DNA of 64,000 bases, taken from NCBI RefSeq assembly GCF_963675585.1, contig NZ_OY776414.1, positions 3,823,001 to 3,887,000 of the forward strand, given 5' to 3'. Below, one piece after another: positions 1 to 64,000 of this stretch. Source of the DNA: an uncultured Draconibacterium sp. (lineage in GTDB: Bacteria > Bacteroidota > Bacteroidia > Bacteroidales > Prolixibacteraceae). Under the pieces are notes generated by a model. It worked only from the letters and a program-made list of their open reading frames with translations, did not search any database and was not told the DNA's origin. The position numbers were made by a program, and so were the translations under genes. Positions within the stretch are counted from its first letter, which is position 1. The number at the start of each line of letters is the position of its first letter.

Positions 1-749
1 AATTCGTTTCCAGTTGCCAAATAATGTTTTACCTCTCGAAACAGCCAGGGCCGTCCAATGGCACCACGCCCGATCATTAAGGCGTCAACTCCGGTTTCGT
101 CTAATAATTGTTTGGCTTTTTTACCACTATTAATGTCGCCATTACCAATAATCGGAATGTGTATTTTCGGATTATTCTTCACCTCGCCGATTAAAGTCCA
201 GTCGGCAACACCGGTGTACAATTGTTCGCGTGTTCGCCCATGTATTGCCAATGCCTGAATACCGGCGTCCTGCAATCGTTCTGCTGCTTCAGCAATTGGT
301 TTATCAGATTCAGTCCAACCCAAACGTGTTTTTGCAGTAACCGGAATTTTCACCGCTTTTACAATTTCCGCAGCCATTTGCTGCATTTTTGGCAGATCTT
401 TTAAAATGGCTGAACCGGCTCCATGACGAACGATTTTTTTCATGGGACAGCCAAAATTTATATCCAGAAAATCGGGTTGGAACTCTTCTGCTACCTGTGC
501 AGCACGCACCATCGAATCTATATTGTGTCCGTAAATTTGAATGGCCACCGGTCGATCGAATTCGAACAGGTGCATCTTTATTTTGGTTTTTTCGATGTCG
601 CGCACCAGCGCCTCCGATGATATGAATTCGGTGTACATCACGTCTGCGCCAAATTTTTTGCACATCCACCGGAACGATTTATACGTTACATCTTCCATGG
701 GTGCTAAAAACAGGGGAACTCCTTCTAAATTAATGTCACCAATTTTCAT
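1..749 (-). CDS. dusB: tRNA-dihydrouridine synthase B, 3' end cut by window edge
   Basis: FMN enzyme that reduces uridine to dihydrouridine in the tRNA D-loop. The visible 249 residues begin MKIGDINLEGV and read through APMEDVT, then DINFGCPM with the catalytic Cys, then AKTRLGW and the phosphate-binding GNGDI and IGRGAIGRPW motifs, in the order typical of DusB/NifR3. The start is the ATG at 747-749; the C-terminal helical domain (about 70-80 residues) lies outside the window. A second, more distant Dus protein occurs at 17028-17963, so the genome has at least two. Family assignment is firm; calling it DusB rather than another Dus rests on the N-terminal wording. Confidence 0.93.
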   Translation of the reverse strand, partial: MKIGDINLEGVPLFLAPMEDVTYKSFRWMCKKFGADVMYTEFISSEALVRDIEKTKIKMHLFEFDRPVAIQIYGHNIDSMVRAAQVAEEFQPDFLDINFGCPMKKIVRHGAGSAILKDLPKMQQMAAEIVKAVKIPVTAKTRLGWTESDKPIAEAAERLQDAGIQALAIHGRTREQLYTGVADWTLIGEVKNNPKIHIPIIGNGDINSGKKAKQLLDETGVDALMIGRGAIGRPWLFREVKHYLATGNE

Positions 750-806
750 ACGCTTTGTTAAAAACCGGTGCAAATTTAATTAAATATTTTTGGGGAAGAT
801 TCGGGC

Positions 807-1421
807 TTACAGTAAACGCTTCACTTTTGTATTTACAGTGAGTTTCATGTGTTTAAAATCAATTCCTGAAATAAGGTTAACTCCCGGCTGTTTCCCGGAT
901 TCAAAACTTCCGTATTTATTATCAAGACCTAATAATTCTGAAACATTCAAGCTAACTTTTTTTAGTATCTCAGTAATTTCTAAATACTCTACTTCTTGCA
1001 ATTGAATACAATAATTTAGCAACGAGCCTGTTTCTGCAGCTTCTGAAAGCGATTTAAAATACACTGAATTAACTGAGGATGAATCTTTTCCACTTTCAAC
1101 CGGACGAATCAAGGGTTGCTCCTTAAACTCATTTCTTTCGCAAACAACAGAGGTATTTTTTTCGATGTTGGCTAGTACCGCGAATCCGTTGGCCCAATAT
1201 TTTCGATTTGTAGTTTTATTGTGATTTTGCAAGCCTGAACTTATTCCAATAAATCCGGGCACCAGAATACCGCTGTAAAATTCAACTCCTGCCTCTTCGC
1301 GAAACGATTCTCCCCGGTTTATTATTTCGACAACAATGCCGTCATCATCGCAAACTAAAATTCCATTTTTAACAGGTGATCCACAGAGAGGGAAAATGTA
1401 TGTGGCTGCAATTTTTCTCAC
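807..1421 (-). CDS. Amidohydrolase-like protein lacking the catalytic core
   Basis: A 204-residue protein whose first ~65 residues (RKIAATYIFPLCGSPVKNG ... GILVPGFI) look like the N-terminal beta-sandwich and first barrel strand of an amidohydrolase of the aminofutalosine/cytosine deaminase group, and whose last ~55 residues (SVNVSELLG-like SLNVSELLG, GSFESGKQPGVNLI) match that family's C-terminal end. The metal-binding HxH that should follow LVPGF is replaced by GISSGLQNHN, and roughly half of the usual ~380 residues is missing. The frame is intact, so it is either a degenerate but still translated relic or a repurposed small protein. Its GTG start overlaps the stop of the upstream DUF4296 gene by one base (TAGTG), which implies coupled translation. 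No deaminase activity should be assumed. Confidence 0.6.
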   Translation of the reverse strand: MRKIAATYIFPLCGSPVKNGILVCDDDGIVVEIINRGESFREEAGVEFYSGILVPGFIGISSGLQNHNKTTNRKYWANGFAVLANIEKNTSVVCERNEFKEQPLIRPVESGKDSSSVNSVYFKSLSEAAETGSLLNYCIQLQEVEYLEITEILKKVSLNVSELLGLDNKYGSFESGKQPGVNLISGIDFKHMKLTVNTKVKRLL

Positions 1422-1816
1422 TACTCCCGTATTTCTTCATTCTCGTCGAATTGCAATAATTCTTCCTTTCGCCCGGAATATTCCTGTTCCATCTGGCTCA
1501 ATTTATTCATTACTTTCCGATACATTTTTTCAAAATTTTTGGGTTTGCTCGCGTAATAAACAAACGATTTTTCAAATACCGAATCAGGAACGTTGTATTT
1601 TTCCAGCACAGAATAATAGAAATTAACCGATGAATTATTAAACATGATGGAATCGTAGCGGAACTTATTATAGGTAGCTTTTCCCAAATGAACATCCACC
1701 ATCATATCGATCATCTGCTTCTCGTTAATCAGATTTTCGGGTTTTTGAACAATTTCATCTTCGCACGACACAATCGCGAAAAGCAGAAATAAAAGTAGTA
1801 TTTGTAGCTTCTTCAT
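1421..1816 (-). CDS. DUF4296 family lipoprotein
   Basis: A 131-residue protein with a short signal peptide and lipobox ending in Cys18 (LLFAIVSC), followed by an acidic stretch typical of surface-destined Bacteroidota lipoproteins. The body (YDSIMFNNSSVNFYYSVLEK, then VPDSVFEKSFVYYASKP) matches what I recognise as DUF4296, a small helical family of unknown function found across Bacteroidota. A charged C-terminal tail follows. It is the first gene of a two-gene unit with the amidohydrolase relic, with which it shares one base. Function unknown. Confidence 0.75.
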   Translation of the reverse strand: MKKLQILLLFLLFAIVSCEDEIVQKPENLINEKQMIDMMVDVHLGKATYNKFRYDSIMFNNSSVNFYYSVLEKYNVPDSVFEKSFVYYASKPKNFEKMYRKVMNKLSQMEQEYSGRKEELLQFDENEEIRE

Positions 1817-1993
1817 AATTTTCGGGTGCCAAATTATAAATAGTTGTGGCAGAATTCAAAAAAAGGGAGTTAAAAAATATTATTCCGTCAAAAGTAATTC
1901 ACTTAAATTATAAAAACCGTCCTCCTGAACCGCTTTTCGAATTCAATAGATACACGAATTCAAATAGCAGAGTCGATTAACTTACCAACTGAC

Positions 1994-3352
1994 TTAGGCA
2001 AAAATGGTTTTAAACACCTCTTCCACACGACTTACTTTTACAATTTCGATATTGAATTTTTTAACATCGAATCCTTTGTTTAACGAAGGAACATAAATAC
2101 GCTTAAAACCAAGTTTTGCCGCTTCAGCAATACGTTGTTCAATGCGGCCAACTGCACGAATTTCGCCTGTTAAACCAACCTCACCCGCAAAACAAATTTT
2201 GTGGTTTATGGCAATATCAATGTTCGACGAAAGAATGGAACAAATTACTGCCAGATCGGTAGCCGGATCACTGATTTTTAATCCGCCTGCAATGTTTAAA
2301 AAAACATCTTTTGCGATCAATTTAAATCCTGCGCGCTTTTCCAACACTGCCAGTAACATATTTAAGCGGCGCAAATCAAATCCGGTGGACGAACGCTGCG
2401 GTGTGCCGTAAGCCGCCGAACTTACCAGGGCCTGAATCTCAATCAGAAAGGGTCGAACCCCTTCAACAGTGGCTGCAATGGCGGTTCCGCTAACATCGTC
2501 GCTCACTTTCGAAATTAATTGTTCCGATGGATTGGTAATTTCGCGCAAACCATCACTCCGCATTTCAAAAATCCCCAATTCGTTGGTAGAGCCAAAGCGG
2601 TTTTTGTTCGAGCGCAAAATCCGATACATATAATTTGTGTCGCCTTCAAACTGAAGAACGGTGTCAACCATGTGCTCCAGCACTTTGGGGCCTGCCAGAT
2701 TGCCGTCTTTTGTAATGTGCCCGATTAAAATTACGGCCACATTGTTCTTTTTTGCAAACTTTAAAATAGCCGAAGTACACTCGCGCACCTGCCCCACCGA
2801 ACCCGGCGACGACTCGATTAATTCAGTTGAAATGGTTTGAATGGAATCGAGAATCAGCAACTCGGGTTTTACCTGCTCGGTATGCGCAATAATGTGCTCA
2901 AGCGATGTTTCGCTTAAAAAAAGGCAGTTACTAATTGAATTACTCAGGCGCTCGGCCCGCAATTTTATTTGCTGTAAACTCTCCTCTCCCGAAATGTACA
3001 GAATGTTTTTACTAGGCAAACCCAAGGCAAGTTGCAAAGCCAGAGTAGATTTTCCAATACCCGGGTCGCCTCCCAAAAGAATCAGCGATCCGGGAACAAT
3101 TCCGCCTCCTAAAACCCGGTTAAATTCTTCAATGCCCACCGAAATTCGCTGGGTATTAACCATTTCAATTTTATCGAGTGTTAATGGCTGATTCCCCGAA
3201 ATTTGTACCGCCAATTTCCCGGTGCTTTGTTTCTTTTCTACAATCTCTTCCACATAGGTGTTCCACTCGTTGCAAGTCGAACATTTCCCCATCCATTTGG
3301 GTGATTGTGCCCCGCAATTTTGACAGGTGTATATGCTTTTGGTTTTTGCCAT
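1994..3352 (-). CDS. radA: DNA repair protein RadA
   Basis: RecA-related ATPase that promotes branch migration during recombinational repair. All landmarks are present: an N-terminal zinc finger (C10, C13, C24, C27), the Walker A GGDPGIGKST with Lys101, a Walker B in LLILDSIQTI, the RadA-specific KNRFGSTNE motif, and a Lon-protease-like C-terminal domain (GLTGEIRAVGRIEQRIAEA). At 452 residues it has the family's usual length. It is probably transcribed alone or with the nucleotidyltransferase at 3435-3923, which lies about 80 bp upstream on the same strand. Confidence 0.97.
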   Translation of the reverse strand: MAKTKSIYTCQNCGAQSPKWMGKCSTCNEWNTYVEEIVEKKQSTGKLAVQISGNQPLTLDKIEMVNTQRISVGIEEFNRVLGGGIVPGSLILLGGDPGIGKSTLALQLALGLPSKNILYISGEESLQQIKLRAERLSNSISNCLFLSETSLEHIIAHTEQVKPELLILDSIQTISTELIESSPGSVGQVRECTSAILKFAKKNNVAVILIGHITKDGNLAGPKVLEHMVDTVLQFEGDTNYMYRILRSNKNRFGSTNELGIFEMRSDGLREITNPSEQLISKVSDDVSGTAIAATVEGVRPFLIEIQALVSSAAYGTPQRSSTGFDLRRLNMLLAVLEKRAGFKLIAKDVFLNIAGGLKISDPATDLAVICSILSSNIDIAINHKICFAGEVGLTGEIRAVGRIEQRIAEAAKLGFKRIYVPSLNKGFDVKKFNIEIVKVSRVEEVFKTIFA

Positions 3353-3434
3353 ATTTCTCTGTGTTGCTTTGCGATATTCTCAATATTCTCTAAGGGTTTT
3401 TTACCTCAGAGAAAACGAAGAAGTCGCTGAGAGT

Positions 3435-3923
3435 TTATAGTTTTTTAATTCGCTGAATTATTTCGCTGGTAGAAATTCCCTCTACCAAATCCAAGGTTTC
3501 CACTTTACCTCCATTGTTTAAAACGGTATCGTGCCCGGCAATTTCGTGAATTTCGTACTGCGCACCTTTTACCAGCACATCAGGAATTATTTTGGCGATT
3601 ACTTCTGCCGGTGTTTCTTCACTAAAAATCAGCACTGCATCAACACACTCAAAAGCGGCCAATACTTCCGCACGCGCTTGTTCATCCATAATCGGGCGAT
3701 TTTCGCCTTTTAAAATCCGCACCGACTCATCGGAATTTAATCCCACAATCAAGCGGGTTCCAAAAGCCGCCGACTTCTGCAGCGAATCAACATGCCCGTT
3801 GTGAATAATATCGAAACAACCATTGGTAAAAACAATGGTGTTATTACTTCCTTTCCAAATGGTTAGCAAAGGCTGAAGCGATTCGAAATTGGTGAATATT
3901 TTTGATTTTGTCTTAAAATTCAT
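3435..3923 (-). CDS. rfaE2: D-glycero-beta-D-manno-heptose 1-phosphate adenylyltransferase (RfaE2/HldE C-domain type)
   Basis: A 162-residue cytidylyltransferase-fold protein. It has the nucleotide-binding TNGCFDIIHNGH segment (HxGH at residues 41-44) and the C-terminal ISTSEIIQRI signature of the family. In the pathway it adds AMP to heptose-1-phosphate to give ADP-heptose for lipopolysaccharide. Many Bacteroidota carry this domain as a stand-alone gene rather than as the fused HldE, which fits the length here. No other heptose gene is in the window, so the exact sugar is inferred from the family. Confidence 0.88.
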   Translation of the reverse strand: MNFKTKSKIFTNFESLQPLLTIWKGSNNTIVFTNGCFDIIHNGHVDSLQKSAAFGTRLIVGLNSDESVRILKGENRPIMDEQARAEVLAAFECVDAVLIFSEETPAEVIAKIIPDVLVKGAQYEIHEIAGHDTVLNNGGKVETLDLVEGISTSEIIQRIKKL

Positions 3924-4078
3924 ATGCGTTCAAAATTAAATATAAAATTATTGGAATCATAGAGGAACTAAATTTTGTGTTTTAACAAAACATGTAGAAT
4001 CAATACAAACAAAATCACTTTTTAAATTTTTTAAGAATATCTTCCCATCTTTGACGAAAATTATACAATTCAGATTTT

Positions 4079-6418
4079 ATGAAAAGGCTTCGTACTATAC
4101 ACCTTATTCTTTTTGTTTTACTAACTGCCTCTTTTGCAGTTCAGGCTCAATCCTATAAAAATCCCAAGCTGAGTGCCGATGAACGAACTCAGGATTTACT
4201 TTCCAGAATGACACTGGAAGAAAAAGTGGGCCAGCTGCTCTGTCCGCTTGGCTGGGAAATGTACGAACGAAACGGCGATGAAGTACATTGTTCGGAGAAA
4301 TTTAAAACAACTTTGAAAGAACAACACATCGGTATGCTTTGGGCAGCTTACCGCGCTGATCCATGGACACAAAAAACACTCGAAAATGGCTTGAACCCGG
4401 AATTGGCGGCAAAAGCGGGAAATGCATTTCAGCGTTATATAATTGAAAACACCCGTTTGGGAATTCCTCTATTTCTGGCAGAAGAAAGTCCACATGGTCA
4501 CATGGCCATCGGGACAACTGTTTTTCCTACCGGAATTGGATTGGCATCGAGCTGGTCGGAAGAACTTTTAACCGAAGTTGGAGCAGTAATGGCCAGTGAA
4601 ATTCGTTTACAGGGAGCTCACATTGCATACGGTCCTGTACTTGATTTGGCGCGCGATCCACGTTGGTCGAGAGTTGAAGAAACTTATGGCGAAGATCCGG
4701 TATTAACTGCAAAACTGGGAGCTGCCATTGTAAAAGGCCAAGGTGCCGGTGACCTGTCAAATGAGAGCAGTGCAATTTCTACATTAAAACATTTTATCGC
4801 CTATGGAGTTCCAATTAGCGGTCAAAACGGAAATGCTTCATCGGTCGGAATTCACGAGATTCATCAAAGCTTCCTCCCTCCGTTTAAAGCTGCAATTAGT
4901 GCAGGTGCTTTGTCGGTAATGACCTCGTATAATTCGATTGACGGTATTCCATGCACTGCAAACTCTTATTTATACCGCGACATTTTACAAAAAGATTGGC
5001 ATTTTTCCGGATTTTCGGTATCCGATTTGTATAGTATCGAAGGAATTCATGGCAGTCATTATGTAGCTCCAACCATTCAGGATGCGGCTATGCAAGCTTT
5101 AACAGCAGGTGTTGATGTTGATTTGGGTGGCGATGCTTACATAAAATTGATTGAAGCAGTGAAAGACTCACGAATAAAAGAAGAGTTAGTTGATTCTGCT
5201 GCATACCGGGTACTTCGTTTGAAGTTTGAGATGGGGCTTTTTGAAAATCCATATGTTGATACTCAAAAAGCAAAACAGAATGTACGAACACAAGCCAACA
5301 TAGCTGTTGCACGAAAGGCAGCTCAACAAGCTGTTGTTCTGCTGAAAAATACCAGCAACACTCTTCCGCTAAACAAAAAGATGGGCAAAATTGCGGTAAT
5401 TGGCCCCAACGCCCACAACCGTTACAATATGCTTGGCGATTATACAGCACCGCAGGAAGACAGCAATGTAATTACCATTTTGGAGGGTGTAATATCAAAA
5501 ATTGGAAAGGAAAATGTAAGTTACGTAAAAGGATGTTCGATCAGAGATACCAGCTGGCAAAATATTTCAGAAGCGGTTGAAGCCGCCCAAAATGCCGATG
5601 CGGTGATTATTGCCGTTGGAGGATCGAGTGCCCGCGACTTTAAAACCAGCTACCAGGACACAGGAGCAGCAATTGCTTCGTCGAACACTGTTAGCGATAT
5701 GGAATGTGGCGAAGGATTTGACCGGGCTACTCTGGAATTACTGGGTTACCAAATGAATTTATTAAAAGCGGTAAAAGCTACCGGCAAACCTTTAATTGTG
5801 GTTTACGTTGAAGGACGACCTTTAAATATGAATTGGGCGGCACAAAATGCAGATGCATTGATTAACGCCTGGTACCCGGGACAGGAAGGGGGAAATGCGA
5901 TAGCAGATGTTTTATTTGGAGATTACAATCCGGCTGGCCGACAGCCGGTTTCTATACCCCGAAACGTTGGACAGGTACCTGTTTACTACAACAAGAAAAA
6001 TCCGAATGCACACGCTTATGTTGAAATGGAAGCAACGCCACTTTACACGTTTGGATACGGACTTAGTTACACCACATTCGAGTATAAAAATTTGCAGGTT
6101 AAAAAACAGGCCAACAATCAGTTTGAAATTTCGTTTCTGGTAAAAAACACCGGAAACTACGATGGCGAAGAAGTAGCCCAGTTGTATATTAGAGATGAAT
6201 TTGCTTCGATGGTGCAAGCCATGAAACAGCTAAAACATTTTAAACGGTTTTACCTGAAAAAACAGGAAGAAACTACAATACGATTTACACTAACCCGGGA
6301 CGATTTATCAATTGTAAACCAAAAACTGGAACAGGTTCTTGAACCGGGTAGTTTTCAATTAATGATTGGCGCTGCATCTGACGATATTCGTTTACACACA
6401 AAAATAGAGGTAAATTAA
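4079..6418 (+). CDS. Secreted glycoside hydrolase family 3 (beta-glucosidase/beta-xylosidase-like)
   Basis: A 779-residue exo-acting glycosidase. Residues 1-24 form a signal peptide ending FAVQAQ. The GH3 N-terminal barrel follows with LSRMTLEEKVGQLL, DLARDPRWSRVEETYGEDP, KHFIAYG and GFSVSDL, in which Asp316 is the expected nucleophile. The GH3 C-terminal domain contains VAVIGPNA-like IAVIGPNAH and VYVEGRPL, and a fibronectin III-like domain (NTGNYDGEEVAQLYI) closes the protein. Substrate cannot be fixed from sequence; the family acts on beta-glucosides, xylosides or related linkages in the periplasm. It stands alone between divergent genes. A CATCTTTG box at 4046-4053 is a possible promoter -7 element. 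Confidence 0.92.
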   Translation: MKRLRTIHLILFVLLTASFAVQAQSYKNPKLSADERTQDLLSRMTLEEKVGQLLCPLGWEMYERNGDEVHCSEKFKTTLKEQHIGMLWAAYRADPWTQKTLENGLNPELAAKAGNAFQRYIIENTRLGIPLFLAEESPHGHMAIGTTVFPTGIGLASSWSEELLTEVGAVMASEIRLQGAHIAYGPVLDLARDPRWSRVEETYGEDPVLTAKLGAAIVKGQGAGDLSNESSAISTLKHFIAYGVPISGQNGNASSVGIHEIHQSFLPPFKAAISAGALSVMTSYNSIDGIPCTANSYLYRDILQKDWHFSGFSVSDLYSIEGIHGSHYVAPTIQDAAMQALTAGVDVDLGGDAYIKLIEAVKDSRIKEELVDSAAYRVLRLKFEMGLFENPYVDTQKAKQNVRTQANIAVARKAAQQAVVLLKNTSNTLPLNKKMGKIAVIGPNAHNRYNMLGDYTAPQEDSNVITILEGVISKIGKENVSYVKGCSIRDTSWQNISEAVEAAQNADAVIIAVGGSSARDFKTSYQDTGAAIASSNTVSDMECGEGFDRATLELLGYQMNLLKAVKATGKPLIVVYVEGRPLNMNWAAQNADALINAWYPGQEGGNAIADVLFGDYNPAGRQPVSIPRNVGQVPVYYNKKNPNAHAYVEMEATPLYTFGYGLSYTTFEYKNLQVKKQANNQFEISFLVKNTGNYDGEEVAQLYIRDEFASMVQAMKQLKHFKRFYLKKQEETTIRFTLTRDDLSIVNQKLEQVLEPGSFQLMIGAASDDIRLHTKIEVN

Positions 6419-6491
6419 GCTCCAAACTGAAACCTCTCAACTCGTCTGAAGAATATCTTATCCAATAAATTTTACGATCATAAAATAAAAA

Positions 6492-6517
6492 ACCTCGTGG
6501 CTGAAAAACCACGAGGT
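6492..6517 (-). terminator. Intrinsic terminator of the panC-panD unit
   Basis: A 9-bp perfect stem, ACCTCGTGG with CCACGAGGT, and an 8-base loop. Read on the minus strand it is followed directly by TTTTTTATTTT, so it ends leftward transcription from panD. There is no comparable T-run on the plus side. Confidence 0.85.
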
Positions 6518-6544
6518 ACTATCTCTTTATATCCACTTTTCGAT

Positions 6545-6895
6545 TTAAACGATACTGTTTGTCTCAATATCGGGGAAAATAAGGCTTGGCTTAAACGTCT
6601 TTGCCTCTTCAAAATCCATTAAGGCATACGAGATAATAATTACCACGTCGCCAACAGCCACTTTCCGGGCAGCAGGTCCATTCAGGCAAATTGTGCCCGA
6701 ACCACGCTCGCCACGAATAACGTATGTTTCCAAACGTTCGCCATTATTAATATTAACCACTTGTACCTTTTCGTTTTCAATCAGGTTCGCGGCATCCATC
6801 AAATCCTCATCAATTGTAATGCTCCCCACATATTGCAGGTTAGCTTCGGTAACAGTTACCTTATGTATTTTCGATTTACAAACTTCAATTTGCAT
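6545..6895 (-). CDS. panD: Aspartate 1-decarboxylase
   Basis: Pyruvoyl-dependent enzyme that makes beta-alanine from aspartate for pantothenate and coenzyme A synthesis. The proenzyme self-cleaves between Gly24 and Ser25; both residues are present in [10 protein letters not shown]. Further family landmarks are the substrate-binding segment around [12 protein letters not shown] and [12 protein letters not shown]. At 116 residues the length is normal. It lies 13 bp downstream of panC, so the two form one pantothenate operon that ends at the hairpin at 6492-6517. Confidence 0.97.
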
Positions 6896-6908
6896 GACTT
6901 TGCTCTTT

Positions 6909-7748
6909 TCAGTTCAAAACAATATTGTCAATTAATCTAATCTTTCCACAAAACGCAGCAACACAAGCAACTTTGGTGTTTTTTTCATCCCAGCTTTTAA
7001 TGGCTTGCAATTGCTCATCGTCCACTATTTCAAAATACTCAACATTTAAAAACGGGTTTTTGTTGATCGTTTCAAGCACCCATTTTACTAGTTCTTCTAC
7101 GGATTTCTGCCCCATAAGTTCTTTGGCCTTAAATAAGGTCTCCGAAATTATTTTAGCATTTTCACGTTGTTCTGCTGTCAATAATTCATTTCGCGAGCTC
7201 ATGGCTAAACCACTTTCTTCGCGAATAATGGCGCAAGGTACAATTTCAACCCGAAGTTGTAATTGTTTTACCATATTTTTAATGATTGCAAGTTGCTGAA
7301 AATCCTTTAATCCGAAGTACGCTTTATCGGGATTTACCATTGCAAAAAGCTTACTAACTACCTGTGCCACACCATTAAAGTGCCCCGGACGATGTGCCCC
7401 TTCCATCACTTCTTCTAACTTTCCAAAGTTAAATTTACGTAAATCGGGTTCGGGGTAAACTTCCCCGGTACTGGGTGCAAAAACAATATTGCAAGCACTT
7501 GGTTCCAGCAGTTTCAAATCATTTTCCAATGTACGTGGATAACGTTCCAAATCTTTTGGGTCGTTAAACTGTGTAGGATTCACAAAAACACTTACTACAG
7601 TATGCGTATTATTTGCCACCGATTGCTCTACCAGCGACAGATGTCCACGGTGCAAAGCTCCCATAGTTGGCACAAAGCCAAGCGAATCGGTTGCACCAAG
7701 CTTACTGAGTTCGTGCTGTAATTCGTTAATTGTTTTTACCAGAATCAT
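6909..7748 (-). CDS. panC: Pantothenate synthetase
   Basis: ATP-dependent ligase joining pantoate and beta-alanine. The 279-residue protein has [10 protein letters not shown], with the adenylate-forming HxGH at residues 33-36, followed by [18 protein letters not shown] and the KMSKS-like MSSRNELL, as expected. It is first in a two-gene operon with panD, which supplies its beta-alanine substrate. Divergent from the glycogen-synthase-like gene at 7898, a neighbourhood I recall as common in Bacteroidota. Confidence 0.97.
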
Positions 7749-7838
7749 ACCCCTTTTTTTGCGGCTGCAAAGTAACTAAATAAAATTGTTAAAACATCGA
7801 AAAAAACGACTATAGTAACTGAACCTAACGAACTTAAC

Positions 7839-7868
7839 TTGAATTTCCGTTTATTTTTATTACTTTTG
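7839..7868 (+). promoter_or_regulatory. Candidate promoter of the glycogen-synthase-like gene
   Basis: TACTTTTG at 7861-7868 fits the Bacteroidota -7 consensus TAnnTTTG, and a TTGA at 7839-7842 sits about 18 bp upstream as a possible -33 box. The start codon follows 29 bp downstream. Pattern match only. Confidence 0.5.
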
Positions 7869-7897
7869 CACACTGTTTTTAACTGCAGATTTGGTTC

Positions 7898-8698
7898 ATG
7901 GAAAAGAAAAGAATCCTTTATATTTCACAAGAAATCACCCCGTATTTACCTGAAAGTGAAATGTCAGAAATTGCCCGTTACTTACCTCAGGGCGTTCAGG
8001 AAAGAGGTAGAGAGATTAGAACATTTATGCCTCGCTATGGCTGTGTAAATGAGAGACGTAACCAATTGCATGAAGTAATTCGTTTGTCGGGTATGAACCT
8101 GGTAATTAACGATACTGACCACCCGCTTATCATAAAAGTAGCGTCTATTCAGGCGGCTCGTATGCAGGTTTATTTTATCGATAATGAAGACTATTTTCAA
8201 CGCAAGTTTGTTTTAAACGATGCCGCAGGCAAGGAGTTTGAAGACAATGACGAACGTGCCGTATTTTTTGCCCGAGGTGTTCTTGAGACTGTTATTAAAC
8301 TTCGCTGGGCTCCGGATATTATCCACTGCCACGGCTGGTTAACATCACTTGTTCCGCTTTACATAAAAAAATACTATTACAACGATCCGTTGTTTGCAAA
8401 CTCAAAAGTTGTTTATTCAGCTTACGACGACGACTTTAAAAACACATTGGATCCTAAATTTAACGAAAAGCTTTTGCTTGAGGGCATTACAAAAGAGGAT
8501 GTGGATCTTATTGAAGACCCTAACTACGTGAATGTTAACAAACTTGCAATCAATTATTCGGATGCAGTGATTCAGGGAACTGAAAATATTAACACTGGGG
8601 TGAAAGACTACATTAAAGAAACCGGCAAATTATTTTTAGACTACCAGCCAAAAGAAACATACATTGATGCTTACAACGAATTTTACGACAAAGTATAG
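7898..8698 (+). CDS. Glycogen/starch synthase-like protein, N-terminal GT5 domain only
   Basis: A 266-residue protein resembling the N-terminal Rossmann domain of GT5 glycogen synthase: ILYISQEITPY at the start, VRTFMPRYG-like IRTFMPRYG, VYFIDNEDYF, then RWAPDIIHCHGW. Two things argue against ordinary synthase activity. The ADP-glucose-binding KxGG loop that should follow EITPY is replaced by LPESEMSEI, and the whole C-terminal GT1-type domain (another ~200 residues) is absent with a clean stop. Such short proteins are commonly labelled glycogen synthase in Bacteroidota. It may be a regulatory or structural homologue. It is followed by a DUF4270 lipoprotein gene and is divergent from panC. 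Confidence 0.75.
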   Translation: MEKKRILYISQEITPYLPESEMSEIARYLPQGVQERGREIRTFMPRYGCVNERRNQLHEVIRLSGMNLVINDTDHPLIIKVASIQAARMQVYFIDNEDYFQRKFVLNDAAGKEFEDNDERAVFFARGVLETVIKLRWAPDIIHCHGWLTSLVPLYIKKYYYNDPLFANSKVVYSAYDDDFKNTLDPKFNEKLLLEGITKEDVDLIEDPNYVNVNKLAINYSDAVIQGTENINTGVKDYIKETGKLFLDYQPKETYIDAYNEFYDKV

Positions 8699-8822
8699 CA
8701 TCAGGCTTTGTTAAAAGATCAAAATTTATTTTAAAAAATTCAATTATACAATGAATTCAGAAATGCTCTCGTTGTTTTTTCATACGTTTGTGTAAATTTT
8801 TTGAGAAAACAGAAAGAGAGAA

Positions 8823-10220
8823 ATGAATTTAAAAATCAGAAGATTAGTGAAAAACAATATAAAGCAAACTTTGCATGTTTTTGCAGGTATTTTGTTCTTA
8901 GCCGTTATTTTTGCTGCTTGTAACGACAGCAATGATCTTGGATTCGAAATCTTACCAAGTGAGGATCTGATAAACGTAAAAAGCGTTGTGGTTAAAGACG
9001 ACATTTCGGCATTTACATTTTCAGAAACAGGATTAATAAGTAGTGGTGGAACAAGTATGCTTGGAAGCTTCAACGATCCGGACTTTGGAAGTACACACAT
9101 CAATTTTGCAGCTCAATTCAGACTTAGTTCGTTTCCGCAGTACGGAACAAATGCAGTAGCCGATTCAGTGAAACTGTATTTATATTATCGTTCGGTTTAT
9201 GGCGACACGCTTACGGCTCAAAACCTGAAAGTGTACGAATTGGAGTCTTCGCTTGATCCGGATATTGATTACACTCAGGATATTGATTTAAAATCGATGT
9301 CGTACGATCAATTATTGGGAGAAATCAATTACACCCCAAAGGTTGAACTTGATTCGGCCTCACAAGATACCATGTACCAGCTTATTAGTATACCTCTTGA
9401 TATTGCACTCGGACAAAAGTTAATTGGTGCTGATTCGATGGACATGATCACTAACGATGCCTTTCTTGAATATTTTAAAGGATTGTATGTTGAATCAGAA
9501 ACAATCTCCGGCCAGGAGGGTAGTCTGTTAACGCTGGATGCATCGTCAAGCAGTTCGTTCCAGGGATCGGCATTGGTCCTTTACTACAATAACGACGAAA
9601 ATATTGCGAAAGAATTAGATCCTGAGCAGGAGCCAGATACGCTATCGAGGGCCTTTATAATAACGCCAAACAGTGCACGAGTAAACAGTATTGAACACGA
9701 CTATACAGGAACACCTTTTATTGAAAATATTGACCAGGAAGTTATTCAGGATCAAAACATTTATGTTCAGCCAACAGGTGGTTTAAAATCGAAAATTTTG
9801 ATTGACGGTTTGGAAACATGGCGCGACTCTGTAATAATACGTGGAACAGATACCATAAAATACGCCATTAACCGTGCTGAAATAATTTTCCAGGTAGATA
9901 CAGTTGTCTCCGACAAAGATTTGTATGCACCGCCGCCACAGCTTCTGTTGACATTTATCGACGACGAAGGAGAAGAAAGACTTCCAACTGACTATTTCTT
10001 TAATCCGGGCTTTTACGGAGGATATATGTATGACGGTTATGTTTACCGTTTTAATATTACGCAGCATTTACAACGGATTATTAATGGTGATGTTGGCAAC
10101 AATGGATTTTATCTATCTACAGGAAGAAGATCTTATTACGCAAACCGGGTTGTTTTGGAAAGTCCGCTTAAAGGAAGTGGTATTCAACTCAAGATAACCT
10201 ACTCTACTTTTATGGAATAA
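8823..10220 (+). CDS. DUF4270 family lipoprotein
   Basis: A 465-residue exported lipoprotein: a long n-region, a hydrophobic stretch FAGILFLAVIFAAC with the lipid-modified Cys33, and then an acidic linker. The body is beta-rich (VADSVKLYLYYRSVYGDTL, VNRAEIIFQVD-like INRAEIIFQVD, GFYLSTGRRSYYANRVVLES), which I recognise as DUF4270. Function is unknown; the family is conserved beside the glycogen-synthase-like gene in this phylum. The gene ends at a strong terminator at 10240-10271. Confidence 0.85.
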   Translation: MNLKIRRLVKNNIKQTLHVFAGILFLAVIFAACNDSNDLGFEILPSEDLINVKSVVVKDDISAFTFSETGLISSGGTSMLGSFNDPDFGSTHINFAAQFRLSSFPQYGTNAVADSVKLYLYYRSVYGDTLTAQNLKVYELESSLDPDIDYTQDIDLKSMSYDQLLGEINYTPKVELDSASQDTMYQLISIPLDIALGQKLIGADSMDMITNDAFLEYFKGLYVESETISGQEGSLLTLDASSSSSFQGSALVLYYNNDENIAKELDPEQEPDTLSRAFIITPNSARVNSIEHDYTGTPFIENIDQEVIQDQNIYVQPTGGLKSKILIDGLETWRDSVIIRGTDTIKYAINRAEIIFQVDTVVSDKDLYAPPPQLLLTFIDDEGEERLPTDYFFNPGFYGGYMYDGYVYRFNITQHLQRIINGDVGNNGFYLSTGRRSYYANRVVLESPLKGSGIQLKITYSTFME

Positions 10221-10239
10221 TAAAAAACAAAAGCATAAG

Positions 10240-10271
10240 AAAGGGGCAGATTCGTTTGAATCTGCCCCTTT
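10240..10271. terminator. Bidirectional intrinsic terminator
   Basis: A perfect 14-bp stem AAAGGGGCAGATTC / GAATCTGCCCCTTT with a 4-base loop. T-rich DNA follows on the plus side and A-rich DNA precedes it. It separates the convergent DUF4270 and DUF4252 genes. Confidence 0.9.
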
Positions 10272-10292
10272 CTATTTTAGTTTAAGCACAGT

Positions 10293-11279
10293 TTATTTTG
10301 TGGTAATTTTAATAATTGTTTTTCCTTCCTTTTCGTCTTCCGTCTTTACAACCTTCTCGATTTCTTCTGTTTTTAAGGTCTTTTTCATGTCCTCTGCCTT
10401 TACCTTTTTCCCGTTTATATAATATACAGTGTTGGTATCGCCGGGTGTACTTAAAAAGATGGGCTGGCGGCCATATTTCTCAGCCATTTCGCGATATTTC
10501 TCGGCCATTTCCAGTTGCTTTTGTGCCTGAAATTGTGCCTGCTGCTCAATTTTTTCCCGCTGTTCTTCCGACAGTTCAGCATGCCGATCGGCCATTTCGC
10601 GGGCGCGGGCTTCAATCTCAGCTATTCGTTCTTCTGACATGTCGAAATAACCGGAAGTCGGAAAACCTGCGTACGAACTACTGTTATCAATTTTATAAAG
10701 GTTTTCCAATCCGCGCAAATTAATGGCCTTGTTTAACGAAGCAACAGTAGCCAGGTCAATGTCTCCCTGCAATTCCACCAGGTTAGTAGCCATCGACGAT
10801 TTAGTGATCAAAGCCAACGCTTTAATTCCAGTATCACTTTTCTTTAAATACACCTTTACATCTTCTCCCATCCTTTTTTCGGTTTTAAAAAGTGTATAGT
10901 TGTTGCTTTTATAGTAATTTAAAATCTCTGCATGCATCAAATCCGATCCGTCTTTTTCCATTTTATCGGGCTTTGTGTCGCCACTGCTTTTGCTGTCAAC
11001 CGAACCGTACCTGTCTCTGTACGAAAAATTTTGAATGTGACTTTCAGAAACCACTAAGATATTGTCGAGTTTACGAAGTGCGGCCGCCACATCAGAGGCC
11101 TCATCCACATTCTTCTTTTTTAAATACAAATCGAACATATCGCTGGTAAGTCTACTCGCACTGAACCCGTCTTTCTCTGCATACTTTTCGGTAAGCTGCT
11201 CAAATAAATTTGCGGATTGCTGTGCCAGTACAGGAAATGAAATTCCGATTACCAACACCATTAAAATTATTTTCTTCAT
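10293..11279 (-). CDS. DUF4252 domain protein with a coiled-coil tail
   Basis: A 328-residue exported protein. Signal peptide residues 1-19 (ending SFPVLAQ) precede a DUF4252-like domain to about residue 180 (FSASRLTSDMFDLYLKKKN, VAAALRKLDNILVV, LVELQGDIDLATVASLNKAI). Residues ~210-275 form a charged helical region rich in E, A, R and Q with the repeated element EMAEKYREMAEKYG. The end, YYINGKKVKAEDMKKTLKTE followed by IEKV, resembles the 'YxINGKxV' element seen in TonB-associated and M56-type proteins. Ordinary DUF4252 proteins are nearer 170 residues, so the tail is an addition. It is the third gene behind an ECF sigma factor and its likely anti-sigma factor. Confidence 0.75.
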   Translation of the reverse strand: MKKIILMVLVIGISFPVLAQQSANLFEQLTEKYAEKDGFSASRLTSDMFDLYLKKKNVDEASDVAAALRKLDNILVVSESHIQNFSYRDRYGSVDSKSSGDTKPDKMEKDGSDLMHAEILNYYKSNNYTLFKTEKRMGEDVKVYLKKSDTGIKALALITKSSMATNLVELQGDIDLATVASLNKAINLRGLENLYKIDNSSSYAGFPTSGYFDMSEERIAEIEARAREMADRHAELSEEQREKIEQQAQFQAQKQLEMAEKYREMAEKYGRQPIFLSTPGDTNTVYYINGKKVKAEDMKKTLKTEEIEKVVKTEDEKEGKTIIKITTK

Positions 11280-11403
11280 GATTTTATTTTTTACTTTTTT
11301 CTATTACTTATTCCTGCTATTTTCGGAGCCTGCAGTTCTCCTACTCACAATCGCATTTTTATATTCAAAACCTAATTCACCCATTTAATCAATCTCTCAT
11401 TTA

Positions 11404-11841
11404 TTAATTTATAATAATCTCCACATCATTATCAACCCACAACACCAGCATATCGTCTTGCTCTTGCGGCGGCTGAAGACTTTCTGAAATCTGAAACAAA
11501 GCTTGCTCCATTACAAAGAAATTGTCTTCCAGTTGTGTTCTTCTATTCTTTTTAACATCCAGAAAAACAGTGAATAAAATAAGAACTACTGCTGCCGCCG
11601 AAACAAAAGAATACATTTTCATCCGACGTATTTTCTTTTCTTTCCCGGCTGAAAAAATCCCGTTAAAAAGATCCTCTTCCAGATTTTCCGGCACACGAGC
11701 TTCTCTTTCAAAATAGTCGAATATCGTTTGCTCTATGCCATAACCGGCATCCTTGCGCGCCAACTCTCTTACTTCCTGCTCTTCTTGCAGCGATGTGTCG
11801 CCTTTGTAATATTTGTCAAACAAACTGTTTTGTTTTGTCAT
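11404..11841 (-). CDS. Putative anti-sigma factor (single-span membrane protein)
   Basis: A 145-residue protein if started at the ATG at 11839-11841 (MTKQNSLFDKYYKG); an upstream ATG at 11859 is possible but would deepen the overlap. An N-terminal helical segment (DKYYKGDTSLQEEQEVRELA) resembles the cytoplasmic sigma-binding part of Bacteroidota anti-sigma proteins. A single membrane span follows (YSFVSAAAVVLILFTVFL), then a short periplasmic tail. The gene overlaps the end of the ECF sigma gene by 26 bp, the arrangement expected of a sigma/anti-sigma pair. Assignment rests mainly on context and topology. Confidence 0.65.
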   Translation of the reverse strand: MTKQNSLFDKYYKGDTSLQEEQEVRELARKDAGYGIEQTIFDYFEREARVPENLEEDLFNGIFSAGKEKKIRRMKMYSFVSAAAVVLILFTVFLDVKKNRRTQLEDNFFVMEQALFQISESLQPPQEQDDMLVLWVDNDVEIIIN

Positions 11842-12337
11842 AGTCGTAAATTTTTTCAACTTCCTCTTTCACTTTCTGCCTCGCTCTTGATAATATCACA
11901 CGTATATTTGGTACTTCATCACCGGTTATTTCTTTTATCTCCTCAAACGAAAAACCATCAATATCGCGTAACTGAAGAACTGTTCTGTATTTCTCGGGCA
12001 AATTACAGATTGCACGGTGTACACATTCAAATTTCTCTTTTGTTTCCTGACTTACTTCATCGGCCTCAAGATTTAGTATTTTGTAGCGATCAGCTTCCTG
12101 AATCCTTTCAGGTCGTTTCTTTTTTAGTAAATCGAAACTGTAATTTCGTGCCATTGTAACTATGTATGCCGATTGATTCGTACATTCATCCAGCTCCTTT
12201 CGTTTATTCCACAACTTCACCATTAAATCCTGCAAGGCATCCCGTGTTTCTTCCTCATTCCCAAGAATTCGAAACAACATCGGATACAATTTTCGCGAAA
12301 ACGGAATTACCTTATTTTTAAACTCTTCTGTGGTCAT
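11816..12337 (-). CDS. RNA polymerase ECF sigma factor
   Basis: About 173 residues from the ATG at 12335-12337 (MTTEEFKNKVIPFSRKLYP); an ATG nine codons upstream is also in frame. Region 2 is visible as RILGNEEETRDALQDLMVKLWNKR and YIVTMARNYSFDLLKKKR. Region 4 is visible as LPEKYRTVLQLRDIDGFSFE with EIKEITGDEVPNIRVILSRA, the DNA-binding helix-turn-helix. It would direct a small regulon, probably under control of the membrane protein encoded immediately downstream and overlapping it, with the DUF4252 gene third in the same operon. Confidence 0.92.
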   Translation of the reverse strand: MTTEEFKNKVIPFSRKLYPMLFRILGNEEETRDALQDLMVKLWNKRKELDECTNQSAYIVTMARNYSFDLLKKKRPERIQEADRYKILNLEADEVSQETKEKFECVHRAICNLPEKYRTVLQLRDIDGFSFEEIKEITGDEVPNIRVILSRARQKVKEEVEKIYDYDKTKQFV

Positions 12338-12467
12338 CTGTAATAATCGACGAATAGCTATCAAAGTTATAACAAATGGATGGTATATTTTTTTTCATAA
12401 AAAAATGGGTATTCGCGAATTGAAAGCCTGTTGATTTTACCGAAATGTTTATTTTTACATCCATTGC

Positions 12468-13037
12468 ATGACACTAACTCAACTGATAACATATATCCTA
12501 ATTGGCATTGGTCTTAGTTTCGACTCATTTGCTGTATCCGTTTCGTGTGGATTAATGAAACGCGAAATTAAATTCAGTCAGGCGGCTGTTGTAGCCGGAT
12601 CACTGGCTTTTTTTCAAGCCTTGTTTCCTGTATTGGGGTGGTTTATTGGAGAAGCCGTAAAGGACCTTATTTCATCGCTCGATCACTGGATCGCATTAGG
12701 CCTTTTGTCGTTTATTGGTATAAAAATGATTGTTGAAGGCACAAAAGAGAACGGCTCGTTAACCAACTTTAATCCCTTTAAATTAAGCATGTTAATTGGT
12801 CTTTCAATTGCCACCAGCATCGATGCTTTGGTAGTAGGTTTAAGTTTTGGTTTTCTCGATATGCCTATTCTTTTTCCGGTACTGGTAATTGGTTTTGTAA
12901 CTTTTGTGGCTTCCATGCTGGGTATGTTATTCGGTAAAAATATTTCAGCCAAACGCAGTCATCAATCGCTAATACTGGGTGGTATTATATTGATTTCGAT
13001 TGGGTTAAAAATACTCGTTGAACATCTTTGGTTCTAA
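12468..13037 (+). CDS. mntP: Manganese efflux pump MntP
   Basis: A 189-residue inner-membrane protein with six predicted spans. The first carries GIGLSFDSFAVSVSCG and the fourth GLSIATSIDALVVGLSFGF, two related halves that both contain the conserved Asp-Ser/Asp-Ala metal-site motif of MntP. It exports Mn(II). No riboswitch-like leader is visible in the 100 bp upstream. Its stop overlaps the stop of the convergent lipoprotein gene. Confidence 0.93.
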   Translation: MTLTQLITYILIGIGLSFDSFAVSVSCGLMKREIKFSQAAVVAGSLAFFQALFPVLGWFIGEAVKDLISSLDHWIALGLLSFIGIKMIVEGTKENGSLTNFNPFKLSMLIGLSIATSIDALVVGLSFGFLDMPILFPVLVIGFVTFVASMLGMLFGKNISAKRSHQSLILGGIILISIGLKILVEHLWF

Positions 13038-13441
13038 TTTTCAACTGAAATAACTAACTCAACCAAATAATCTCCCATTTTAATCTGGGTTACAATGTCG
13101 GGATAAGGGGAAACCTCAAGCAATTTAAAATTGTACTTCCCCGAAGTTGCACTTACATCATCGGGTAATGTGAGAATAATTGTGTCGGCAACAGGCTTGG
13201 TAATTTCAATTGTAACTGCTACTTCGCCTGCCCAAACACACATTGCACCAGTCGGGCATCGCGAATCGTTTATTTCTGACAAAGTAAACCTCAAACTTCC
13301 ATCGCTCGATGTATAGTCCTGATTGAGTTGAAATTCCGCTTCTTTCCCCATTGTAAATTTGATGGAATTGTCATCTTCCTTTTTACACGAAAGAAGAAAG
13401 ATCAGGAGCACAAAACTGAAAATAAACGCAGCCCGCATCAC
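13034..13441 (-). CDS. Small lipoprotein of unknown function
   Basis: A 135-residue protein with lipobox IFLLSC (Cys19) and then KKEDDN. The mature part is a compact beta-rich domain that includes the motif NDSRCPTGAMCVWAGEVAV, a Cys-x5-Cys-x-W-A-G signature I have seen in small Bacteroidota lipoproteins of unknown role. The two Cys may form a disulfide. The last codons overlap mntP convergently by four bases. No function can be given. Confidence 0.7.
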   Translation of the reverse strand: MMRAAFIFSFVLLIFLLSCKKEDDNSIKFTMGKEAEFQLNQDYTSSDGSLRFTLSEINDSRCPTGAMCVWAGEVAVTIEITKPVADTIILTLPDDVSATSGKYNFKLLEVSPYPDIVTQIKMGDYLVELVISVEN

Positions 13442-13559
13442 ACTCTTTTTAATTCAGACGCAAATCTAAATAAAAAAGTTGCGCTTATTTTTCACCAAAT
13501 CCTAAAAATTGGTTGACGAAAAAACTGTACTTTCACCTGCTCATTCAAGAAACATTAAA

Positions 13560-14009
13560 ATGTCGATAATCAGAGTAACCAAGAAATTTCATTTTGAAAT
13601 GGCGCATGCCTTGTTCCAATACGACGGTTTGTGCAGAAATATTCATGGACACACTTATAACCTGGAGATTACTTTACTCGGAGAAATACGAAATGAACCT
13701 GGCCATCCAAAAGATGGAATGGTCATTGATTTTGGGAATTTAAAACAACTGGTAAAAAAACACATCGTTAACAAGTTTGACCATTCGCTGGTTGTTAACT
13801 CGCTGTTTCCGGCAGAACACATCGAAGCTTTTAAAAAAGCAACAGAACGTTTAATTGTTCTCGATTTTCAGCCCACATCAGAAAATATGGTTGTTTATTT
13901 TGCCAAAATCCTTCAACAAGTTTTACCTTCAAACGTTTCTCTTTTTAGCATACGACTGTACGAAACAGCAACATCGTACGCCGAGTGGTTTGCTTCTGAC
14001 AACGAATAA
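13560..14009 (+). CDS. queD: 6-carboxy-tetrahydropterin synthase (QueD/PTPS family)
   Basis: A 149-residue protein from the ATG at 13560 (MSIIRVTKKFHFEMAHAL); 17 further in-frame codons upstream look like leader. Zinc ligands His16, His29 and His31 and catalytic Cys25 are present in MAHAL and CRNIHGHTY. A C-terminal SIRLYETATSYAEW segment carries the pterin-binding Glu. The enzyme makes 6-carboxy-tetrahydropterin for queuosine, or 6-pyruvoyl-tetrahydropterin in the related PTPS branch; the CxxxHGH spacing favours QueD. It lies 64 bp upstream of polA. Confidence 0.88.
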   Translation: MSIIRVTKKFHFEMAHALFQYDGLCRNIHGHTYNLEITLLGEIRNEPGHPKDGMVIDFGNLKQLVKKHIVNKFDHSLVVNSLFPAEHIEAFKKATERLIVLDFQPTSENMVVYFAKILQQVLPSNVSLFSIRLYETATSYAEWFASDNE

Positions 14010-14073
14010 ACAATGTAAATCAGATAAAAAAAACTCTTTCGGAATAATAAATACACCAAATAAAACTAAGAAT

Positions 14074-16848
14074 ATGTCTGAATCCGGTCAGCAAAAACTT
14101 TTTCTTTTAGATGCTTTCGCCTTAATATACCGCAGCTATTTTGCATTTATCCGCAATCCACGCTTTAATTCAAAAGGCCTAAATACCTCAGCCATGCTGG
14201 GCGTTACCAATACAATTATTCAGGTATTAGAAAAAGAAAATCCGCATTACATTGGAGTAGTATTTGATGTATCGGCACCTACTTTCCGGCACGAAATGTT
14301 TGAGGCTTACAAAGCCAACCGCGACGAAATGCCGGAGGATTTGCGCAAATCAATTCCGTATATCCGGAAAATTATTGAAGCGTTTAATATTCCGATCATC
14401 GAGAAAGCAGGATTTGAAGCCGACGATGTAATTGGCACGCTGGCAAAAAAGGCCGAAAAAGAAGGTTTTATTACCTACATGATGACGCCTGACAAAGATT
14501 ACGCACAACTGGTTTCCGACAATATTTTTATGTTTAAACCGGGCAAGGCCGGCGGCGATGCCGAAGTGTGGGGTTTACCCGAGGTACAGGAAAGCTTTGG
14601 CATTGAAACCGCCGAACAGGTGATTGACATACTTGGTTTGATGGGCGATTCGGCCGATAATATTCCGGGTTGTCCGGGTGTTGGTCCAAAATCGGCACAA
14701 AAACTTATTGAAGAGTTTGGTAGTATTGATGGCATTTACAAAAACACAGATAAATTAAAAGGCAAACAAAAAGAACGCCTTATTGAAAACCAAGAACAAG
14801 TGCGGCTTTCGCGCGTTTTAGCAACCATTATCCAAGACGTTCCGATTGATTTTGACAAAGAGAAGCTGATCCGCGAAGACCTTAAAAAGGAAGAACTCAA
14901 AAAGCTTTTTGAGGAGTTGGAATTCAGAACACTTATTTCGCGGTTGAATTTAGCCGAAGCGCCACAACTGGAAATGAACATGCAGGGCACACTATTTGGA
15001 ACACCGGAAGTTGCTGCACCTGAAACCAAATCAACCGAAACTATTGAAACAGTACCACATCAGTATTACCTGGTTGAAAATGAAATGCAACGAGCCAGTT
15101 TACGTGCTGAATTATCGGTTCAAAAAGAATTCTGTTTTGATACAGAAACCACCGGACTGGACACGCAAATTGCAGAAATTGTATGCATGTCGTTTGCGTT
15201 TCGCGAGCACGAAGCTTACTGTGTGACTTTGCCCAAAGAACGCGAAGCAGCACAAAAAATAATGAATGAATTTCGTGAGATTTTTGCCGATGAAAAAGTG
15301 ATCAAAATTGGTCAGAACTTAAAATATGATATTGAAATTCTGAGCAATTATAACATTCCTGTAAAAGGGCCGCTTTATGATACGATGATTGCGCATTACT
15401 TAATTCAACCCGACATGAAACACGGTTTGGATTTGTTGTGTCTGCAATATTTAAATTACGAAAAAGTACCGACTGAAAACCTGATTGGCAAGAAAGGTAA
15501 AAACCAAATAACCATGCGATCGGTTCCTACTGAAAAGTTACGCGATTATGCCTGCGAAGATGCCGATCTTACACTTCAATTAAAAAATGCACTTGACCCG
15601 GAACTGGACAAAGCCGAAGTACGTGAGTTATTTGAAACAATGGAAATGCCGCTTATACCGGTACTTGCCAGCATGGAAAAAGCAGGAGTAAAATTAAACT
15701 CCGACGAGTTAAACGCCTACGCAGTTGTTTTACGCGAACAAATTATTCAGCTCGAAAAAGAAATTATTGAACTTGCCGGCGAAGAGTTTAATGTGTCGTC
15801 GCCAAAGCAGTTGGGACCCATTCTTTTTGAGAAGTTGAATCTCGACAGCAAAGCGAAAAAGACAAAAACCAAACAATATTCAACTGCCGAAGAAGTTTTG
15901 GTTCGTTTGGTCGACCGTCATCCAATTGTGCAAAAAGTATTGGATTTCAGGGGACTAAAAAAATTATTGTCGACTTATGTTGAAGCTTTGCCTTTGCTCG
16001 TAAATCCAAAAACGGGAAAAATACATACTTCGTACAACCAGGCCATTGCTGCAACCGGTCGTTTAAGTTCGGTAAATCCCAACTTGCAGAATATTCCAAT
16101 TCGTACCGAAAACGGGCGCGAGCTCAGAAAAGCGTTTATTCCTTCGGATGAAGAACATACTTTCTTTTCGGCTGACTACTCGCAAATTGAGCTTCGAATT
16201 ATGGCTGCTCTCAGCCAAGACGAAGAAATGTTACTTGCTTTTAACGAGAACCAGGATATTCACTCCATAACTGCATCCAAAATATACCAGGTCCCGCTCG
16301 ATCAGGTTGATTCCGACATGCGGCGCAAAGCCAAAACCGCCAACTTTGGAATTATCTACGGAATTTCGGCATTTGGCCTTTCGCAACGCCTGAACATACC
16401 ACGTACCGAGGCAAAAGATTTAATTGACGGATATTTCGAGAATTTTCCGAAGATTAAAGGTTTTATGGACAAACAGATAGAACTGGCCCGCAACCAGGGC
16501 TATGTACAAACCATTAAAGGCCGCAAACGCTATTTAAACGACATCAATTCGGCAAATGCCGTGGTTCGTGGAATGGCTGAGCGAAATGCCATAAACGCTC
16601 CGATTCAGGGTTCGGCAGCCGATATAATTAAATTGGCCATGATTAATATTCATCGGAAAATGGAAGAACAAAACTTAAAGTCGAAAATGATTTTACAGGT
16701 GCACGATGAATTAAATTTTGATGTTTATAAGCCGGAACTTGAAGCAGTTCGAGACCTGGTTAAAACAGAAATGGAGCAGGTTGTGAACATCGGCGTTCAA
16801 TTAACTGTTGAAAGTAATGCAGCAGATAATTGGTTAGATGCGCACTAG
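14074..16848 (+). CDS. polA: DNA polymerase I
   Basis: A 924-residue protein from the ATG at 14074 (MSESGQQKLFLLDAFALIY). An open frame continues 73 codons upstream but overlaps queD and has no family similarity. Domains in order: 5' nuclease (1-~290, with DKDYAQLV and the helix-hairpin-helix NIPGCPGVGPKSAQKL), 3'-5' exonuclease (~320-510, with intact DTETTGL at Asp356/Glu358, GQNLKYD and YACEDADLT), and polymerase (~550-924). Polymerase motif A is DYSQIELRI (Asp701), motif B RRKAKTANFGIIYG, and motif C QVHDE (Asp878). All three activities should be present. Replication-gap repair and primer removal. Confidence 0.97.
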   Translation: MSESGQQKLFLLDAFALIYRSYFAFIRNPRFNSKGLNTSAMLGVTNTIIQVLEKENPHYIGVVFDVSAPTFRHEMFEAYKANRDEMPEDLRKSIPYIRKIIEAFNIPIIEKAGFEADDVIGTLAKKAEKEGFITYMMTPDKDYAQLVSDNIFMFKPGKAGGDAEVWGLPEVQESFGIETAEQVIDILGLMGDSADNIPGCPGVGPKSAQKLIEEFGSIDGIYKNTDKLKGKQKERLIENQEQVRLSRVLATIIQDVPIDFDKEKLIREDLKKEELKKLFEELEFRTLISRLNLAEAPQLEMNMQGTLFGTPEVAAPETKSTETIETVPHQYYLVENEMQRASLRAELSVQKEFCFDTETTGLDTQIAEIVCMSFAFREHEAYCVTLPKEREAAQKIMNEFREIFADEKVIKIGQNLKYDIEILSNYNIPVKGPLYDTMIAHYLIQPDMKHGLDLLCLQYLNYEKVPTENLIGKKGKNQITMRSVPTEKLRDYACEDADLTLQLKNALDPELDKAEVRELFETMEMPLIPVLASMEKAGVKLNSDELNAYAVVLREQIIQLEKEIIELAGEEFNVSSPKQLGPILFEKLNLDSKAKKTKTKQYSTAEEVLVRLVDRHPIVQKVLDFRGLKKLLSTYVEALPLLVNPKTGKIHTSYNQAIAATGRLSSVNPNLQNIPIRTENGRELRKAFIPSDEEHTFFSADYSQIELRIMAALSQDEEMLLAFNENQDIHSITASKIYQVPLDQVDSDMRRKAKTANFGIIYGISAFGLSQRLNIPRTEAKDLIDGYFENFPKIKGFMDKQIELARNQGYVQTIKGRKRYLNDINSANAVVRGMAERNAINAPIQGSAADIIKLAMINIHRKMEEQNLKSKMILQVHDELNFDVYKPELEAVRDLVKTEMEQVVNIGVQLTVESNAADNWLDAH

Positions 16849-16853
16849 GTTTT

Positions 16854-17012
16854 ATGAATTACGAGATAAACACGGAGGATGATTACAGAGATGCCTTAAA
16901 AAGGTTTCTTGAAATTTGTGTTGCGCCGAAAGACGAACTTGAGGTAAAGGAAATGTACCTGTTAATGGAATTGATGGGACGTTACGAGCAGGAAAATTGT
17001 TCTTCCAATTAA
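16854..17012 (+). CDS. Orphan HigA-type antitoxin N-terminal segment (small protein)
   Basis: A 52-residue frame starting MNYEINTEDDYRDALKRF, five bases after the polA stop. It resembles the N-terminal helical region of HigA/XRE-type antitoxins of the 'I-x-TE-x-(D/E)Y-x-x-AL' kind, with a later segment MYLLMELMGRYEQE matching their 'ELLVLLIEKYE' helix. The helix-turn-helix that should follow is absent: the frame stops at residue 52, and no toxin gene is adjacent. It could be a truncated antitoxin, or a real small protein made from that module. Low certainty. Confidence 0.5.
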   Translation: MNYEINTEDDYRDALKRFLEICVAPKDELEVKEMYLLMELMGRYEQENCSSN

Positions 17013-17027
17013 ATTCGTATTTCTGTT

Positions 17028-17963
17028 TTATTCGTACAATTGATAAAATAATTTTTCCACTTCTGCTTTATATTTTATCATCGATTTAGACTTTTTTATT
17101 TGCTTAAATGCCTTTGGCTGATTTGGAAAATTAAATGAGAAATAAGACCAAAACTGTTGCATTTTATTAAGGGTATTGCCTTCGTTGTCCATAATTTCGG
17201 AATACGATTCAAACATTAAACGATGAAAATCGCGTAATTTTTCTCGTTTTGTTTCTGCCGTAATTTCTATCCCTTTCATTTCCTCCGGCAAGAAAGGATT
17301 CATCAAAATTCCCCGCCCCAACATCCAGGTTTTTATCTCCGGGAATTGTTTTTGGCGATTCTCATAATCGCTAACCGTAAAAATGTCGCCATTAAAAACC
17401 AGTTCATGTTGGAGGTCTTTCTGAACCATTTCAAAACGCGTTTCGAGAATAGAACCGGAATAAAGCTGTTGTGCAATTCGAGGATGAAAGATGACTTCCT
17501 TAAGCGGAAATTTATTCAGAATTGGAATAATCTGCTGAATTTCATTTTCCGACTGCAATCCTGCACGTAATTTTACAGAAAGAGGGGTATTCCATTTTTC
17601 GAAATAGGAACTTAGTATCGCTTCAATTTTTGCAGGAAAGGGCAATAAACCCGAACCTTTTCCACGTTTGGTAACCATCGGATACGGGCAACCCATATTC
17701 AGATTTATTTCGGAGTACCCAAGATCAGTTAAGCGGGCCACCAAGGTTTCCAGCTCTTTGCCATCTTCAACTAAAACCTGTGGAACCACACGCAGTTGTG
17801 TATTATTTTCAGGTGTAATTTCTTTATTGTATTTGGCGGGAACATCTCCGTTTTTAATCGAAATGTAGGGAATAAAATAAGCATCGACTCCGGTAAAAAC
17901 CTGTGCGAAGTTTTTTCGGTAAACAAAATCGGTAAAACCCTGTAGTGGCGCCAAATAAATCAT
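17028..17963 (-). CDS. tRNA-dihydrouridine synthase (second Dus paralogue)
   Basis: A 311-residue flavoenzyme of the Dus family: MIYLAPLQGFTDFVYRKNF at the FMN-binding N-terminus, EINLNMGCPYP with the catalytic Cys, VKLRAGL, VIFHPRIA, and NGDIF for phosphate binding. It differs clearly from the dusB product at the window start, with a shorter C-terminus and PLQGFTD instead of PMEDVT, and is nearer the DusC-like branch. Which uridine it modifies cannot be told. It is convergent with the small frame behind polA. Confidence 0.88.
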   Translation of the reverse strand: MIYLAPLQGFTDFVYRKNFAQVFTGVDAYFIPYISIKNGDVPAKYNKEITPENNTQLRVVPQVLVEDGKELETLVARLTDLGYSEINLNMGCPYPMVTKRGKGSGLLPFPAKIEAILSSYFEKWNTPLSVKLRAGLQSENEIQQIIPILNKFPLKEVIFHPRIAQQLYSGSILETRFEMVQKDLQHELVFNGDIFTVSDYENRQKQFPEIKTWMLGRGILMNPFLPEEMKGIEITAETKREKLRDFHRLMFESYSEIMDNEGNTLNKMQQFWSYFSFNFPNQPKAFKQIKKSKSMIKYKAEVEKLFYQLYE

Positions 17964-18004
17964 GTGCGAAAATAATCACCAAAATACAATTTACAAATCT
18001 CAAT

Positions 18005-18031
18005 TTTGGGATTTGTAATTTATTATCTTTG
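18005..18031 (+). promoter_or_regulatory. Candidate promoter of the DUF4271-hemD unit
   Basis: TATCTTTG at 18024-18031 matches the TAnnTTTG -7 consensus, and TTTG at 18005-18008 is a possible -33 box, though the spacing of 15 bp is short. The ATG at 18045 follows closely. Confidence 0.45.
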
Positions 18032-18044
18032 CGCCGATAAAGAA

Positions 18045-19004
18045 ATGAATGCAGAGGTAACATATCAGCAAGATACTGTTGAGGTACAAAATCTCCTGGA
18101 AACAATGCCTCAAAGTAATCAGTTAAACAGCATTCCGGTTCGTCAAAAACCGGTGGCTATTCTTTCTGTTTCAGAACGTTCGCAAACCGTTGATACAACT
18201 CCTCAAAAGACGTACACACAAGCACAAATCAGGCAATGGCGTCTTCAGCAGGAAAACAAATTACTGATTGACAGTTCGAAATACATTGCACCAAGAATAG
18301 AAAGCCAGCTTACATTCTCGGAACAAAACGACCTGGGATTTACTTTGCCCATTCACATGCACAACAGCAAGGGAACTGATTGGCTTACTTTCGTCATTTT
18401 TTTAGGTATTTTACTTTTTGCGAGTGTCAGATTTGCTTACGCAAAATACATGGAACACATGTTTCTTTCGTTGTTTAATTATTCCACATCGGTGCGTTTG
18501 TTACAAGAAAAAAACTATCCGATTTTTCATGGTGCTATCCGACTCGAAATTATTTTTTATATCACCTTATCCATATTTATTTTTCAGACCTTAAACGTAT
18601 TTAAATGGGAAAATTCGCTCACAAGCCTCTCCTATTTTCTTATGATTTTGGGTGGTGTTTTGCTGTATTTCTTCGGTAAAAAGTTGATTTATTTGATGTT
18701 TGGATCGCTGTTTCAAGCGACTCAGGAAACGCGCGAATACCTGTTTAATATGGATAATTACAACCGATCGTTGGGATTATTGTTACTTCCGATCGTTATT
18801 TTGGTTTCTTTTGCACCTGTCAGAACACCAGTGTTTATCGTGTTCGCAGGCATAACAATCTTTGCAATTGTTAACCTGATTTTATTACAGCGAGGAATTT
18901 TTATTTTATTGAAAAAACAGTTTTCTATATTTTATCTGTTTTTGTACCTTTGTACCCTTGAATTTTTACCCTTGCTTTTAATTTATAAAGTAGTAGTTGA
19001 ATGA
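18045..19004 (+). CDS. DUF4271 family membrane protein
   Basis: A 319-residue protein from the ATG at 18045 (MNAEVTYQQDTVEVQNLL); an upstream ATG at 18006 would overlap the promoter. The first ~110 residues are hydrophilic. The rest holds about seven membrane spans, beginning WLTFVIFLGILLFASVRFAYA and ending FLYLCTLEFLPLLLIYKVVV. This matches DUF4271, conserved immediately upstream of hemD in many Bacteroidota; function unknown. It is 32 bp upstream of hemD and likely co-transcribed with it. Confidence 0.82.
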   Translation: MNAEVTYQQDTVEVQNLLETMPQSNQLNSIPVRQKPVAILSVSERSQTVDTTPQKTYTQAQIRQWRLQQENKLLIDSSKYIAPRIESQLTFSEQNDLGFTLPIHMHNSKGTDWLTFVIFLGILLFASVRFAYAKYMEHMFLSLFNYSTSVRLLQEKNYPIFHGAIRLEIIFYITLSIFIFQTLNVFKWENSLTSLSYFLMILGGVLLYFFGKKLIYLMFGSLFQATQETREYLFNMDNYNRSLGLLLLPIVILVSFAPVRTPVFIVFAGITIFAIVNLILLQRGIFILLKKQFSIFYLFLYLCTLEFLPLLLIYKVVVE

Positions 19005-19036
19005 GAAGGGGAATGTTTCATTAAAAGCATAAAATT

Positions 19037-19777
19037 TTGAAAGTCAAGAGCATTTTAGTTTCACAGCCAGAACCCAGTACCGCCAAATCGCCATATTTCG
19101 AGTTGGCCGAAAAGAACAATCTGAAGATCGATTTCCGTCCATTTATTCAAGTTGAAGGAGTACCGGCAAAAGAGTTTCGTCAAACCCGGATTCAGATTCT
19201 TGAACATACGGCAGTAATTTTTACCAGTCGTACAGCAATCGATCACTTTTTCAGAGTAGCTCAGGAATTGCGTCTAACAGTACCTGATTCGATGAAATAT
19301 TTTTGTATTTCGGAATCTACAGCCTTCTATTTACAGAAGTACATTGTTTACCGTAAACGAAAAATATTTTATGCAAATGGCAAATTTGCCGATCTCATTA
19401 ATGTGATGAAAAAACACAAGGATGAAAAATTCCTGGTGCCACTTTCTGACATTCATAAACAAGAAATTCCACTTTTGCTTGATCAGGAAAAGTACAACTA
19501 TACAAAAGCCATTTTGTATCGTACGGTAAGCGCTGATTTATCGGATTTGGCAGATATCAAATACGACGTATTGGTATTTTTCAGCCCGTCAGGTATTAAA
19601 TCCTTGTACCAGAACTTTCCCGATTTTGAGCAAAATTCAACGCGAATTGCGTGCTTTGGGCCAACTACAGCCCAGGCAGTTCAAGAAGCAGGTTTGCGTT
19701 TGGATATTCAGGCTCCAACTGCACAAGCGCCTTCAATGACAATGGCATTGGAACAATATATTAAGAAAAATAAGTAG
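19037..19777 (+). CDS. hemD: Uroporphyrinogen-III synthase
   Basis: Cyclises hydroxymethylbilane to uroporphyrinogen III in haem synthesis. The 246-residue, two-lobed protein shows IFTSRTAIDHFF, FVFFSPSGIKSLYQNF-like LVFFSPSGIKSLY and RIACFGPTTAQAVQEAGL, the conserved elements of an otherwise divergent family. The frame opens with TTG (TTG AAA GTC AAG) at 19037; no ATG lies between it and the DUF4271 stop in frame. The preceding DUF4271 gene supports the call by synteny. Transcription is likely to stop at the hairpin at 19803-19840. Confidence 0.85.
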   Translation: MKVKSILVSQPEPSTAKSPYFELAEKNNLKIDFRPFIQVEGVPAKEFRQTRIQILEHTAVIFTSRTAIDHFFRVAQELRLTVPDSMKYFCISESTAFYLQKYIVYRKRKIFYANGKFADLINVMKKHKDEKFLVPLSDIHKQEIPLLLDQEKYNYTKAILYRTVSADLSDLADIKYDVLVFFSPSGIKSLYQNFPDFEQNSTRIACFGPTTAQAVQEAGLRLDIQAPTAQAPSMTMALEQYIKKNK

Positions 19778-19802
19778 ACAAAAAGAAATAATATATACTT
19801 TT

Positions 19803-19840
19803 AAAGGCTGTCTATCAAACTGATGGATAGCCTTTTTCTT
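19803..19840 (+). terminator. Terminator between hemD and rnpA
   Basis: A 14-bp stem, AAAGGCTGTCTATC paired with GATGGATAGCCTTT (two G-U pairs), a 5-base loop, and then TTCTT as part of a T-rich run. The rnpA start codon lies six bases beyond. The hairpin either ends the hemD transcript or limits read-through into rnpA. Confidence 0.8.
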
Positions 19841-19845
19841 GTCCA

Positions 19846-20304
19846 ATGAATACCACTTCAGCAAATAGCGCAAACAACAAAAGCTTTTCGTTAAAGAAAG
19901 CAGAAAGGCTAAGCAGCAAAAAAATTATTGACAAACTATTTGCCGAAGGCGATTCCATTTTGCAATATCCTTTAAAAATAGTTTTTCTGAAAACAGAACT
20001 CCCAACGAAGTTTCCGGTTCAGGCAGGATTTACTGCCAGCAAAAGAAATTTTAAACGGGCAGTGGCTCGCAATCGGATTAAACGCTTGTTGCGAGAGTCG
20101 TACCGACTACACAAACATATTCTTTACGACCAACTTCATGACCGGCAGCTGGCCATTTTTATACTGTATATCGGAAAAGAAATTCCACAATATACGGCAG
20201 TAGAAAATGCCATAAAAAAAGGATTCCCAAAAATTGTATTACAGCTGGCCGATAAAAAACCAAAAACCCCGTTGCAAACAGAAACAAAAAACCCCGAAGA
20301 ATAA
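19846..20304 (+). CDS. rnpA: Ribonuclease P protein component
   Basis: A 152-residue basic protein that assists the RNase P RNA in trimming tRNA 5' leaders. Family landmarks are LSSKKIIDKLFAEGDS, VQAGFTASKRNFKRAVARNR and IKRLLRESYRLHK, the RNR helix being the RNA-binding signature. The last 17 codons (20255 on) lie inside the left copy of the 127-bp repeat that flanks the insertion sequence. A copy of this 3' end, cut from its gene, sits at 22022-22071 on the other side of the element. Confidence 0.93.
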   Translation: MNTTSANSANNKSFSLKKAERLSSKKIIDKLFAEGDSILQYPLKIVFLKTELPTKFPVQAGFTASKRNFKRAVARNRIKRLLRESYRLHKHILYDQLHDRQLAIFILYIGKEIPQYTAVENAIKKGFPKIVLQLADKKPKTPLQTETKNPEE

Positions 20305-20381
20305 CCTCCGGGGCTCGTAATTTATATTGCTATAACTTTTACGTTTATTCCTGATCCATAATTTCGGTTTGCATACGAACT
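20255..20381. repeat. 127-bp direct repeat, left copy (target duplication of the IS)
   Basis: Identical by eye to 22022-22148 over 127 bases and directly abutting the left inverted end of the element. It contains the last 50 bp of rnpA, the terminator of the aromatic operon, and at 20345-20381 a detached copy of the last 37 bp of the DAHP synthase gene. Base 20254 (A) and bases from 20382 on differ from the other copy, which fixes the ends. Confidence 0.92.
20292..20313 (-). terminator. Duplicated terminator, now downstream of the transposase
   Basis: CCCCG/CGGGG stem extended by AG/CT across one mismatch. On the minus strand it is followed by TTTTTTGTTTC. It is the left copy of the terminator at 22059-22080 and now serves the transposase gene. 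The stem overlaps the last codons of rnpA. Confidence 0.7.
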
Positions 20382-20395
20382 CCTGTTTTCGACAC
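20382..20395 (+). repeat. Left terminal inverted repeat of the IS
   Basis: CCTGTTTTCGACAC, a perfect inverted match to 22008-22021; it lies four bases beyond the transposase stop. Confidence 0.92.
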
Positions 20396-20399
20396 TGGG

Positions 20400-21905
20400 T
20401 CACCCAAAATTGAAAAGCTGTGCTAATTTCTTCTGTTGATCGTTAATCAGTAAAATTTGAGCCACAGATTTGCCTTTTACAGTTGCTTTTATCTGATAAA
20501 TTGTTTTGGCAATTTCGATGGCTTTTTCGGGGCTTAATTTTGAGTTCAGACTTTTCAATTGCCTTTCCAATTCTTTGTAGATTTTATAGGCTACAAACGA
20601 GATACAAATGTGTGCTTCAATCCTTCGTTGTGCCCGGTGGTAAATTGGCCTGATTTTTAAATCAGTTTTTGATATGCGGAAAGCTTTTTCGATTTGCCAC
20701 AAATGTCCATAGTTTTCAATTATTTCATCTTTTCCCAGAAAGGCATTTGAAATGTACCCTTTTAAACCATCCCAGGCTGCATCGGCATTATATTTTGTAT
20801 AGTCGATTTCAATATTTATCTCACCATCCATTTTGAGGTATTTGTTATATCCACGGTTGTTGATACTTGACTTGGTCAGCTTTCCTGTCTTTATCCGCTT
20901 TTCTAACTTTTGGAGTCCCTTTTCCCGGTTTTGGCTGTCTTTCTTAGCCCTGCTGTCAGAATAAGTTACAATTAGTTTTAACCCATCTTTTTCGATAACC
21001 GCGCTTTCCCCATTTTTCAAACTTAAAGCCAGTATCTGTTCCTGGATTTGCTTCTTTTCATTTTTGATTCGGGCACCAAGGATAAATTCATAACCTTTTT
21101 CCTGTAATTCTTCAATATTGGCATTGGACAGAAGGCCAGAATCGGCAATGATAACCAGTTGGTCCAACCTGTATTTTTCTTTGAATGCGTCCAGCACAGG
21201 TAGCATGGTGTGTCCTTCAAATTTGTTCCCCTCAAAAATGTCATAGGCAAGCGGATAGCCGTTGCGGCTCACTAAAAGCCCCAATACGATTTGCGGGTTC
21301 TGGTGTTTGCCCTCTTTGGAAAAACCTGTTTTTCTGAGAGTATCTTCATGGTCTATTTCAAAATATAAAGTAGTTACATCATAAAATACGATGGTTACCT
21401 GCCCTCCCAGTACATGTTTTGTATGCTCATAACTAATCTGCTGCACAAGTTCCTTTTGGGTGGAATGCAGTTTGTCCATGTAACGGTAGATTTGTTGCAC
21501 CGGATATTCGAGGTCATGGTATTTTTCAAGATAATCGCTTGTTTTAAGCTTGCTTACCGGGTAGGTTAAACGCGAAAGGACAAGCTGCCTGAAAATCTGG
21601 TCGTCAATAACATTAAAGCCAATATCATCGAAAATCTTACCCAATAGCAGTTCTGTGCCAACTTCAGTGTGTGAATCGATTTGCTGAAAAACAGATTGAA
21701 TCAAATTTGTTTCATCAGAAAAATCAAGTGCAGTTTGACCGCTAAAAGTTGCAATGTAATGATGGCCTTTTTCTGTTAATTCTTTAATGGTCTTTTCATC
21801 ACGGGAACTACCTATTGTTTTTATCAACTTTGGTTTCCCATTTATTTTGGCAATAACCTGCACGCTGATAACACCACTTTTATTTGGCTTTTTCCGGACA
21901 AACAT
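20400..21905 (-). CDS. IS1634 family transposase
   Basis: A DDE transposase of 501 residues if started at the ATG at 21903-21905 (MFVRKKPNKSGVISVQVI), the usual N-terminus of the family; an in-frame ATG at 21938 would add 11 residues. The catalytic RNase H fold shows VTIVFYDVTTLYFE (first Asp), QLVIIADSGLLS (second Asp) and YGHLWQIEKAFRISKTDLK, which matches the IS4 superfamily Y-(2)-R-(3)-E-(6)-K signature except that Leu replaces Arg. No frameshift or internal stop is visible, so it is probably active. The adjoining left repeat supplies a terminator. Confidence 0.93.
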   Translation of the reverse strand: MFVRKKPNKSGVISVQVIAKINGKPKLIKTIGSSRDEKTIKELTEKGHHYIATFSGQTALDFSDETNLIQSVFQQIDSHTEVGTELLLGKIFDDIGFNVIDDQIFRQLVLSRLTYPVSKLKTSDYLEKYHDLEYPVQQIYRYMDKLHSTQKELVQQISYEHTKHVLGGQVTIVFYDVTTLYFEIDHEDTLRKTGFSKEGKHQNPQIVLGLLVSRNGYPLAYDIFEGNKFEGHTMLPVLDAFKEKYRLDQLVIIADSGLLSNANIEELQEKGYEFILGARIKNEKKQIQEQILALSLKNGESAVIEKDGLKLIVTYSDSRAKKDSQNREKGLQKLEKRIKTGKLTKSSINNRGYNKYLKMDGEINIEIDYTKYNADAAWDGLKGYISNAFLGKDEIIENYGHLWQIEKAFRISKTDLKIRPIYHRAQRRIEAHICISFVAYKIYKELERQLKSLNSKLSPEKAIEIAKTIYQIKATVKGKSVAQILLINDQQKKLAQLFNFG

Positions 21906-22007
21906 GCCATAAAGGTATAAAAACAGCTCCTGAGTCACCCAAAAATCGCCTCGAAAAACACTTAACTAACAGACGGAATGAGAGTTATGAAATCGAAATA
22001 TTTAGTT

Positions 22008-22021
22008 GTGTCGAAAACAGG
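22008..22021 (-). repeat. Right terminal inverted repeat of the IS
   Basis: GTGTCGAAAACAGG on the plus strand, the exact complement of the left end; base 22022 begins the right target copy. Confidence 0.92.
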
Positions 22022-22148
22022 AAAAACCAAAAACCCCGTTGCAAACAGAAACAAAAAACCCCGAAGAATAACCTCCGGGGCTCGTAATTTATATTGCTAT
22101 AACTTTTACGTTTATTCCTGATCCATAATTTCGGTTTGCATACGAACT
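22022..22148. repeat. 127-bp direct repeat, right copy
   Basis: Second copy of 20255-20381. It carries a non-functional copy of the last 50 bp of rnpA (22022-22071), the native terminator and the true 3' end of the DAHP synthase gene (22112-22148). Confidence 0.92.
22059..22080 (-). terminator. Terminator of the tyrA-DAHP synthase operon
   Basis: Same hairpin as 20292-20313 (CCCCG/CGGGG core). On the minus strand it is followed by TTTTTTG. It lies about 30 bp beyond the DAHP synthase stop. Confidence 0.75.
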
Positions 22149-23203
22149 GAATCTTCGTGGATCAATTGAAACAATATTTTCACAAAGGTTTCATTTAAAT
22201 CCATTGTCTTTCCTAACGAAACGCGGTTTTCCATCAATTGTGTCCAGCGATTGATCTGAAGTGCGGTTACATTATTGTCTCTTTTATACTCCCCGATCTT
22301 TTTCACAATCTCCACCCTTGAAGCAAGCATTTCCAATAATTCTGCATCAATAGCATCAATACGGTTACGCAATACATCCAACTGATTTTCAAAATCAGGA
22401 TTGTTTGCATTTTCGTGACGAATTACAAGCTTATCAAGCATTTTACCTAGGTCGGCCGGAGTAAGTTGCTGCGAAGCATCACTCATTGCACACGAAGGAT
22501 CTCTGTGCGACTCAACCATAAGTCCTTCCATACCCATGTCGAATGCTTTTTGTGATATTTCGTACAAATATTCACGTGTTCCGGCAATGTGGCTGGGATC
22601 GCAAATAATTGGAAGATTTGGCATTTTACGTTTCAGCTCAATAACGGTTTTCCAGTTGGGATAATTACGGTATTTTGTTTCACGAAAGGGTGTAAATCCG
22701 CGATGAATGGCTACAATGTTTTTTATACCGGCCTGCGAAATTCGCTCAACGGCACCCATCCACAATTGTACATCAGGATTCACCGGATTTTTAATCATTA
22801 CAACGGCATTACTACCTTTTACTACATCGGCAATTTCCTGCACCACAAAAGGGCTGGCAGTAGATCGTGCACCAATCCAAATCACATCCAGACCGGCTTT
22901 TAAAGCCTCTTCGGTGTGTTGTGCATTTGCCACTTCCGTTCCAACGGGTAAGCCAGTTTCTTCTCTTACATTTTGCAGCCATTTAAGGCCGATCGATCCC
23001 ACTCCTTCAAACGATCCCGGACGTGTTCTAGGTTTCCAAACACCACCGCGGTATACAAACACACGTTTATCCTGTGCTAATAATTTAGCCGTTTCAATCG
23101 CTTGTTCTTCCGATTCCAGGCTACAGGGTCCCGATATCAACAATGGATTATCGAGCTTTGGCAGCCACGATTTTATCGGATTAATTTCAAGTTGTACTGT
23201 CAT
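22112..23203 (-). CDS. Bifunctional DAHP synthase / chorismate mutase
   Basis: A 363-residue fusion. Residues ~1-260 are a type I-beta DAHP synthase (LLISGPCSLESEEQ, VYRGGVWKPRTRPGSFEG, IWIGARSTASPFVVQEIAD, ICDPSHIAGTREYL), which condenses PEP with erythrose 4-phosphate. Residues ~270-355 are an AroQ-type chorismate mutase (LDVLRNRIDAIDAELLEMLA, VEIVKKIGEYKRDNNV). Fusing the first and the branch-point steps allows prephenate or the aromatic amino acids to control entry into the pathway. The gene overlaps tyrA by four bases (ATGA). Its last 37 bp lie in the right IS repeat but the protein end is intact. Confidence 0.94.
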   Translation of the reverse strand: MTVQLEINPIKSWLPKLDNPLLISGPCSLESEEQAIETAKLLAQDKRVFVYRGGVWKPRTRPGSFEGVGSIGLKWLQNVREETGLPVGTEVANAQHTEEALKAGLDVIWIGARSTASPFVVQEIADVVKGSNAVVMIKNPVNPDVQLWMGAVERISQAGIKNIVAIHRGFTPFRETKYRNYPNWKTVIELKRKMPNLPIICDPSHIAGTREYLYEISQKAFDMGMEGLMVESHRDPSCAMSDASQQLTPADLGKMLDKLVIRHENANNPDFENQLDVLRNRIDAIDAELLEMLASRVEIVKKIGEYKRDNNVTALQINRWTQLMENRVSLGKTMDLNETFVKILFQLIHEDSVRMQTEIMDQE

Positions 23204-24102
23204 GATTTTTTTGTATAAAGTTTTGTTAATATTTCTTCGTTTTTTACCAAATGCGGATTTTCTCCTTCCAGAATACCTCTGATATTATTGGCACTCCGTA
23301 TTAAATCCCACATTTTTTCATCGTCTTCATCTCGCATACAATCTCTGAATTCGGTGAGGTGTTTTATATAAACATCTAGCGATTCAACAACATACTTCCG
23401 ATTTTGTTGAAAAATAGGATGCCACATGCTTCCAGAACTTTTTGCCAAACGTACGGTTGACCTAAAACCTCCACTTGCCAAATCAAAGATTATGTTTCGG
23501 TCTTCCTTTGCCTGAACGGCATTCGCAAGAGCAAATGCAGCAGCGTGCGGCAAATGCGAAACAAATGCGGTACTATGATCTTGCTCATCTGAAGTCATAT
23601 ATGCAATGTCCATTCCCAGGTTTTGAAACATTTTTTCGACAAGTGCCACGTGCTGCGGACCTGAATCTTCCTGATCGCAAAGGATTGCAATTTTCTCTTT
23701 GAATAAACCTTCGAGTGCGGCACCCGGTCCGGAGTCTTCTGTTCCTGACATGGGATGCGATGGAATAAAATTCTTTCTGCGTTTGTGATCGGCAACCGAA
23801 TCTACCAGGTCCTTTTTTGTTGACCCCATATCGGTTACAGTTGTTCCGCTGTCAATTAAATCGAGCACCTTGGGTAATACTGCCAACACTTTATTTACCG
23901 GTATGGCAATCACAACCAGATCGGTGTTTTTTACTCCTGTCTCCAGGTTTTCAATGCGATCAACCAAACCAAGTTCCAATGCTTGTTTTGCATGTTCTTC
24001 GTTTGTTTCAATACCTACTAATTCGGTAGCAAAACCCGATTTTCGCAAGTCCCGCGCAATTGAGCCACCTATTAGTCCAAGTCCTATTATTGTTACTTTC
24101 AT
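23200..24102 (-). CDS. tyrA: Prephenate dehydrogenase
   Basis: A 300-residue NAD(P)-dependent enzyme that converts prephenate to 4-hydroxyphenylpyruvate on the tyrosine branch. It starts at the ATG at 24100-24102, giving MKVTIIGLGLIGGSIARDL with the GxGxxG loop at residues 7-12. Later landmarks are VVIAIPVNKVLAVLP, VTDMGSTKKDLV and FIPSHPMSGTEDSGP, as in the TyrA family. An upstream ATG at 24132 would place the terminator inside the coding region and is rejected. It is first in the operon with the DAHP synthase/mutase gene and lies behind a Phe/Tyr leader attenuator. Confidence 0.94.
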   Translation of the reverse strand: MKVTIIGLGLIGGSIARDLRKSGFATELVGIETNEEHAKQALELGLVDRIENLETGVKNTDLVVIAIPVNKVLAVLPKVLDLIDSGTTVTDMGSTKKDLVDSVADHKRRKNFIPSHPMSGTEDSGPGAALEGLFKEKIAILCDQEDSGPQHVALVEKMFQNLGMDIAYMTSDEQDHSTAFVSHLPHAAAFALANAVQAKEDRNIIFDLASGGFRSTVRLAKSSGSMWHPIFQQNRKYVVESLDVYIKHLTEFRDCMRDEDDEKMWDLIRSANNIRGILEGENPHLVKNEEILTKLYTKKS

Positions 24103-24134
24103 TTGATTGTATTTTCTGCTGATTTTTTTCAATA

Positions 24135-24166
24135 AAAAAAGGTCCCGAAATTTCGAGACCTTTTTT
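24135..24166 (-). terminator. Attenuator terminator upstream of tyrA
   Basis: Nearly perfect hairpin AAAAAAGGTC-TCGAAA / TTTCGG-GACCTTTTTT (one C-A mismatch) followed by TTTTTTATT in the minus direction. It lies 28 bp after the leader-peptide stop and 32 bp before tyrA, and not at the end of any gene. A GGACC segment in the leader (24217-24221) can pair with GGTCT of the 5' arm (24156-24160), a possible but short antiterminator. Confidence 0.85.
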
Positions 24167-24194
24167 GTAAAATATCTTAAGTTTAAACAATACC

Positions 24195-24266
24195 CTACTT
24201 TTTGATCCCGGTTTCCGGTCCATAATAAAAATAAAAGTAGAAATAGTTGTTATTAAAAACTGTCAT
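24195..24266 (-). CDS. Aromatic leader peptide (Phe/Tyr attenuation)
   Basis: A 23-codon frame, ATG at 24264-24266 and TAG at 24195-24197. It starts MTVFNNN, continues with an unbroken eight-residue run YFYFYFYY, and ends GPETGIKK. Nine of 23 residues are Phe or Tyr, right in front of the tyrosine/phenylalanine pathway operon. A promoter lies just upstream and a terminator just downstream. This is the layout of amino-acid-sensing attenuators such as pheL or trpL: ribosome stalling in the aromatic run when charged tRNA-Tyr or tRNA-Phe is scarce would let transcription proceed into tyrA. Confidence 0.85.
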   Translation of the reverse strand: MTVFNNNYFYFYFYYGPETGIKK

Positions 24267-24287
24267 TGCTTTTCAATTTTATGTTAG

Positions 24288-24320
24288 CAAATATAGAGAT
24301 ATATTTTAAAAATGAAACAA
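24288..24320 (-). promoter_or_regulatory. Candidate promoter of the leader-tyrA operon
   Basis: On the minus strand, TATATTTG (24288-24295) fits the Bacteroidota -7 box TAnnTTTG. TTG at 24318-24320 lies 22 bp upstream as a -33 box. Transcription would begin shortly before the leader ATG at 24266. Confidence 0.6.
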
Positions 24321-24364
24321 TCAACCGGTTTTTCGTTTGAAAATTAAACCGAAGTAGCACTAAT

Positions 24365-26845
24365 TTAGTTTTTAATTAACTTTTTCGTCAAAACTGTTTT
24401 CCCGTTTTCGCTAACCTTTACCAAAAACATTCCACCCGTTTGATCCGACAAATCGATATTTTCTTTCAATTCGCCAAAAACGTCTTGTTTTACAACTTCA
24501 TACACTTTGCGGCCAAATAAATCAAACACTTCAATTTGTATGTCAGCTAATCTTTCGATGCCACTAATATCAATGGCAAATGACGAATTGAACGGATTCG
24601 GATAAACCATTATTTGGCCCCGATCGAGCACTTTCGTGTCTGCAGCTAAACCTTGCTGAATAATTAAATTGTCGATTGCCCAGCCCCAGCCTGAAGCATA
24701 AGGATCGGAATACAAACGGAAGCGAATTAAAATGGTATCGCCGGCTGCAAAATTACCGTTGTCTAACAAATCAATTTCACGATTAAAAAACAGGTCGGAA
24801 CTACCTTCTGACAATGATACCTGGTCTACAATATTCTCGTTGTACTTGCTTCTCCAGGCAATCTTTGAGCCCGAGTCGTAACCATCGAACAGAGGAAGCC
24901 AACTCTCACCAAAGGTTTTACTCCCTTCAACGATTACATAATCCCAGAATTCATCGTCGCCGTATTTCGAAAGTAATTCACCTGGCTCAACCAACACAAC
25001 TTCATCATAAGTCATGGTTCCCGATTCTTTTAAAATAATGGGGCGTTTTAAAAAGGTGAAATAATCAATGTCCACGTTATCTTCTCCTGGGCTTAAGTAT
25101 GGATGTATGCTGTGCAAGGCTCCATTTTCGAAACCAGTAGCAGTGTAAACATCAAAATCGGAAATAACAAAATCAGCTGTGCTCTGATTAAAATCGTTTG
25201 TATAGCTAACTACCGGATCAAAAATAGATTCAACCTTATAAGAGAACGTATTTTTACCGGATGGTAATCTTGTGTTGTTTTTAGCAGATGATGCATCAAT
25301 AGCAAAAATGGCATACGTTATTTCATCTCCATCTTTCAAATTTTCATTGCTTACGGTAAAATCACCTGAATAGGTATCGGAATATTCGTTTGTTAGTCCG
25401 AAAGGAGTTTGCGCAACACCATTGATGGAATACGTTACATAAACAGTGTCAATTCCAAGATTATCGGAAGCATCAACCTTTATTGACATGGGCTGCCCCA
25501 TTAATAAGAAATACGGAATTGGAGTGTGTTCCAGAACCGGATCTTCAGTATCAGGACCAAAAGTAATACTGTGTATTTCTTTCGGAGCCAGTGCCGGCGA
25601 CGTTTTTACTCGGCCCATTACATCACCCACCTGTACATAATAACTAATGCTGTCGGTGCCCGGAGCTGGATTTAATGTGGCCTGGTATATTCCGTTATCT
25701 TCCAAATCAACAAGTGCCAAACTGTCAATATTCGAGATAAAACCATCGGTAGAATAAATTACATAAAGTGTTTCTTCGTCAATACGATAATCGCTTTCAA
25801 CGCTTATGTCATACTGAATTGGCCCCATAACTTCCATGTCTTTGGGCGGATCGAATCGTATAAAAATATTTCTCCAGCCTATGTCATCCATAATTCCGCG
25901 GGTAATTGGTCCCGGATCGTGAATTGCTTCGGCTCTACCAACAGCATGAGTCATCAAAGCATTGTCGCTGTTGTCGTATGTTGCATCGTTTAAATGGTAA
26001 ACACTTGAACCGCCATCGAATGAATAAGGTGCATATAATCGCGGATTTGCGCCATTGTTCTTTTTGGCAGCAATTGGACTGTTGGCAAACAAACTAAATG
26101 ATTCGAGTGCTCGTTTTAATTCGTTTGTCACATTTTCGTAAAACGATGTATCAACCAATTGACGTCCGCTAAGACCATTCTCAACCAGTAAGTCGAATGA
26201 TGTTGCATCACCGTATTCGAAGAATCCGTACCCGCCAACATTGTCATCAACAAAGAAAAAACCGGTAAATCCAAGACCATGTCCGATCTCGTGTAAAACA
26301 ACCGAAACAAAATCGTATAAAGTATCCGGACAATTTAAATCTGTACCATAATACCAATCAATATTTTTGCTGAAATTGGCCTCCATATCGTAACGGGATG
26401 CACCGTTTAACTCTTGTTTTGCAATTTTTTCTGCAATAGCCACCGGATAATACCTGTCTTTAAACGGTGCATCTTTAAAATTGGAATAGTAGGTTTCGGG
26501 GCCACAGCTTCCCAAAACATTATCATCAAGCGAACCACTCCATACCGCTTTCATCCGAATGGGCATTTCCGATGCGATAATACTTTCCCAGATACTCACT
26601 GCATAGGCAAATGCATTTTTGGCTTCGGGTGTAAATCCGATATAATCAACCTGAATATCTGCAGTTGCATTTTCACCTGATTTTAGTAAAAAATCTTTTG
26701 GCGGCGGTATTTGTGCTCGTTCAACTTTACCGGAAGCATAACACACCGGACATGGTACTTTTACTCCCTGTTTATACTTTTTTTGTTGGGCTGAAGCAGA
26801 AAGAACCACAGCACTAAATATGAGGATAAAAACGACTTTATTCAT
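24365..26845 (-). CDS. Secreted zinc metalloprotease with type IX sorting tail (protease 1)
   Basis: An 826-residue protein from the ATG at 26843-26845 (MNKVVFILIFSAVVLSASAQ, a clean signal peptide); earlier in-frame ATGs give a poor signal. Next is a zinc-knuckle-like CPVCYASGK (Cys32, Cys35), unusual in an exported protein. The catalytic motif is HEIGHGLGF (His185, Glu186, His189); no third metzincin His follows at the standard position. The middle is beta-rich with an M6/MAM-like jelly roll (TYDEVVLVEPGE, WDYVIVEGSKTFGESWLPL, GWGWAIDNL). The last ~80 residues (VYPNPFNSSFAIDI ... GGMFLVKVSENGKTVLTKKL) are a type IX C-terminal sorting domain. A clear paralogue of the product of 27511-29961. 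Confidence 0.88.
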   Translation of the reverse strand: MNKVVFILIFSAVVLSASAQQKKYKQGVKVPCPVCYASGKVERAQIPPPKDFLLKSGENATADIQVDYIGFTPEAKNAFAYAVSIWESIIASEMPIRMKAVWSGSLDDNVLGSCGPETYYSNFKDAPFKDRYYPVAIAEKIAKQELNGASRYDMEANFSKNIDWYYGTDLNCPDTLYDFVSVVLHEIGHGLGFTGFFFVDDNVGGYGFFEYGDATSFDLLVENGLSGRQLVDTSFYENVTNELKRALESFSLFANSPIAAKKNNGANPRLYAPYSFDGGSSVYHLNDATYDNSDNALMTHAVGRAEAIHDPGPITRGIMDDIGWRNIFIRFDPPKDMEVMGPIQYDISVESDYRIDEETLYVIYSTDGFISNIDSLALVDLEDNGIYQATLNPAPGTDSISYYVQVGDVMGRVKTSPALAPKEIHSITFGPDTEDPVLEHTPIPYFLLMGQPMSIKVDASDNLGIDTVYVTYSINGVAQTPFGLTNEYSDTYSGDFTVSNENLKDGDEITYAIFAIDASSAKNNTRLPSGKNTFSYKVESIFDPVVSYTNDFNQSTADFVISDFDVYTATGFENGALHSIHPYLSPGEDNVDIDYFTFLKRPIILKESGTMTYDEVVLVEPGELLSKYGDDEFWDYVIVEGSKTFGESWLPLFDGYDSGSKIAWRSKYNENIVDQVSLSEGSSDLFFNREIDLLDNGNFAAGDTILIRFRLYSDPYASGWGWAIDNLIIQQGLAADTKVLDRGQIMVYPNPFNSSFAIDISGIERLADIQIEVFDLFGRKVYEVVKQDVFGELKENIDLSDQTGGMFLVKVSENGKTVLTKKLIKN

Positions 26846-26951
26846 CATTGTTTTAAAAGTTTCTAGCATAACTCTGATAATTGGCAAAAGTTCGAATTTA
26901 GTTCAATAAATTCAAATATTTTAACAACTATTTCACTTTTATAAAACAAAA

Positions 26952-26976
26952 AAATGCCGGAATAAATCCGGCATTT
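26952..26976 (-). terminator. Terminator after the microprotein cluster
   Basis: Perfect 10-bp stem AAATGCCGGA / TCCGGCATTT with a 5-base loop; on the minus strand a run of T follows (TTTTTTTGTTTT). It ends the protease 2-microprotein transcript before protease 1. Confidence 0.88.
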
Positions 26977-27004
26977 CCTAATTTAAGGTTGCAATACCAA
27001 TCAT

Positions 27005-27118
27005 CTAATATTCTAACCTATGCGCTTTTCTTTCTATAATGTATTTATATAATACTATCATTGATGTAACTACACCTCCCAGTGCTGCAATTAATGCTAC
27101 TATTAATAAGGGTTCCAT
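27005..27118 (-). CDS. Membrane microprotein 1 of a tandem triplet (37 aa)
   Basis: A 37-residue protein from the ATG at 27116-27118. It has a hydrophobic helix of about 21 residues starting at Leu4 (LLIVALIAALGGVVTS), then VLYK and a charged tail IIERKAHRLEY. It shares about 21 of 37 residues with each of the other two copies. The most conserved parts are the VTS-x-x-V-x-YK end of the helix and the terminal RLEY. Positive residues after the helix suggest N-out, C-in topology. It is the last gene before the terminator at 26952-26976. I do not recognise the family. Confidence 0.7.
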   Translation of the reverse strand: MEPLLIVALIAALGGVVTSMIVLYKYIIERKAHRLEY

Positions 27119-27193
27119 TATTATTTCTTTTTCGTTTTTCAAATTGTGTAAGTTGATCTGGCATTCTCTCAATAAGAAATACCAGACCAAATA

Positions 27194-27307
27194 TTAATAT
27201 TCAAGTCGCTGTTCTTTTTTGTCCGACAGTAATTTATAAAGTACAATCACTGAAGTTACCAAGCCTGTTAATGCTGCAACAAAACCGATCATTAATAAAG
27301 TTTCCAT
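27194..27307 (-). CDS. Membrane microprotein 2 of a tandem triplet (37 aa)
   Basis: A 37-residue protein, METLLMIGFVAALTGLVTS followed by VIVLYK and then LLSDKKEQRLEY. ATG at 27305-27307, stop TAA at 27194-27196. About 29 of 37 residues match copy 3, with most differences conservative (I/V, L/M, D/E, S/T), the pattern expected of selected coding sequence. Single membrane helix with a basic-acidic tail. The gaps to its neighbours are 75 and 85 bp. Confidence 0.75.
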   Translation of the reverse strand: METLLMIGFVAALTGLVTSVIVLYKLLSDKKEQRLEY

Positions 27308-27392
27308 ACTCTTTAATTTTAATTGTTATTAGCAGTTCTATTCAAACGCCTGGAGATTATTCTTGTCAGATTTAAATCTGAGTTTCTACCGG

Positions 27393-27506
27393 TTAATATT
27401 CTAACCGTTGTTCCTTTTTCTCGGTTAATAACTTGTACATTACTACCATAGAGGTTACTAAACCTACAAAAGCTGCTACAAATCCTACCATTAGTAAAGT
27501 TTCCAT
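27393..27506 (-). CDS. Membrane microprotein 3 of a tandem triplet (37 aa)
   Basis: A 37-residue protein, METLLMVGFVAAFVGLVTS followed by MVVMYK and LLTEKKEQRLEY. Its ATG (27504-27506) lies only four bases after the stop of protease 2 (TAG AATT ATG), so translation is probably coupled and the whole array shares that transcript. Same length and architecture as the other two copies. Confidence 0.78.
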   Translation of the reverse strand: METLLMVGFVAAFVGLVTSMVVMYKLLTEKKEQRLEY

Positions 27507-27510
27507 AATT

Positions 27511-29961
27511 CTAATTTTTTATAATTTTTTGTGTTATTGTATTTGAAATATTATCTGTTATACATGCCATATAAACTCCGGGAGCTACATTGGGCAAATC
27601 AATTTTCATTTTTCGATTGTATGATGCATCGTAACGGGTCTCGCGGAAAACTGTTTTCCCGTATAAATCGGTAACAATAATTTCAACATCAGAAACATCA
27701 TCAGAACCAAATCCCTCAACATAAATACTTTGGTTAAACGGATTTGGATAAATTGACACCTCTTCTGACATTGCAAGTTCTCCTGCATCGGTCGATACTT
27801 CCTGGATGCTTAAATTATCAATTGCCCAGCCCCAGCCTGTAACTGCTTTGTCAGAAGCCAAACGGAAGCGAAATAAAACGGTATCGCCTGCTTCAAACTC
27901 AGTATTTGCAGTAAGGTTAATGGTTTGAGACAAAAACATATTTTCGTGTCCTGAAGCTTCAGAAACTGTACTTTTTAATGAATTGGTGAAGTAAGAATTC
28001 CACAAAGCATCGCTTCCCGAATCGTAACCTTCAGTAACAGGCAACCAGCTTTGGCCATTGTTTTTGCTACCTTCAACAATTACAAAATCCCAAAACATTT
28101 CTTCAGTATAGCTTGTTCCGTCTTCACCTGGCTCAACCAATACAACTTCATCAAAACTCATTAATCCATTCTCTTCAATAATAATTGGATACTTTAGCTG
28201 AGCAATCAGATTGTATTTTTCATTTTCGATGTTTGATTCAGGATATGGACTTACAGTATGTAAATTTCCGTTTGAAAAACCAGTTGGTCTGGTTACTTCA
28301 AAATCAGAAATTTCAAAGTCGTTATTTTCTGTGTCGAAATCAGCAAAATAACCTGTTCTGGCACTTTGTGCTTCAAAAACGTCAACCGTGTAATAACCTG
28401 TTGTTGGCGCGTATCTTTTATTTCCTCTTGCAGTATTGTCTTGTGCTAAAATACGGTACTCAACTACATCGCTTTCTTTTAATCCTTCAGGTAACTGAAT
28501 TTTTCCGGCGTATGAATCGGCAGCCATTTTATTTAACGCTACTTTTTCAAATACCTCACCATTTATTTTGTACTCAACTTTTACAGTTTCAATACCAACG
28601 TTATCGGTGGCAATTGCATCTAAATCGAGCACAGGGTGCGAAGTAGCCAGTAATTTCTCCGGATTGTGTTTTAAAACCGGAGGATTGTAATCAGGACCAA
28701 TTTTAAAACTGTACATTCTTTCAGGAGCTCTGTCGGGACAAGTAAATAGAACATTACTGCTTGATTTCGCCTCGTAATAATATTGAAACTTTCCACTCTT
28801 GTTATTCAAAGGAATTTCGCCTTCGAATTGTTTGCTGTTTGAGTTATAAGAAAGAGTAACTGTTTGTGAGCTTGTAAAGTTATCAGTTGAATAGTTTAGC
28901 TTAACTGATGACATGTTAATATCCAACTCGCTGTTAACCTGAACAGAAACAGGAAGTTTTTCGCATGTTGTTTCAAAATCTTTAATTTCTGCTCCCTCAA
29001 TACTTAACGACTTCCAACCAAACTCGGCCAATAAAGCCAAGGTTTTATCGCCAGGATGATGAATAGCTTCTCCTTTAAAAATAAATGGACTCATTAATGC
29101 ATTTGCATCACCTGCTTGAAATCCGGTTTCGTGGTAGTGGTAAATACTGGTTCCTGAATTCCAGTGAGAAGGAGCATAAACATTCTCTTTTGTTTGCTCG
29201 TTATTGCTTTTCAGTAATAATTTTTCTGATTCCAACTGATTTTTAAGTGCCGCTGATGGCATTGCAAAATTGCTTTCATCAGAAATTTTCTGGTTCATTG
29301 AATTGTATACATAAACATCATAAATGCTTGGCACTCCATTGGAGCTTTTCAAATTTCCAACACCGTTTTCAACAGTGAAGAATCCTGCAAAACCAAGTCC
29401 ATGAACCATTTCGTGTAATACCACAGTTACCAGGTCGTACTGGCTTGAAGGTCCATCGCCATTGGTACCGGTGTACCAATTAATGCTGCTGTTAAATGAA
29501 CAAATAATATCAGGCTCTGATCCGTTAAACTCTTTTTCTGCGAGTTTTTCGACTAAAGCTACAGGGTAATACACATCGGCTAAACGTGCTCCGTCAAAAT
29601 TTTTGTAAAACGAAGAAGGTTTTGTAAAAGCCAAAACGTTAGTACCCAGCGTTTCCCAAGTTGCCTGTACACGAATAGGAACAGGCGATGAAATTAGGTT
29701 TTCATACATTGAGATAGCGTACAAAAATGCTGATTTAGCATTTTCCGGGAAGTTTACGAACTCTACCTGAAAATCAGAATTTAATACTCCGCCCGACTTT
29801 AAATTAAAGTCTGCCGGAGGGGTAAATGATTTTCTAATCTCTTGAAGAGCAATGTTTTCCGGAGCATTGACTGTTGTCAGTTTTTCCGGTTTTTGTTGCT
29901 TCTGTGCCCATACATTGCAAGCGCCAGCAACGATAAGAACAATAAATAAAAAGCGTCTCAT
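27511..29961 (-). CDS. Secreted zinc metalloprotease with type IX sorting tail (protease 2)
   Basis: An 816-residue paralogue of protease 1. Signal peptide residues 1-19 (FIVLIVAGACNVWAQ). Catalytic HEMVHGLGF (His183, Glu184, His187), again without the classical third His. Central beta domains repeat the motif DNVGIETVKVEYKINGEVFE and include the same jelly-roll elements as protease 1 (SFDEVVLVEPGEDG, GWGWAIDNLSI). It ends in a type IX sorting domain (SIYPNPFNQSIYVEG ... VAPGVYMACITDN). The zinc-knuckle-like CxxC near the N-terminus of protease 1 is absent here. It is first in an operon with three membrane microproteins; upstream lies a long duplicated leader. Confidence 0.88.
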   Translation of the reverse strand: MRRFLFIVLIVAGACNVWAQKQQKPEKLTTVNAPENIALQEIRKSFTPPADFNLKSGGVLNSDFQVEFVNFPENAKSAFLYAISMYENLISSPVPIRVQATWETLGTNVLAFTKPSSFYKNFDGARLADVYYPVALVEKLAEKEFNGSEPDIICSFNSSINWYTGTNGDGPSSQYDLVTVVLHEMVHGLGFAGFFTVENGVGNLKSSNGVPSIYDVYVYNSMNQKISDESNFAMPSAALKNQLESEKLLLKSNNEQTKENVYAPSHWNSGTSIYHYHETGFQAGDANALMSPFIFKGEAIHHPGDKTLALLAEFGWKSLSIEGAEIKDFETTCEKLPVSVQVNSELDINMSSVKLNYSTDNFTSSQTVTLSYNSNSKQFEGEIPLNNKSGKFQYYYEAKSSSNVLFTCPDRAPERMYSFKIGPDYNPPVLKHNPEKLLATSHPVLDLDAIATDNVGIETVKVEYKINGEVFEKVALNKMAADSYAGKIQLPEGLKESDVVEYRILAQDNTARGNKRYAPTTGYYTVDVFEAQSARTGYFADFDTENNDFEISDFEVTRPTGFSNGNLHTVSPYPESNIENEKYNLIAQLKYPIIIEENGLMSFDEVVLVEPGEDGTSYTEEMFWDFVIVEGSKNNGQSWLPVTEGYDSGSDALWNSYFTNSLKSTVSEASGHENMFLSQTINLTANTEFEAGDTVLFRFRLASDKAVTGWGWAIDNLSIQEVSTDAGELAMSEEVSIYPNPFNQSIYVEGFGSDDVSDVEIIVTDLYGKTVFRETRYDASYNRKMKIDLPNVAPGVYMACITDNISNTITQKIIKN

Positions 29962-30545
29962 TACAACTTAAATTAGGGTTTGTACTCAAACTCTAATCGA
30001 AGCTTCGATAAAAGCATTGGATAATACAGGATACCCGAAGTCAGTCCTTCATGCTGGTTTCTCTTGTTTCTTCCTGGTTTATCTGATTGATGATTTAAGG
30101 TAATACGATAATCCAGTGGGTTTGTGAAGAATCAAAACATTCCGACACGCGCACTTGCTTCAGCATCAAACTATACTATGTAATTAAAATTTCTGAATCC
30201 TTAAAATTGCGTCCAACAATTGTAAGAATGATTAAATGGTTCTGCTCCATCTTAACTTAAATTAGGGTTTGTAATTCCTCACAAAGTTGAAACATCTTTG
30301 GCGAAATTGCCATTTTTTCTTGCTGAATTGATCAGTTATAAATGCTGAATTCGAATAAGGCGTTCACCTGGTTTTTTGTTTTTTTACTGACTTAAAACCA
30401 GTGGGTTTGTAAAACGTCCAAAATCTATTTCAAAAAACATTTTTACTGTTCAACAAATGTAAAAGGTGCTTTTGATTTTCTGATGATTGTGATTTAATGT
30501 AACCAAAAGCGTCCGCTAAAAACAGTTTCTCATTTATGGGTTTGC
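29962..30545 (-). repeat. Degenerate duplicated leader with ACAAACCC boxes every ~140 bp
   Basis: No convincing gene fills this stretch. On the minus strand an ACAAACCC-type box recurs at plus-strand GGG positions 29976, 30118, 30265, 30403 and, in weaker form, 30538 (spacings 142, 147, 138, 135). Two types alternate. Boxes at 29965-29984 and 30254-30273 share AACTTAAATTAGGGTTTGTA exactly; boxes at 30113-30125 and 30398-30410 share CCAGTGGGTTTGT. The 20-bp box sits just before the protease 2 ATG. Its upstream copy also precedes an ATG, opening a 24-codon frame whose start resembles a decayed signal peptide. The layout suggests tandem duplication of a ~287-bp leader. Confidence 0.6.
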
Positions 30546-30630
30546 GCAGTAAATGTATGAATAAATTTTATTAAACCAAATTTTTTTTCATAAGTTTAGC
30601 CCTCAATCAAAAAAGACAATAAAATATTTT

Positions 30631-32079
30631 ATGAAAATCTTATCAACATGCCTACTGGCTATATTCCTGACACTTACAAGTTTTGCTCAAAAATCGGATA
30701 AAAAATTATACGATGAAATATATCGTCCACAATTTCATTTTACGCCACAAAAAAATTGGCATAACGACCCAAACGGATTGATATATTATGATAATGAATA
30801 CCATATGTTCTACCAATATAACCCAAAAGGCAACGAATGGGGCTACATGCATTGGGGACATACTGTAAGTGCCGATTTACTTCATTGGAAACCGCTGGAT
30901 ATTGCGCTGTACCCTGATGAAAATTCAGAAGACAAAGAAAGATGTACTGCGTTTTCAGGCTCAGCAATTGTTGATGAAAATAACCTTTTAAACAAACAAA
31001 AAGGCGATGTAAAAACACTGGTGGCTTTTTATACCAGTCAACATTGCGGACAACGAATTGCCTACAGTACCGACAAAGGAATAAGCTGGGAAAAATACGA
31101 AGGGAATCCTATTCTTCCTTACGACGAAAAAGATGATGCCCGGGATCCTAAAGTGTTTTGGCACAAGGATTCACAGAAATGGGTGATGGTTTTATACCGC
31201 AAAACTTCGGAAGACGATAAATCAAAAGGTGTTTCAATCTACACCTCTGATAACCTTACTGACTGGAACTGGGAAAGCCACATTGCTGGTTTTTACGAAT
31301 GCCCCGACCTTGTAAAGTTTAAAGTTACAAACCGCCCCGATGAAACAAAATGGGTACTGTTTGATGGAGACGGTAGTTATTTATTGGGTGGTTTTGACGG
31401 AAAAACTTTTACTACTGAAAGTGGCAAACTAAAAAGCGACTGGGGGAAAAACTATTACGCCACACAAACCTGGAGCAACATTCCCGAGAAAGACGGGAGG
31501 ATTTTACAAATTGCATGGATGCGCGACGGAAAATTCCCTGACATGCCTTTTAACGGACAAATGTCGTTCCCATGCGAATTGTCGGTTACCAAGTTTCCAA
31601 CGGGATATAAACTGATTCGCAAACCTGTCGCCGAGCTGGAGCAATTGCATGGGAAAGCGTATTCGTGGGAAAATAAAAATGTTATACCCGGAATTGATGA
31701 AAATAAACTAAAAAAAGTAACCGGTGACTGCCTTCATATTATTGGAGAGTTTGATTTAAAAACTTCGGACAACTTTGGGCTTATGGTTCGGCACAGCTCG
31801 AAAATACCCGGAACCGAAATACTGTATAATGTAAAACGTGGTACACTTTCGGTTTTAGGCTGTACCGTTCCGCTTCCGGCTGTAAACAATAAAATTAAGC
31901 TCGAAGTATTGATAGACCGGGCCTCAATCGAGATTTTTGCCAACGATGGACAGGCTGTAATTTCGAATTGTTTTACTCCTGATGAAAAAGCCAACGATGT
32001 TGTTCTTTTCACAAATGGTGGCGAACTCGGCATCGACAAGTTAGATGTGTACAAAATAGAATCGGTGTGGAACCAATAA
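30631..32079 (+). CDS. Glycoside hydrolase family 32 (levanase / fructan beta-fructosidase)
   Basis: A 482-residue exported enzyme that releases fructose from beta-fructans or sucrose. Signal peptide residues 1-20 (LTLTSFAQ). The five-bladed propeller holds the three catalytic motifs: WHNDPNG (nucleophile Asp46), RDPKVFW (Asp172, transition-state stabiliser) and ECPDL (Glu223, acid/base). The C-terminal beta-sandwich ends with IEIFANDGQAVISNCFTPDE, normal for GH32. Followed ten bases later by a thioredoxin-family gene. No fructose transporter or kinase is nearby. Confidence 0.94.
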   Translation: MKILSTCLLAIFLTLTSFAQKSDKKLYDEIYRPQFHFTPQKNWHNDPNGLIYYDNEYHMFYQYNPKGNEWGYMHWGHTVSADLLHWKPLDIALYPDENSEDKERCTAFSGSAIVDENNLLNKQKGDVKTLVAFYTSQHCGQRIAYSTDKGISWEKYEGNPILPYDEKDDARDPKVFWHKDSQKWVMVLYRKTSEDDKSKGVSIYTSDNLTDWNWESHIAGFYECPDLVKFKVTNRPDETKWVLFDGDGSYLLGGFDGKTFTTESGKLKSDWGKNYYATQTWSNIPEKDGRILQIAWMRDGKFPDMPFNGQMSFPCELSVTKFPTGYKLIRKPVAELEQLHGKAYSWENKNVIPGIDENKLKKVTGDCLHIIGEFDLKTSDNFGLMVRHSSKIPGTEILYNVKRGTLSVLGCTVPLPAVNNKIKLEVLIDRASIEIFANDGQAVISNCFTPDEKANDVVLFTNGGELGIDKLDVYKIESVWNQ

Positions 32080-32089
32080 TCTTCTGAAA

Positions 32090-32581
32090 ATGAAAACAAT
32101 TTATTTCTCCATTTTTATAGTACTATTCTCATTGCCTGTGCACATTTTCGCACAAGACACCAAAGCTTATGATACGGAAGCCGATGCTTCTGCTGATATA
32201 AAAAAGGCAATTGAGTTAACACAAGAGAACGGGAAACATATTTTCCTTCAAATAGGAGGAAATTGGTGTCCCTGGTGTCTTAAGTTTCACAACTTTGTAA
32301 AAAGTGATAATGAAATCAGTAACTACTTAAACCAGAATTTCGAAGTAGTAAAAGTAAATTACGATCGTGAGAACAAGCAGGAAGAATTACTCGCAAAGCT
32401 TGAATTTCCGCAGCGTTTTGGATTTCCGGTGTTTGTGATTTTGGACAGCCAAGGGAAACGAATTCACACTCAAAACAGTGCCTTTTTAGAAAAAGATAAG
32501 AGTTACGATCACGATACAGTTCTTCGCTTTCTGAAAAACTGGTCGCCAACAGCCCTCAGTCCTGATTCGTACAAGAAATAA
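32090..32581 (+). CDS. Exported thioredoxin-family protein
   Basis: A 163-residue protein with a signal peptide (FSLPVHIFAQ, cleavage near residue 22) and a thioredoxin fold. It carries CPWC at residues 60-63 in IGGNWCPWCLKFHNF and the cis-Pro region RFGFPVFVILDSQGKR. The CPWC dipeptide and the surrounding sequence place it in the DUF255/thioredoxin_7-like group, acting in the periplasm as a reductase or disulfide handler. Probably co-transcribed with the GH32 gene; a functional link is unproven. Confidence 0.85.
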   Translation: MKTIYFSIFIVLFSLPVHIFAQDTKAYDTEADASADIKKAIELTQENGKHIFLQIGGNWCPWCLKFHNFVKSDNEISNYLNQNFEVVKVNYDRENKQEELLAKLEFPQRFGFPVFVILDSQGKRIHTQNSAFLEKDKSYDHDTVLRFLKNWSPTALSPDSYKK

Positions 32582-32586
32582 TCCGT

Positions 32587-34173
32587 TTATAAAAACATTG
32601 TAATTAACTGTACAAAAACGATTAACAGCACCATTGCTACAGGATAAACCGTTGCATAGGCGATGGAATGCGCGTTAGTATCGGTCATTGAATCAGCGGC
32701 AGCAAGTCCGGGAGTACTGGTCATACTTCCGCTTAATGCGCCCATCAAACTTAAAATATTCATTTTAAAAAACCATTTGCCTGCTAATCCTGCAATTAAC
32801 ATTGGTAGAATTGTAATGGCAGCACCATATAGAAACAGTTCAATTCCGTAATCGTTAAAGGTATCAACAATTTTTGCACCTGCTCCGGTACCTACAGCAG
32901 CTAAAAACAATATCAATCCTAACTGTCGTATCAATTGATTGGCTGCCCCGGTCATAGTCCACAACACCGGCCCCGTTTTTCCAATCCGACTCAATATAAG
33001 TGCTATTATTAATACACCTCCGGTGAGTCCGGCACTAAACGAAAACGATCCCAGGTTAATGCTAATTTTTCCGACTAAAACTCCCAGAATTATTCCCAAA
33101 GCAACAGGCAAAATATCGGTATCAGAAAGCCTTTTCTGGTCATTCCCAAAAATCTTCGCTACCATTTCCATATTGGCTTTACTACTGGCAATCACCAACT
33201 TATCACCAAATTGCAATTTTGAGTTTGGCGAAGGCGAAATATCAATTCCCGATCTGCGAATCCGGGTAATAGTAGCATTGTAGGTGTGCAACAAGTTCAG
33301 TTGTCCGATGGTAATATTTACAACCTCTTTGTTGGTCACCAATACCGAACGAACATCGTATTTAGGATCTAATGCTATTTCTTGTTCAGTGTCAGGGCCA
33401 ATCAAAAGTTCTACATTTCTCAATGCCTCTTCAGTACCTACAGCTTTTATCAGATCGCCTTTATGAAGTACCAGTTCGGGAGTTGGAATTATGGCATTTC
33501 CGTTGTGTACCACACGCGAAACAACAGCTTTGGTCATAAAACGAATACGCAATTCTCCTATTGATTTGTTGACCACATTTTCATTCTCTACCACAAAATT
33601 ACGTTTTAACACTTCCGGAAATTCCTTTTCCAGTTTTGCTTTGTACTCGTCCTCTGATTTTTTAACTGAAACCCGGATTATTTTCGGCAAAAAGCGAATA
33701 AAAAGTATTACTCCAATTACCCCAAACGGATAACCAACTCCGTAGCCAATTGAAGCCAAAGGAGAGCCGGTATAATCGATGGCAGCAGCTAAACCCGGTG
33801 TACTTGTAAGGGCGCCTGTTAACAACCCAACCGCAATATTCGTATCAACATGAAAAACAGCAATAATTGCTACCGTAATTAACGCTGCTATGGTAATTAA
33901 AAGAACAGCAAAAGACGCAAGTTGCCGGCCTTCCTTTTTAAACGACTCAAAAAATCCCGGACCGGCCTGAATTCCAATGGTAAAAATAAAAAGTACCAAT
34001 CCCAGATATTGGAAGTCGAGCGGAATAATAATACCGTAATGACCAAAAATAAGTGCCACAAAAATTACTGCCGAAACATCTAAGGATAAACCAAATATTT
34101 TTATCCGCCCCAGTATAAAACCGAGGGCAACAATTAAGAAAAGAGCAAAATAGCTATGCGTTAGTAGTTCCAT
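32587..34173 (-). CDS. AspT/YidE/YbjL-type transporter with two RCK_C domains
   Basis: A 528-residue inner-membrane protein in two transmembrane halves. Both halves end in the repeated GALTSTPGLAAA / GSMTSTPGLAAADSM signature of the aspartate:alanine exchanger family. Between them (~residues 190-350) lie two TrkA-C/RCK_C regulatory domains (VVSRVVHNGNAIIPTPELVL with LHKGDLIKAVGTEEAL, and TITRIRRSGIDISPSP with FGDKLVIASS). Substrate is unknown; family members move dicarboxylates or amino acids. The gene is convergent with the thioredoxin gene, five bases apart. Confidence 0.88.
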   Translation of the reverse strand: MELLTHSYFALFLIVALGFILGRIKIFGLSLDVSAVIFVALIFGHYGIIIPLDFQYLGLVLFIFTIGIQAGPGFFESFKKEGRQLASFAVLLITIAALITVAIIAVFHVDTNIAVGLLTGALTSTPGLAAAIDYTGSPLASIGYGVGYPFGVIGVILFIRFLPKIIRVSVKKSEDEYKAKLEKEFPEVLKRNFVVENENVVNKSIGELRIRFMTKAVVSRVVHNGNAIIPTPELVLHKGDLIKAVGTEEALRNVELLIGPDTEQEIALDPKYDVRSVLVTNKEVVNITIGQLNLLHTYNATITRIRRSGIDISPSPNSKLQFGDKLVIASSKANMEMVAKIFGNDQKRLSDTDILPVALGIILGVLVGKISINLGSFSFSAGLTGGVLIIALILSRIGKTGPVLWTMTGAANQLIRQLGLILFLAAVGTGAGAKIVDTFNDYGIELFLYGAAITILPMLIAGLAGKWFFKMNILSLMGALSGSMTSTPGLAAADSMTDTNAHSIAYATVYPVAMVLLIVFVQLITMFL

Positions 34174-34551
34174 TTCTTGTTTGAGTTAAAATGCAAAGTT
34201 AGTGAATTGTTTATGCCCCATCGTTTTTCAGATATGGAATAGCACTGTATTAAATGAATTTAATATTGAAGGTTAAACTAAACCATTAACCACTGGAAGT
34301 ACATCGATTTAGTTTGAATGAAATTGAAATTGAACCAAGAATGGAATATGAGTAAAAAGGAATGAGTGGTGAGAGAAGAATATAGATGCCAATAAGTTTT
34401 TCAATACTCAAATCCTATAAAATGAAAGTTTATAGAAACTAAAGTAGCTGGAATAAATTGCAGGGGTTAAACCATTAACCAGAATATGAAAAATCCGGAT
34501 AAGTCACTCTGACTTTCCGGATTTGATGTTTAAAATATTTTACAAAACCTG
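34174..34551. other. Intergenic region between the transporter and pepE
   Basis: No gene is seen. It contains the pepE terminator near its right end and a 14-bp direct repeat, TAAACCATTAACCA, at 34279-34292 and 34468-34481, of unknown meaning. Confidence 0.6.
34491..34524 (-). terminator. Terminator of pepE
   Basis: AAATCCGGA-AAGTC / GACTT-TCCGGATTT stem with one internal mismatch; on the minus strand a TTTTT run follows. It lies 27 bp after the pepE stop. Confidence 0.85.
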
Positions 34552-35256
34552 CTACAACAGAAAACTAAAATCGTCGCCGGCATACAATTCAATTGGCTCC
34601 TGTCCTTTTTTAAATATTCGGCACGAGCGTTCTCCTATCAGTTCAATTTGTCCATCTTCCACTTTAAACATAGTACCTTCCCGAAGTCCGGCAACATAAC
34701 AGTTCGGATTAATCTCCAAAAATTCCTCAATCCGTTGCTGACGTGTTTCTCCTCCATGGCCTTCCGGATTTGCATCGAGGTAATGAGGATTAATCTGGAA
34801 AGGAATCAAACCGGCACAATCAAATCCCAGCGGGTCGACAATAGGCATATCGTTGGTTGTTCGAAGTGTCGGACATGCTACATTCGAACCAGCACTCCAT
34901 CCCATGTAAGGAGTTCCGTTAAATGACTTCTCGCGAATTGGATTTAGCAGTTTTTGTTCGTGCAACATACGCACCAGCTGCCAGGTATTTCCACCTCCTA
35001 CAACAATTGCTTCAGCCTGCTCAACCGCTTTTACCGGATTATCAAAAGTATGTAGTCCAACTACGTGGTGCCCAATTTCGGCAAAACGTTCTTCCACTTT
35101 TTCGGTATACGTATCAAACGAAAAAGTTACCGCTGCATAGGGAATAAAAACAGCAGTTACAGGTTTCTCACCAAGAAATTTTTTTATTTCATTTTTAGGG
35201 TAATCCAAATAAGGTTCACCCGGCATTGTAGAGTTACTTATTAGTAGTAGTTTCAT
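34552..35256 (-). CDS. pepE: Dipeptidase E (peptidase S51)
   Basis: A 234-residue cytoplasmic serine peptidase that hydrolyses Asp-X dipeptides. The nucleophile elbow is GWSAGSN with Ser121; the GGGNTWQL loop and the C-terminal part of the triad (MPIVDPLGFD and INPHYLDANPEG, His near 157) are in place. Length and spacing are those of the Escherichia coli enzyme. Transcribed alone, ending at the hairpin at 34491-34524. Confidence 0.93.
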   Translation of the reverse strand: MKLLLISNSTMPGEPYLDYPKNEIKKFLGEKPVTAVFIPYAAVTFSFDTYTEKVEERFAEIGHHVVGLHTFDNPVKAVEQAEAIVVGGGNTWQLVRMLHEQKLLNPIREKSFNGTPYMGWSAGSNVACPTLRTTNDMPIVDPLGFDCAGLIPFQINPHYLDANPEGHGGETRQQRIEEFLEINPNCYVAGLREGTMFKVEDGQIELIGERSCRIFKKGQEPIELYAGDDFSFLL

Positions 35257-35373
35257 GTTATAAAAGTTGTCGGCATTCGGAAATCCGATGACCGGAGTAA
35301 TAAATTTTCGTATTCAGGCGCAAGTACCGAAATGTTACAAAATCTATCAATGACAATTATCGGGTTTTATGCT

Positions 35374-36147
35374 TCATTTTTCATACAAATCATTCAAATC
35401 ACACTCTGCCAGTTCTACAAAATAATCAGCGATTTTTGTGGTAACGTCATCCAGAAATTTACGCCCTTTTTCGGCGTTTGATTTTTTGGGATTTCCCACA
35501 CCGGTGTCTTCCGATACTTTATCCCATTTCCGGGGTGCCCAGGCAATTTTATTTTTCAAACCATTTAGTTTGAACAGTTTGGCATCACCATTTCCTGCTT
35601 CTTTTAGCGGTAAAACCAAATCAGGAAAGTAGTGCATAATTATACTGGTTTCCATTTCGTTGGCATGGTCGCCGGGCTCTTCAAAATAGAGTTCCGTATC
35701 CATAATTTTAAACCATTCAACCAGCGAGATAAACACATCGGGAAACTTTGGTTGAAGTTCACGAACCAGTGGTTTAAAATCGTTTCCACCGTGTCCGTTC
35801 ATTAACACCAGCTTTTTTATTCCCTGCCCATTCAGTGCCGTCAAAATATCTTCCAGAATTATTAATTGTGTTGATGGCCGGGTATGCAAACAAAACGGCA
35901 AATGTATTTGACCAACATTTTGTGCACCAAGCGGAATAACGGGCAACACCATTATTTTTGCTCCCCTATTCCATGCCTTGGCCGCAGCATCTTCGGCAAT
36001 TTTCGATGTTTCCAGCGAATCGGTACCATAGGGCAAATGATAATTGTGTGGTTCGGTAGCACCCCAGGGCAAAATGGCAACTTCGTATTTTTGGTGTTTT
36101 ACTTGTTTCCAATTGGTTTCTTCCAGCATATACGGTTTCATATTCAA
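35374..36147 (-). CDS. Creatininase family amidohydrolase
   Basis: A 257-residue metal-dependent hydrolase. LPWGATEPHNYHLPYGTD supplies the metal ligands (Glu32, His34, Asp43), and LVLMNGHGGNDF and GDHANEMETSIIMHYFPDLV supply the rest of the site. The family includes creatininase and enzymes acting on formamido- and pterin compounds (e.g. MftE, ArfB), so substrate cannot be named. The start may be the ATG at 36147 or two codons later (MKPYMLEE). No related pathway genes are adjacent. Confidence 0.85.
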   Translation of the reverse strand: MNMKPYMLEETNWKQVKHQKYEVAILPWGATEPHNYHLPYGTDSLETSKIAEDAAAKAWNRGAKIMVLPVIPLGAQNVGQIHLPFCLHTRPSTQLIILEDILTALNGQGIKKLVLMNGHGGNDFKPLVRELQPKFPDVFISLVEWFKIMDTELYFEEPGDHANEMETSIIMHYFPDLVLPLKEAGNGDAKLFKLNGLKNKIAWAPRKWDKVSEDTGVGNPKKSNAEKGRKFLDDVTTKIADYFVELAECDLNDLYEK

Positions 36148-36205
36148 CAGTTTTTGCAGGCGAAATTAAGCAAATCGGTAAGTTATTGTTGTCAATGGTA
36201 TGTGT

Positions 36206-37036
36206 TTAAAAACGCAATAATGTAATTCCAACCGTAAATGGAGTTAATTCAGGTCCTTTCTCATTTTTAAAAAGCGGCATCAGATCGTAACTCGCAAACA
36301 CATTAAACCACCTGTAACCGGTACGTACCATCAGCGAATACGTAAATGGTTGGATTGAAAAATGATCGTCGACTTTTAGCTTTTCCTTTTGATCGGTTTT
36401 GTATTTTATTTTAGTATGGCTGCCAAGGCGCAAACTCCCCATTAATCCGGCCGAAATATAAACCCGGTTATCGTAATGATTTACCGGAATTTGCCACTCC
36501 ATTAACAACGGAATCGTTAACGAAACAAGTGCCAATTTCGATTTCTGATTCTGGTCGTAATACAAATACTGTGGTTGAACCACATCGTTTTCGTCTAAAT
36601 AAATTGAAGTATTGTCATCAAGCCGGTAACTCTGTAAATGCAATCCCAATCCCGTTACCAACCCCAGGGTGTTTCGATGTTTCTGTAAACCTATACTTTG
36701 CTGAACTATGTTAAAATAGGCCGAATTTGAACGAAAGATATCATTCTCCAAAAACTCCGAATCATAAGCCGAATAGTCTGTTTTTACCAACATATTAAAG
36801 CCAAAATCGATTCCGGCGTAATGTCCCGAGAATTTTGTTTTGTAGGGTGTCAGCCCGTTTCGTGTAATCTCCCGCAAATCAATTTTTCTTAGAATTTTTT
36901 CAGTTCTTTTTTGAACCGGTACAATTGTATCCGTTTCCTGTGCATAAGAAACAAACAAGAAATGAGTTAAAAACAGAATTGAAAGGAAGTATCTCAATAC
37001 AAATGGTTTTGTTTTCAGTGGCTTTCTACGATTCAT
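36206..37036 (-). CDS. Outer-membrane beta-barrel protein
   Basis: A 276-residue protein with an N-terminal signal (FLTHFLFVSYAQ). It then has alternating beta strands (YAGIDFGFNMLV, LGLVTGLGLHLQSYRL, VSLTIPLLMEWQIPV, VYISAGLMGSLRLGS) and ends in Phe within VGITLLRF, the usual outer-membrane insertion signal. It resembles Bacteroidota OMP_b-brl/PorT-like small barrels. Function unknown. Confidence 0.75.
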   Translation of the reverse strand: MNRRKPLKTKPFVLRYFLSILFLTHFLFVSYAQETDTIVPVQKRTEKILRKIDLREITRNGLTPYKTKFSGHYAGIDFGFNMLVKTDYSAYDSEFLENDIFRSNSAYFNIVQQSIGLQKHRNTLGLVTGLGLHLQSYRLDDNTSIYLDENDVVQPQYLYYDQNQKSKLALVSLTIPLLMEWQIPVNHYDNRVYISAGLMGSLRLGSHTKIKYKTDQKEKLKVDDHFSIQPFTYSLMVRTGYRWFNVFASYDLMPLFKNEKGPELTPFTVGITLLRF

Positions 37037-37198
37037 AATTCAACTTTTAGTTTGAATAAGAACAAACAAATGTAAGAGAATCATGTTGAATTTGAGGTCA
37101 AATTTTTGTCAAAAAAAATTAAAAGTGTTTCAAATCGGAAACTGCAAAGCTCATTTCAGGTTCATGTTAAGTTTATATACCGATTGATTTTCTCATAA

Positions 37199-37231
37199 TT
37201 GCCTGAATTTCATTTTAAAAGAATACCTTTG
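37199..37231 (+). promoter_or_regulatory. Candidate promoter of the DEAD-box helicase gene
   Basis: TACCTTTG at 37224-37231 matches TAnnTTTG; TTG at 37199-37201 lies 22 bp upstream. The start codon is 23 bp downstream. Confidence 0.55.
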
Positions 37232-37254
37232 CGCCCAAATTTTAGAAGATAAGA

Positions 37255-38994
37255 ATGACATTATTTAAAGAAATGGGGCTTAGTACCGAAATTCAATCGG
37301 CGATTGAAGAACTTGGTTTTGAGCAACCTACTCCAGTACAGGAACAAACGATTCCTTTTTTACTGGAAAGCACGCAAGACGTGGTCGCGCTAGCTCAAAC
37401 CGGAACCGGGAAAACAGCTGCATTTGGTTTGCCAATCATCCAACAGGTTGATACGGCAAAAAGATCTATTCAGGCTTTAATATTAAGCCCTACTCGTGAG
37501 TTGGCCATGCAAATTGCCAACGATTTGCAAAAATACTCGAAAAACACACCTAATTTCAAAAGTGCCGTAGTTTACGGTGGCTCTGATATTCGTGCACAAA
37601 TTAAAGAGCTCGAAAGAGGACCACAAGTTGTTGTGGGAACACCTGGACGTACTCTTGATTTAATCAAGCGTAGTAAGTTGAAAGTAACCGAAATTCGTTG
37701 GGTAGTACTCGATGAAGCCGACGAAATGCTTTCCATGGGATTTAAAGACGATTTGGATGCAATTTTGGAAAACTCTCCGGAAGAGAAACAAACACTTCTT
37801 TTTTCGGCAACAATGCCAAAAGAAATCATTGCCATTTCGCAAAAGTACATGAAAGATATTCATGAAATATCGGTAGGCAAACGAAACATGGGTGCCGATA
37901 CAGTTGAACACAACTACTATTTGGTACATGCAAAAGACCGTTATCTGGCACTAAAACGTATTGCCGACGTAAATCCAAACATCTACGGAATAATTTTCTG
38001 TCGCACGCGTGCAGAGACGAAAGATGTTGCCGATAAATTAATGCAGGATGGCTACAATGCCGATGCACTGCACGGTGATTTGTCGCAGGCGCAACGCGAC
38101 CATGTAATGGCACGTTTCCGTGGTAAACATTTACAAATGTTAGTGGCTACCGATGTGGCAGCCCGTGGTTTGGATGTTAACGATTTAACGCACGTAATCA
38201 ACTACAACTTACCTGATGATCCGGAAGTATATGTACACCGAAGCGGACGTACCGGACGTGCAGGAAAACAAGGGGTTTCTATTACCTTGATTCACATGCG
38301 TGAAAAAGGGAAACTGAAACAAGTTGAACGTTCAATCAACAAACCTTTTGTGAAAAAGGATGTTCCTTCAGGCAAAGTTATTTGCGAGAAACAGCTTTTT
38401 AGCCTGATTGACAGAGTTGAAAAAATTGAAGTAAACGACGAACAGATTGGCGAATTTATGCCGGTTATTTATAAAAAACTGGCCTGGTTAGAACGTGAAG
38501 AACTGATTAAACATTTTGTTTCGATTGAATTTAACCGTTTTTTGCAGTACTACGAAAATGCGCCGGATATTAATGTTGATGAAGCGCGCGAAAAAGAATT
38601 CGGGCGTGGAGATCGCGATCGTGGCAGACGCGGACGTGACGACAGAGGTAGAGATCGTGGCGAAAGAGATCGTGGCGACAGAGGCAGAAACCGGGGACGA
38701 GAAGAAAGAGTACGCGGAGACCGTGGAGAAGGACGCCGAAACAGTGGTTATGAGTTTTCAAGATTTTTCTTCAACATGGGGAAAAAGAATGGAATCAGTA
38801 AACGTACAATCATTGATTTGGTAAACCAGAACATGCCGGGTAAAAGTGTTGAAATTGGCAACATCGAAGTGTTAAAAGGCTTCTCATTTTTCGAAATCGA
38901 CAAACGTTACGAAAAAGAGATTGTAAAAAACTTTAAAAATGCCTCGTACAAAGGTCAGCGCGTTGGAATTGAAATTGCCGGAAAGAAAAAGTAA
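37255..38994 (+). CDS. DEAD-box RNA helicase with DbpA-like RNA-binding tail
   Basis: A 579-residue helicase. The Q motif (FEQPTPVQEQTIP), Walker A AQTGTGKT (Lys53), PTRELA, DEAD in VVLDEADEML, SAT, then ARGLDV and HRSGRTGRAG are all present. A ~55-residue linker from about residue 443 is almost entirely Arg, Asp and Gly with repeated RGDRGR-like units. A C-terminal DbpA-type RNA-binding domain follows (FFNMGKKNGISKRTIIDLV). The whole matches the DeaD/CsdA type used in ribosome assembly and cold growth. Single gene with its own promoter and a terminator at 39016-39043. Confidence 0.95.
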   Translation: MTLFKEMGLSTEIQSAIEELGFEQPTPVQEQTIPFLLESTQDVVALAQTGTGKTAAFGLPIIQQVDTAKRSIQALILSPTRELAMQIANDLQKYSKNTPNFKSAVVYGGSDIRAQIKELERGPQVVVGTPGRTLDLIKRSKLKVTEIRWVVLDEADEMLSMGFKDDLDAILENSPEEKQTLLFSATMPKEIIAISQKYMKDIHEISVGKRNMGADTVEHNYYLVHAKDRYLALKRIADVNPNIYGIIFCRTRAETKDVADKLMQDGYNADALHGDLSQAQRDHVMARFRGKHLQMLVATDVAARGLDVNDLTHVINYNLPDDPEVYVHRSGRTGRAGKQGVSITLIHMREKGKLKQVERSINKPFVKKDVPSGKVICEKQLFSLIDRVEKIEVNDEQIGEFMPVIYKKLAWLEREELIKHFVSIEFNRFLQYYENAPDINVDEAREKEFGRGDRDRGRRGRDDRGRDRGERDRGDRGRNRGREERVRGDRGEGRRNSGYEFSRFFFNMGKKNGISKRTIIDLVNQNMPGKSVEIGNIEVLKGFSFFEIDKRYEKEIVKNFKNASYKGQRVGIEIAGKKK

Positions 38995-39015
38995 ATCACT
39001 TTTCACAGATATAGT

Positions 39016-39043
39016 AAAAGCTGCAAATTTATTTGCGGCTTTT
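39016..39043. terminator. Bidirectional terminator between helicase and TfoX-like genes
   Basis: AAAAGCTGCAAA / TTTGCGGCTTTT stem (one G-U pair) with a 4-base loop, followed by ATTTTGCCTTTTTC. It overlaps the last bases of the convergent gene. Confidence 0.85.
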
Positions 39044-39392
39044 ATTTTGCCTTTTTCTTTTTGCCCGATTTTGCCTTCGGATTAAAATTCAGGCAGCGTT
39101 TCACCCACTTATCAAGGTCTTCTTCCATGTCAACTCCTTCAGGAGCCACGTACAAATAACCTTTCATTGGCCGATGGGTAAAATCCATAATCCGGCAAGC
39201 TGTTTCCTGTAAAAACTCATCCTGATTTTCGGGATCGATGCGTACCATTAAATCTTCCTTTACTATTCCTACACACATTTTTTCATCCACCATAAAACAG
39301 ATTCCGCCAAACATAAGTTTCTCCTCAAATGAAGTTTGAAAGCCTTTAAGAGAAGCACGAACCCGGTCGGCTAAAAATTCGTTGTATGCCAT
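39042..39392 (-). CDS. TfoX/Sxy N-terminal domain protein
   Basis: A 116-residue protein consisting only of the TfoX N-terminal domain: MFGGICFMVDEKMCVGI after a helical start, then VRIDPENQDEFL and RPMKGYLYVAPEGVD, with a Lys-rich tail (KAKSGKKKKAK). The Sxy/TfoX proteins that induce competence carry an additional C-terminal helix-hairpin domain, which is absent here. Stand-alone copies are common and uncharacterised. It lies 11 bp downstream of the inositol-phosphatase-family gene on the same strand. Confidence 0.85.
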   Translation of the reverse strand: MAYNEFLADRVRASLKGFQTSFEEKLMFGGICFMVDEKMCVGIVKEDLMVRIDPENQDEFLQETACRIMDFTHRPMKGYLYVAPEGVDMEEDLDKWVKRCLNFNPKAKSGKKKKAK

Positions 39393-39403
39393 ACAATTAG
39401 GAT

Positions 39404-40201
39404 TTACTTGTTTAATAAAGAAATAACCTTTTTATGCAAGATCTTGTTCGCAGCCAGAATTTCAAAATTGCGCCCATAGTCTTCATCCCTTACACTAAAA
39501 TCCAACTTTTTCCCCTGCAAGTTGGTGGCAATTCCACCGGCTTCCTGAATTATTAAAGCAGGCCCGGCAATGTCCCATATTTTTGTAGTACGGTTGGCAC
39601 AGCCCCCAAGTTTACCGTCGGCGGTATAACAAAAATCGATTAAACAATTGGTCGATCGAAGATTGCGAATATTCTGAACCAGTAGCTCAATTGTTTTGGC
39701 TTCTTGTTTTGTTTTCCCGGGTTCATCTGAAAAATCGAGCGAATAAGCCATCAGAATATTTTTTAGGTCTCGCTCTTTGGAAACCGAAATTGGATGACCA
39801 TTTAAAGTCGCCCCTTCCCCAATTTCTGCAAAATACAATTGATCTTGCACGGGCAAATAACAGCCGGCCATAAGCGGTTTAAAATCTTTCAGTACACATA
39901 TAATTACACCAAACCATGGAATTCCGGCAGCAAAATTAGACGTGCCGTCAATGGGATCAGCTACCCAGGTATACTCCGATTTTTTATTCCGGAAACCTGT
40001 TTCTTCGCCCAAAAGATTGTGCGCAGGAAACTCGTCTGAAATTACCTGCATAATTCGTTTTTCAGAATCAACATCGGTTTTTGTTACAATGCTGCTCTGG
40101 CTTTCTTTAACCGTATAATCGTTTATTTTCCCAAAGTTTGCCAGTAGTATTTTTCCGGCATCGTATAACGCTGTGTGCAATGTCTGTTTCATCATTACCA
40201 T
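39404..40201 (-). CDS. Inositol monophosphatase family protein
   Basis: A 265-residue Mg2+/Li+-type phosphatase. Metal-binding motifs are GEETGFRN, WVADPIDGTSNFAAG (DPIDGT) and IWDIAGPALIIQEAGG, all intact. Members include inositol monophosphatase, CysQ-like 3'-nucleotidases and bisphosphatases; the sequence alone does not separate them. The first ATG is at 40201, with alternatives two and three codons on (MMKQTL, MKQTL). Likely co-transcribed with the TfoX-like gene. Confidence 0.9.
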   Translation of the reverse strand: MVMMKQTLHTALYDAGKILLANFGKINDYTVKESQSSIVTKTDVDSEKRIMQVISDEFPAHNLLGEETGFRNKKSEYTWVADPIDGTSNFAAGIPWFGVIICVLKDFKPLMAGCYLPVQDQLYFAEIGEGATLNGHPISVSKERDLKNILMAYSLDFSDEPGKTKQEAKTIELLVQNIRNLRSTNCLIDFCYTADGKLGGCANRTTKIWDIAGPALIIQEAGGIATNLQGKKLDFSVRDEDYGRNFEILAANKILHKKVISLLNK

Positions 40202-40444
40202 TTTAAAACAAAAAATTAACTCTACTAAAATTCCTGTTTACGAAATTAGGCAATCGCAACAAGAAAATGCTTCAATCCTTACAAATTCCCATTCGTAGCT
40301 AAATATCCCCCACTCAGCAAGTCTTTTTTTTTAATGTTTTTCGAAAGAACGAATTTTGAATCATCAAATAATAAGGAAAAGTCAGAAACATAAAAACGAT
40401 AGTATTTTATTTCGCAGGAGTTTTACTAACTTTATTTTCACAAA

Positions 40445-41497
40445 ATGCTACATCCAACAAATAATAAAAGCCTTTCTCAGAAATTAATATGGCACCTTAA
40501 ACTAGTGCTCGGCGCAATATTCATTTCAGCGGTATTTAGCCTCGTGCTTCAACATAAAATTATTCATTCAAGTTTGCCAAGCATGTTGGTTTTAACCTTT
40601 GTACAGCTCGAAATATTTGTGGCTTTAGGCATTTGGTTTTTTCAATCGATAAAATCCGACGATCCAAAAATTATTCAAAAGATGTTGTTTCGGCTGTTGC
40701 TTTTTTACCTGACCGTTTTGGCGATTGCTTTTGCAATGTTTTTGATACTTTTTACGTACCACTTTATAAAAAGCGGTCACGATTTTTCCTTGTATTTCCG
40801 AAGTTTTATTGAACTGAATTACGAACTGAAGAACTTTTTTATCGCCACAATTGTGGGTTTTTCGTTTGGTGCCCTCTTCTTTTTTTACACGCAATGGGCC
40901 GATGCTTTAAAAAACCTTCAAAAACTCAGGGAAGAAAAACTCATTTTTCAGTACGAAACATTAAAAAACCAGGTAAATCCTCATTTCCTTTTTAATAGCC
41001 TGAATTCGCTGTCGTCGCTCGTGAAAACCAATCCCGATTTATCGGAGGAGTTTATTTTAAAGTTATCGTCGGTGTATCGGTATATTTTAGAGAATAGCGA
41101 AAAAGAAATGGTTTCGCTTGCCACAGAACTGGAGTTTGTAAGCAATTATTTTGACCTTCAGAAAATCCGTGACGGCGAAAAAATTGATTTAAAAGTTGAG
41201 ATTATTGATGCAAAAAACATGTATATATTACCGGTTTCGTTGCAACTTTTGGTCGAAAACGCATTTAAACACAATGCAGCTACCCGAAACAATCCGTTGG
41301 AAATTGTAATCCACAACGAGGGAATGGACAAGCTAGTGGTGAGAAATAATTTACAGGAAAAAACACAACTAAAAAATTCATCGAAAATTGGCTTAAAAAA
41401 CCTAAACGAACGATGCCGGTTAATATTAAACCGCGAAATAGAAATACAGGAAAACGCTTATGAATTTGTTGTGAAAGTGCCTGTAAAATTAAAATGA
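40445..41497 (+). CDS. LytS/YehU-type sensor histidine kinase
   Basis: A 350-residue membrane sensor. Four hydrophobic spans occupy residues ~20-150 (LVLGAIFISAVFSLVLQ, MLVLTFVQLEIFVALGIWFF, LFYLTVLAIAFAMFLILF, FFIATIVGFSFGALFFF). A short coiled linker leads to the His-kinase domain with NQVNPHFLFNSLNSL (phospho-acceptor His180) and the ATPase part (LVENAFKHN, GLKNLNERC). No extracellular sensor domain is present, so the signal is probably sensed in or at the membrane. The cognate regulator follows 83 bp downstream. Confidence 0.92.
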   Translation: MLHPTNNKSLSQKLIWHLKLVLGAIFISAVFSLVLQHKIIHSSLPSMLVLTFVQLEIFVALGIWFFQSIKSDDPKIIQKMLFRLLLFYLTVLAIAFAMFLILFTYHFIKSGHDFSLYFRSFIELNYELKNFFIATIVGFSFGALFFFYTQWADALKNLQKLREEKLIFQYETLKNQVNPHFLFNSLNSLSSLVKTNPDLSEEFILKLSSVYRYILENSEKEMVSLATELEFVSNYFDLQKIRDGEKIDLKVEIIDAKNMYILPVSLQLLVENAFKHNAATRNNPLEIVIHNEGMDKLVVRNNLQEKTQLKNSSKIGLKNLNERCRLILNREIEIQENAYEFVVKVPVKLK

Positions 41498-41580
41498 GTT
41501 AAACCGTAAAAAGGAATTCTGAAAGTGCTTTGGGCAGGTTTAATTTTCCGCTTCCAACTTCAGTCTTCCGACTATCTGAT

Positions 41581-42333
41581 ATGAATATTGTAATTATAGA
41601 AGACGAAAAGCTGGCAGCTGACAAACTTCAACATTTACTCTGCCAAATTGATTCTCAGATTAGAGTTTTAGCTGTTTTAGAATCGGTTGAGGATGCTGTA
41701 AACTGGCTGGCGTCGAATAAGTCGCCCGATTTAATTTTTATGGATATTCAGCTCGATGATGGAATTTCGTTTGAAATTTTTGATGCTGTAAAGATCGATT
41801 CTCCCGTAATTTTCACCACTGCCTTCGATGAATACGCCATTCGTGCTTTTAAAGTAAACAGTGTTGATTACCTTTTAAAACCGATAGAAACGAAAGCACT
41901 GGAACTTGCACTTCAGAAATTTAATTCCATTTATGCTGAAAAAATAAGCTTTGAGGAAAGGGTTTCTCAGGTCTTTGAGCAAATTTCGAAACAATACAAA
42001 TCGCGGTTTTTTATAAAAATCGGCACAAGGTACCAGTCGGTGCAGGTGGCACAGGTTTGTTCCTTTTTTGTGGAAGAACGAAACACATTTTTGCGAACCA
42101 TCGAAGGGAAAACCTATGATCTGGATTATTCGCTCGATCAATTGCAAAAGATGGTAAACCCGGGGAAGTTCTTTCGCATCAACCGTAACTTTCTGGTGAA
42201 TATAAATTGTATCGACGAAATAATCAGCTACTCAACGAGCCGCTTAAAACTTAAATTTAAAAGCGAAAGTCGTGGCGATTTAATTGTCAGCCGCGACAAA
42301 GTTTCAGATTTTAAGCGCTGGATGGATCGATAA
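41581..42333 (+). CDS. LytTR-family response regulator
   Basis: A 250-residue regulator from the ATG at 41581 (MNIVIIEDEKLAADKL); an ATG 17 codons upstream is in frame but lacks similarity. Receiver domain residues 1-~120 with acidic Glu7/Asp8, phospho-acceptor Asp55 (LIFMDIQLDDG) and Lys in VDYLLKP. The LytTR DNA-binding domain is residues ~145-250 (FFIKIGTRYQSV, FRINRNFLVNINCIDEI). It pairs with the preceding kinase. Targets unknown. Confidence 0.93.
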   Translation: MNIVIIEDEKLAADKLQHLLCQIDSQIRVLAVLESVEDAVNWLASNKSPDLIFMDIQLDDGISFEIFDAVKIDSPVIFTTAFDEYAIRAFKVNSVDYLLKPIETKALELALQKFNSIYAEKISFEERVSQVFEQISKQYKSRFFIKIGTRYQSVQVAQVCSFFVEERNTFLRTIEGKTYDLDYSLDQLQKMVNPGKFFRINRNFLVNINCIDEIISYSTSRLKLKFKSESRGDLIVSRDKVSDFKRWMDR

Positions 42334-42363
42334 CTTAATAAATAACAACAAGATACAAACAAA

Positions 42364-42387
42364 AAGAGGAGCCTTTCGACTCCTCTT
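42364..42387 (+). terminator. Terminator of the two-component operon
   Basis: AAGAGGAG / CTCCTCTT stem with an 8-base loop, followed by CCTATTTTTTATC. It starts 31 bp beyond the regulator stop. Confidence 0.8.
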
Positions 42388-42442
42388 CCTATTTTTTATC
42401 ATTGACCTAAATCAATTTTCCCTTATTAGTTTTTGCTCCGGT

Positions 42443-42868
42443 TTAAACCAGTTTTGCATCCAGTTCAATTGAAGCAGTACCGCCGGCATATAATCTTGAT
42501 ATCGGACATTTCTCTTTAGCCACAACCGAGAGTTCAGCAAATTTTTCCTGCGAAAGTCCTTCACATTTCACCACTGTTTCCAGTTTAATATTTGTAATGG
42601 CAGGTCCACCGTCTAATTCACCTAAAGTTACCGAAGCCGAAGTTTCAATACTTTCAGGATTTAATCCTTCGCCGGTGATAAGTGCCGATAAAAACATTGA
42701 GTAACATCCCGATTGTGCCGCGCCAACCAATTCTTCAGGATTGGTTCCTTTTGCATTTTCGAAACGTGTTGCAAATGTAAACGGGCCGCTGTAACCGGTA
42801 ATATCCATTTTACCACTACCATCTTTTAAGGTACCATTCCAAACCGATTTTACTTTTCTAACTGTCAT
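42443..42868 (-). CDS. OsmC/Ohr family peroxide-reducing protein
   Basis: A 141-residue homologue of OsmC. The two redox Cys are in GAAQSGCYSMFLSAL and KCPISRLYAGG, with RFENAKGTNPEELVGAA between the N-terminal strands and the first Cys, as in organic hydroperoxide reductases. It lies about 40 bp downstream of the peroxiredoxin gene on the same strand, and together they form a small peroxide-defence unit. Confidence 0.93.
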   Translation of the reverse strand: MTVRKVKSVWNGTLKDGSGKMDITGYSGPFTFATRFENAKGTNPEELVGAAQSGCYSMFLSALITGEGLNPESIETSASVTLGELDGGPAITNIKLETVVKCEGLSQEKFAELSVVAKEKCPISRLYAGGTASIELDAKLV

Positions 42869-42909
42869 GATTTCAAATTTTTCAGGTTAATTGTTTTTTT
42901 TTGTTTTTG

Positions 42910-43434
42910 TTATAGAGTAGCATCACCAGGTTTCCAGTCGCATCCGGTTAACCCAGGATTTTGAGTTGCTTCCAAAGCTCTTAATACTTCAGCTACATTA
43001 CGGCCGGTAGCATCGTTGTTACAGTTTACCCACTGAATTACTCCTTCAGGATCAACAATAAATGTTGCACGGTAAGCTACTTTGCTTGGTTGTAAGATAC
43101 CTAATTTTTTGCTCAATGATTTTGAAGTGTCTTCAATCATCGGATATGCCAGGTTCGATAAACGTGGATCGTTTGCTTTCCATGCCAGGTGAACTTCCTG
43201 AGTATCGGTTGATGCACCGTAAACTACTGCGTTAAGTTCCTCAAATTTTGCGTGGTTGTTATGGAACTCAACCAACTCGGTTGGACAAACAAAAGTAAAG
43301 TCTTTTGGATAAAAGAAAAGTACCATCCATTTGCCGTCTTTTTTATGATCTTCTGAAGATATAGTGCCAAATTGGTTGTCTGCTAAAACTGCTTCTTTTT
43401 TAAATTTTGGAAATTTTTCTCCTACTGATTTCAT
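42910..43434 (-). CDS. 2-Cys peroxiredoxin (AhpC/TSA family)
   Basis: A 174-residue thiol peroxidase. Peroxidatic Cys50 is in FYPKDFTFVCPTELVEF and a resolving Cys165 is in GCDWKPGD near the C-terminus. The conserved Arg and Trp regions (VAYRATFIVDPEGVIQW) are present. It reduces hydrogen peroxide and organic peroxides; no AhpF-type reductase is adjacent. First gene of the unit with OsmC. Confidence 0.93.
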   Translation of the reverse strand: MKSVGEKFPKFKKEAVLADNQFGTISSEDHKKDGKWMVLFFYPKDFTFVCPTELVEFHNNHAKFEELNAVVYGASTDTQEVHLAWKANDPRLSNLAYPMIEDTSKSLSKKLGILQPSKVAYRATFIVDPEGVIQWVNCNNDATGRNVAEVLRALEATQNPGLTGCDWKPGDATL

Positions 43435-43765
43435 GATTTTTTCGTTTTTTATATGTTATTAATTATTTAGACTTATTTAAAATTACACTGCAAATGTAGG
43501 AGATATAACAGCACGTGTCAAATTGATTTTTTTTAAGCGGAATAGAAAAAAGCTATACCACACCAACTAATTTACTGATAACGAAGAAACTGCAAAACAG
43601 AAGGCTCAATTCGTAGCCTGGCAAACAGAGCATAAATCGGAAAATTTGTATGTTTTTAACAACACGATTTGTTGTCGGAAAACCGATTATCATTATCTTT
43701 AAACGTTTTTACACTAAAGTAAAAGTAAAAAGTATATACCTATCCAATTAAAACTTAATAATGTA
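43435..43765. promoter_or_regulatory. Divergent intergenic region, peroxiredoxin / Gfo-Idh
   Basis: No gene is seen. For the rightward oxidoreductase, TATCTTTA (43694-43701, one mismatch to TAnnTTTG) with TTTG at 43668-43671, 22 bp upstream, is a candidate promoter. No OxyR- or PerR-like palindrome was recognised upstream of the peroxiredoxin gene. Confidence 0.4.
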
Positions 43766-45277
43766 ATGGAAGAAAAAACAAACAAATTTTCGGTTTCCAG
43801 AAGAGCATTTCTTGGAACTGCTGCAGCAGCCGCTGCAGGAATGACAATCGTTCCGAGCCATGCAGTAGCAGGCTTAGGGCACAAAGCACCAAGTGACAAA
43901 TTAAACATCCTCGGTATTGGTGTTGGTGGAATGGGATTCGCTAACCTTAAAAACCTTGAGTCGGAAAATATCATTGGTCTGGTTGATGTTGACTGGAAAT
44001 ATACCGGTGGTAACGGTGTTTTCGATCGTTTCCCAAAAGCTAAAAAGTACAAAGACTGGAGAATTGCTTACGACGAGCTTGGCAAAGAAGCTGACGGTGT
44101 AATGGTTGCAACTGCTGACCATACTCACGCAATTATTGCTGCTACAGCCATGGAAATGGGTAAACATGCTTACGTACAAAAACCATTAACTCACACAGTT
44201 TACGAATCGCGTTTACTTACAAAACTGGCAGCGAAAAATAATCTTGCCACACAAATGGGTAACCAGGGTTCATCGGGCGAAGGTGTAAACCTTACAACTG
44301 AATGGTTGGCAAACGGCGAAATTGGTGAAGTAACAAAAGTGGAAGCTTTTACCGACCGTCCAATCTGGCCACAAGGATTAAACACTCCTGAAAGAGGCGA
44401 CTGGGTTCCTGATACTTTGGATTGGGACTTGTTTACCGGACCTGCAAAAATGCGTCCATACAACCAGGTTTATCACCCATGGAACTGGCGTGGTTGGTGG
44501 GATTACGGTACAGGTGCATTAGGAGATATGGCTTGTCATATTCTTCATCCTGTATTTGTTGGTCTTGAGTTGGGTTATCCAATTCATACGCAAGGAAACT
44601 CAAGCTTGTTGTTACAAGACTGTGCTCCTGTTTCACAATCGGTTAAACTTACATTCCCTGCGCGTACTCCAAAACGTCCGTGGAAAGGAATGAAGAAAAA
44701 TGCCCAATTGAAACAAGTTGATGTATACTGGTACGACGGTGGTATTAAACCAATGCTTCCTGAAGGCTGGCCAGATGGTAAAAATCCAAATGACTCAGGC
44801 GGTGGTGTTATTTTCCACGGAACAAAAGACACATTGGTTTGTGGTTGTTACGGAGTAAATCCTTGGTTGTTGTCAGGTCGTGTTCCTGAAGCTCCTAAAT
44901 TCCGTCGCAGGGTAGAAACCAGCCACGAAATGGATTGGGTACGTGCTTGTAAAGAATCTCCTGAAAACCGCGTTAAAACTGCTTCTGACTTTAGCGAAGC
45001 CGGTCCATTTAACGAAATGGTTGTAATGGGAGTACTTGGCGTACGTTTACAGTCGTTAAATAAAGAGTTGGATTGGGATGGCGAAAAAATGGAATTCACG
45101 AACCTTAGCGACAGTGAAGAAATTAAAACTGTTATCAAAGACGGTTTCAAAATTCACGACGGTCACCCAACTTTTGCTAAAACTTGGACTGATCCTGTTT
45201 CGGCAAAAGAATTTGCTGCTGAATTAATTAAGCATACTTATCGTAAACCTTGGAGTTTACCTGATATGCCTAAATAA
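43766..45277 (+). CDS. Tat-exported Gfo/Idh/MocA family oxidoreductase
   Basis: A 503-residue protein with a twin-arginine signal (SVSRRAFLGTAAAAAAGM, Arg12/Arg13). A Rossmann domain follows with ILGIGVGGMGFANLKNL, then the DHTHAIIAATAMEMGKHAYV-type segment containing VQKPLTH (Lys of the EKP-like motif). The C-terminal alpha/beta domain includes WNWRGWWDYGTGALGDMACH, a motif widespread in secreted Gfo/Idh proteins of Bacteroidota and Planctomycetes. Such enzymes carry a bound NAD(P) across the membrane and act on sugars or glycosides, for example as GH109-like hydrolases. Substrate unknown. Ends at the terminator at 45301-45328. Confidence 0.92.
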   Translation: MEEKTNKFSVSRRAFLGTAAAAAAGMTIVPSHAVAGLGHKAPSDKLNILGIGVGGMGFANLKNLESENIIGLVDVDWKYTGGNGVFDRFPKAKKYKDWRIAYDELGKEADGVMVATADHTHAIIAATAMEMGKHAYVQKPLTHTVYESRLLTKLAAKNNLATQMGNQGSSGEGVNLTTEWLANGEIGEVTKVEAFTDRPIWPQGLNTPERGDWVPDTLDWDLFTGPAKMRPYNQVYHPWNWRGWWDYGTGALGDMACHILHPVFVGLELGYPIHTQGNSSLLLQDCAPVSQSVKLTFPARTPKRPWKGMKKNAQLKQVDVYWYDGGIKPMLPEGWPDGKNPNDSGGGVIFHGTKDTLVCGCYGVNPWLLSGRVPEAPKFRRRVETSHEMDWVRACKESPENRVKTASDFSEAGPFNEMVVMGVLGVRLQSLNKELDWDGEKMEFTNLSDSEEIKTVIKDGFKIHDGHPTFAKTWTDPVSAKEFAAELIKHTYRKPWSLPDMPK

Positions 45278-45300
45278 TAAAACAATATTTGCGAAATTTA

Positions 45301-45328
45301 GGGTGTCGGTAACGGCACCCTTTTTTTT
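45301..45328 (+). terminator. Intrinsic terminator after the Gfo/Idh gene
   Basis: GGGTGTCG / CGGCACCC stem (one G-U pair) with a GTAA loop, followed directly by eight T. Confidence 0.92.
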
Positions 45329-45423
45329 GCTACAGTAAAAACTCACTTTTTGTTTGTTTAATTTCATACAAAATTGTAAACTTGCACTCCGAAAATCGTA
45401 TGCAAGCATACAGTTTTCACTTA

Positions 45424-45499
<76 letters not shown>

Positions 45500-45511
45500 G
45501 TAATAAACAAG

Positions 45512-45546
45512 GCACTTTCAGCGATGGAAGTGCTTTTCGTTTTTTA
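45512..45546 (+). terminator. tRNA terminator
   Basis: GCACTT/AAGTGC stem followed by TTTTCGTTTTTT. A diverged copy of the tRNA 3' end plus this terminator occurs at 60377-60440. Confidence 0.8.
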
Positions 45547-45640
45547 GCAGGGTACATCACGACTTCACGAAATTTTTCTGATTTATAATTCAGTTTACTC
45601 CTATCCAAAGAGTTGGGAACAATCATCATTTATAGATTGC

Positions 45641-46348
45641 TTAATCGTACAAACGGTTAAAATGGTTTTCAAGATGATTGCGCATGGCATTTCTGAATTT
45701 AGTTGCGTTACCCTTTTTCAGGACATCCACCAAATCCTTGTGAGAAACATGCTTTTTCGTGGAATTAGGTTTGGTAACTAATCCACTATCATAAGCATAA
45801 TTGAACACAGGGAGCAAAACACGTTGGAAATTTTTGAGTGTTTTATTCTCCGTAATCTCATATAATTTACCATGAAAGAGGATTTCATGGTTTATTTCGA
45901 AGAGAACATCGGCAGTGAATTCGGGCTCATTTTCAACAATTTCATCTAACTCCTCAATATCTTCTGGCTTAATATTTTTTAAGATCAAATCTGCCATTCC
46001 AATTTCAAGTACCAAACGAAGTTCAAAAATATCCTTTAATGTACTGTTGTCAAGAATATGCGGAATCATCGATTTTTGAAGCAATGCGGAAAAGTCAGGA
46101 CTTTTAATAACGGTTCCTTTGTGTTTTATCGATTCAACTATTCCCATCGTTTTAAGCCGATTTAGCGATTCTCTTATTACCGTCCTGCTAACTCCCATTG
46201 AACTGGCAAGCTCCATCTCCTTAGGAATTAAATCATCAGGCTTTAAATTTTTCGTTTTAAAAAAATTTAAAAGATTCATCTCCACTTTATCTACTAAGCT
46301 TCTGTTATCAACGATCTCGAAGAAATTTGTGTTTTGTTCTTGGCTCAT
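45641..46348 (-). CDS. GntR/FadR-type regulator of the sialic-acid locus
   Basis: A 235-residue repressor-type protein. The N-terminal winged helix reads LIPKEMELASSMGVSRTVIR then ESLNRLKTMGIVES; an all-helical FCD ligand domain fills residues ~95-225 (LELRLVLEIGMADLIL, HEILFHGKLYEIT, HKDLVDVLKKGN). FCD proteins bind small acids or sugar acids; NanR of E. coli belongs to the same family. It is divergent from the susC-nan operon, and two near-identical inverted operator-like sites lie between them. It therefore most likely controls that operon in response to sialic acid or a breakdown product (inference). Confidence 0.88.
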   Translation of the reverse strand: MSQEQNTNFFEIVDNRSLVDKVEMNLLNFFKTKNLKPDDLIPKEMELASSMGVSRTVIRESLNRLKTMGIVESIKHKGTVIKSPDFSALLQKSMIPHILDNSTLKDIFELRLVLEIGMADLILKNIKPEDIEELDEIVENEPEFTADVLFEINHEILFHGKLYEITENKTLKNFQRVLLPVFNYAYDSGLVTKPNSTKKHVSHKDLVDVLKKGNATKFRNAMRNHLENHFNRLYD

Positions 46349-46368
46349 TATTCTCTTATCGAATTTTC

Positions 46369-46389
46369 ATTATGTATTACTTAATACGA
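46369..46389 (-). promoter_or_regulatory. Operator-like site A (inverted copy of site B)
   Basis: ATTATGTATTACTTAATACG(A); its reverse complement matches site B at 46440-46460 at 19 of 21 positions. It lies 20 bp in front of the regulator start codon, suggesting autoregulation. Confidence 0.65.
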
Positions 46390-46439
46390 CAAATATGGCA
46401 AAAATATTTTGATTTATAAAAATAAACAATACATTTGCT

Positions 46440-46460
46440 TCGTATTATGTATTACATAAT
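46440..46460 (+). promoter_or_regulatory. Operator-like site B upstream of susC
   Basis: Contains a perfect 17-bp palindrome, ATTATGTA-T-TACATAAT (46444-46460), preceded by TCGT. A TTTG (-33-like) at 46434-46437 lies just upstream and the susC ATG 30 bp downstream, so a bound regulator would block the promoter. Confidence 0.68.
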
Positions 46461-46489
46461 GCATTTAAAAATATTATAAATTAAACCTT

Positions 46490-49400
46490 ATGAAAAAATT
46501 CTTTAGAAAATTATTCTATTTAACGTGGATAGTTTTAGCTATTCTACTGAGTGGTAACACATTCGCCCAGAGATCTGTTTCTGGTCGAATTGTGGATTCT
46601 GCCAATGGAGAATCGTTGCCTGGAGTTACAATTGTTGTTTCAGGAACAACTACCGGGACCGTAAGTAACATTGATGGGGACTATCGTATCAATGTTCCAT
46701 CCGACAGCAAACAACTCGAATTCTCAATGATCGGTTTTGAGAAGCAGATAATTACACTTGATGCAGTGGATGTTATTAATGTATCCATGAAAACAAAAAC
46801 CACAGCCTTAGACGAGGTAGTGGTGACTGGTTACAGTACTCAGTCGCGTGCAGAAATGACCACATCGGTAGCCAAACTCGACACAAAAGTATTGGCCAGT
46901 GTACCAAGATCAAATGCCGCAACAGCTCTCCAGGGCACAATTGCCGGGTTGAAGGTTACACAAACTACTGGGCAGCCGGGATCTACTCCAAGTTTAGTAG
47001 TACGCGGGGGTACCAGTTTCGACGGAACAGGTAATCCTCTGATACTTATAGATGGTGTGCCGGGATCGTTTTATGCTTTAAATTCCGATGACATTGAATC
47101 GATGGAAGTTTTAAAAGATGCTGCTTCAACAGCTATTTACGGAGCAAGAGCAGCCAATGGTGTTATTTTGGTAACGACCAAAAAAGGTAAAGCAGGAAAA
47201 TCGAACATCAACTTCAAAGCAAAATTTACATCGAATCAAAAAAGAAACGATCCAATGGAATATTTGGGTGCAGCTGATTATGTGAAATTTAACCGACTGG
47301 GAGTCAGGGCAGCGCAGGATGTAATGGGTTATCCCTGGCTTGATGTATTCTTAACAAGTGGTCAGGCTGCAGCAACAGGAAACAACACAACCAATTCCAT
47401 CTACACAACCATGGTCCTCACCGATGAGAACAAATATCTTTTAAATTACGAAGGATGGCAAACGATTGACGATCCGGTGAATCCCGGAACAACTCTTATT
47501 TTTCAGGAAAACCAAATGAACGAACTGTTTTACCAGGAGAGTTTTTCTCAGGATTATTCAGTTTCATTTGATGGGGGAAATGATAGAGGAACCTACTATC
47601 TTGGTCTTGGATATATGGATGACAACGGCCTCGTAACAGGTTCGTCATTTAAGCGTATCTCCGGAACATTTAATGCCTCCTATAAGATAACAGAGAACTT
47701 TAAAGTTTCTTCAAATCTGATTTACGCACATTCAAATCGCAATCTCCCATTCGATAGTGATTATAACTTGTTTCAAAGGACAGCAGGATTAGCACCAACA
47801 TCGAGAATATACAATAACAATCCCGACGGAAGTCTTTCAACTGAATACCAACCTGGAACATATTTAGGATTTGGTAATCCATTGTATTATCAGGACAAAT
47901 TTATTAGAAGCAATTTGGAAGAACGACTTACAGGTTCCGTACAGTTTGATTATAAGTTTTTAAACGACTTTAATTTGACTGTTCGTGGAAGTCATTTCTC
48001 AGTAAATAATTCGAATGAATCATTTGATAAAGCTTATCTCAGCTCGGGAAGTTTAAGAACAGAAAGAAAAGCATCGGCCTCTTATACACGTACTTTGCGC
48101 GACCAAATCACCGCATTGCTGAACTATAAAAAATCGTTTAAAGAACACAATGTAAGTGCTTTGTTAGGAACAGAATATTTCAAAGAAAACTATTTTACCT
48201 TTAGTGCAGCCACCAGACTTTCTCCCACTGATTTAATTTACACAATGAATGTTGGATCGGAAGCAAGCGGTGTTCCTTATTCGTACAAAACCGGGTATGA
48301 AATCGCTTCACTATTTGGTCAGGTTAACTATGATTTTGATTACAAATACCTGTTCGGATTTACTTTCAGGTACGATGGGGCATCACGATTGGGAAATAAT
48401 AAATACGATTTCTTCCCCGGAGTTTCTGCGGGTTGGAATGTGCACAATGAAGATTTCTTTGCAAAATCAAATATCAAGTCTACCATCAGTAAAGTTAAAC
48501 CTCGTTTAAGTTATGGGGTTAACGGGAACATCGATGTTTTGAGCAATTTCGGAGTATTTGGAACATATGGAAAAACAGCTATTTATGATACCCAGTCTGG
48601 TTATGCCAATACACAACTTCCTTTGCTCGACCTGAAATGGGAACGTTCAACTACTTTTAACATGGGTTTGGATATTGGATTTTTGAATGACAGGATAACA
48701 CTCATCGGAGACTACTTTATTCGTGATGTTAAAGATAAACTTGCCGGATTAACTTTGCCTCTGTGGACAGGTTTCTCATCCATTACTACCAACAACGGGA
48801 CATTACAAAACAAAGGTTTGGAGTTGCAGGTAAATGCAGATGTTATAAAAACCAATGATTTTAGATGGAACCTTGGTGTAACCTACTATTCTGTAAAAAA
48901 TTACGCAAAATCGCTTCCTGAAAATGGCGTTGAAAACAATCGTCAGGGAGGTACTGAAATTTACGATCCTAAAACCGGAGGAACGATGTATGTTGGAGGC
49001 CTTCAGGAAGGAGAAAGAGTAGGACTTGATGTGATTACTGCATACGTATTTGATGGCGTTTATCAAACCCAGGCCGACATAGATGAACATGAGGGAAGAC
49101 TTGTCGAATTTGCCACACAAAAAGATGTTCGATTTTTAGGTGACACGCGCTGGAAAGACCTCAACGGGGATAATGTTATTAATTACCTCGACCGTGTTGT
49201 AATTGGCAGAAGAACACCTGATTTTACGGGCGGTTTTACAACTGAACTCGCATATAAAAATTTCAGTTTATTTATGAAATCGGACTTTGCAATTGGCCAT
49301 AATATAATCAATGGTCGCCGTGTAAAAGGTATTGCTCAAACACAGGGTAACCAGAATGGTCCTATTGAAATTGCTGATTCATGGACAACGGAAAATCCAA

Positions 49401-49729
49401 CTTCGAACATACCAATTTTCACACTTGTCGATCGCCAAAGAAACCACCTCGCAGCAGGTGGCGACCAGGGGTCAATGACAAGCAGTAGCTCACGCATGTG
49501 GGAAAAGGGTGACTACCTGGCTCTAAGAGAAGTAACCTTGAGTTACGATTTAGATGGGAAAATTGCTAACAATGTTTTCCAAAATGTTAGGCTATACCTA
49601 AGTGGCTCTAACCTGGCTATTTTTAATGGTTTCTCAGGTAGTTCTTCAGAAGAATCATCATCAGGTATCGATTCCGGAAGATTCCCACTTCCCCGAACCT
49701 ATACTCTTGGATTAAATGTAACTTTTTAA
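46490..49729 (+). CDS. susC: SusC/RagA-type TonB-dependent outer-membrane transporter
   Basis: A 1079-residue importer for sialylated oligosaccharides or sialic acid (substrate inferred from its operon). Signal peptide residues 1-26 (LLSGNTFAQ). A carboxypeptidase-regulatory-like domain (SGRIVDSANGESLPGVTIVV) is followed by a TonB-box-like linker ALDEVVVTGYS. The plug domain (LQGTIAGLKVTQTTGQPGS, LILIDGVPG, DAASTAIYGARAANGVILV) precedes a 22-strand barrel ending LGLNVTF. Length and order are typical. Twelve bases separate it from susD. Confidence 0.95.
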   Translation: MKKFFRKLFYLTWIVLAILLSGNTFAQRSVSGRIVDSANGESLPGVTIVVSGTTTGTVSNIDGDYRINVPSDSKQLEFSMIGFEKQIITLDAVDVINVSMKTKTTALDEVVVTGYSTQSRAEMTTSVAKLDTKVLASVPRSNAATALQGTIAGLKVTQTTGQPGSTPSLVVRGGTSFDGTGNPLILIDGVPGSFYALNSDDIESMEVLKDAASTAIYGARAANGVILVTTKKGKAGKSNINFKAKFTSNQKRNDPMEYLGAADYVKFNRLGVRAAQDVMGYPWLDVFLTSGQAAATGNNTTNSIYTTMVLTDENKYLLNYEGWQTIDDPVNPGTTLIFQENQMNELFYQESFSQDYSVSFDGGNDRGTYYLGLGYMDDNGLVTGSSFKRISGTFNASYKITENFKVSSNLIYAHSNRNLPFDSDYNLFQRTAGLAPTSRIYNNNPDGSLSTEYQPGTYLGFGNPLYYQDKFIRSNLEERLTGSVQFDYKFLNDFNLTVRGSHFSVNNSNESFDKAYLSSGSLRTERKASASYTRTLRDQITALLNYKKSFKEHNVSALLGTEYFKENYFTFSAATRLSPTDLIYTMNVGSEASGVPYSYKTGYEIASLFGQVNYDFDYKYLFGFTFRYDGASRLGNNKYDFFPGVSAGWNVHNEDFFAKSNIKSTISKVKPRLSYGVNGNIDVLSNFGVFGTYGKTAIYDTQSGYANTQLPLLDLKWERSTTFNMGLDIGFLNDRITLIGDYFIRDVKDKLAGLTLPLWTGFSSITTNNGTLQNKGLELQVNADVIKTNDFRWNLGVTYYSVKNYAKSLPENGVENNRQGGTEIYDPKTGGTMYVGGLQEGERVGLDVITAYVFDGVYQTQADIDEHEGRLVEFATQKDVRFLGDTRWKDLNGDNVINYLDRVVIGRRTPDFTGGFTTELAYKNFSLFMKSDFAIGHNIINGRRVKGIAQTQGNQNGPIEIADSWTTENPTSNIPIFTLVDRQRNHLAAGGDQGSMTSSSSRMWEKGDYLALREVTLSYDLDGKIANNVFQNVRLYLSGSNLAIFNGFSGSSSEESSSGIDSGRFPLPRTYTLGLNVTF

Positions 49730-49741
49730 GCAATAACGATT

Positions 49742-51226
49742 ATGAAAAAATATATTCTATTATTTATATCAACTGTATTTCTGATGTCCTGTGAACTGGA
49801 CATGAAACCAGAAAGTGATTTAACTTACAACGGATTCTGGGATACCGAAGAAGCCGTGCAGGCAGCGCATGTAGGAATTTACGCAAATTACCGTAACTAC
49901 ACGTTCACACAATGGCAAATGGGTGAAGTTCGTTCTGACATTTGGGGAGGAAATACTTTTGCAAACTCTCCAAACGATGTTGACCTAATGGCAAATAACA
50001 TTAGTTCCACCCTGGTATATTTTTCGAATTGGGCCAATTTTTATGGATTACTACATTACATCAATGATTTTATTCAAAACGCTCCAAACGTTGAATTTGA
50101 TAATGAAATGGAGAAAAATCACATGATGGGACAGGTTTATGGTTTGCGTGCTCAGGTATATTACACCATGCTAAAAGCCTGGGGCGATGTTCCTGTTAAC
50201 ACCGAACCTCTTCTGGATGTGGATTTGGAAGCTCTAAAAAAGCCACGTTCACCTAAAAGTGAAGTAATGCAACAAATAAAAAGTGACATTGCCCAATCAT
50301 TGGAATACTTTGGCGATGACAACAGCCTTTGGTTGGGAAAACAAATCTACTGGTCGAAAGCTGCCACATTGGCTTTGAAAGGTGATGCCTATATTTGGTC
50401 GGGTAAAGTTCTTGGAGGCGGAAATAATGATTTTACCGAAGCAAAAGCCGCTCTTCAACAGATTACCGGTTTCGAACTTGTTGATTTTAATAACTTATGG
50501 GGACAAAGTAATGAAAACAACAATGAATTTATTTTCACTGTTGACTATCAACAAGATCAGGCAAGTAATTTTTATGGAAACCTTTTTACAACCAGAGCAG
50601 TCGATTTAGCTCCATTGTATGATGAAGAAGGTGGTTCAATGAGTAGTTTCGTGATTAACGGCTTAAGTCGTTATGGTGCCTCAGAAAAGACACTGCTGCT
50701 TCTGGATGATACTTTAGATCTGCGCCGCAACACCTTTATTCGCATCTATGATGATGGCAATGTACATATTCCATATCAAGCTGAAAATCCGAATTACCAG
50801 GGTGCACTGCTAAACAAATTTCTTGGAGTGATTGGAACTGACGGCACGCGTTGGGATTACAACAATGTTCCTGTTTATCGGTATGCTGATGTGTTGCTAC
50901 TCCTCGCCGAAGCAAAGAATAACCTGGGCGAAGACCCTTCTACCGAAATAAATGCGGTTAGATCCCGTGCCTATGCTGAAAACTTTGTTGGACACGAATT
51001 TTCGAGCGGTAGTACCGAAGAAAATACAAAAGCAATTCTTGATGAAAGGTATAAAGAGTTTGTTGGAGAAGGTAAAAGATGGTGGGATCTGGTTAGAGCC
51101 GGAGGTACTTTTGTGTTTGACGAAGTTGCATCACTGGACGCATCAGAGGCCTATAAAATCTACTACTCAATTTCGGAGAGTATGTTAGCCAACGATTCGG
51201 AATTAACACAAACAGAAGGATACTAA
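49742..51226 (+). CDS. susD: SusD/RagB-type surface glycan-binding lipoprotein
   Basis: A 494-residue lipoprotein (lipobox FLMSC, Cys17) that caps the SusC channel and binds the ligand. The family's landmarks are SDLTYNGFWDTEEAVQAAHV at the N-terminus, YGLRAQVYYTMLKAWGDVPV, KAATLALKGDAYIWSGK in the TPR helices, and PVYRYADVLLLLAEAKNNLG with DERYKEFVGEGKRWWDLVRA at the end. It pairs with the SusC gene 12 bp upstream. A stable hairpin separates the pair from the enzyme genes. Confidence 0.95.
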   Translation: MKKYILLFISTVFLMSCELDMKPESDLTYNGFWDTEEAVQAAHVGIYANYRNYTFTQWQMGEVRSDIWGGNTFANSPNDVDLMANNISSTLVYFSNWANFYGLLHYINDFIQNAPNVEFDNEMEKNHMMGQVYGLRAQVYYTMLKAWGDVPVNTEPLLDVDLEALKKPRSPKSEVMQQIKSDIAQSLEYFGDDNSLWLGKQIYWSKAATLALKGDAYIWSGKVLGGGNNDFTEAKAALQQITGFELVDFNNLWGQSNENNNEFIFTVDYQQDQASNFYGNLFTTRAVDLAPLYDEEGGSMSSFVINGLSRYGASEKTLLLLDDTLDLRRNTFIRIYDDGNVHIPYQAENPNYQGALLNKFLGVIGTDGTRWDYNNVPVYRYADVLLLLAEAKNNLGEDPSTEINAVRSRAYAENFVGHEFSSGSTEENTKAILDERYKEFVGEGKRWWDLVRAGGTFVFDEVASLDASEAYKIYYSISESMLANDSELTQTEGY

Positions 51227-51268
51227 GTGATTTTTTTTGCATAGATTTAGTTTGGTTATTAAGAAAAG

Positions 51269-51293
51269 GGAGAGTCGTTAAACACGACTCTCC
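51269..51293 (+). terminator. Hairpin between susD and the sialidase gene
   Basis: GGAGAGTCG / CGACTCTCC, a perfect 9-bp stem with a 7-base loop. No T-run follows on the plus strand, so it may be a processing or stability element that lets susCD mRNA outlast the downstream message, rather than a full terminator. Confidence 0.55.
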
Positions 51294-51328
51294 TCCTCTG
51301 AATCTGTTAAATGAGTAAATTTTATACA

Positions 51329-52972
51329 ATGAAAAAACTTATTGTTATACTGCTAATTTTCATGCAACTAACATCGGTCGGAGGTTGCAGAAAGGAGTCT
51401 GTAGTTGCTGAAACAAACTCAGCTCCAATTGAAATTCAGGTTCAAATCAACCATGTACCTGTATTTATCCAGCATGAAACAAATGAGATCGCAACCATAA
51501 CCATTAAAAAAGCTGAGAACGATCGGACTCAGAAGTTAACCGGGATTACTTTTCATTTTTCAGATTCCAATGTGCAAAATGTTATTAAAAGCATACATCT
51601 TTTAAATACCGCTCCCGACAATAATGAGCAGTCTTCGCATTTCATCGGAGAAACATCTGAGATAAAAAAAGTGACTACCATAAGTTTGGATCAAAACATA
51701 TCGGGTCTAACTAGTTCATTCTTCATCTCCCTAACTGCCAAAAAGAATGCAAATATTGAAGCTCAGATTCAAATTGAAGAGGTTATTCTGGAATTCGACA
51801 ATCTTACCGAACAATCAGTTCAACCAAACAAGCATACCATCAAACTGGCGCATGTTGTTCGTCAACAAGGCCAGGATAACTGCGATACATATCGAATCCC
51901 AGGCATAGTAACTACAAATGAAGGCTCTCTGATAGCGGTTTACGATGTTCGCTATAACAACAGCAAAGATTTACAGGAAGACATAGACATTGGTATGAGT
52001 CGTAGTACTGATGGCGGACAAACATGGGAGCCGATGAAAATAATTATGGACATGGGCGAATGGGGAGGCCGGGCTCAGAAATTAAACGGTATTGGCGACC
52101 CCTGTGTACTGTACGATAACCAAACAAAAACACTGTGGGTTGCTGCTTTGTGGATGAGCGGAGCCACTTCGAATGACATGTTGTGGTGGGCTTCAAGTCC
52201 GGGAATGAAACCCGAAGTAACCGGCCAGTTTATGTTGGCAAAAAGCACCGATGATGGATTAACATGGTCGGCCCCAATAAACATTACAGAACAGATTAAA
52301 AATCCAGCCTGGCAATTGCTTCTGCAGGGTCCGGGAAGAGGAATTTGTATGAATGACGGAACGCTTGTTTTCCCGGCGCAATTTAAAGCGGATATTGGCG
52401 AAAAAGCATTGGATGGCGGTCAATATACCTGTCACTCTACAATCGTTTACAGCAAAGACCAAGGCCAGACATGGCACATCGGAACCGGGGCAAAAACAAA
52501 TACAACTGAAGCTCAGGTTGTAGAATTACAGGACGGTAGTCTTATGCTGAATATGAGAGATGACCGGAACAGAAAAGACAAGGGAGATACAAACGGAAGA
52601 GCAGTTGCTGTTAGCAAAGACATGGGAGCCACCTGGGAAGTACATCCTTCCTCAAATCATGCTTTACCCGAATCGAATTGTATGGCGAGTATCATCGAAG
52701 CAAAAGTTGAAATTAATGGTAGTTCGAAAAATGTACTGTTTTTTTCAAATCCAAATAATAAATACGAACGATGGAACATGACCATAAAAGCAAGTATTGA
52801 TAATGGCCTGACCTGGCCGGATGAATACCAGATTGAATTAAATGCAAATAAAGGTTATGGCTACTCTTGCATGACAATGATTGACAACCAGACTATCGGT
52901 ATTTTATACGAAGGAGTGAAAGAACTTTACTTTCAGAAAATTGCAGTTTCCGATATTCTGGGAAATAAATAA
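51329..52972 (+). CDS. Exo-alpha-sialidase (GH33), lipoprotein
   Basis: A 547-residue enzyme from the ATG at 51329 (MKKLIVILLIFMQL); an ATG six codons upstream is less likely. Lipobox SVGGC puts the lipidated Cys at 20. An N-terminal beta domain (to ~175) is typical of Bacteroidota sialidases. The six-bladed propeller follows with YRIP (the FRIP-type arginine) and five Asp-boxes: SRSTDGGQTW, KSTDDGLTW, YSKDQGQTW, VSKDMGATW and SIDNGLTW. It releases terminal sialic acid from glycoconjugates at the cell surface or in the periplasm, feeding the NanA pathway encoded downstream. Confidence 0.94.
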   Translation: MKKLIVILLIFMQLTSVGGCRKESVVAETNSAPIEIQVQINHVPVFIQHETNEIATITIKKAENDRTQKLTGITFHFSDSNVQNVIKSIHLLNTAPDNNEQSSHFIGETSEIKKVTTISLDQNISGLTSSFFISLTAKKNANIEAQIQIEEVILEFDNLTEQSVQPNKHTIKLAHVVRQQGQDNCDTYRIPGIVTTNEGSLIAVYDVRYNNSKDLQEDIDIGMSRSTDGGQTWEPMKIIMDMGEWGGRAQKLNGIGDPCVLYDNQTKTLWVAALWMSGATSNDMLWWASSPGMKPEVTGQFMLAKSTDDGLTWSAPINITEQIKNPAWQLLLQGPGRGICMNDGTLVFPAQFKADIGEKALDGGQYTCHSTIVYSKDQGQTWHIGTGAKTNTTEAQVVELQDGSLMLNMRDDRNRKDKGDTNGRAVAVSKDMGATWEVHPSSNHALPESNCMASIIEAKVEINGSSKNVLFFSNPNNKYERWNMTIKASIDNGLTWPDEYQIELNANKGYGYSCMTMIDNQTIGILYEGVKELYFQKIAVSDILGNK

Positions 52973-52982
52973 TCAGAAGAAA

Positions 52983-54959
52983 TTGGCTAATACAATAAAA
53001 TATCTGCTTTTACTACTCGCCACTACTTTTACTGTGCTGCATATATCATGCGACACAAAAGAAAGGAACAAACCGGCACTGATTCCGCTTCCACAAAAAC
53101 TGCAGTGGAATGAGCAGGTATTTAACTTAAAAGACAGTAGTAATTCTTTCAAACAACGATTAGTGCCTCAAATTGAAGGTGTTCCATTTAATAAAGAAGA
53201 AGCATATAAACTAATAATTACCAATGATTCTGTTGTGCTTGAGGCAACTTCAACAAAAGGACTTTTTTGGGGGCAACAAACGATAAAACAACTCGGCTAC
53301 AACAAAAAAAATGGCAGGTATTTAACTGGGTGCACTATTATTGACTGGCCGGCATTTAAGCTTAGAGGATTTATGCAGGATGTGGGCAGAAATTACCAAT
53401 CTCTTTCCATGTTAAAAGAACAAATTGATGTATTGGCTGCATATAAAATGAATGTCTTTCACTTACATCTGACAGACAATCCAGGCTGGAGGCTGGAAAG
53501 TAAAATATACCCACAGTTAAACAGCCCGGAATCTATGAGTCGGTGGGCAGGACAATACTACACACAGGAAGAATTTATCGATTTGGTGAATTACTGTTCC
53601 CAAAGACATATAACGCTAATTCCAGAACTGGACTTGCCGGGTCACAGTCGGGCTTTGCGAAAGGCGCTTCAGGTTGAAACAATGAAAGATCCACTTTTGA
53701 AAAAAGTTTTACCTGAACTTTTTAATGAATTGTGCAAGCTTGTTCCTGCCGACAAAATGCCTTTCATACATTTGGGGACAGATGAAGTTTGGCATGAATA
53801 CGAACAGCCTGATCCGGAATTATTAGCTGCATTAATTGAAAATATTAAATCCCGGGAAAGAGAAGTAATTGTCTGGAGACCTGGTATTGAGATAAAAAAT
53901 GATAGCAGTTCGCTTACACAACTCTGGTCTTCTGCCGGAAGTCCAAAACCCGGACACCGTTATCTCGATTCGCGTTTGAACTACCTGAATCACCTCGATC
54001 CCTTGTCCGGAATTCCACAACTGTATTTCGACAGAATTTGTGGAGCGGCTCATGGCGACTCGGTTAAACTTGGAGGAATACTTTGTTGCTGGAACGATAA
54101 TAATGTATCAAATGAGTATGATATCCTGAAACAAAATCCGGTTTATCCGGGGATACTTACCTATAGCGAAATAGCGTGGAAAGGCCAACAACATAACACT
54201 GAAGATAAATATTTGGCAATGTTCCCGGATTTCAACGATCCTTTATTCTCCGAATATTGCAATTTTGAAAGCCGACTGATAGAGCACCGGGATAAATATT
54301 TTCAGAATAAACCATTCCCATACATTCGACAAACTGAAATGGAGTGGAGCATTATTGGCCCATTTAATCACCAAGACGATGTAAACCGAAGTTTCCCGGT
54401 TGAAGATTCTATTTGCGAGAAATACTTTGTTGACTCGCTTGAATACAATTGGAAAGAAAGGATTATTGGCGGAACCGTTCATTTGCAACATTTCTTTGGA
54501 TATCCTTCCTATTTCCCAAAAGCAAGCGGTACCTACTACGCATTCACGCGAATTTGGTCACCCAAAACTCAAAAGCTTGATGTGTGGATTGGTTTTCATG
54601 ACTGGTCGCGCTCGGGAGGAAGACGCGGAGGACCTTTCCCCGATAAGAAAGAATGGCACAATACAAATCCTAAAGTATGGGTAAACAATCAGATAATAGC
54701 AGCGCCAAACTGGCAGCAACCCAATCTGAAAACCCAGACAGAAGAAATTCCTTTTGTCGATGAAAATTATTTTTTCAGACAAGCACAATCCATAGAATTT
54801 AAAAAAGGATGGAACACTGTACTTCTTAAAATTCCGATAAAGAATAATACATGGAAACGAATGTTCACGTTTGTTCCGGTAATGAAAGAAGGCAAGAATT
54901 TCAGTGAAGTCCGAAATCTTATATACAATTCTGAAATTAAATTAGATACAAAAAAATGA
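52983..54959 (+). CDS. Beta-N-acetylhexosaminidase (GH20), lipoprotein
   Basis: A GH20 enzyme that removes terminal GlcNAc or GalNAc exposed once sialic acid is gone. A TTG start at 52983, 10 bp after the sialidase stop, gives a 658-residue precursor with a near-ideal lipoprotein signal (KYLLLLLATTFTVLHISC, Cys23). The only upstream ATG (52941) overlaps the sialidase and adds 14 residues that spoil the signal. A GH20b domain (LIPLPQKLQWNEQVF) precedes the barrel with DVGRNYQS, HLHLTDNPGWR and the catalytic pair Asp267-Glu268 in HLGTDEVWHEYE. The C-terminal ~170 residues form an extra beta-rich module. It overlaps nanA by four bases. Confidence 0.9.
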   Translation: MANTIKYLLLLLATTFTVLHISCDTKERNKPALIPLPQKLQWNEQVFNLKDSSNSFKQRLVPQIEGVPFNKEEAYKLIITNDSVVLEATSTKGLFWGQQTIKQLGYNKKNGRYLTGCTIIDWPAFKLRGFMQDVGRNYQSLSMLKEQIDVLAAYKMNVFHLHLTDNPGWRLESKIYPQLNSPESMSRWAGQYYTQEEFIDLVNYCSQRHITLIPELDLPGHSRALRKALQVETMKDPLLKKVLPELFNELCKLVPADKMPFIHLGTDEVWHEYEQPDPELLAALIENIKSREREVIVWRPGIEIKNDSSSLTQLWSSAGSPKPGHRYLDSRLNYLNHLDPLSGIPQLYFDRICGAAHGDSVKLGGILCCWNDNNVSNEYDILKQNPVYPGILTYSEIAWKGQQHNTEDKYLAMFPDFNDPLFSEYCNFESRLIEHRDKYFQNKPFPYIRQTEMEWSIIGPFNHQDDVNRSFPVEDSICEKYFVDSLEYNWKERIIGGTVHLQHFFGYPSYFPKASGTYYAFTRIWSPKTQKLDVWIGFHDWSRSGGRRGGPFPDKKEWHNTNPKVWVNNQIIAAPNWQQPNLKTQTEEIPFVDENYFFRQAQSIEFKKGWNTVLLKIPIKNNTWKRMFTFVPVMKEGKNFSEVRNLIYNSEIKLDTKK

Positions 54960-55879
54960 AACATATTATGAAAATAGAAGGTCTTATTGCAGCACCATTT
55001 TCGACACAAAATATACAAAGAGAAATCGTTTATGATAAAATTCCATTGTATCACGATTTCCTGGTAAAAAACAGTGTCTCAGGAGCTTTTATCAATGGAT
55101 CCACGGGCGAAGGTGTTTCACTTTCTCAAAAAGAGAAGATGAAAACTACCGAATACTGGGCAAAGGCCGCAAAACAAAGCAACCTTAAAATTATAAATTT
55201 GGTGGGCGGCACAAGTTACACCGAATGTATTGAAAATGCCCTTCATTCTAAAGACACAGGTGTTGATGCCATTGCCCTATTGGCTCCTTACTATTTTAAA
55301 CCTGCAAATGCGAAGGCACTGGCTGAATTTTGCGCAAAAGTGGCTGAAGCAGTTCCTGAAATGCCGGTGTATTTTTACCACATTCCGGTACTTACAGGTT
55401 GTAATGTATCGATGTATGAGTTTCTGAAAGAGGCGGATTCGATGATTCCAAATTTGGCAGGAATCAAATACACGCACGAAGATTTTATGGATTTCCAGAG
55501 TTGCATCAACTTTAAGGATGGTAAATACGACATGCTTTGGGGGCGTGATGAAAATCTGCTGTCGGCACTGGTTTTGGGGACACGCGGAGGAGTTGGAAGT
55601 ACCTTCAATTATGCCGCACCGCTGTACTTAAGTCTTATTGATGCTTTCAACTCCGGAAACCTCGGACTGGCACGATCGTTACAACAAAAATCAATTGACA
55701 TGATCCGTTTACTTGGAAAATACGGAGGAATTGCAACCGGTAAAGCATACATGAAACACCTTGGTTTTGATTGTGGTGGTTTTCGTTTGCCCGTAAAAAA
55801 TATGAGTTCTTCCGATTATGAGCTCTTTAAACAAGATGTCGATCAGCTAAATATGTCGGATTGGTTCTCGAAAATCTAA
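54956..55879 (+). CDS. nanA: N-acetylneuraminate lyase
   Basis: Aldolase that splits N-acetylneuraminate into pyruvate and N-acetylmannosamine. The 307-residue barrel has the GSTGEGVSLS loop (Ser49/Thr50), Tyr141 in YFYHIP and the Schiff-base Lys171 in GIKYTHEDF, all expected for the NAL branch of the DapA superfamily. The ATG overlaps the GH20 stop (ATGA). A second in-frame ATG four codons later is possible. The sialidase, mutarotase, epimerase and transporter around it confirm the function. Confidence 0.95.
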   Translation: MKHIMKIEGLIAAPFSTQNIQREIVYDKIPLYHDFLVKNSVSGAFINGSTGEGVSLSQKEKMKTTEYWAKAAKQSNLKIINLVGGTSYTECIENALHSKDTGVDAIALLAPYYFKPANAKALAEFCAKVAEAVPEMPVYFYHIPVLTGCNVSMYEFLKEADSMIPNLAGIKYTHEDFMDFQSCINFKDGKYDMLWGRDENLLSALVLGTRGGVGSTFNYAAPLYLSLIDAFNSGNLGLARSLQQKSIDMIRLLGKYGGIATGKAYMKHLGFDCGGFRLPVKNMSSSDYELFKQDVDQLNMSDWFSKI

Positions 55880-55882
55880 AAA

Positions 55883-57055
55883 ATGAACAAACATTTTTTG
55901 ATAGGACTATTCATTTCACTAGCAGTAATTTCCTGCAGTACAAGAAAAAATATGGAATATACATTTCAATTGGAGCAACTCCCTTCCATTCCTCCATCTC
56001 ATTCTAAAAGCGTACAAGCAGGATTAGCAGGTGCCATCTCAGGGATAATTTCAGAAACACTGGTGGTTGCCGGCGGATCGAACTTCCCTGACTCAGTGCC
56101 ATGGATGGGTGGAACTAAAACCTATTACAACGATGTATATTTACTACATACCAACCAACCAAATTCAGGATGGCAGATTTCCGATTATAAACTGAACGAA
56201 CCTTTGGCTTATTCATCTTGTATTTCGCTTAATAATTCCATTTTTTGTGTGGGGGGCGAGAATAATGAAGGACTCACTGATTCAGTATTTCAAATTAAAA
56301 TTGAAAATGGTAGACCTGAAATTACAACGTGCACCAATTATCCTGTTCAGATTGCCAATGGTGGAATTAGCTCAATTGGATCCGAAATATTTGTGGTTGG
56401 AGGAACGGGCAAATTTAACTCACTGTCTGACTTTTACAGCGCCAATACAGCCAAAGACTCACTTGTTTGGGAAAAGCTACCCAATCTTCCTGTAGCTCTT
56501 TCGCATGCTGTGGTCTTGAGTCAATCAGACGGAAATGAACAATGCATTTATGTTTTAGGAGGCCGGAATAAATTGAATACTCTAACTGATTTTTATAGCG
56601 CAGTGTGGAAATACTCTCCTTCCAAAGTTCTCTGGGAAAAGTGTGGAGATATTTCGATGGACAAAAGCCAGCCCTTTGCACTGGCAGCGGGAACAGGAAT
56701 ACCTTTTGGAGAGAATTTCATCGTACTTTTTGGGGGCGACCACGGAATACTTTTTAATAAAACAGAAGATTTTAACCACCAAATATCGCAAGAAAAGGAT
56801 CAGAAAAAACTAGAAAAATTAATGCACGATAAAAAAGCGCATCTGGAAAGTCATCCGGGGTTTAATCGCCACATTTTTGTTTATAATACTTTGGACAATA
56901 CTTGTTTGAGTACTAACCAGTTGCCATTTGCAGCACAAGTTACTACAACAGCTGTAAAAAGTAATGATAAAGTTTACATTCCAAACGGGGAAATCAAACC
57001 AGGAGTCAGAACGCCGGAAGTGAATTGTCTAAAAATTTCTCTAAAAAACCAATAG
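55883..57055 (+). CDS. nanM: NanM-type sialic acid mutarotase (Kelch-repeat), lipoprotein-like
   Basis: A 390-residue beta-propeller with Kelch-type repeats ([80 protein letters not shown]). It matches the cyclically permuted mutarotase family that converts the alpha anomer released by sialidase to the beta form. The N-terminus ([13 protein letters not shown]) ends in a lipobox with Cys18, so it is probably a periplasmic-facing lipoprotein. It starts three bases after the nanA stop. Confidence 0.9.
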
Positions 57056-57075
57056 AATATTCAAAATCAGACCCA

Positions 57076-58242
57076 ATGGAACGAACAATACTTTCTGAAA
57101 AATATAAAAACGAATTGCTTCAACGAGTGATTCCTTTCTGGGAAAATTATTCAATCGACAAAAAGTATGGTGGATATTTTACCTGTTTGGATCGCGAAGG
57201 AAAAGTATTTGATACTGATAAGTTTGTCTGGTTGCAGGCACGTCAGGTGTGGATGTTTTCAAAACTATATAACGAAGTAGAACAAAAAGAAAGCTGGCTG
57301 AAAATAGCAACAGATGGAGCAGATTTTCTTGATAAATTTGGTCACGACGATCAACTCAACTGGTATTTTTCGCTTACGAGGGAGGGGAAACCGCTGGTTC
57401 AGCCTTACAATATTTTTTCTGACTGTTTTGCGGCAATGGCTTTTGGTCAGTTATACAAAGCCACAGGAAATCAAGAGTATGCAAACAAAGCAACGAGTAC
57501 TTTTGAAAACATTATAGCCCGTAGTGAAAATCCAAAAGGACAGTACAACAAGCTTTACCCGGGAACAAGGCCCTTAAAAGGATTTTCATTGCCAATGATC
57601 TTGTGCAATTTATCACTTGAACTTGAACATTTGCTGGAACCTAACTTGGTAGAGAATACAATTAATTCCTGTATTCATGAAGTGATGGAGGTTTTTTACC
57701 AGGCTGACTCAGGCTTAATATTTGAGAATGTACAACCTGATGGAAGTATACAGGATTCATTTGAAGGACGTCTTTTAAATCCGGGGCATGCCATTGAAGC
57801 AATGTGGTTTATTATGGATTTGGCCGTTCGGAAAAATGATAGGGAAATGATTGATAAAGCAGTTGGCATTGTGCTTCGTACACTAGAATATGGTTGGGAT
57901 ACAAAATACGGTGGTATTTTTTATTTTCTCGACAGTAAGGGATTTCCTCCTCAGCAACTTGAATGGGATCAAAAACTGTGGTGGGTTCACATCGAAACCT
58001 TGATAAGCCTTATAAAAGGATATTCACTTACAGGAAACCAACAATGCCTGCAGTGGTTTGAAAAGGTGCACGATTATACCTGGTCGCATTTTGCTGATCC
58101 GGATTATAGCGAATGGTTTGGCTACCTGAACAGGCAAGGCGAGGTTCTGTTGCCCTTAAAAGGAGGAAAATGGAAGGGATGTTTCCATGTGCCACGTGGG
58201 CTGTTCCAGGTTTGGAAAACACTTGAAGAAATAAATGGTTAA
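57076..58242 (+). CDS. AGE-family epimerase (N-acylglucosamine 2-epimerase)
   Basis: A 388-residue (alpha/alpha)6-barrel enzyme that interconverts N-acetylmannosamine and N-acetylglucosamine. Family landmarks are [51 protein letters not shown] and [17 protein letters not shown], with conserved His residues in the last two. The ATG at 57076 ([12 protein letters not shown]) lies 20 bp after nanM; an earlier in-frame ATG at 57025 would overlap nanM by 31 bp. Its presence with NanA points to the ATP-independent route found in Bacteroides, in place of NanK/NanE. Confidence 0.92.
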
Positions 58243-59521
58243 CACAAATAAAAAGTATCGAATGAATCGAGAGAGAATAAAATCGGCATATCCCTGGGTG
58301 CTTGTAGGGCTTTTATGGGTGGTTGCCTTGCTAAATTATATGGATCGTCAGATGCTGTCAACCATGAAAGTATCGATGATGATCGACATTAAGGAACTGG
58401 AGACTGCGGAGAATTTTGGCCGGCTAATGGCAGTTTTTCTTTGGATCTATGCATTTATGAGCCCGGTTGCCGGATTGATTGCTGATCGAATTAACAGGAA
58501 ATGGCTTATTGTAGGTAGTCTGGCCGTGTGGTCGGGTGTAACCTTGTCCATGGGCTACTCCAATAATTTTCACGTATTATACGTTCTTCGTGCCTTAATG
58601 GGTATTAGCGAAGCACTTTATATCCCGGCAGCACTGGCGCTAATTGCTGATTATCACAAAGAAGGAACTCGCTCGCTTGCCATAGGAATACACATGACCG
58701 GTTTGTACTTTGGACAAGCGATCGGTGGATTTGGAGCTACTGTTGCACATGAATTTTCGTGGCAAACTACTTTTCATTCATTTGGGTTGATCGGGATTGG
58801 CTATAGTATTGTGCTTATTTTCTTCCTTCGCGAAAAAAAGGATCGTTTTGTTTCGAAACAATTTCAGCAGAAAGCAATTACAAAAATAAGTGGACTGTCG
58901 TCTGTTTCAAACAGCATTGGGATGTTACTTGGGACCATTAGTTTCTGGGTGATTCTTTTCTATTTTGCGGCACCAAGTTTTCCCGGTTGGGCAACAAAAA
59001 ACTGGCTGCCTACACTGTTTGCTGAAAGCCTCGGAATGGAAATGTCGAAAGCAGGACCAATGGCTACCATAACCATTGCTGCGTCTTCATTTATTGGGGT
59101 AATCTTTGGTGGTATTTTAGCAGACCGCTGGATACTAAAAAACCTGAGAGGAAGAATTTACACAGGAGCAATTGGTTTGAGTTTACTAATCCCGGCTTTG
59201 ATTCTGTTGGGATTTGGTCAAGACTTTATTGGGATACTTGGCGGTGGAATTTTGTTTGGCATTGGATATGGAATGTTTGATGCAAATAATATGCCCATTC
59301 TCTGTCAGTTTGTATCTCCACGCCACAGGGCAGCAGGTTATGGACTAATGAATTTAACCGGTGTTTTTGCCGGAGCATTTATTACTGAACTGCTCGGCAA
59401 ATCAACAGATTCCGGCAATTTAGGCAGAGATATGGCCCTGCTTGCAATACCGGTTGCAATTGCAATTATACTACAGCTAATGGTATTAAAACCAAAATTC
59501 GCCAATAAAGAAATTGATTAG
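58235..59521 (+). CDS. nanT: MFS transporter, probable sialic acid importer
   Basis: A 428-residue inner-membrane carrier with about 12 spans. Landmarks of the anion:cation symporter branch are [10 protein letters not shown] in span 1, [20 protein letters not shown] after span 2, and [20 protein letters not shown] in span 4. The second half begins near [13 protein letters not shown]. The closest named relatives are hexuronate and sialic-acid carriers, and the operon argues for sialic acid (inference). The start overlaps the epimerase gene by eight bases; a second ATG at 58262 is possible. Confidence 0.87.
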
Positions 59522-59566
59522 ATTAAATATTAGTTCCCTTTTTAAAATCCACAACAAACTGCACAT

Positions 59567-60250
59567 ATGAAGCTTCTATATTTGATAAAAACCTGTTGTT
59601 TTCTTTTAATACTGGTTATTTTAAGTGTTTTTCAACTTACAGCGCAAAACGATACTTTCAGCACTTATTACTATCAAAAACTCTCTTTATTCAAAAGTCT
59701 GCCGGATACTCCAAACGAAATTATCATGCTTGGAAATAGTATCACTGATGGTGGCGAATGGAGTGAACTTTTTCAAAATAGCAACATAAAAAACAGAGGA
59801 ATCAGTGGCGACATTACCGAGGGCATTCTTTACCGGCTTGATGAAGTAACCAGCTCAAGCCCGTCAAAAGTATTTCTGCTAATCGGTATTAACGACTTGG
59901 CCCGCAACATTCCTGCAGATACTGTTTTTCAAAACATTTGTAAAATAGCCCGTAGCATACACAAAATATCTCCTGAGACTCAAATGTATGTTCAAAGCAT
60001 TTTGCCGGTAAATCCTGAGTTTACCAAATTCTCAAACCACATCACAAAAACTCCTGAGATACTTCAAATAAATAGAACACTTGAGCAATGGTGTAAGGCG
60101 AACAAGGTAAACTTCGTAAACCTTTTTGATTCGTTTGCAGAATCACAAACCAACTACTTGAAACCGATCTTCACGAACGATGGTTTGCACTTAACAGCAA
60201 ATGGATATTTAAAATGGGCTGAAATTATTTCTCCTCTTATTGAAGAATAA
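59567..60250 (+). CDS. Exported SGNH/GDSL hydrolase, probable sialate O-acetylesterase
   Basis: A 227-residue protein with a signal peptide (LSVFQLTAQ, cleavage near 27) and the four SGNH blocks: LGNSITDGGEW with Ser58, NRGISGD, LIGINDL, and DGLHLTANGY with Asp205 and His208. These give a complete Ser-Asp-His triad. Last gene of the sialic acid operon, so removal of O-acetyl groups from sialic acids is the natural guess; other acyl or sugar esters remain possible. It stands 45 bp behind nanT. Confidence 0.85.
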   Translation: MKLLYLIKTCCFLLILVILSVFQLTAQNDTFSTYYYQKLSLFKSLPDTPNEIIMLGNSITDGGEWSELFQNSNIKNRGISGDITEGILYRLDEVTSSSPSKVFLLIGINDLARNIPADTVFQNICKIARSIHKISPETQMYVQSILPVNPEFTKFSNHITKTPEILQINRTLEQWCKANKVNFVNLFDSFAESQTNYLKPIFTNDGLHLTANGYLKWAEIISPLIEE

Positions 60251-60778
60251 TTTTTTGTTTGAATACATGTATCTGCAGCAGAAAGTACTTAAGGGAATCA
60301 AAACAGAACTACTGACTTTGGGAGATACAGAAACAACTTTGCCCTATCTCACCGATTGTAACAACATTAAAAATTAGGTTCACGCCAGTGTGGGCCCACA
60401 AAAAACAAAGCACTTTCATAAATGGGGTGCTTTTTGTTTTTGCTCCTCCCTCCCTTAAAAATATTTTATCCTTTTCTTTATACTAATCTTCTTTAATACA
60501 ATGGATTTTCCACATTGGCTTTTGCGAACATTTGTTTTCAAAACATAAGATAAAGCGCTGTACTATATTTCAGTAAACAAAACGTATTGCGCATTAATTA
60601 TTCATTTTATTTATCCTAATATTCTTGCAAATTAATTCATTCTAACCCTTCCTAAATTTCTCCCAATCACCTATAAATCAGGTTCACTCAATGCCTTGAA
60701 ATACTTTTTCCCCTCTTGCTCTCACTAAAAGTTTTGTTATATTAAAGCCACTAAAACTTAACTAATACAAGGTGTACA
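60251..60778. other. Intergenic region after the nan operon
   Basis: No gene is seen in 528 bp. It contains the tRNA 3'-end relic and its terminator (60377-60440). The remainder is AT-rich and would hold the promoter of the lipoprotein gene at 60779. Confidence 0.6.
60377..60440 (+). repeat. Diverged copy of the tRNA 3' end and terminator
   Basis: GGTTCACGCCAGTGTGGGCC... reproduces the T-arm and acceptor 3' half of the tRNA at 45424-45497, including the 10-bp core GTGGGCCCAC. It is followed by AAACAAAGCACTTTC and a GTGCTTTTTGTTTTT tail that parallel the tRNA terminator (45505-45546). Orientation is the same. Bases 60341-60376 show only a faint likeness to the tRNA 5' half. Confidence 0.75.
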
Positions 60779-63700
60779 ATGCGTAAACTAATCATCTTTA
60801 TTTTACCCCTTATTCTTCTGTCCTGCACCAAAACAACACGTTTCCAACTCATTTCTTCTTCTCAATCCGGTATTACTTTTAATAACTTTATGGAAGACAG
60901 CGATAGCCTGCTGATTGTGAGTAACGGAGCAGGAGTTGGGGTTGGCGATTTAAACAACGATGGTTTGCAGGACATCATTTTTGCAGGAAATAAAGTAACA
61001 TCGCGCGTTTATCTTAATTGTGGCAACTTCCGGTTTAAAGAAATTACGAGAAACTTCGAAGGTCTGTCTGACAACCAGTGGTACAGCAGCGTAACAATCA
61101 CTGACATTAACAACGACGGCTGGTTGGACGTGTACTTTACATCAACGGTTGGGAAAGCTTACGAACAAAGGAAAAACAGGCTCTGGATTAATAACAAAGC
61201 CTCCGATGGCGAAGATCCTACATTCTCTGAAAAAGCTCTGGAATATGGCATTGCAAGTGCTGCAGCATCTGTTGATGCCGCGTTTTTGGATTATGACGGA
61301 GATGGCGATCTGGATTTGTATGTTTTGAACAGTAACCTTATTATGCGTTCAAGTTCAACCTATCGTCCTAAAATTACCGATGGCAGCGCGCAAAACAACG
61401 ACCAACTTTATCGAAATAATGGAGATGGCACTTTTTCTGATGTAAGTAAAGAGGCGGGAGTTGTGATTGAAGGATACGGTTTAGGACTTGCCATTGCAGA
61501 TATAAACAGAGATGGGTACCCGGATATATATGTTTCGAACGACTATTTATCCAACGATATTTTATACATCAATCAAAAAGACGGGACTTTTAAGAATGAA
61601 ATTAAAAGGTACCTCTCGTACCAAACACATTCGTCGATGGGCAACGACATTGCAGACATTAATAACGACGGATTTCCTGACATTTACACACTTGATATGC
61701 TGCCCGAAAAACAGTGTCGTAAAAAGGAGACTTTAAATGGATTTAGCTATGTAATTTATTTGATGAACGAACGATACGGATACGAACATCAATACATTCG
61801 AAATATGCTGCACATGCACAATGGTTTTATTGATGAACAGCTGCTCCCATTCAGTGAAGTTGGACAATTAACACAGCTGCATCACACCGAGTGGAGCTGG
61901 TCGCCACTCTTTGCCGATTTTGACAACGATGGAGACAAAGATCTTCTTGTAACAAACGGATATCCCAAAGACATGACAGACAAAGACTGGGCTAAAATGC
62001 TGGCAAAAAACCAACAAAATACTTCAGACGAACAAAACATATTGAGTTTGCTTCCTCCGGTAAAAGTGGCAAATATGGCATTCGAAAATGCAGGTCAGTT
62101 TAACTTTTCAAAAACAACCGACTGGTTGCCTGAAATTCCCTCCTATTCGTACGGAGCTTCATTTGTGGATTTAGACAACGACGGCGATCTTGATTACATT
62201 ACAAACAACTTTAACGATGAAGCATTTATTTTCAGAAACAATACCTGCGAACAAGCCACCTACAATGCGAATTACTTAAAGATTAAATTAATCGGAAAAC
62301 CTCAAAATACAATGGCAGTAGGAGCGCTGGTGGAGTTGTGGCAAGATGGGAAATACCAGATTTCTGAACACTTTTTGTCGCGTGGATATGCTTCATCGGT
62401 AGAACCTGTAATTCATTTTGGATTGCCTGCAGGTAGTCCGGTCGACTCTGTTGTTATCAGCTGGCCATCCACAACAAATGTTTCGGTACTTAAAAATATT
62501 GAACCCAACCAAACCATTGAAGTATTTGAATCAGCATCTGCACCGGCTTATAAAAAAAATGTATCTCATCCTCAGAAAGAAATGCTTTTCAGCAAACAAG
62601 ACAGTTTGTTTGCTTACACGCACACTCAAAAAGACTTTATTGATTTTATGTTGGGGCAAAAAATAATACCTCACAAATTCTCTCAAATTGGCCCGATTAT
62701 GGCGAAAGGTGATATCAATGGCGATGGTATAGAGGATATAATTATTGGTGCAAGCAATAACTTACCTACTAAAGTTTTTCTTAAAAATAAAAGCGGTTTT
62801 GAAGAAACCAATATGGAAGGACTAAGCACATATAAAAATTTTACTGAAGCCGGATTTGCCATATTTGACGTGGACAATGACGGTGATAATGATATTGCGG
62901 CCATTGCCGGTGGTTTGGAAACCCGGCGCGAAAGTCAAACACGAGATTATAGTTTTTTGGCTTCGCAACTAAATTTACAAGAAAAGGAAAACGATCTTAA
63001 ACATTTCATTTTTGTGAATGACGACAATCGTTTTATCAAAAAATCGCTTCCAGTCCCTCCGTTTATCGCTTCCGTTGTTGTTCCATTCGATTTTAACAAC
63101 GATGGCTCCACCGATCTTTTTATTGGCTCGCGGGTACAAAAAGACCGTTTCCCTTTTGCTCACAACTCCTGGCTGATATACAATCACAATGGTAACTTTT
63201 CGGTGGATGCCAATTCAGAATTGAATCTTGGAATGGTAACCGATGCCATTGTAACTGATTACAACAACGATGGATGGAACGACTTACTCGTTACGCGAGA
63301 GTTTAATTCAGTTGTCCTTCTTAAAAATCAAAATGGAGAAAAACTAATTCCACAATCCATTCCCGCATTAGACGAAAAACACGGTTTTTGGTACACCGCT
63401 GCAGCCGGTGATTTTGACATGGATGGTGACGACGATTATATTATCGGGAACATTGGCGACAATAACAATTTTATTGCAAGCAACAAATACCCTCTAAATC
63501 TTTATGTTATGGATGTGGACAACAACCGGATTATAGATCCGATACGTACAGCATTCTGTAAAAACATGAAGGGTAAGATGAAAGAATTTCCGGTTAATTA
63601 TTTAGACGAACTAACTGAACAATCGAGCTATTTTAAACGGAGGTTTACAAGTTACAAATCATTTAGCCACACAACTTTCAATAAATTATTTGATAAAAAT

Positions 63701-64000
63701 GCATCAAAGGACATATACATGAAACTGTATGCAAATACAAGTTCAAGTTTTGTATTATGGAACCATGAAGGACAGTTCGTATGGGAAAAACTGCCTGTTG
63801 AATTTCAAACCTCGCCAGTTACTAAAATAATTGTTGAAGATTTTAACGACGATGATATTCCGGATGTTGTGCTGGGAGGAAATGATTACACCTGGGATGT
63901 TGGCACCGGAATTTATGATGCCAACAAAGGACTTTTATTGATTAACAAGGGAAAATCAGAAGGTGATTTTAACTCGACATTTAAAGTATTAAAACCAAAT
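60779..64000 (+). CDS. FG-GAP/VCBS-repeat lipoprotein (CRTAC1-like), 3' end cut by window edge
   Basis: The ATG at 60779 opens a frame of 1074 codons that runs off the window. The signal ends in lipobox LILLSC (Cys16). At least twelve Ca2+-binding-type FG-GAP/VCBS units recur, for example DLNNDGLQDIIF, DINNDGWLDVYF, DYDGDGDLDLYV, DINRDGYPDIYV, DFDNDGDKDLLV, DINGDGIEDIII and DFNDDDIPDVVL. They form two propeller-like sets separated by an ASPIC/UnbV-like segment (VSISWPSTT-like VVISWPSTTNVSVLKNIEPN). Proteins of this kind are large surface lipoproteins often encoded beside SusCD loci; a role in glycan or surface binding is inference. Confidence 0.88.
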   Translation, partial: MRKLIIFILPLILLSCTKTTRFQLISSSQSGITFNNFMEDSDSLLIVSNGAGVGVGDLNNDGLQDIIFAGNKVTSRVYLNCGNFRFKEITRNFEGLSDNQWYSSVTITDINNDGWLDVYFTSTVGKAYEQRKNRLWINNKASDGEDPTFSEKALEYGIASAAASVDAAFLDYDGDGDLDLYVLNSNLIMRSSSTYRPKITDGSAQNNDQLYRNNGDGTFSDVSKEAGVVIEGYGLGLAIADINRDGYPDIYVSNDYLSNDILYINQKDGTFKNEIKRYLSYQTHSSMGNDIADINNDGFPDIYTLDMLPEKQCRKKETLNGFSYVIYLMNERYGYEHQYIRNMLHMHNGFIDEQLLPFSEVGQLTQLHHTEWSWSPLFADFDNDGDKDLLVTNGYPKDMTDKDWAKMLAKNQQNTSDEQNILSLLPPVKVANMAFENAGQFNFSKTTDWLPEIPSYSYGASFVDLDNDGDLDYITNNFNDEAFIFRNNTCEQATYNANYLKIKLIGKPQNTMAVGALVELWQDGKYQISEHFLSRGYASSVEPVIHFGLPAGSPVDSVVISWPSTTNVSVLKNIEPNQTIEVFESASAPAYKKNVSHPQKEMLFSKQDSLFAYTHTQKDFIDFMLGQKIIPHKFSQIGPIMAKGDINGDGIEDIIIGASNNLPTKVFLKNKSGFEETNMEGLSTYKNFTEAGFAIFDVDNDGDNDIAAIAGGLETRRESQTRDYSFLASQLNLQEKENDLKHFIFVNDDNRFIKKSLPVPPFIASVVVPFDFNNDGSTDLFIGSRVQKDRFPFAHNSWLIYNHNGNFSVDANSELNLGMVTDAIVTDYNNDGWNDLLVTREFNSVVLLKNQNGEKLIPQSIPALDEKHGFWYTAAAGDFDMDGDDDYIIGNIGDNNNFIASNKYPLNLYVMDVDNNRIIDPIRTAFCKNMKGKMKEFPVNYLDELTEQSSYFKRRFTSYKSFSHTTFNKLFDKNASKDIYMKLYANTSSSFVLWNHEGQFVWEKLPVEFQTSPVTKIIVEDFNDDDIPDVVLGGNDYTWDVGTGIYDANKGLLLINKGKSEGDFNSTFKVLKPN

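Follow-up and report, generated by a model that had tools for sequence, protein, structure and literature searches.

A conserved 3'-end RNA element that overlaps a predicted membrane microprotein gene and is complementary to the start region of a protease gene in Draconibacterium

In an uncultured Draconibacterium sp., three open reading frames of equal length follow the gene of a protease with a type IX secretion system (T9SS) sorting tail. The locus raises the question of what these frames encode, how firmly they belong to the protease and what the end of the message carries besides them. The window analysed here is the whole stretch of 64,000 nucleotides (64 kb). A sequence-only reading of it had singled out the three tandem microproteins; the most interesting part of the locus is the RNA at the operon end, rather than the three-copy number. 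The features are as follows.

27393-27506, minus strand: microprotein copy 1 (37 aa), starting 4 nt past the stop codon of protease 2 (P2)
27194-27307, minus strand: microprotein copy 2 (37 aa)
27005-27118, minus strand: microprotein copy 3 (37 aa), with final codons that belong to the RNA element
26977-27025, minus strand: hyperconserved 3' RNA element, consisting of GCGCATAGGTT, a hairpin with the copy 3 stop codon and then TATTGCAACCTTAAATTAGG, the segment that is complementary to the start region of P2
26978-27004, minus strand: 8-codon frame (ATG...TAG) directly after the copy 3 stop, ending just before the terminator
26949-26979, minus strand: intrinsic terminator, 13-pair stem and T-run
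27511-29961, minus strand: P2, with signal-peptide-like N-terminus, HEMVHGLGF and T9SS type A sorting tail (aa 737-814)
29959-29983, minus strand: P2 leader ACAAACCCTAATTTAAGTTGTAATG with the start codon at its end, pairing partner of the 3' element
30248-30272, minus strand: repeat of the P2 leader motif some 290 nt upstream, with which a 24-codon ORF (MEQNHL...) begins; speculatively, a possible decoy
24365-26848, minus strand: protease 1 (P1), with HEIGHGLGF and T9SS tail, beyond the terminator and with no microprotein of its own; start codon presumed

All three minus-strand frames were recovered at exactly 37 codons, with 18 of the 37 positions invariant, and the distance of 4 nt between the P2 stop and the first start was as the sequence-only reading had given it. 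The terminator said to close the set was also found downstream of the third frame (26979-26949); the stretch that holds its stem folds with a z score of -3.2, and the scan as a whole gave 5 terminator-like sites versus 4.9 in shuffles, no excess. Differences between copies at codon positions 1/2/3 were 9/1/20, 9/6/19 and 12/6/20, and the Nei-Gojobori estimates were dN 0.13-0.31 with dS 1.4-1.5 or saturated, as expected from the claim of selected coding sequence. Among 14 single-copy relatives, some of them identical in sequence, the differences were 225/118/646 and the median dN/dS was 0.08 (87 of 91 pairs usable). By these substitution patterns, the microprotein frames are coding sequences under purifying selection. 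Two objections had been named in advance, a lack of homologues of conserved length and a lack of third-position bias; since homologues were found and the bias is present, both fail and the observation stands.

The homologues form a real family by profile search, with lengths of 31-51 aa and 37 aa in the closest 21 genomes (the main clade). A first profile built from the copies located the family in Draconibacterium loci L007-L013 (four isolates and three metagenome genomes). With a ten-member profile, matches were obtained in 35 of the 37 genomes of the window's genus and in 42 of the 140 of its family, a count that includes the doubtful G038 and G126, which are among the weakest. The G126 match is a 58-aa frame; that of G038 is a stretch within an 813-aa frame and was taken as chance, as was a match in L014 (Alistipes) within a 450-aa frame. 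The order-level search returned three of 393 genomes (G000, which is the window genome, G017 and G375, the last with a 191-aa frame that looks like chance) and the phylum-level search one of 395, the window's own, so that, at the sensitivity used, the range of the microprotein is limited to a few genera within a single bacterial family. No named family had been recognized from the sequence, and the databases agreed: NCBIfam gave no match and Pfam gave matches below the cut-offs only (UPF0220, DUF5337, Lamp2, a holin and an apicomplexan microprotein). Two PHROGs families were each matched by one of 50 members and none was common to the family, and a PDB sequence search returned one chance-level match (E 0.96). 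The microprotein is thus an unnamed family of one-helix proteins; AlphaFold modelled a single helix over residues 2-35 (mean pLDDT 84). M1 never varies across 50 members, and L4, L5, G15 and S19 are kept in at least 90%. By general rules, A11/A12-G15-S19 would form a small-residue helix face, the usual pattern of helix-helix packing, and the basic tail should sit in the cytoplasm.

The tandem triplication was confirmed for the window genome, but it is not the rule, one copy being the norm in the 45 entries with P2 plus microprotein. Three copies occur in two of them (G000 and G001), two copies at a second locus in three genomes (G008, G011 and G023), and G014 has at least two, split by a contig break.

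The partner, P2, and its paralogue P1 both carry Por_Secre_tail (PF18962; 43.3 and 46.5 bits, cut-off 27) and match TIGR04183 (37.1 and 35.8 bits, cut-off 23), which marks them as T9SS type A cargo. Their matches to the NF038122 metalloproteases are partial (53.2 and 53.4 bits for the two proteases, below the curated cut-off of 80). HExxH, a distant third histidine, a Met-turn and the fold are features of leishmanolysin-like zinc proteases; in an alignment of 20 sequences H183, H187, H275 and M290 are invariant and E184 is nearly so. The HExxHG motif is kept in all protease sequences compared except G002 L116, a P2 paralogue without microprotein that has HDIAH. In a structure search with the protease domain the top PDB match was leishmanolysin, a weak one (E 0.0087, TM 0.30), and no match reached E 0.001.

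The coupling to a T9SS-tailed HExxHGLGF protease that the sequence-only reading had proposed holds across genomes and is specific to P2. A microprotein lies within 100 nt downstream in 40 of 42 P2 genomes (including the ambiguous G118, counted as P2 at 421 vs 416 bits) and, in the per-genome table of fetched loci, beside P2 in 45 of 54 P2 entries; none of 80 P1 entries (56 genomes) has one within 150 nt, these 80 including entries cut by a contig or locus end and repeats of one gene cut differently. The protease search matched 97 genomes, of which the coupling table covers part, with P1-only genera represented by a sample of 20 stretches. Second paralogues in G002, G006, G014, G021, G107, G108 and G109, together with G017 and G118, make up the nine P2 entries without microprotein; in G017 the two genes are on different contigs. 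A diverged microprotein in G095, below the reach of the first profile, was found by its position downstream of the protease; its sequence was joined to the profile used for the coupling table, so its detection there is not independent. The gap between P2 stop and microprotein start is 3-5 nt in 36 of the 45 entries, which makes translational coupling probable; wider gaps occur in G002, G006, G016 and G095 (11-17 nt), at one G132 locus (53 nt) and in a sister genus, four genomes of which have 42-68 nt. L070, L074 and L078-L080 carry the pair at different places in the genome, and the microprotein also accompanies P2 versions of 419-445 aa that retain the catalytic part and the tail. In the seven Draconibacterium loci compared the order P2 - microprotein - P1 and the orientation are constant; P1 is trailed by a gene which we take to be that of prephenate dehydrogenase in six of the seven, L012 being cut before that position.

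These data bear on two other views of the microprotein. It might serve a membrane complex unrelated to P2 and merely be co-expressed with it. Relatives without a neighbouring protease in G010, G012, G013, G014, G017 and G108, and the separate contigs of G017, are what such a role would predict; the complete absence from P1-type entries and the persistence of the P2 link at several loci and with shortened P2 are not, and we consider this view unlikely. The stand-alone relatives were seen at loci L057, L062, L066, L075, L076 and L077. The microprotein could also be a membrane-active peptide, type I toxin-like or holin-like, restrained by RNA. Size, single helix and tandem copies do resemble the Ldr/Fst peptides, and the sub-threshold Pfam match to a holin family had E 0.042 (14.4 bits, cut-off 28.4). 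In type I toxin-antitoxin systems of the Ldr/Fst kind the antisense RNA gene is repeated with each copy; here the spacers between tandem copies differ and promoter-like sites in the scan were no more frequent than in shuffles. The fixed position directly after P2 in 40 of 42 genomes and the strong purifying selection also speak against a toxin or holin, which we rate as very improbable.

The RLEY ending, which had been read as part of the protein signature, is present, but it is not purely a matter of protein. Codons 31, 32, 34 and 35 of the last copy and its stop are AAA, GCG, AGG, TTA and TAG in all 21 genomes of the main clade, that is, synonymously invariant; of the other fixed residues, A8, S19 and L23 are encoded by three or four codons, though L4 and A12 vary in one genome each. 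R and L of the inner copies, in the window as in G001, are encoded by other codons than in the last copy, a natural control by which constraint on the protein and on the RNA can be told apart. The block conserved at the nucleotide level in these genomes runs from AAAGCGCA in the last copy across the stop codon to TTAAATTAGG and is followed by the terminator. Identity over the 21 loci is 0.745 in codons 1-29, 0.956 in nt 88-114 and 0.966 in the 28 nt after the stop. In six loci the 60 nt after the stop are 0.915 identical versus 0.673 for the 60 nt past the terminator; the controls gave 0.741 (P1 3' UTR) and 0.823 (end of the P1 coding sequence). A constraint on the RNA itself is thereby seen at sequence level, and RLEY is an example of such a constraint posing as protein conservation. 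The element is common to copy 3 of the window and G001 and absent from copies 1 and 2, so the triplication is probably older than the split of the two species.

The element consists of a hairpin that contains the stop codon, followed by the terminator; over the five loci folded the two together gave z scores of -4.3 to -5.5. Two terminator stem pairs are changed on both sides, each in two of the 21 aligned loci. The first hairpin has no pair with two-sided changes; its one-sided changes mostly retain A-U or G-U pairs, with six broken cells. A covariance model made one match of at least 90 bits in each of 21 of 140 genomes, the next best match having 35 bits. A search of window positions 24000-31000 with Rfam gave nine matches up to E 5, all far below the gathering scores. 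The 8-codon frame after the copy 3 stop was present, by eye, in the 21 aligned loci; it was considered as an attenuator of P1 and set aside, its changes fitting RNA pairing equally well.

The 3' end is complementary to the P2 start region, with a perfect match of 10-12 nt in all 21 genomes of the main clade. In the window CCTAATTTAAGTTGTAATG (about -16 to +3 of P2) can form 19 pairs with TATTGCAACCTTAAATTAGG, with one bulged base. RNAduplex ranked the P2 leader first of 50 partners of the element (-31.8 kcal/mol), and with a gap-limited score it was first of 49 window leaders, at 17.0 with the next at 11.1. None of 2401 pairs of window leaders and 3' ends reached 17.0 (highest 16.6), nor did any of 3000 shuffles of the element; when leader and element were both shuffled, one of 3000 did. 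A scan of both strands of the window, leaving aside the element's own complement, found one place with a higher score, 19.6, antisense within a kinase-like gene, so that 17.0 is not unique in 128 kb of strand. Over the 21 genomes leader identity is 0.91 at -25 to -1 and 1.0 in the first 6 nt of the gene, and 0.58-0.63 further upstream.

A second leader site, (A)ACCTTTGCGC near -60, matches GCGCAAAGGT(T) of the 3' end perfectly over 10-12 nt in 15 of the 21 genomes, with p values of 0.0000-0.0044 in the five genomes tested; the window genome is without it and has 6 nt only. The site falls in the loop of a possible leader hairpin of ten pairs (92% of cells paired). The covariation score of this hairpin, 0.147 versus 0.093 in shuffles, was as high in one of 500 shuffles; its two pairs changed on both sides were equalled by 62 of 500, and RNAalifold drew the outer six pairs only. 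The two sites stand in the same order in the leader and in the 3' end and can therefore not form a continuous duplex; they would be two separate contacts. Within the main clade there was no clear compensation between changes in the leader and changes in the element.

The region upstream of P2 shows some further regularities. The duplicate of the leader about 290 nt upstream is also present in G001 and G024, and a related copy lies at -680 in G007, G028 and G029 (six of 21 sources in all). In G002 and G006 an upstream ORF starts like the P2 signal peptide. Five CAAACCC motifs (29982-30544, minus strand), half of the window's ten, are all on the P2 sense strand; in 20 of 21 loci checked in relatives the 800 nt ahead of P2 hold four or five of them (L108 has two), and none there is on the opposite strand.

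Pairing across other lineages was assessed in 40 genomes, with 45 P2/microprotein pairs; the contig of G016 lacks the leader, and this genome did not enter any of the pairing tests. Over 15 lineage representatives the leader paired better with its own 3' end than with swapped ones by the gap-limited score (permutation p 0.0044), the scoring window (-32 to +6), the score and the lineage grouping having all been chosen after the main clade was seen; for the ten first-locus lineages of the genus p was 0.014. The own 3' end came first in both swap tests in two of the 15 lineages, the main clade and the G008 second locus, and in G002 it was first in one and second in the other. With RNAduplex, self and swapped pairs were not clearly separated for many genomes; this test, in which the 3' ends of G001, G020 and G014 were set by hand and L129 (G133, P1 and a false small ORF) and L074 (a misread start) were omitted, separates poorly because long loops are allowed, and it was replaced by the gap-limited score.

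Start-region matches were compared with shuffles in 17 representatives, six of which had p < 0.05. The longest perfect matches were 11 nt in G000 (p 0.002), 10 nt in G007 (0.016), 10 nt with a changed core in G002 (0.008), 10 nt in G015 (0.013), 8 nt in G025 (0.039) and 9 nt at the second locus of G023 (0.035); the G008 second locus followed with 9 nt (0.058). The match was not significant (0.26-0.91) in the remaining ten, namely G008, G012, G014, G021, G023, G030, G095, G107 and both G132 loci, so pairing is not universal where the microprotein occurs. By these comparisons one clade has a strong and conserved complementarity, some other lineages also have it, and in ten of the 17 representatives it is not significant.

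The element might be merely a stabilizing hairpin with a terminator; its complementarity with the leader, in AT-rich sequence, would then be due to chance or common ancestry. The ten representatives and the unclear RNAduplex swap test fit this, and a slowly evolving locus could explain part of the conservation; the element is nevertheless conserved above its flanks and the control 3' UTR, two sites are found in 15 of 21 genomes and the permutation test favours the own 3' end. We regard this account as rather unlikely, while giving it real weight. Another possibility is that the complementary segments act as DNA, either as inverted regulator sites or as the ends of an invertible or mobile P2-plus-microprotein cassette. 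They are inverted repeats about 3 kb apart that flank the unit, P2 and microprotein are found at several genomic places, the CAAACCC array lies ahead of P2 and a transposase-like ORF about 2.4 kb beyond P1. Against this, order and orientation are identical in seven loci, the order of the two repeat pairs is not that of terminal repeats, the sites lie at the start codon and just ahead of the terminator, the changes in the first 3' stem mostly preserve pairing as described above, and casual inspection noticed no recombinase gene between the flanking conserved genes. A role as DNA appears distinctly unlikely.

The preferred explanation is a two-layer operon, in which a P2-linked membrane microprotein is combined with RNA pairing between the 3' end and the P2 start that would exert negative feedback on the protease; on the present comparisons we give it about an even chance. 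In the first layer P2, a zinc metalloprotease predicted to be exported by the T9SS, is followed by one or more genes of the one-helix microprotein, whose translation is probably coupled to that of P2. The microprotein most likely oligomerizes in the inner membrane and may assist or restrain P2 in transit through Sec and the T9SS; it would thus be a membrane partner of P2 export or activity. The chaperone, membrane anchor, regulator and signalling peptide of the sequence-only reading are likewise candidate roles. In the second layer the mRNA 3' end, including the last microprotein codons, would act as a conserved hairpin and terminator, with strands able to pair with the start region of P2 and, in many species, with the leader loop as well. 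Such pairing in cells could take place in cis or through a released 3'-end RNA, and P2 translation would be held down in proportion to the amount of complete message. The 3' end would then be bifunctional, finishing a membrane helper of the protease and supplying an RNA that represses its own operon. The fuller proposal, that about 90 nt both complete a new membrane microprotein gene and form a two-site antisense to the P2 leader, so that protease synthesis is self-limited and the duplicated upstream leaders serve as decoys, is put forward with a little less assurance than an even chance would warrant.

Small membrane regulators such as KdpF and MgtS resemble the microprotein in size and in having a single helix, and a partner-type action is proposed here by analogy; unlike them, the P2-linked microprotein matches no named family. 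The same likeness and difference apply to AcrZ, a small membrane regulator according to the part of PMC7267776 used here. For the proteases, NF038122 and T9SS type A cargo are the nearest known groups, with sorting tails above the cut-offs and a partial NF038122 match (53 vs 80 bits).

For the RNA, the closest precedents were taken from excerpts of the literature, with review passages also in PMC9438474. In the icaR mRNA of Staphylococcus aureus a 3' UTR segment is complementary to the message's own translation start region and 5'-3' UTR pairing is described (PMC3868564, in part). Pairing of the icaR type is characterized by a block of initiation and by an RNase III substrate. The P2 operon, too, has a 3' segment with complementarity to the region where translation of its message starts. 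It differs from icaR, as far as those excerpts go, in the perfect matches of 10-12 nt per site, in often having two sites, in its occurrence in Bacteroidota and in an element that overlaps a microprotein gene, and it is known here from sequence alone. OppZ and CarZ of Vibrio cholerae are autoregulatory sRNAs derived from 3' UTRs (PMC7398697, in part). Regulators of the OppZ/CarZ kind are stable processed sRNAs that repress translation. Like them, the P2-operon element lies at the operon 3' end and, in the main clade, has complementarity to a translation start in its own transcript; unlike them, by the portions cited, it overlaps the last cistron and is known as a sequence rather than as an sRNA. 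S. aureus RNAIII (hld) encodes a tiny peptide and has regulatory ends in one RNA (excerpts of the review PMC7821165); compared by description only, the P2-operon 3' end similarly combines tiny-peptide coding with a putative regulatory RNA, here tied to a protease operon, a difference from RNAIII as described in those excerpts. UTR-derived sRNA candidates have been reported for Bacteroides thetaiotaomicron (PMC7366714, in part). A limited search of the open-access literature found no such circuit for T9SS cargo or Bacteroidota, and open-access searches that combined T9SS and microprotein or Draconibacterium and protease, or that asked for small proteins in the family or phylum, returned nothing on this operon.

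An unnamed microprotein family bound to one type of T9SS-tailed protease offers an entry to the question of whether single T9SS cargoes have dedicated inner-membrane partners. The operon is also an instance in Bacteroidota in which pairing of mRNA ends can be tested, and its natural variants include some that retain the complementary segments, some without them and some in which they are replaced.

Elsewhere in the window, the 512-aa transposase-like ORF (by eye; 20400-21938, minus strand) has an rnpA-like gene on one side and aromatic amino acid genes on the other. It is flanked by similar terminator-like sequences of equal score (20288-20353 and 22055-22120), which look as if the transposase-like insertion had duplicated them.
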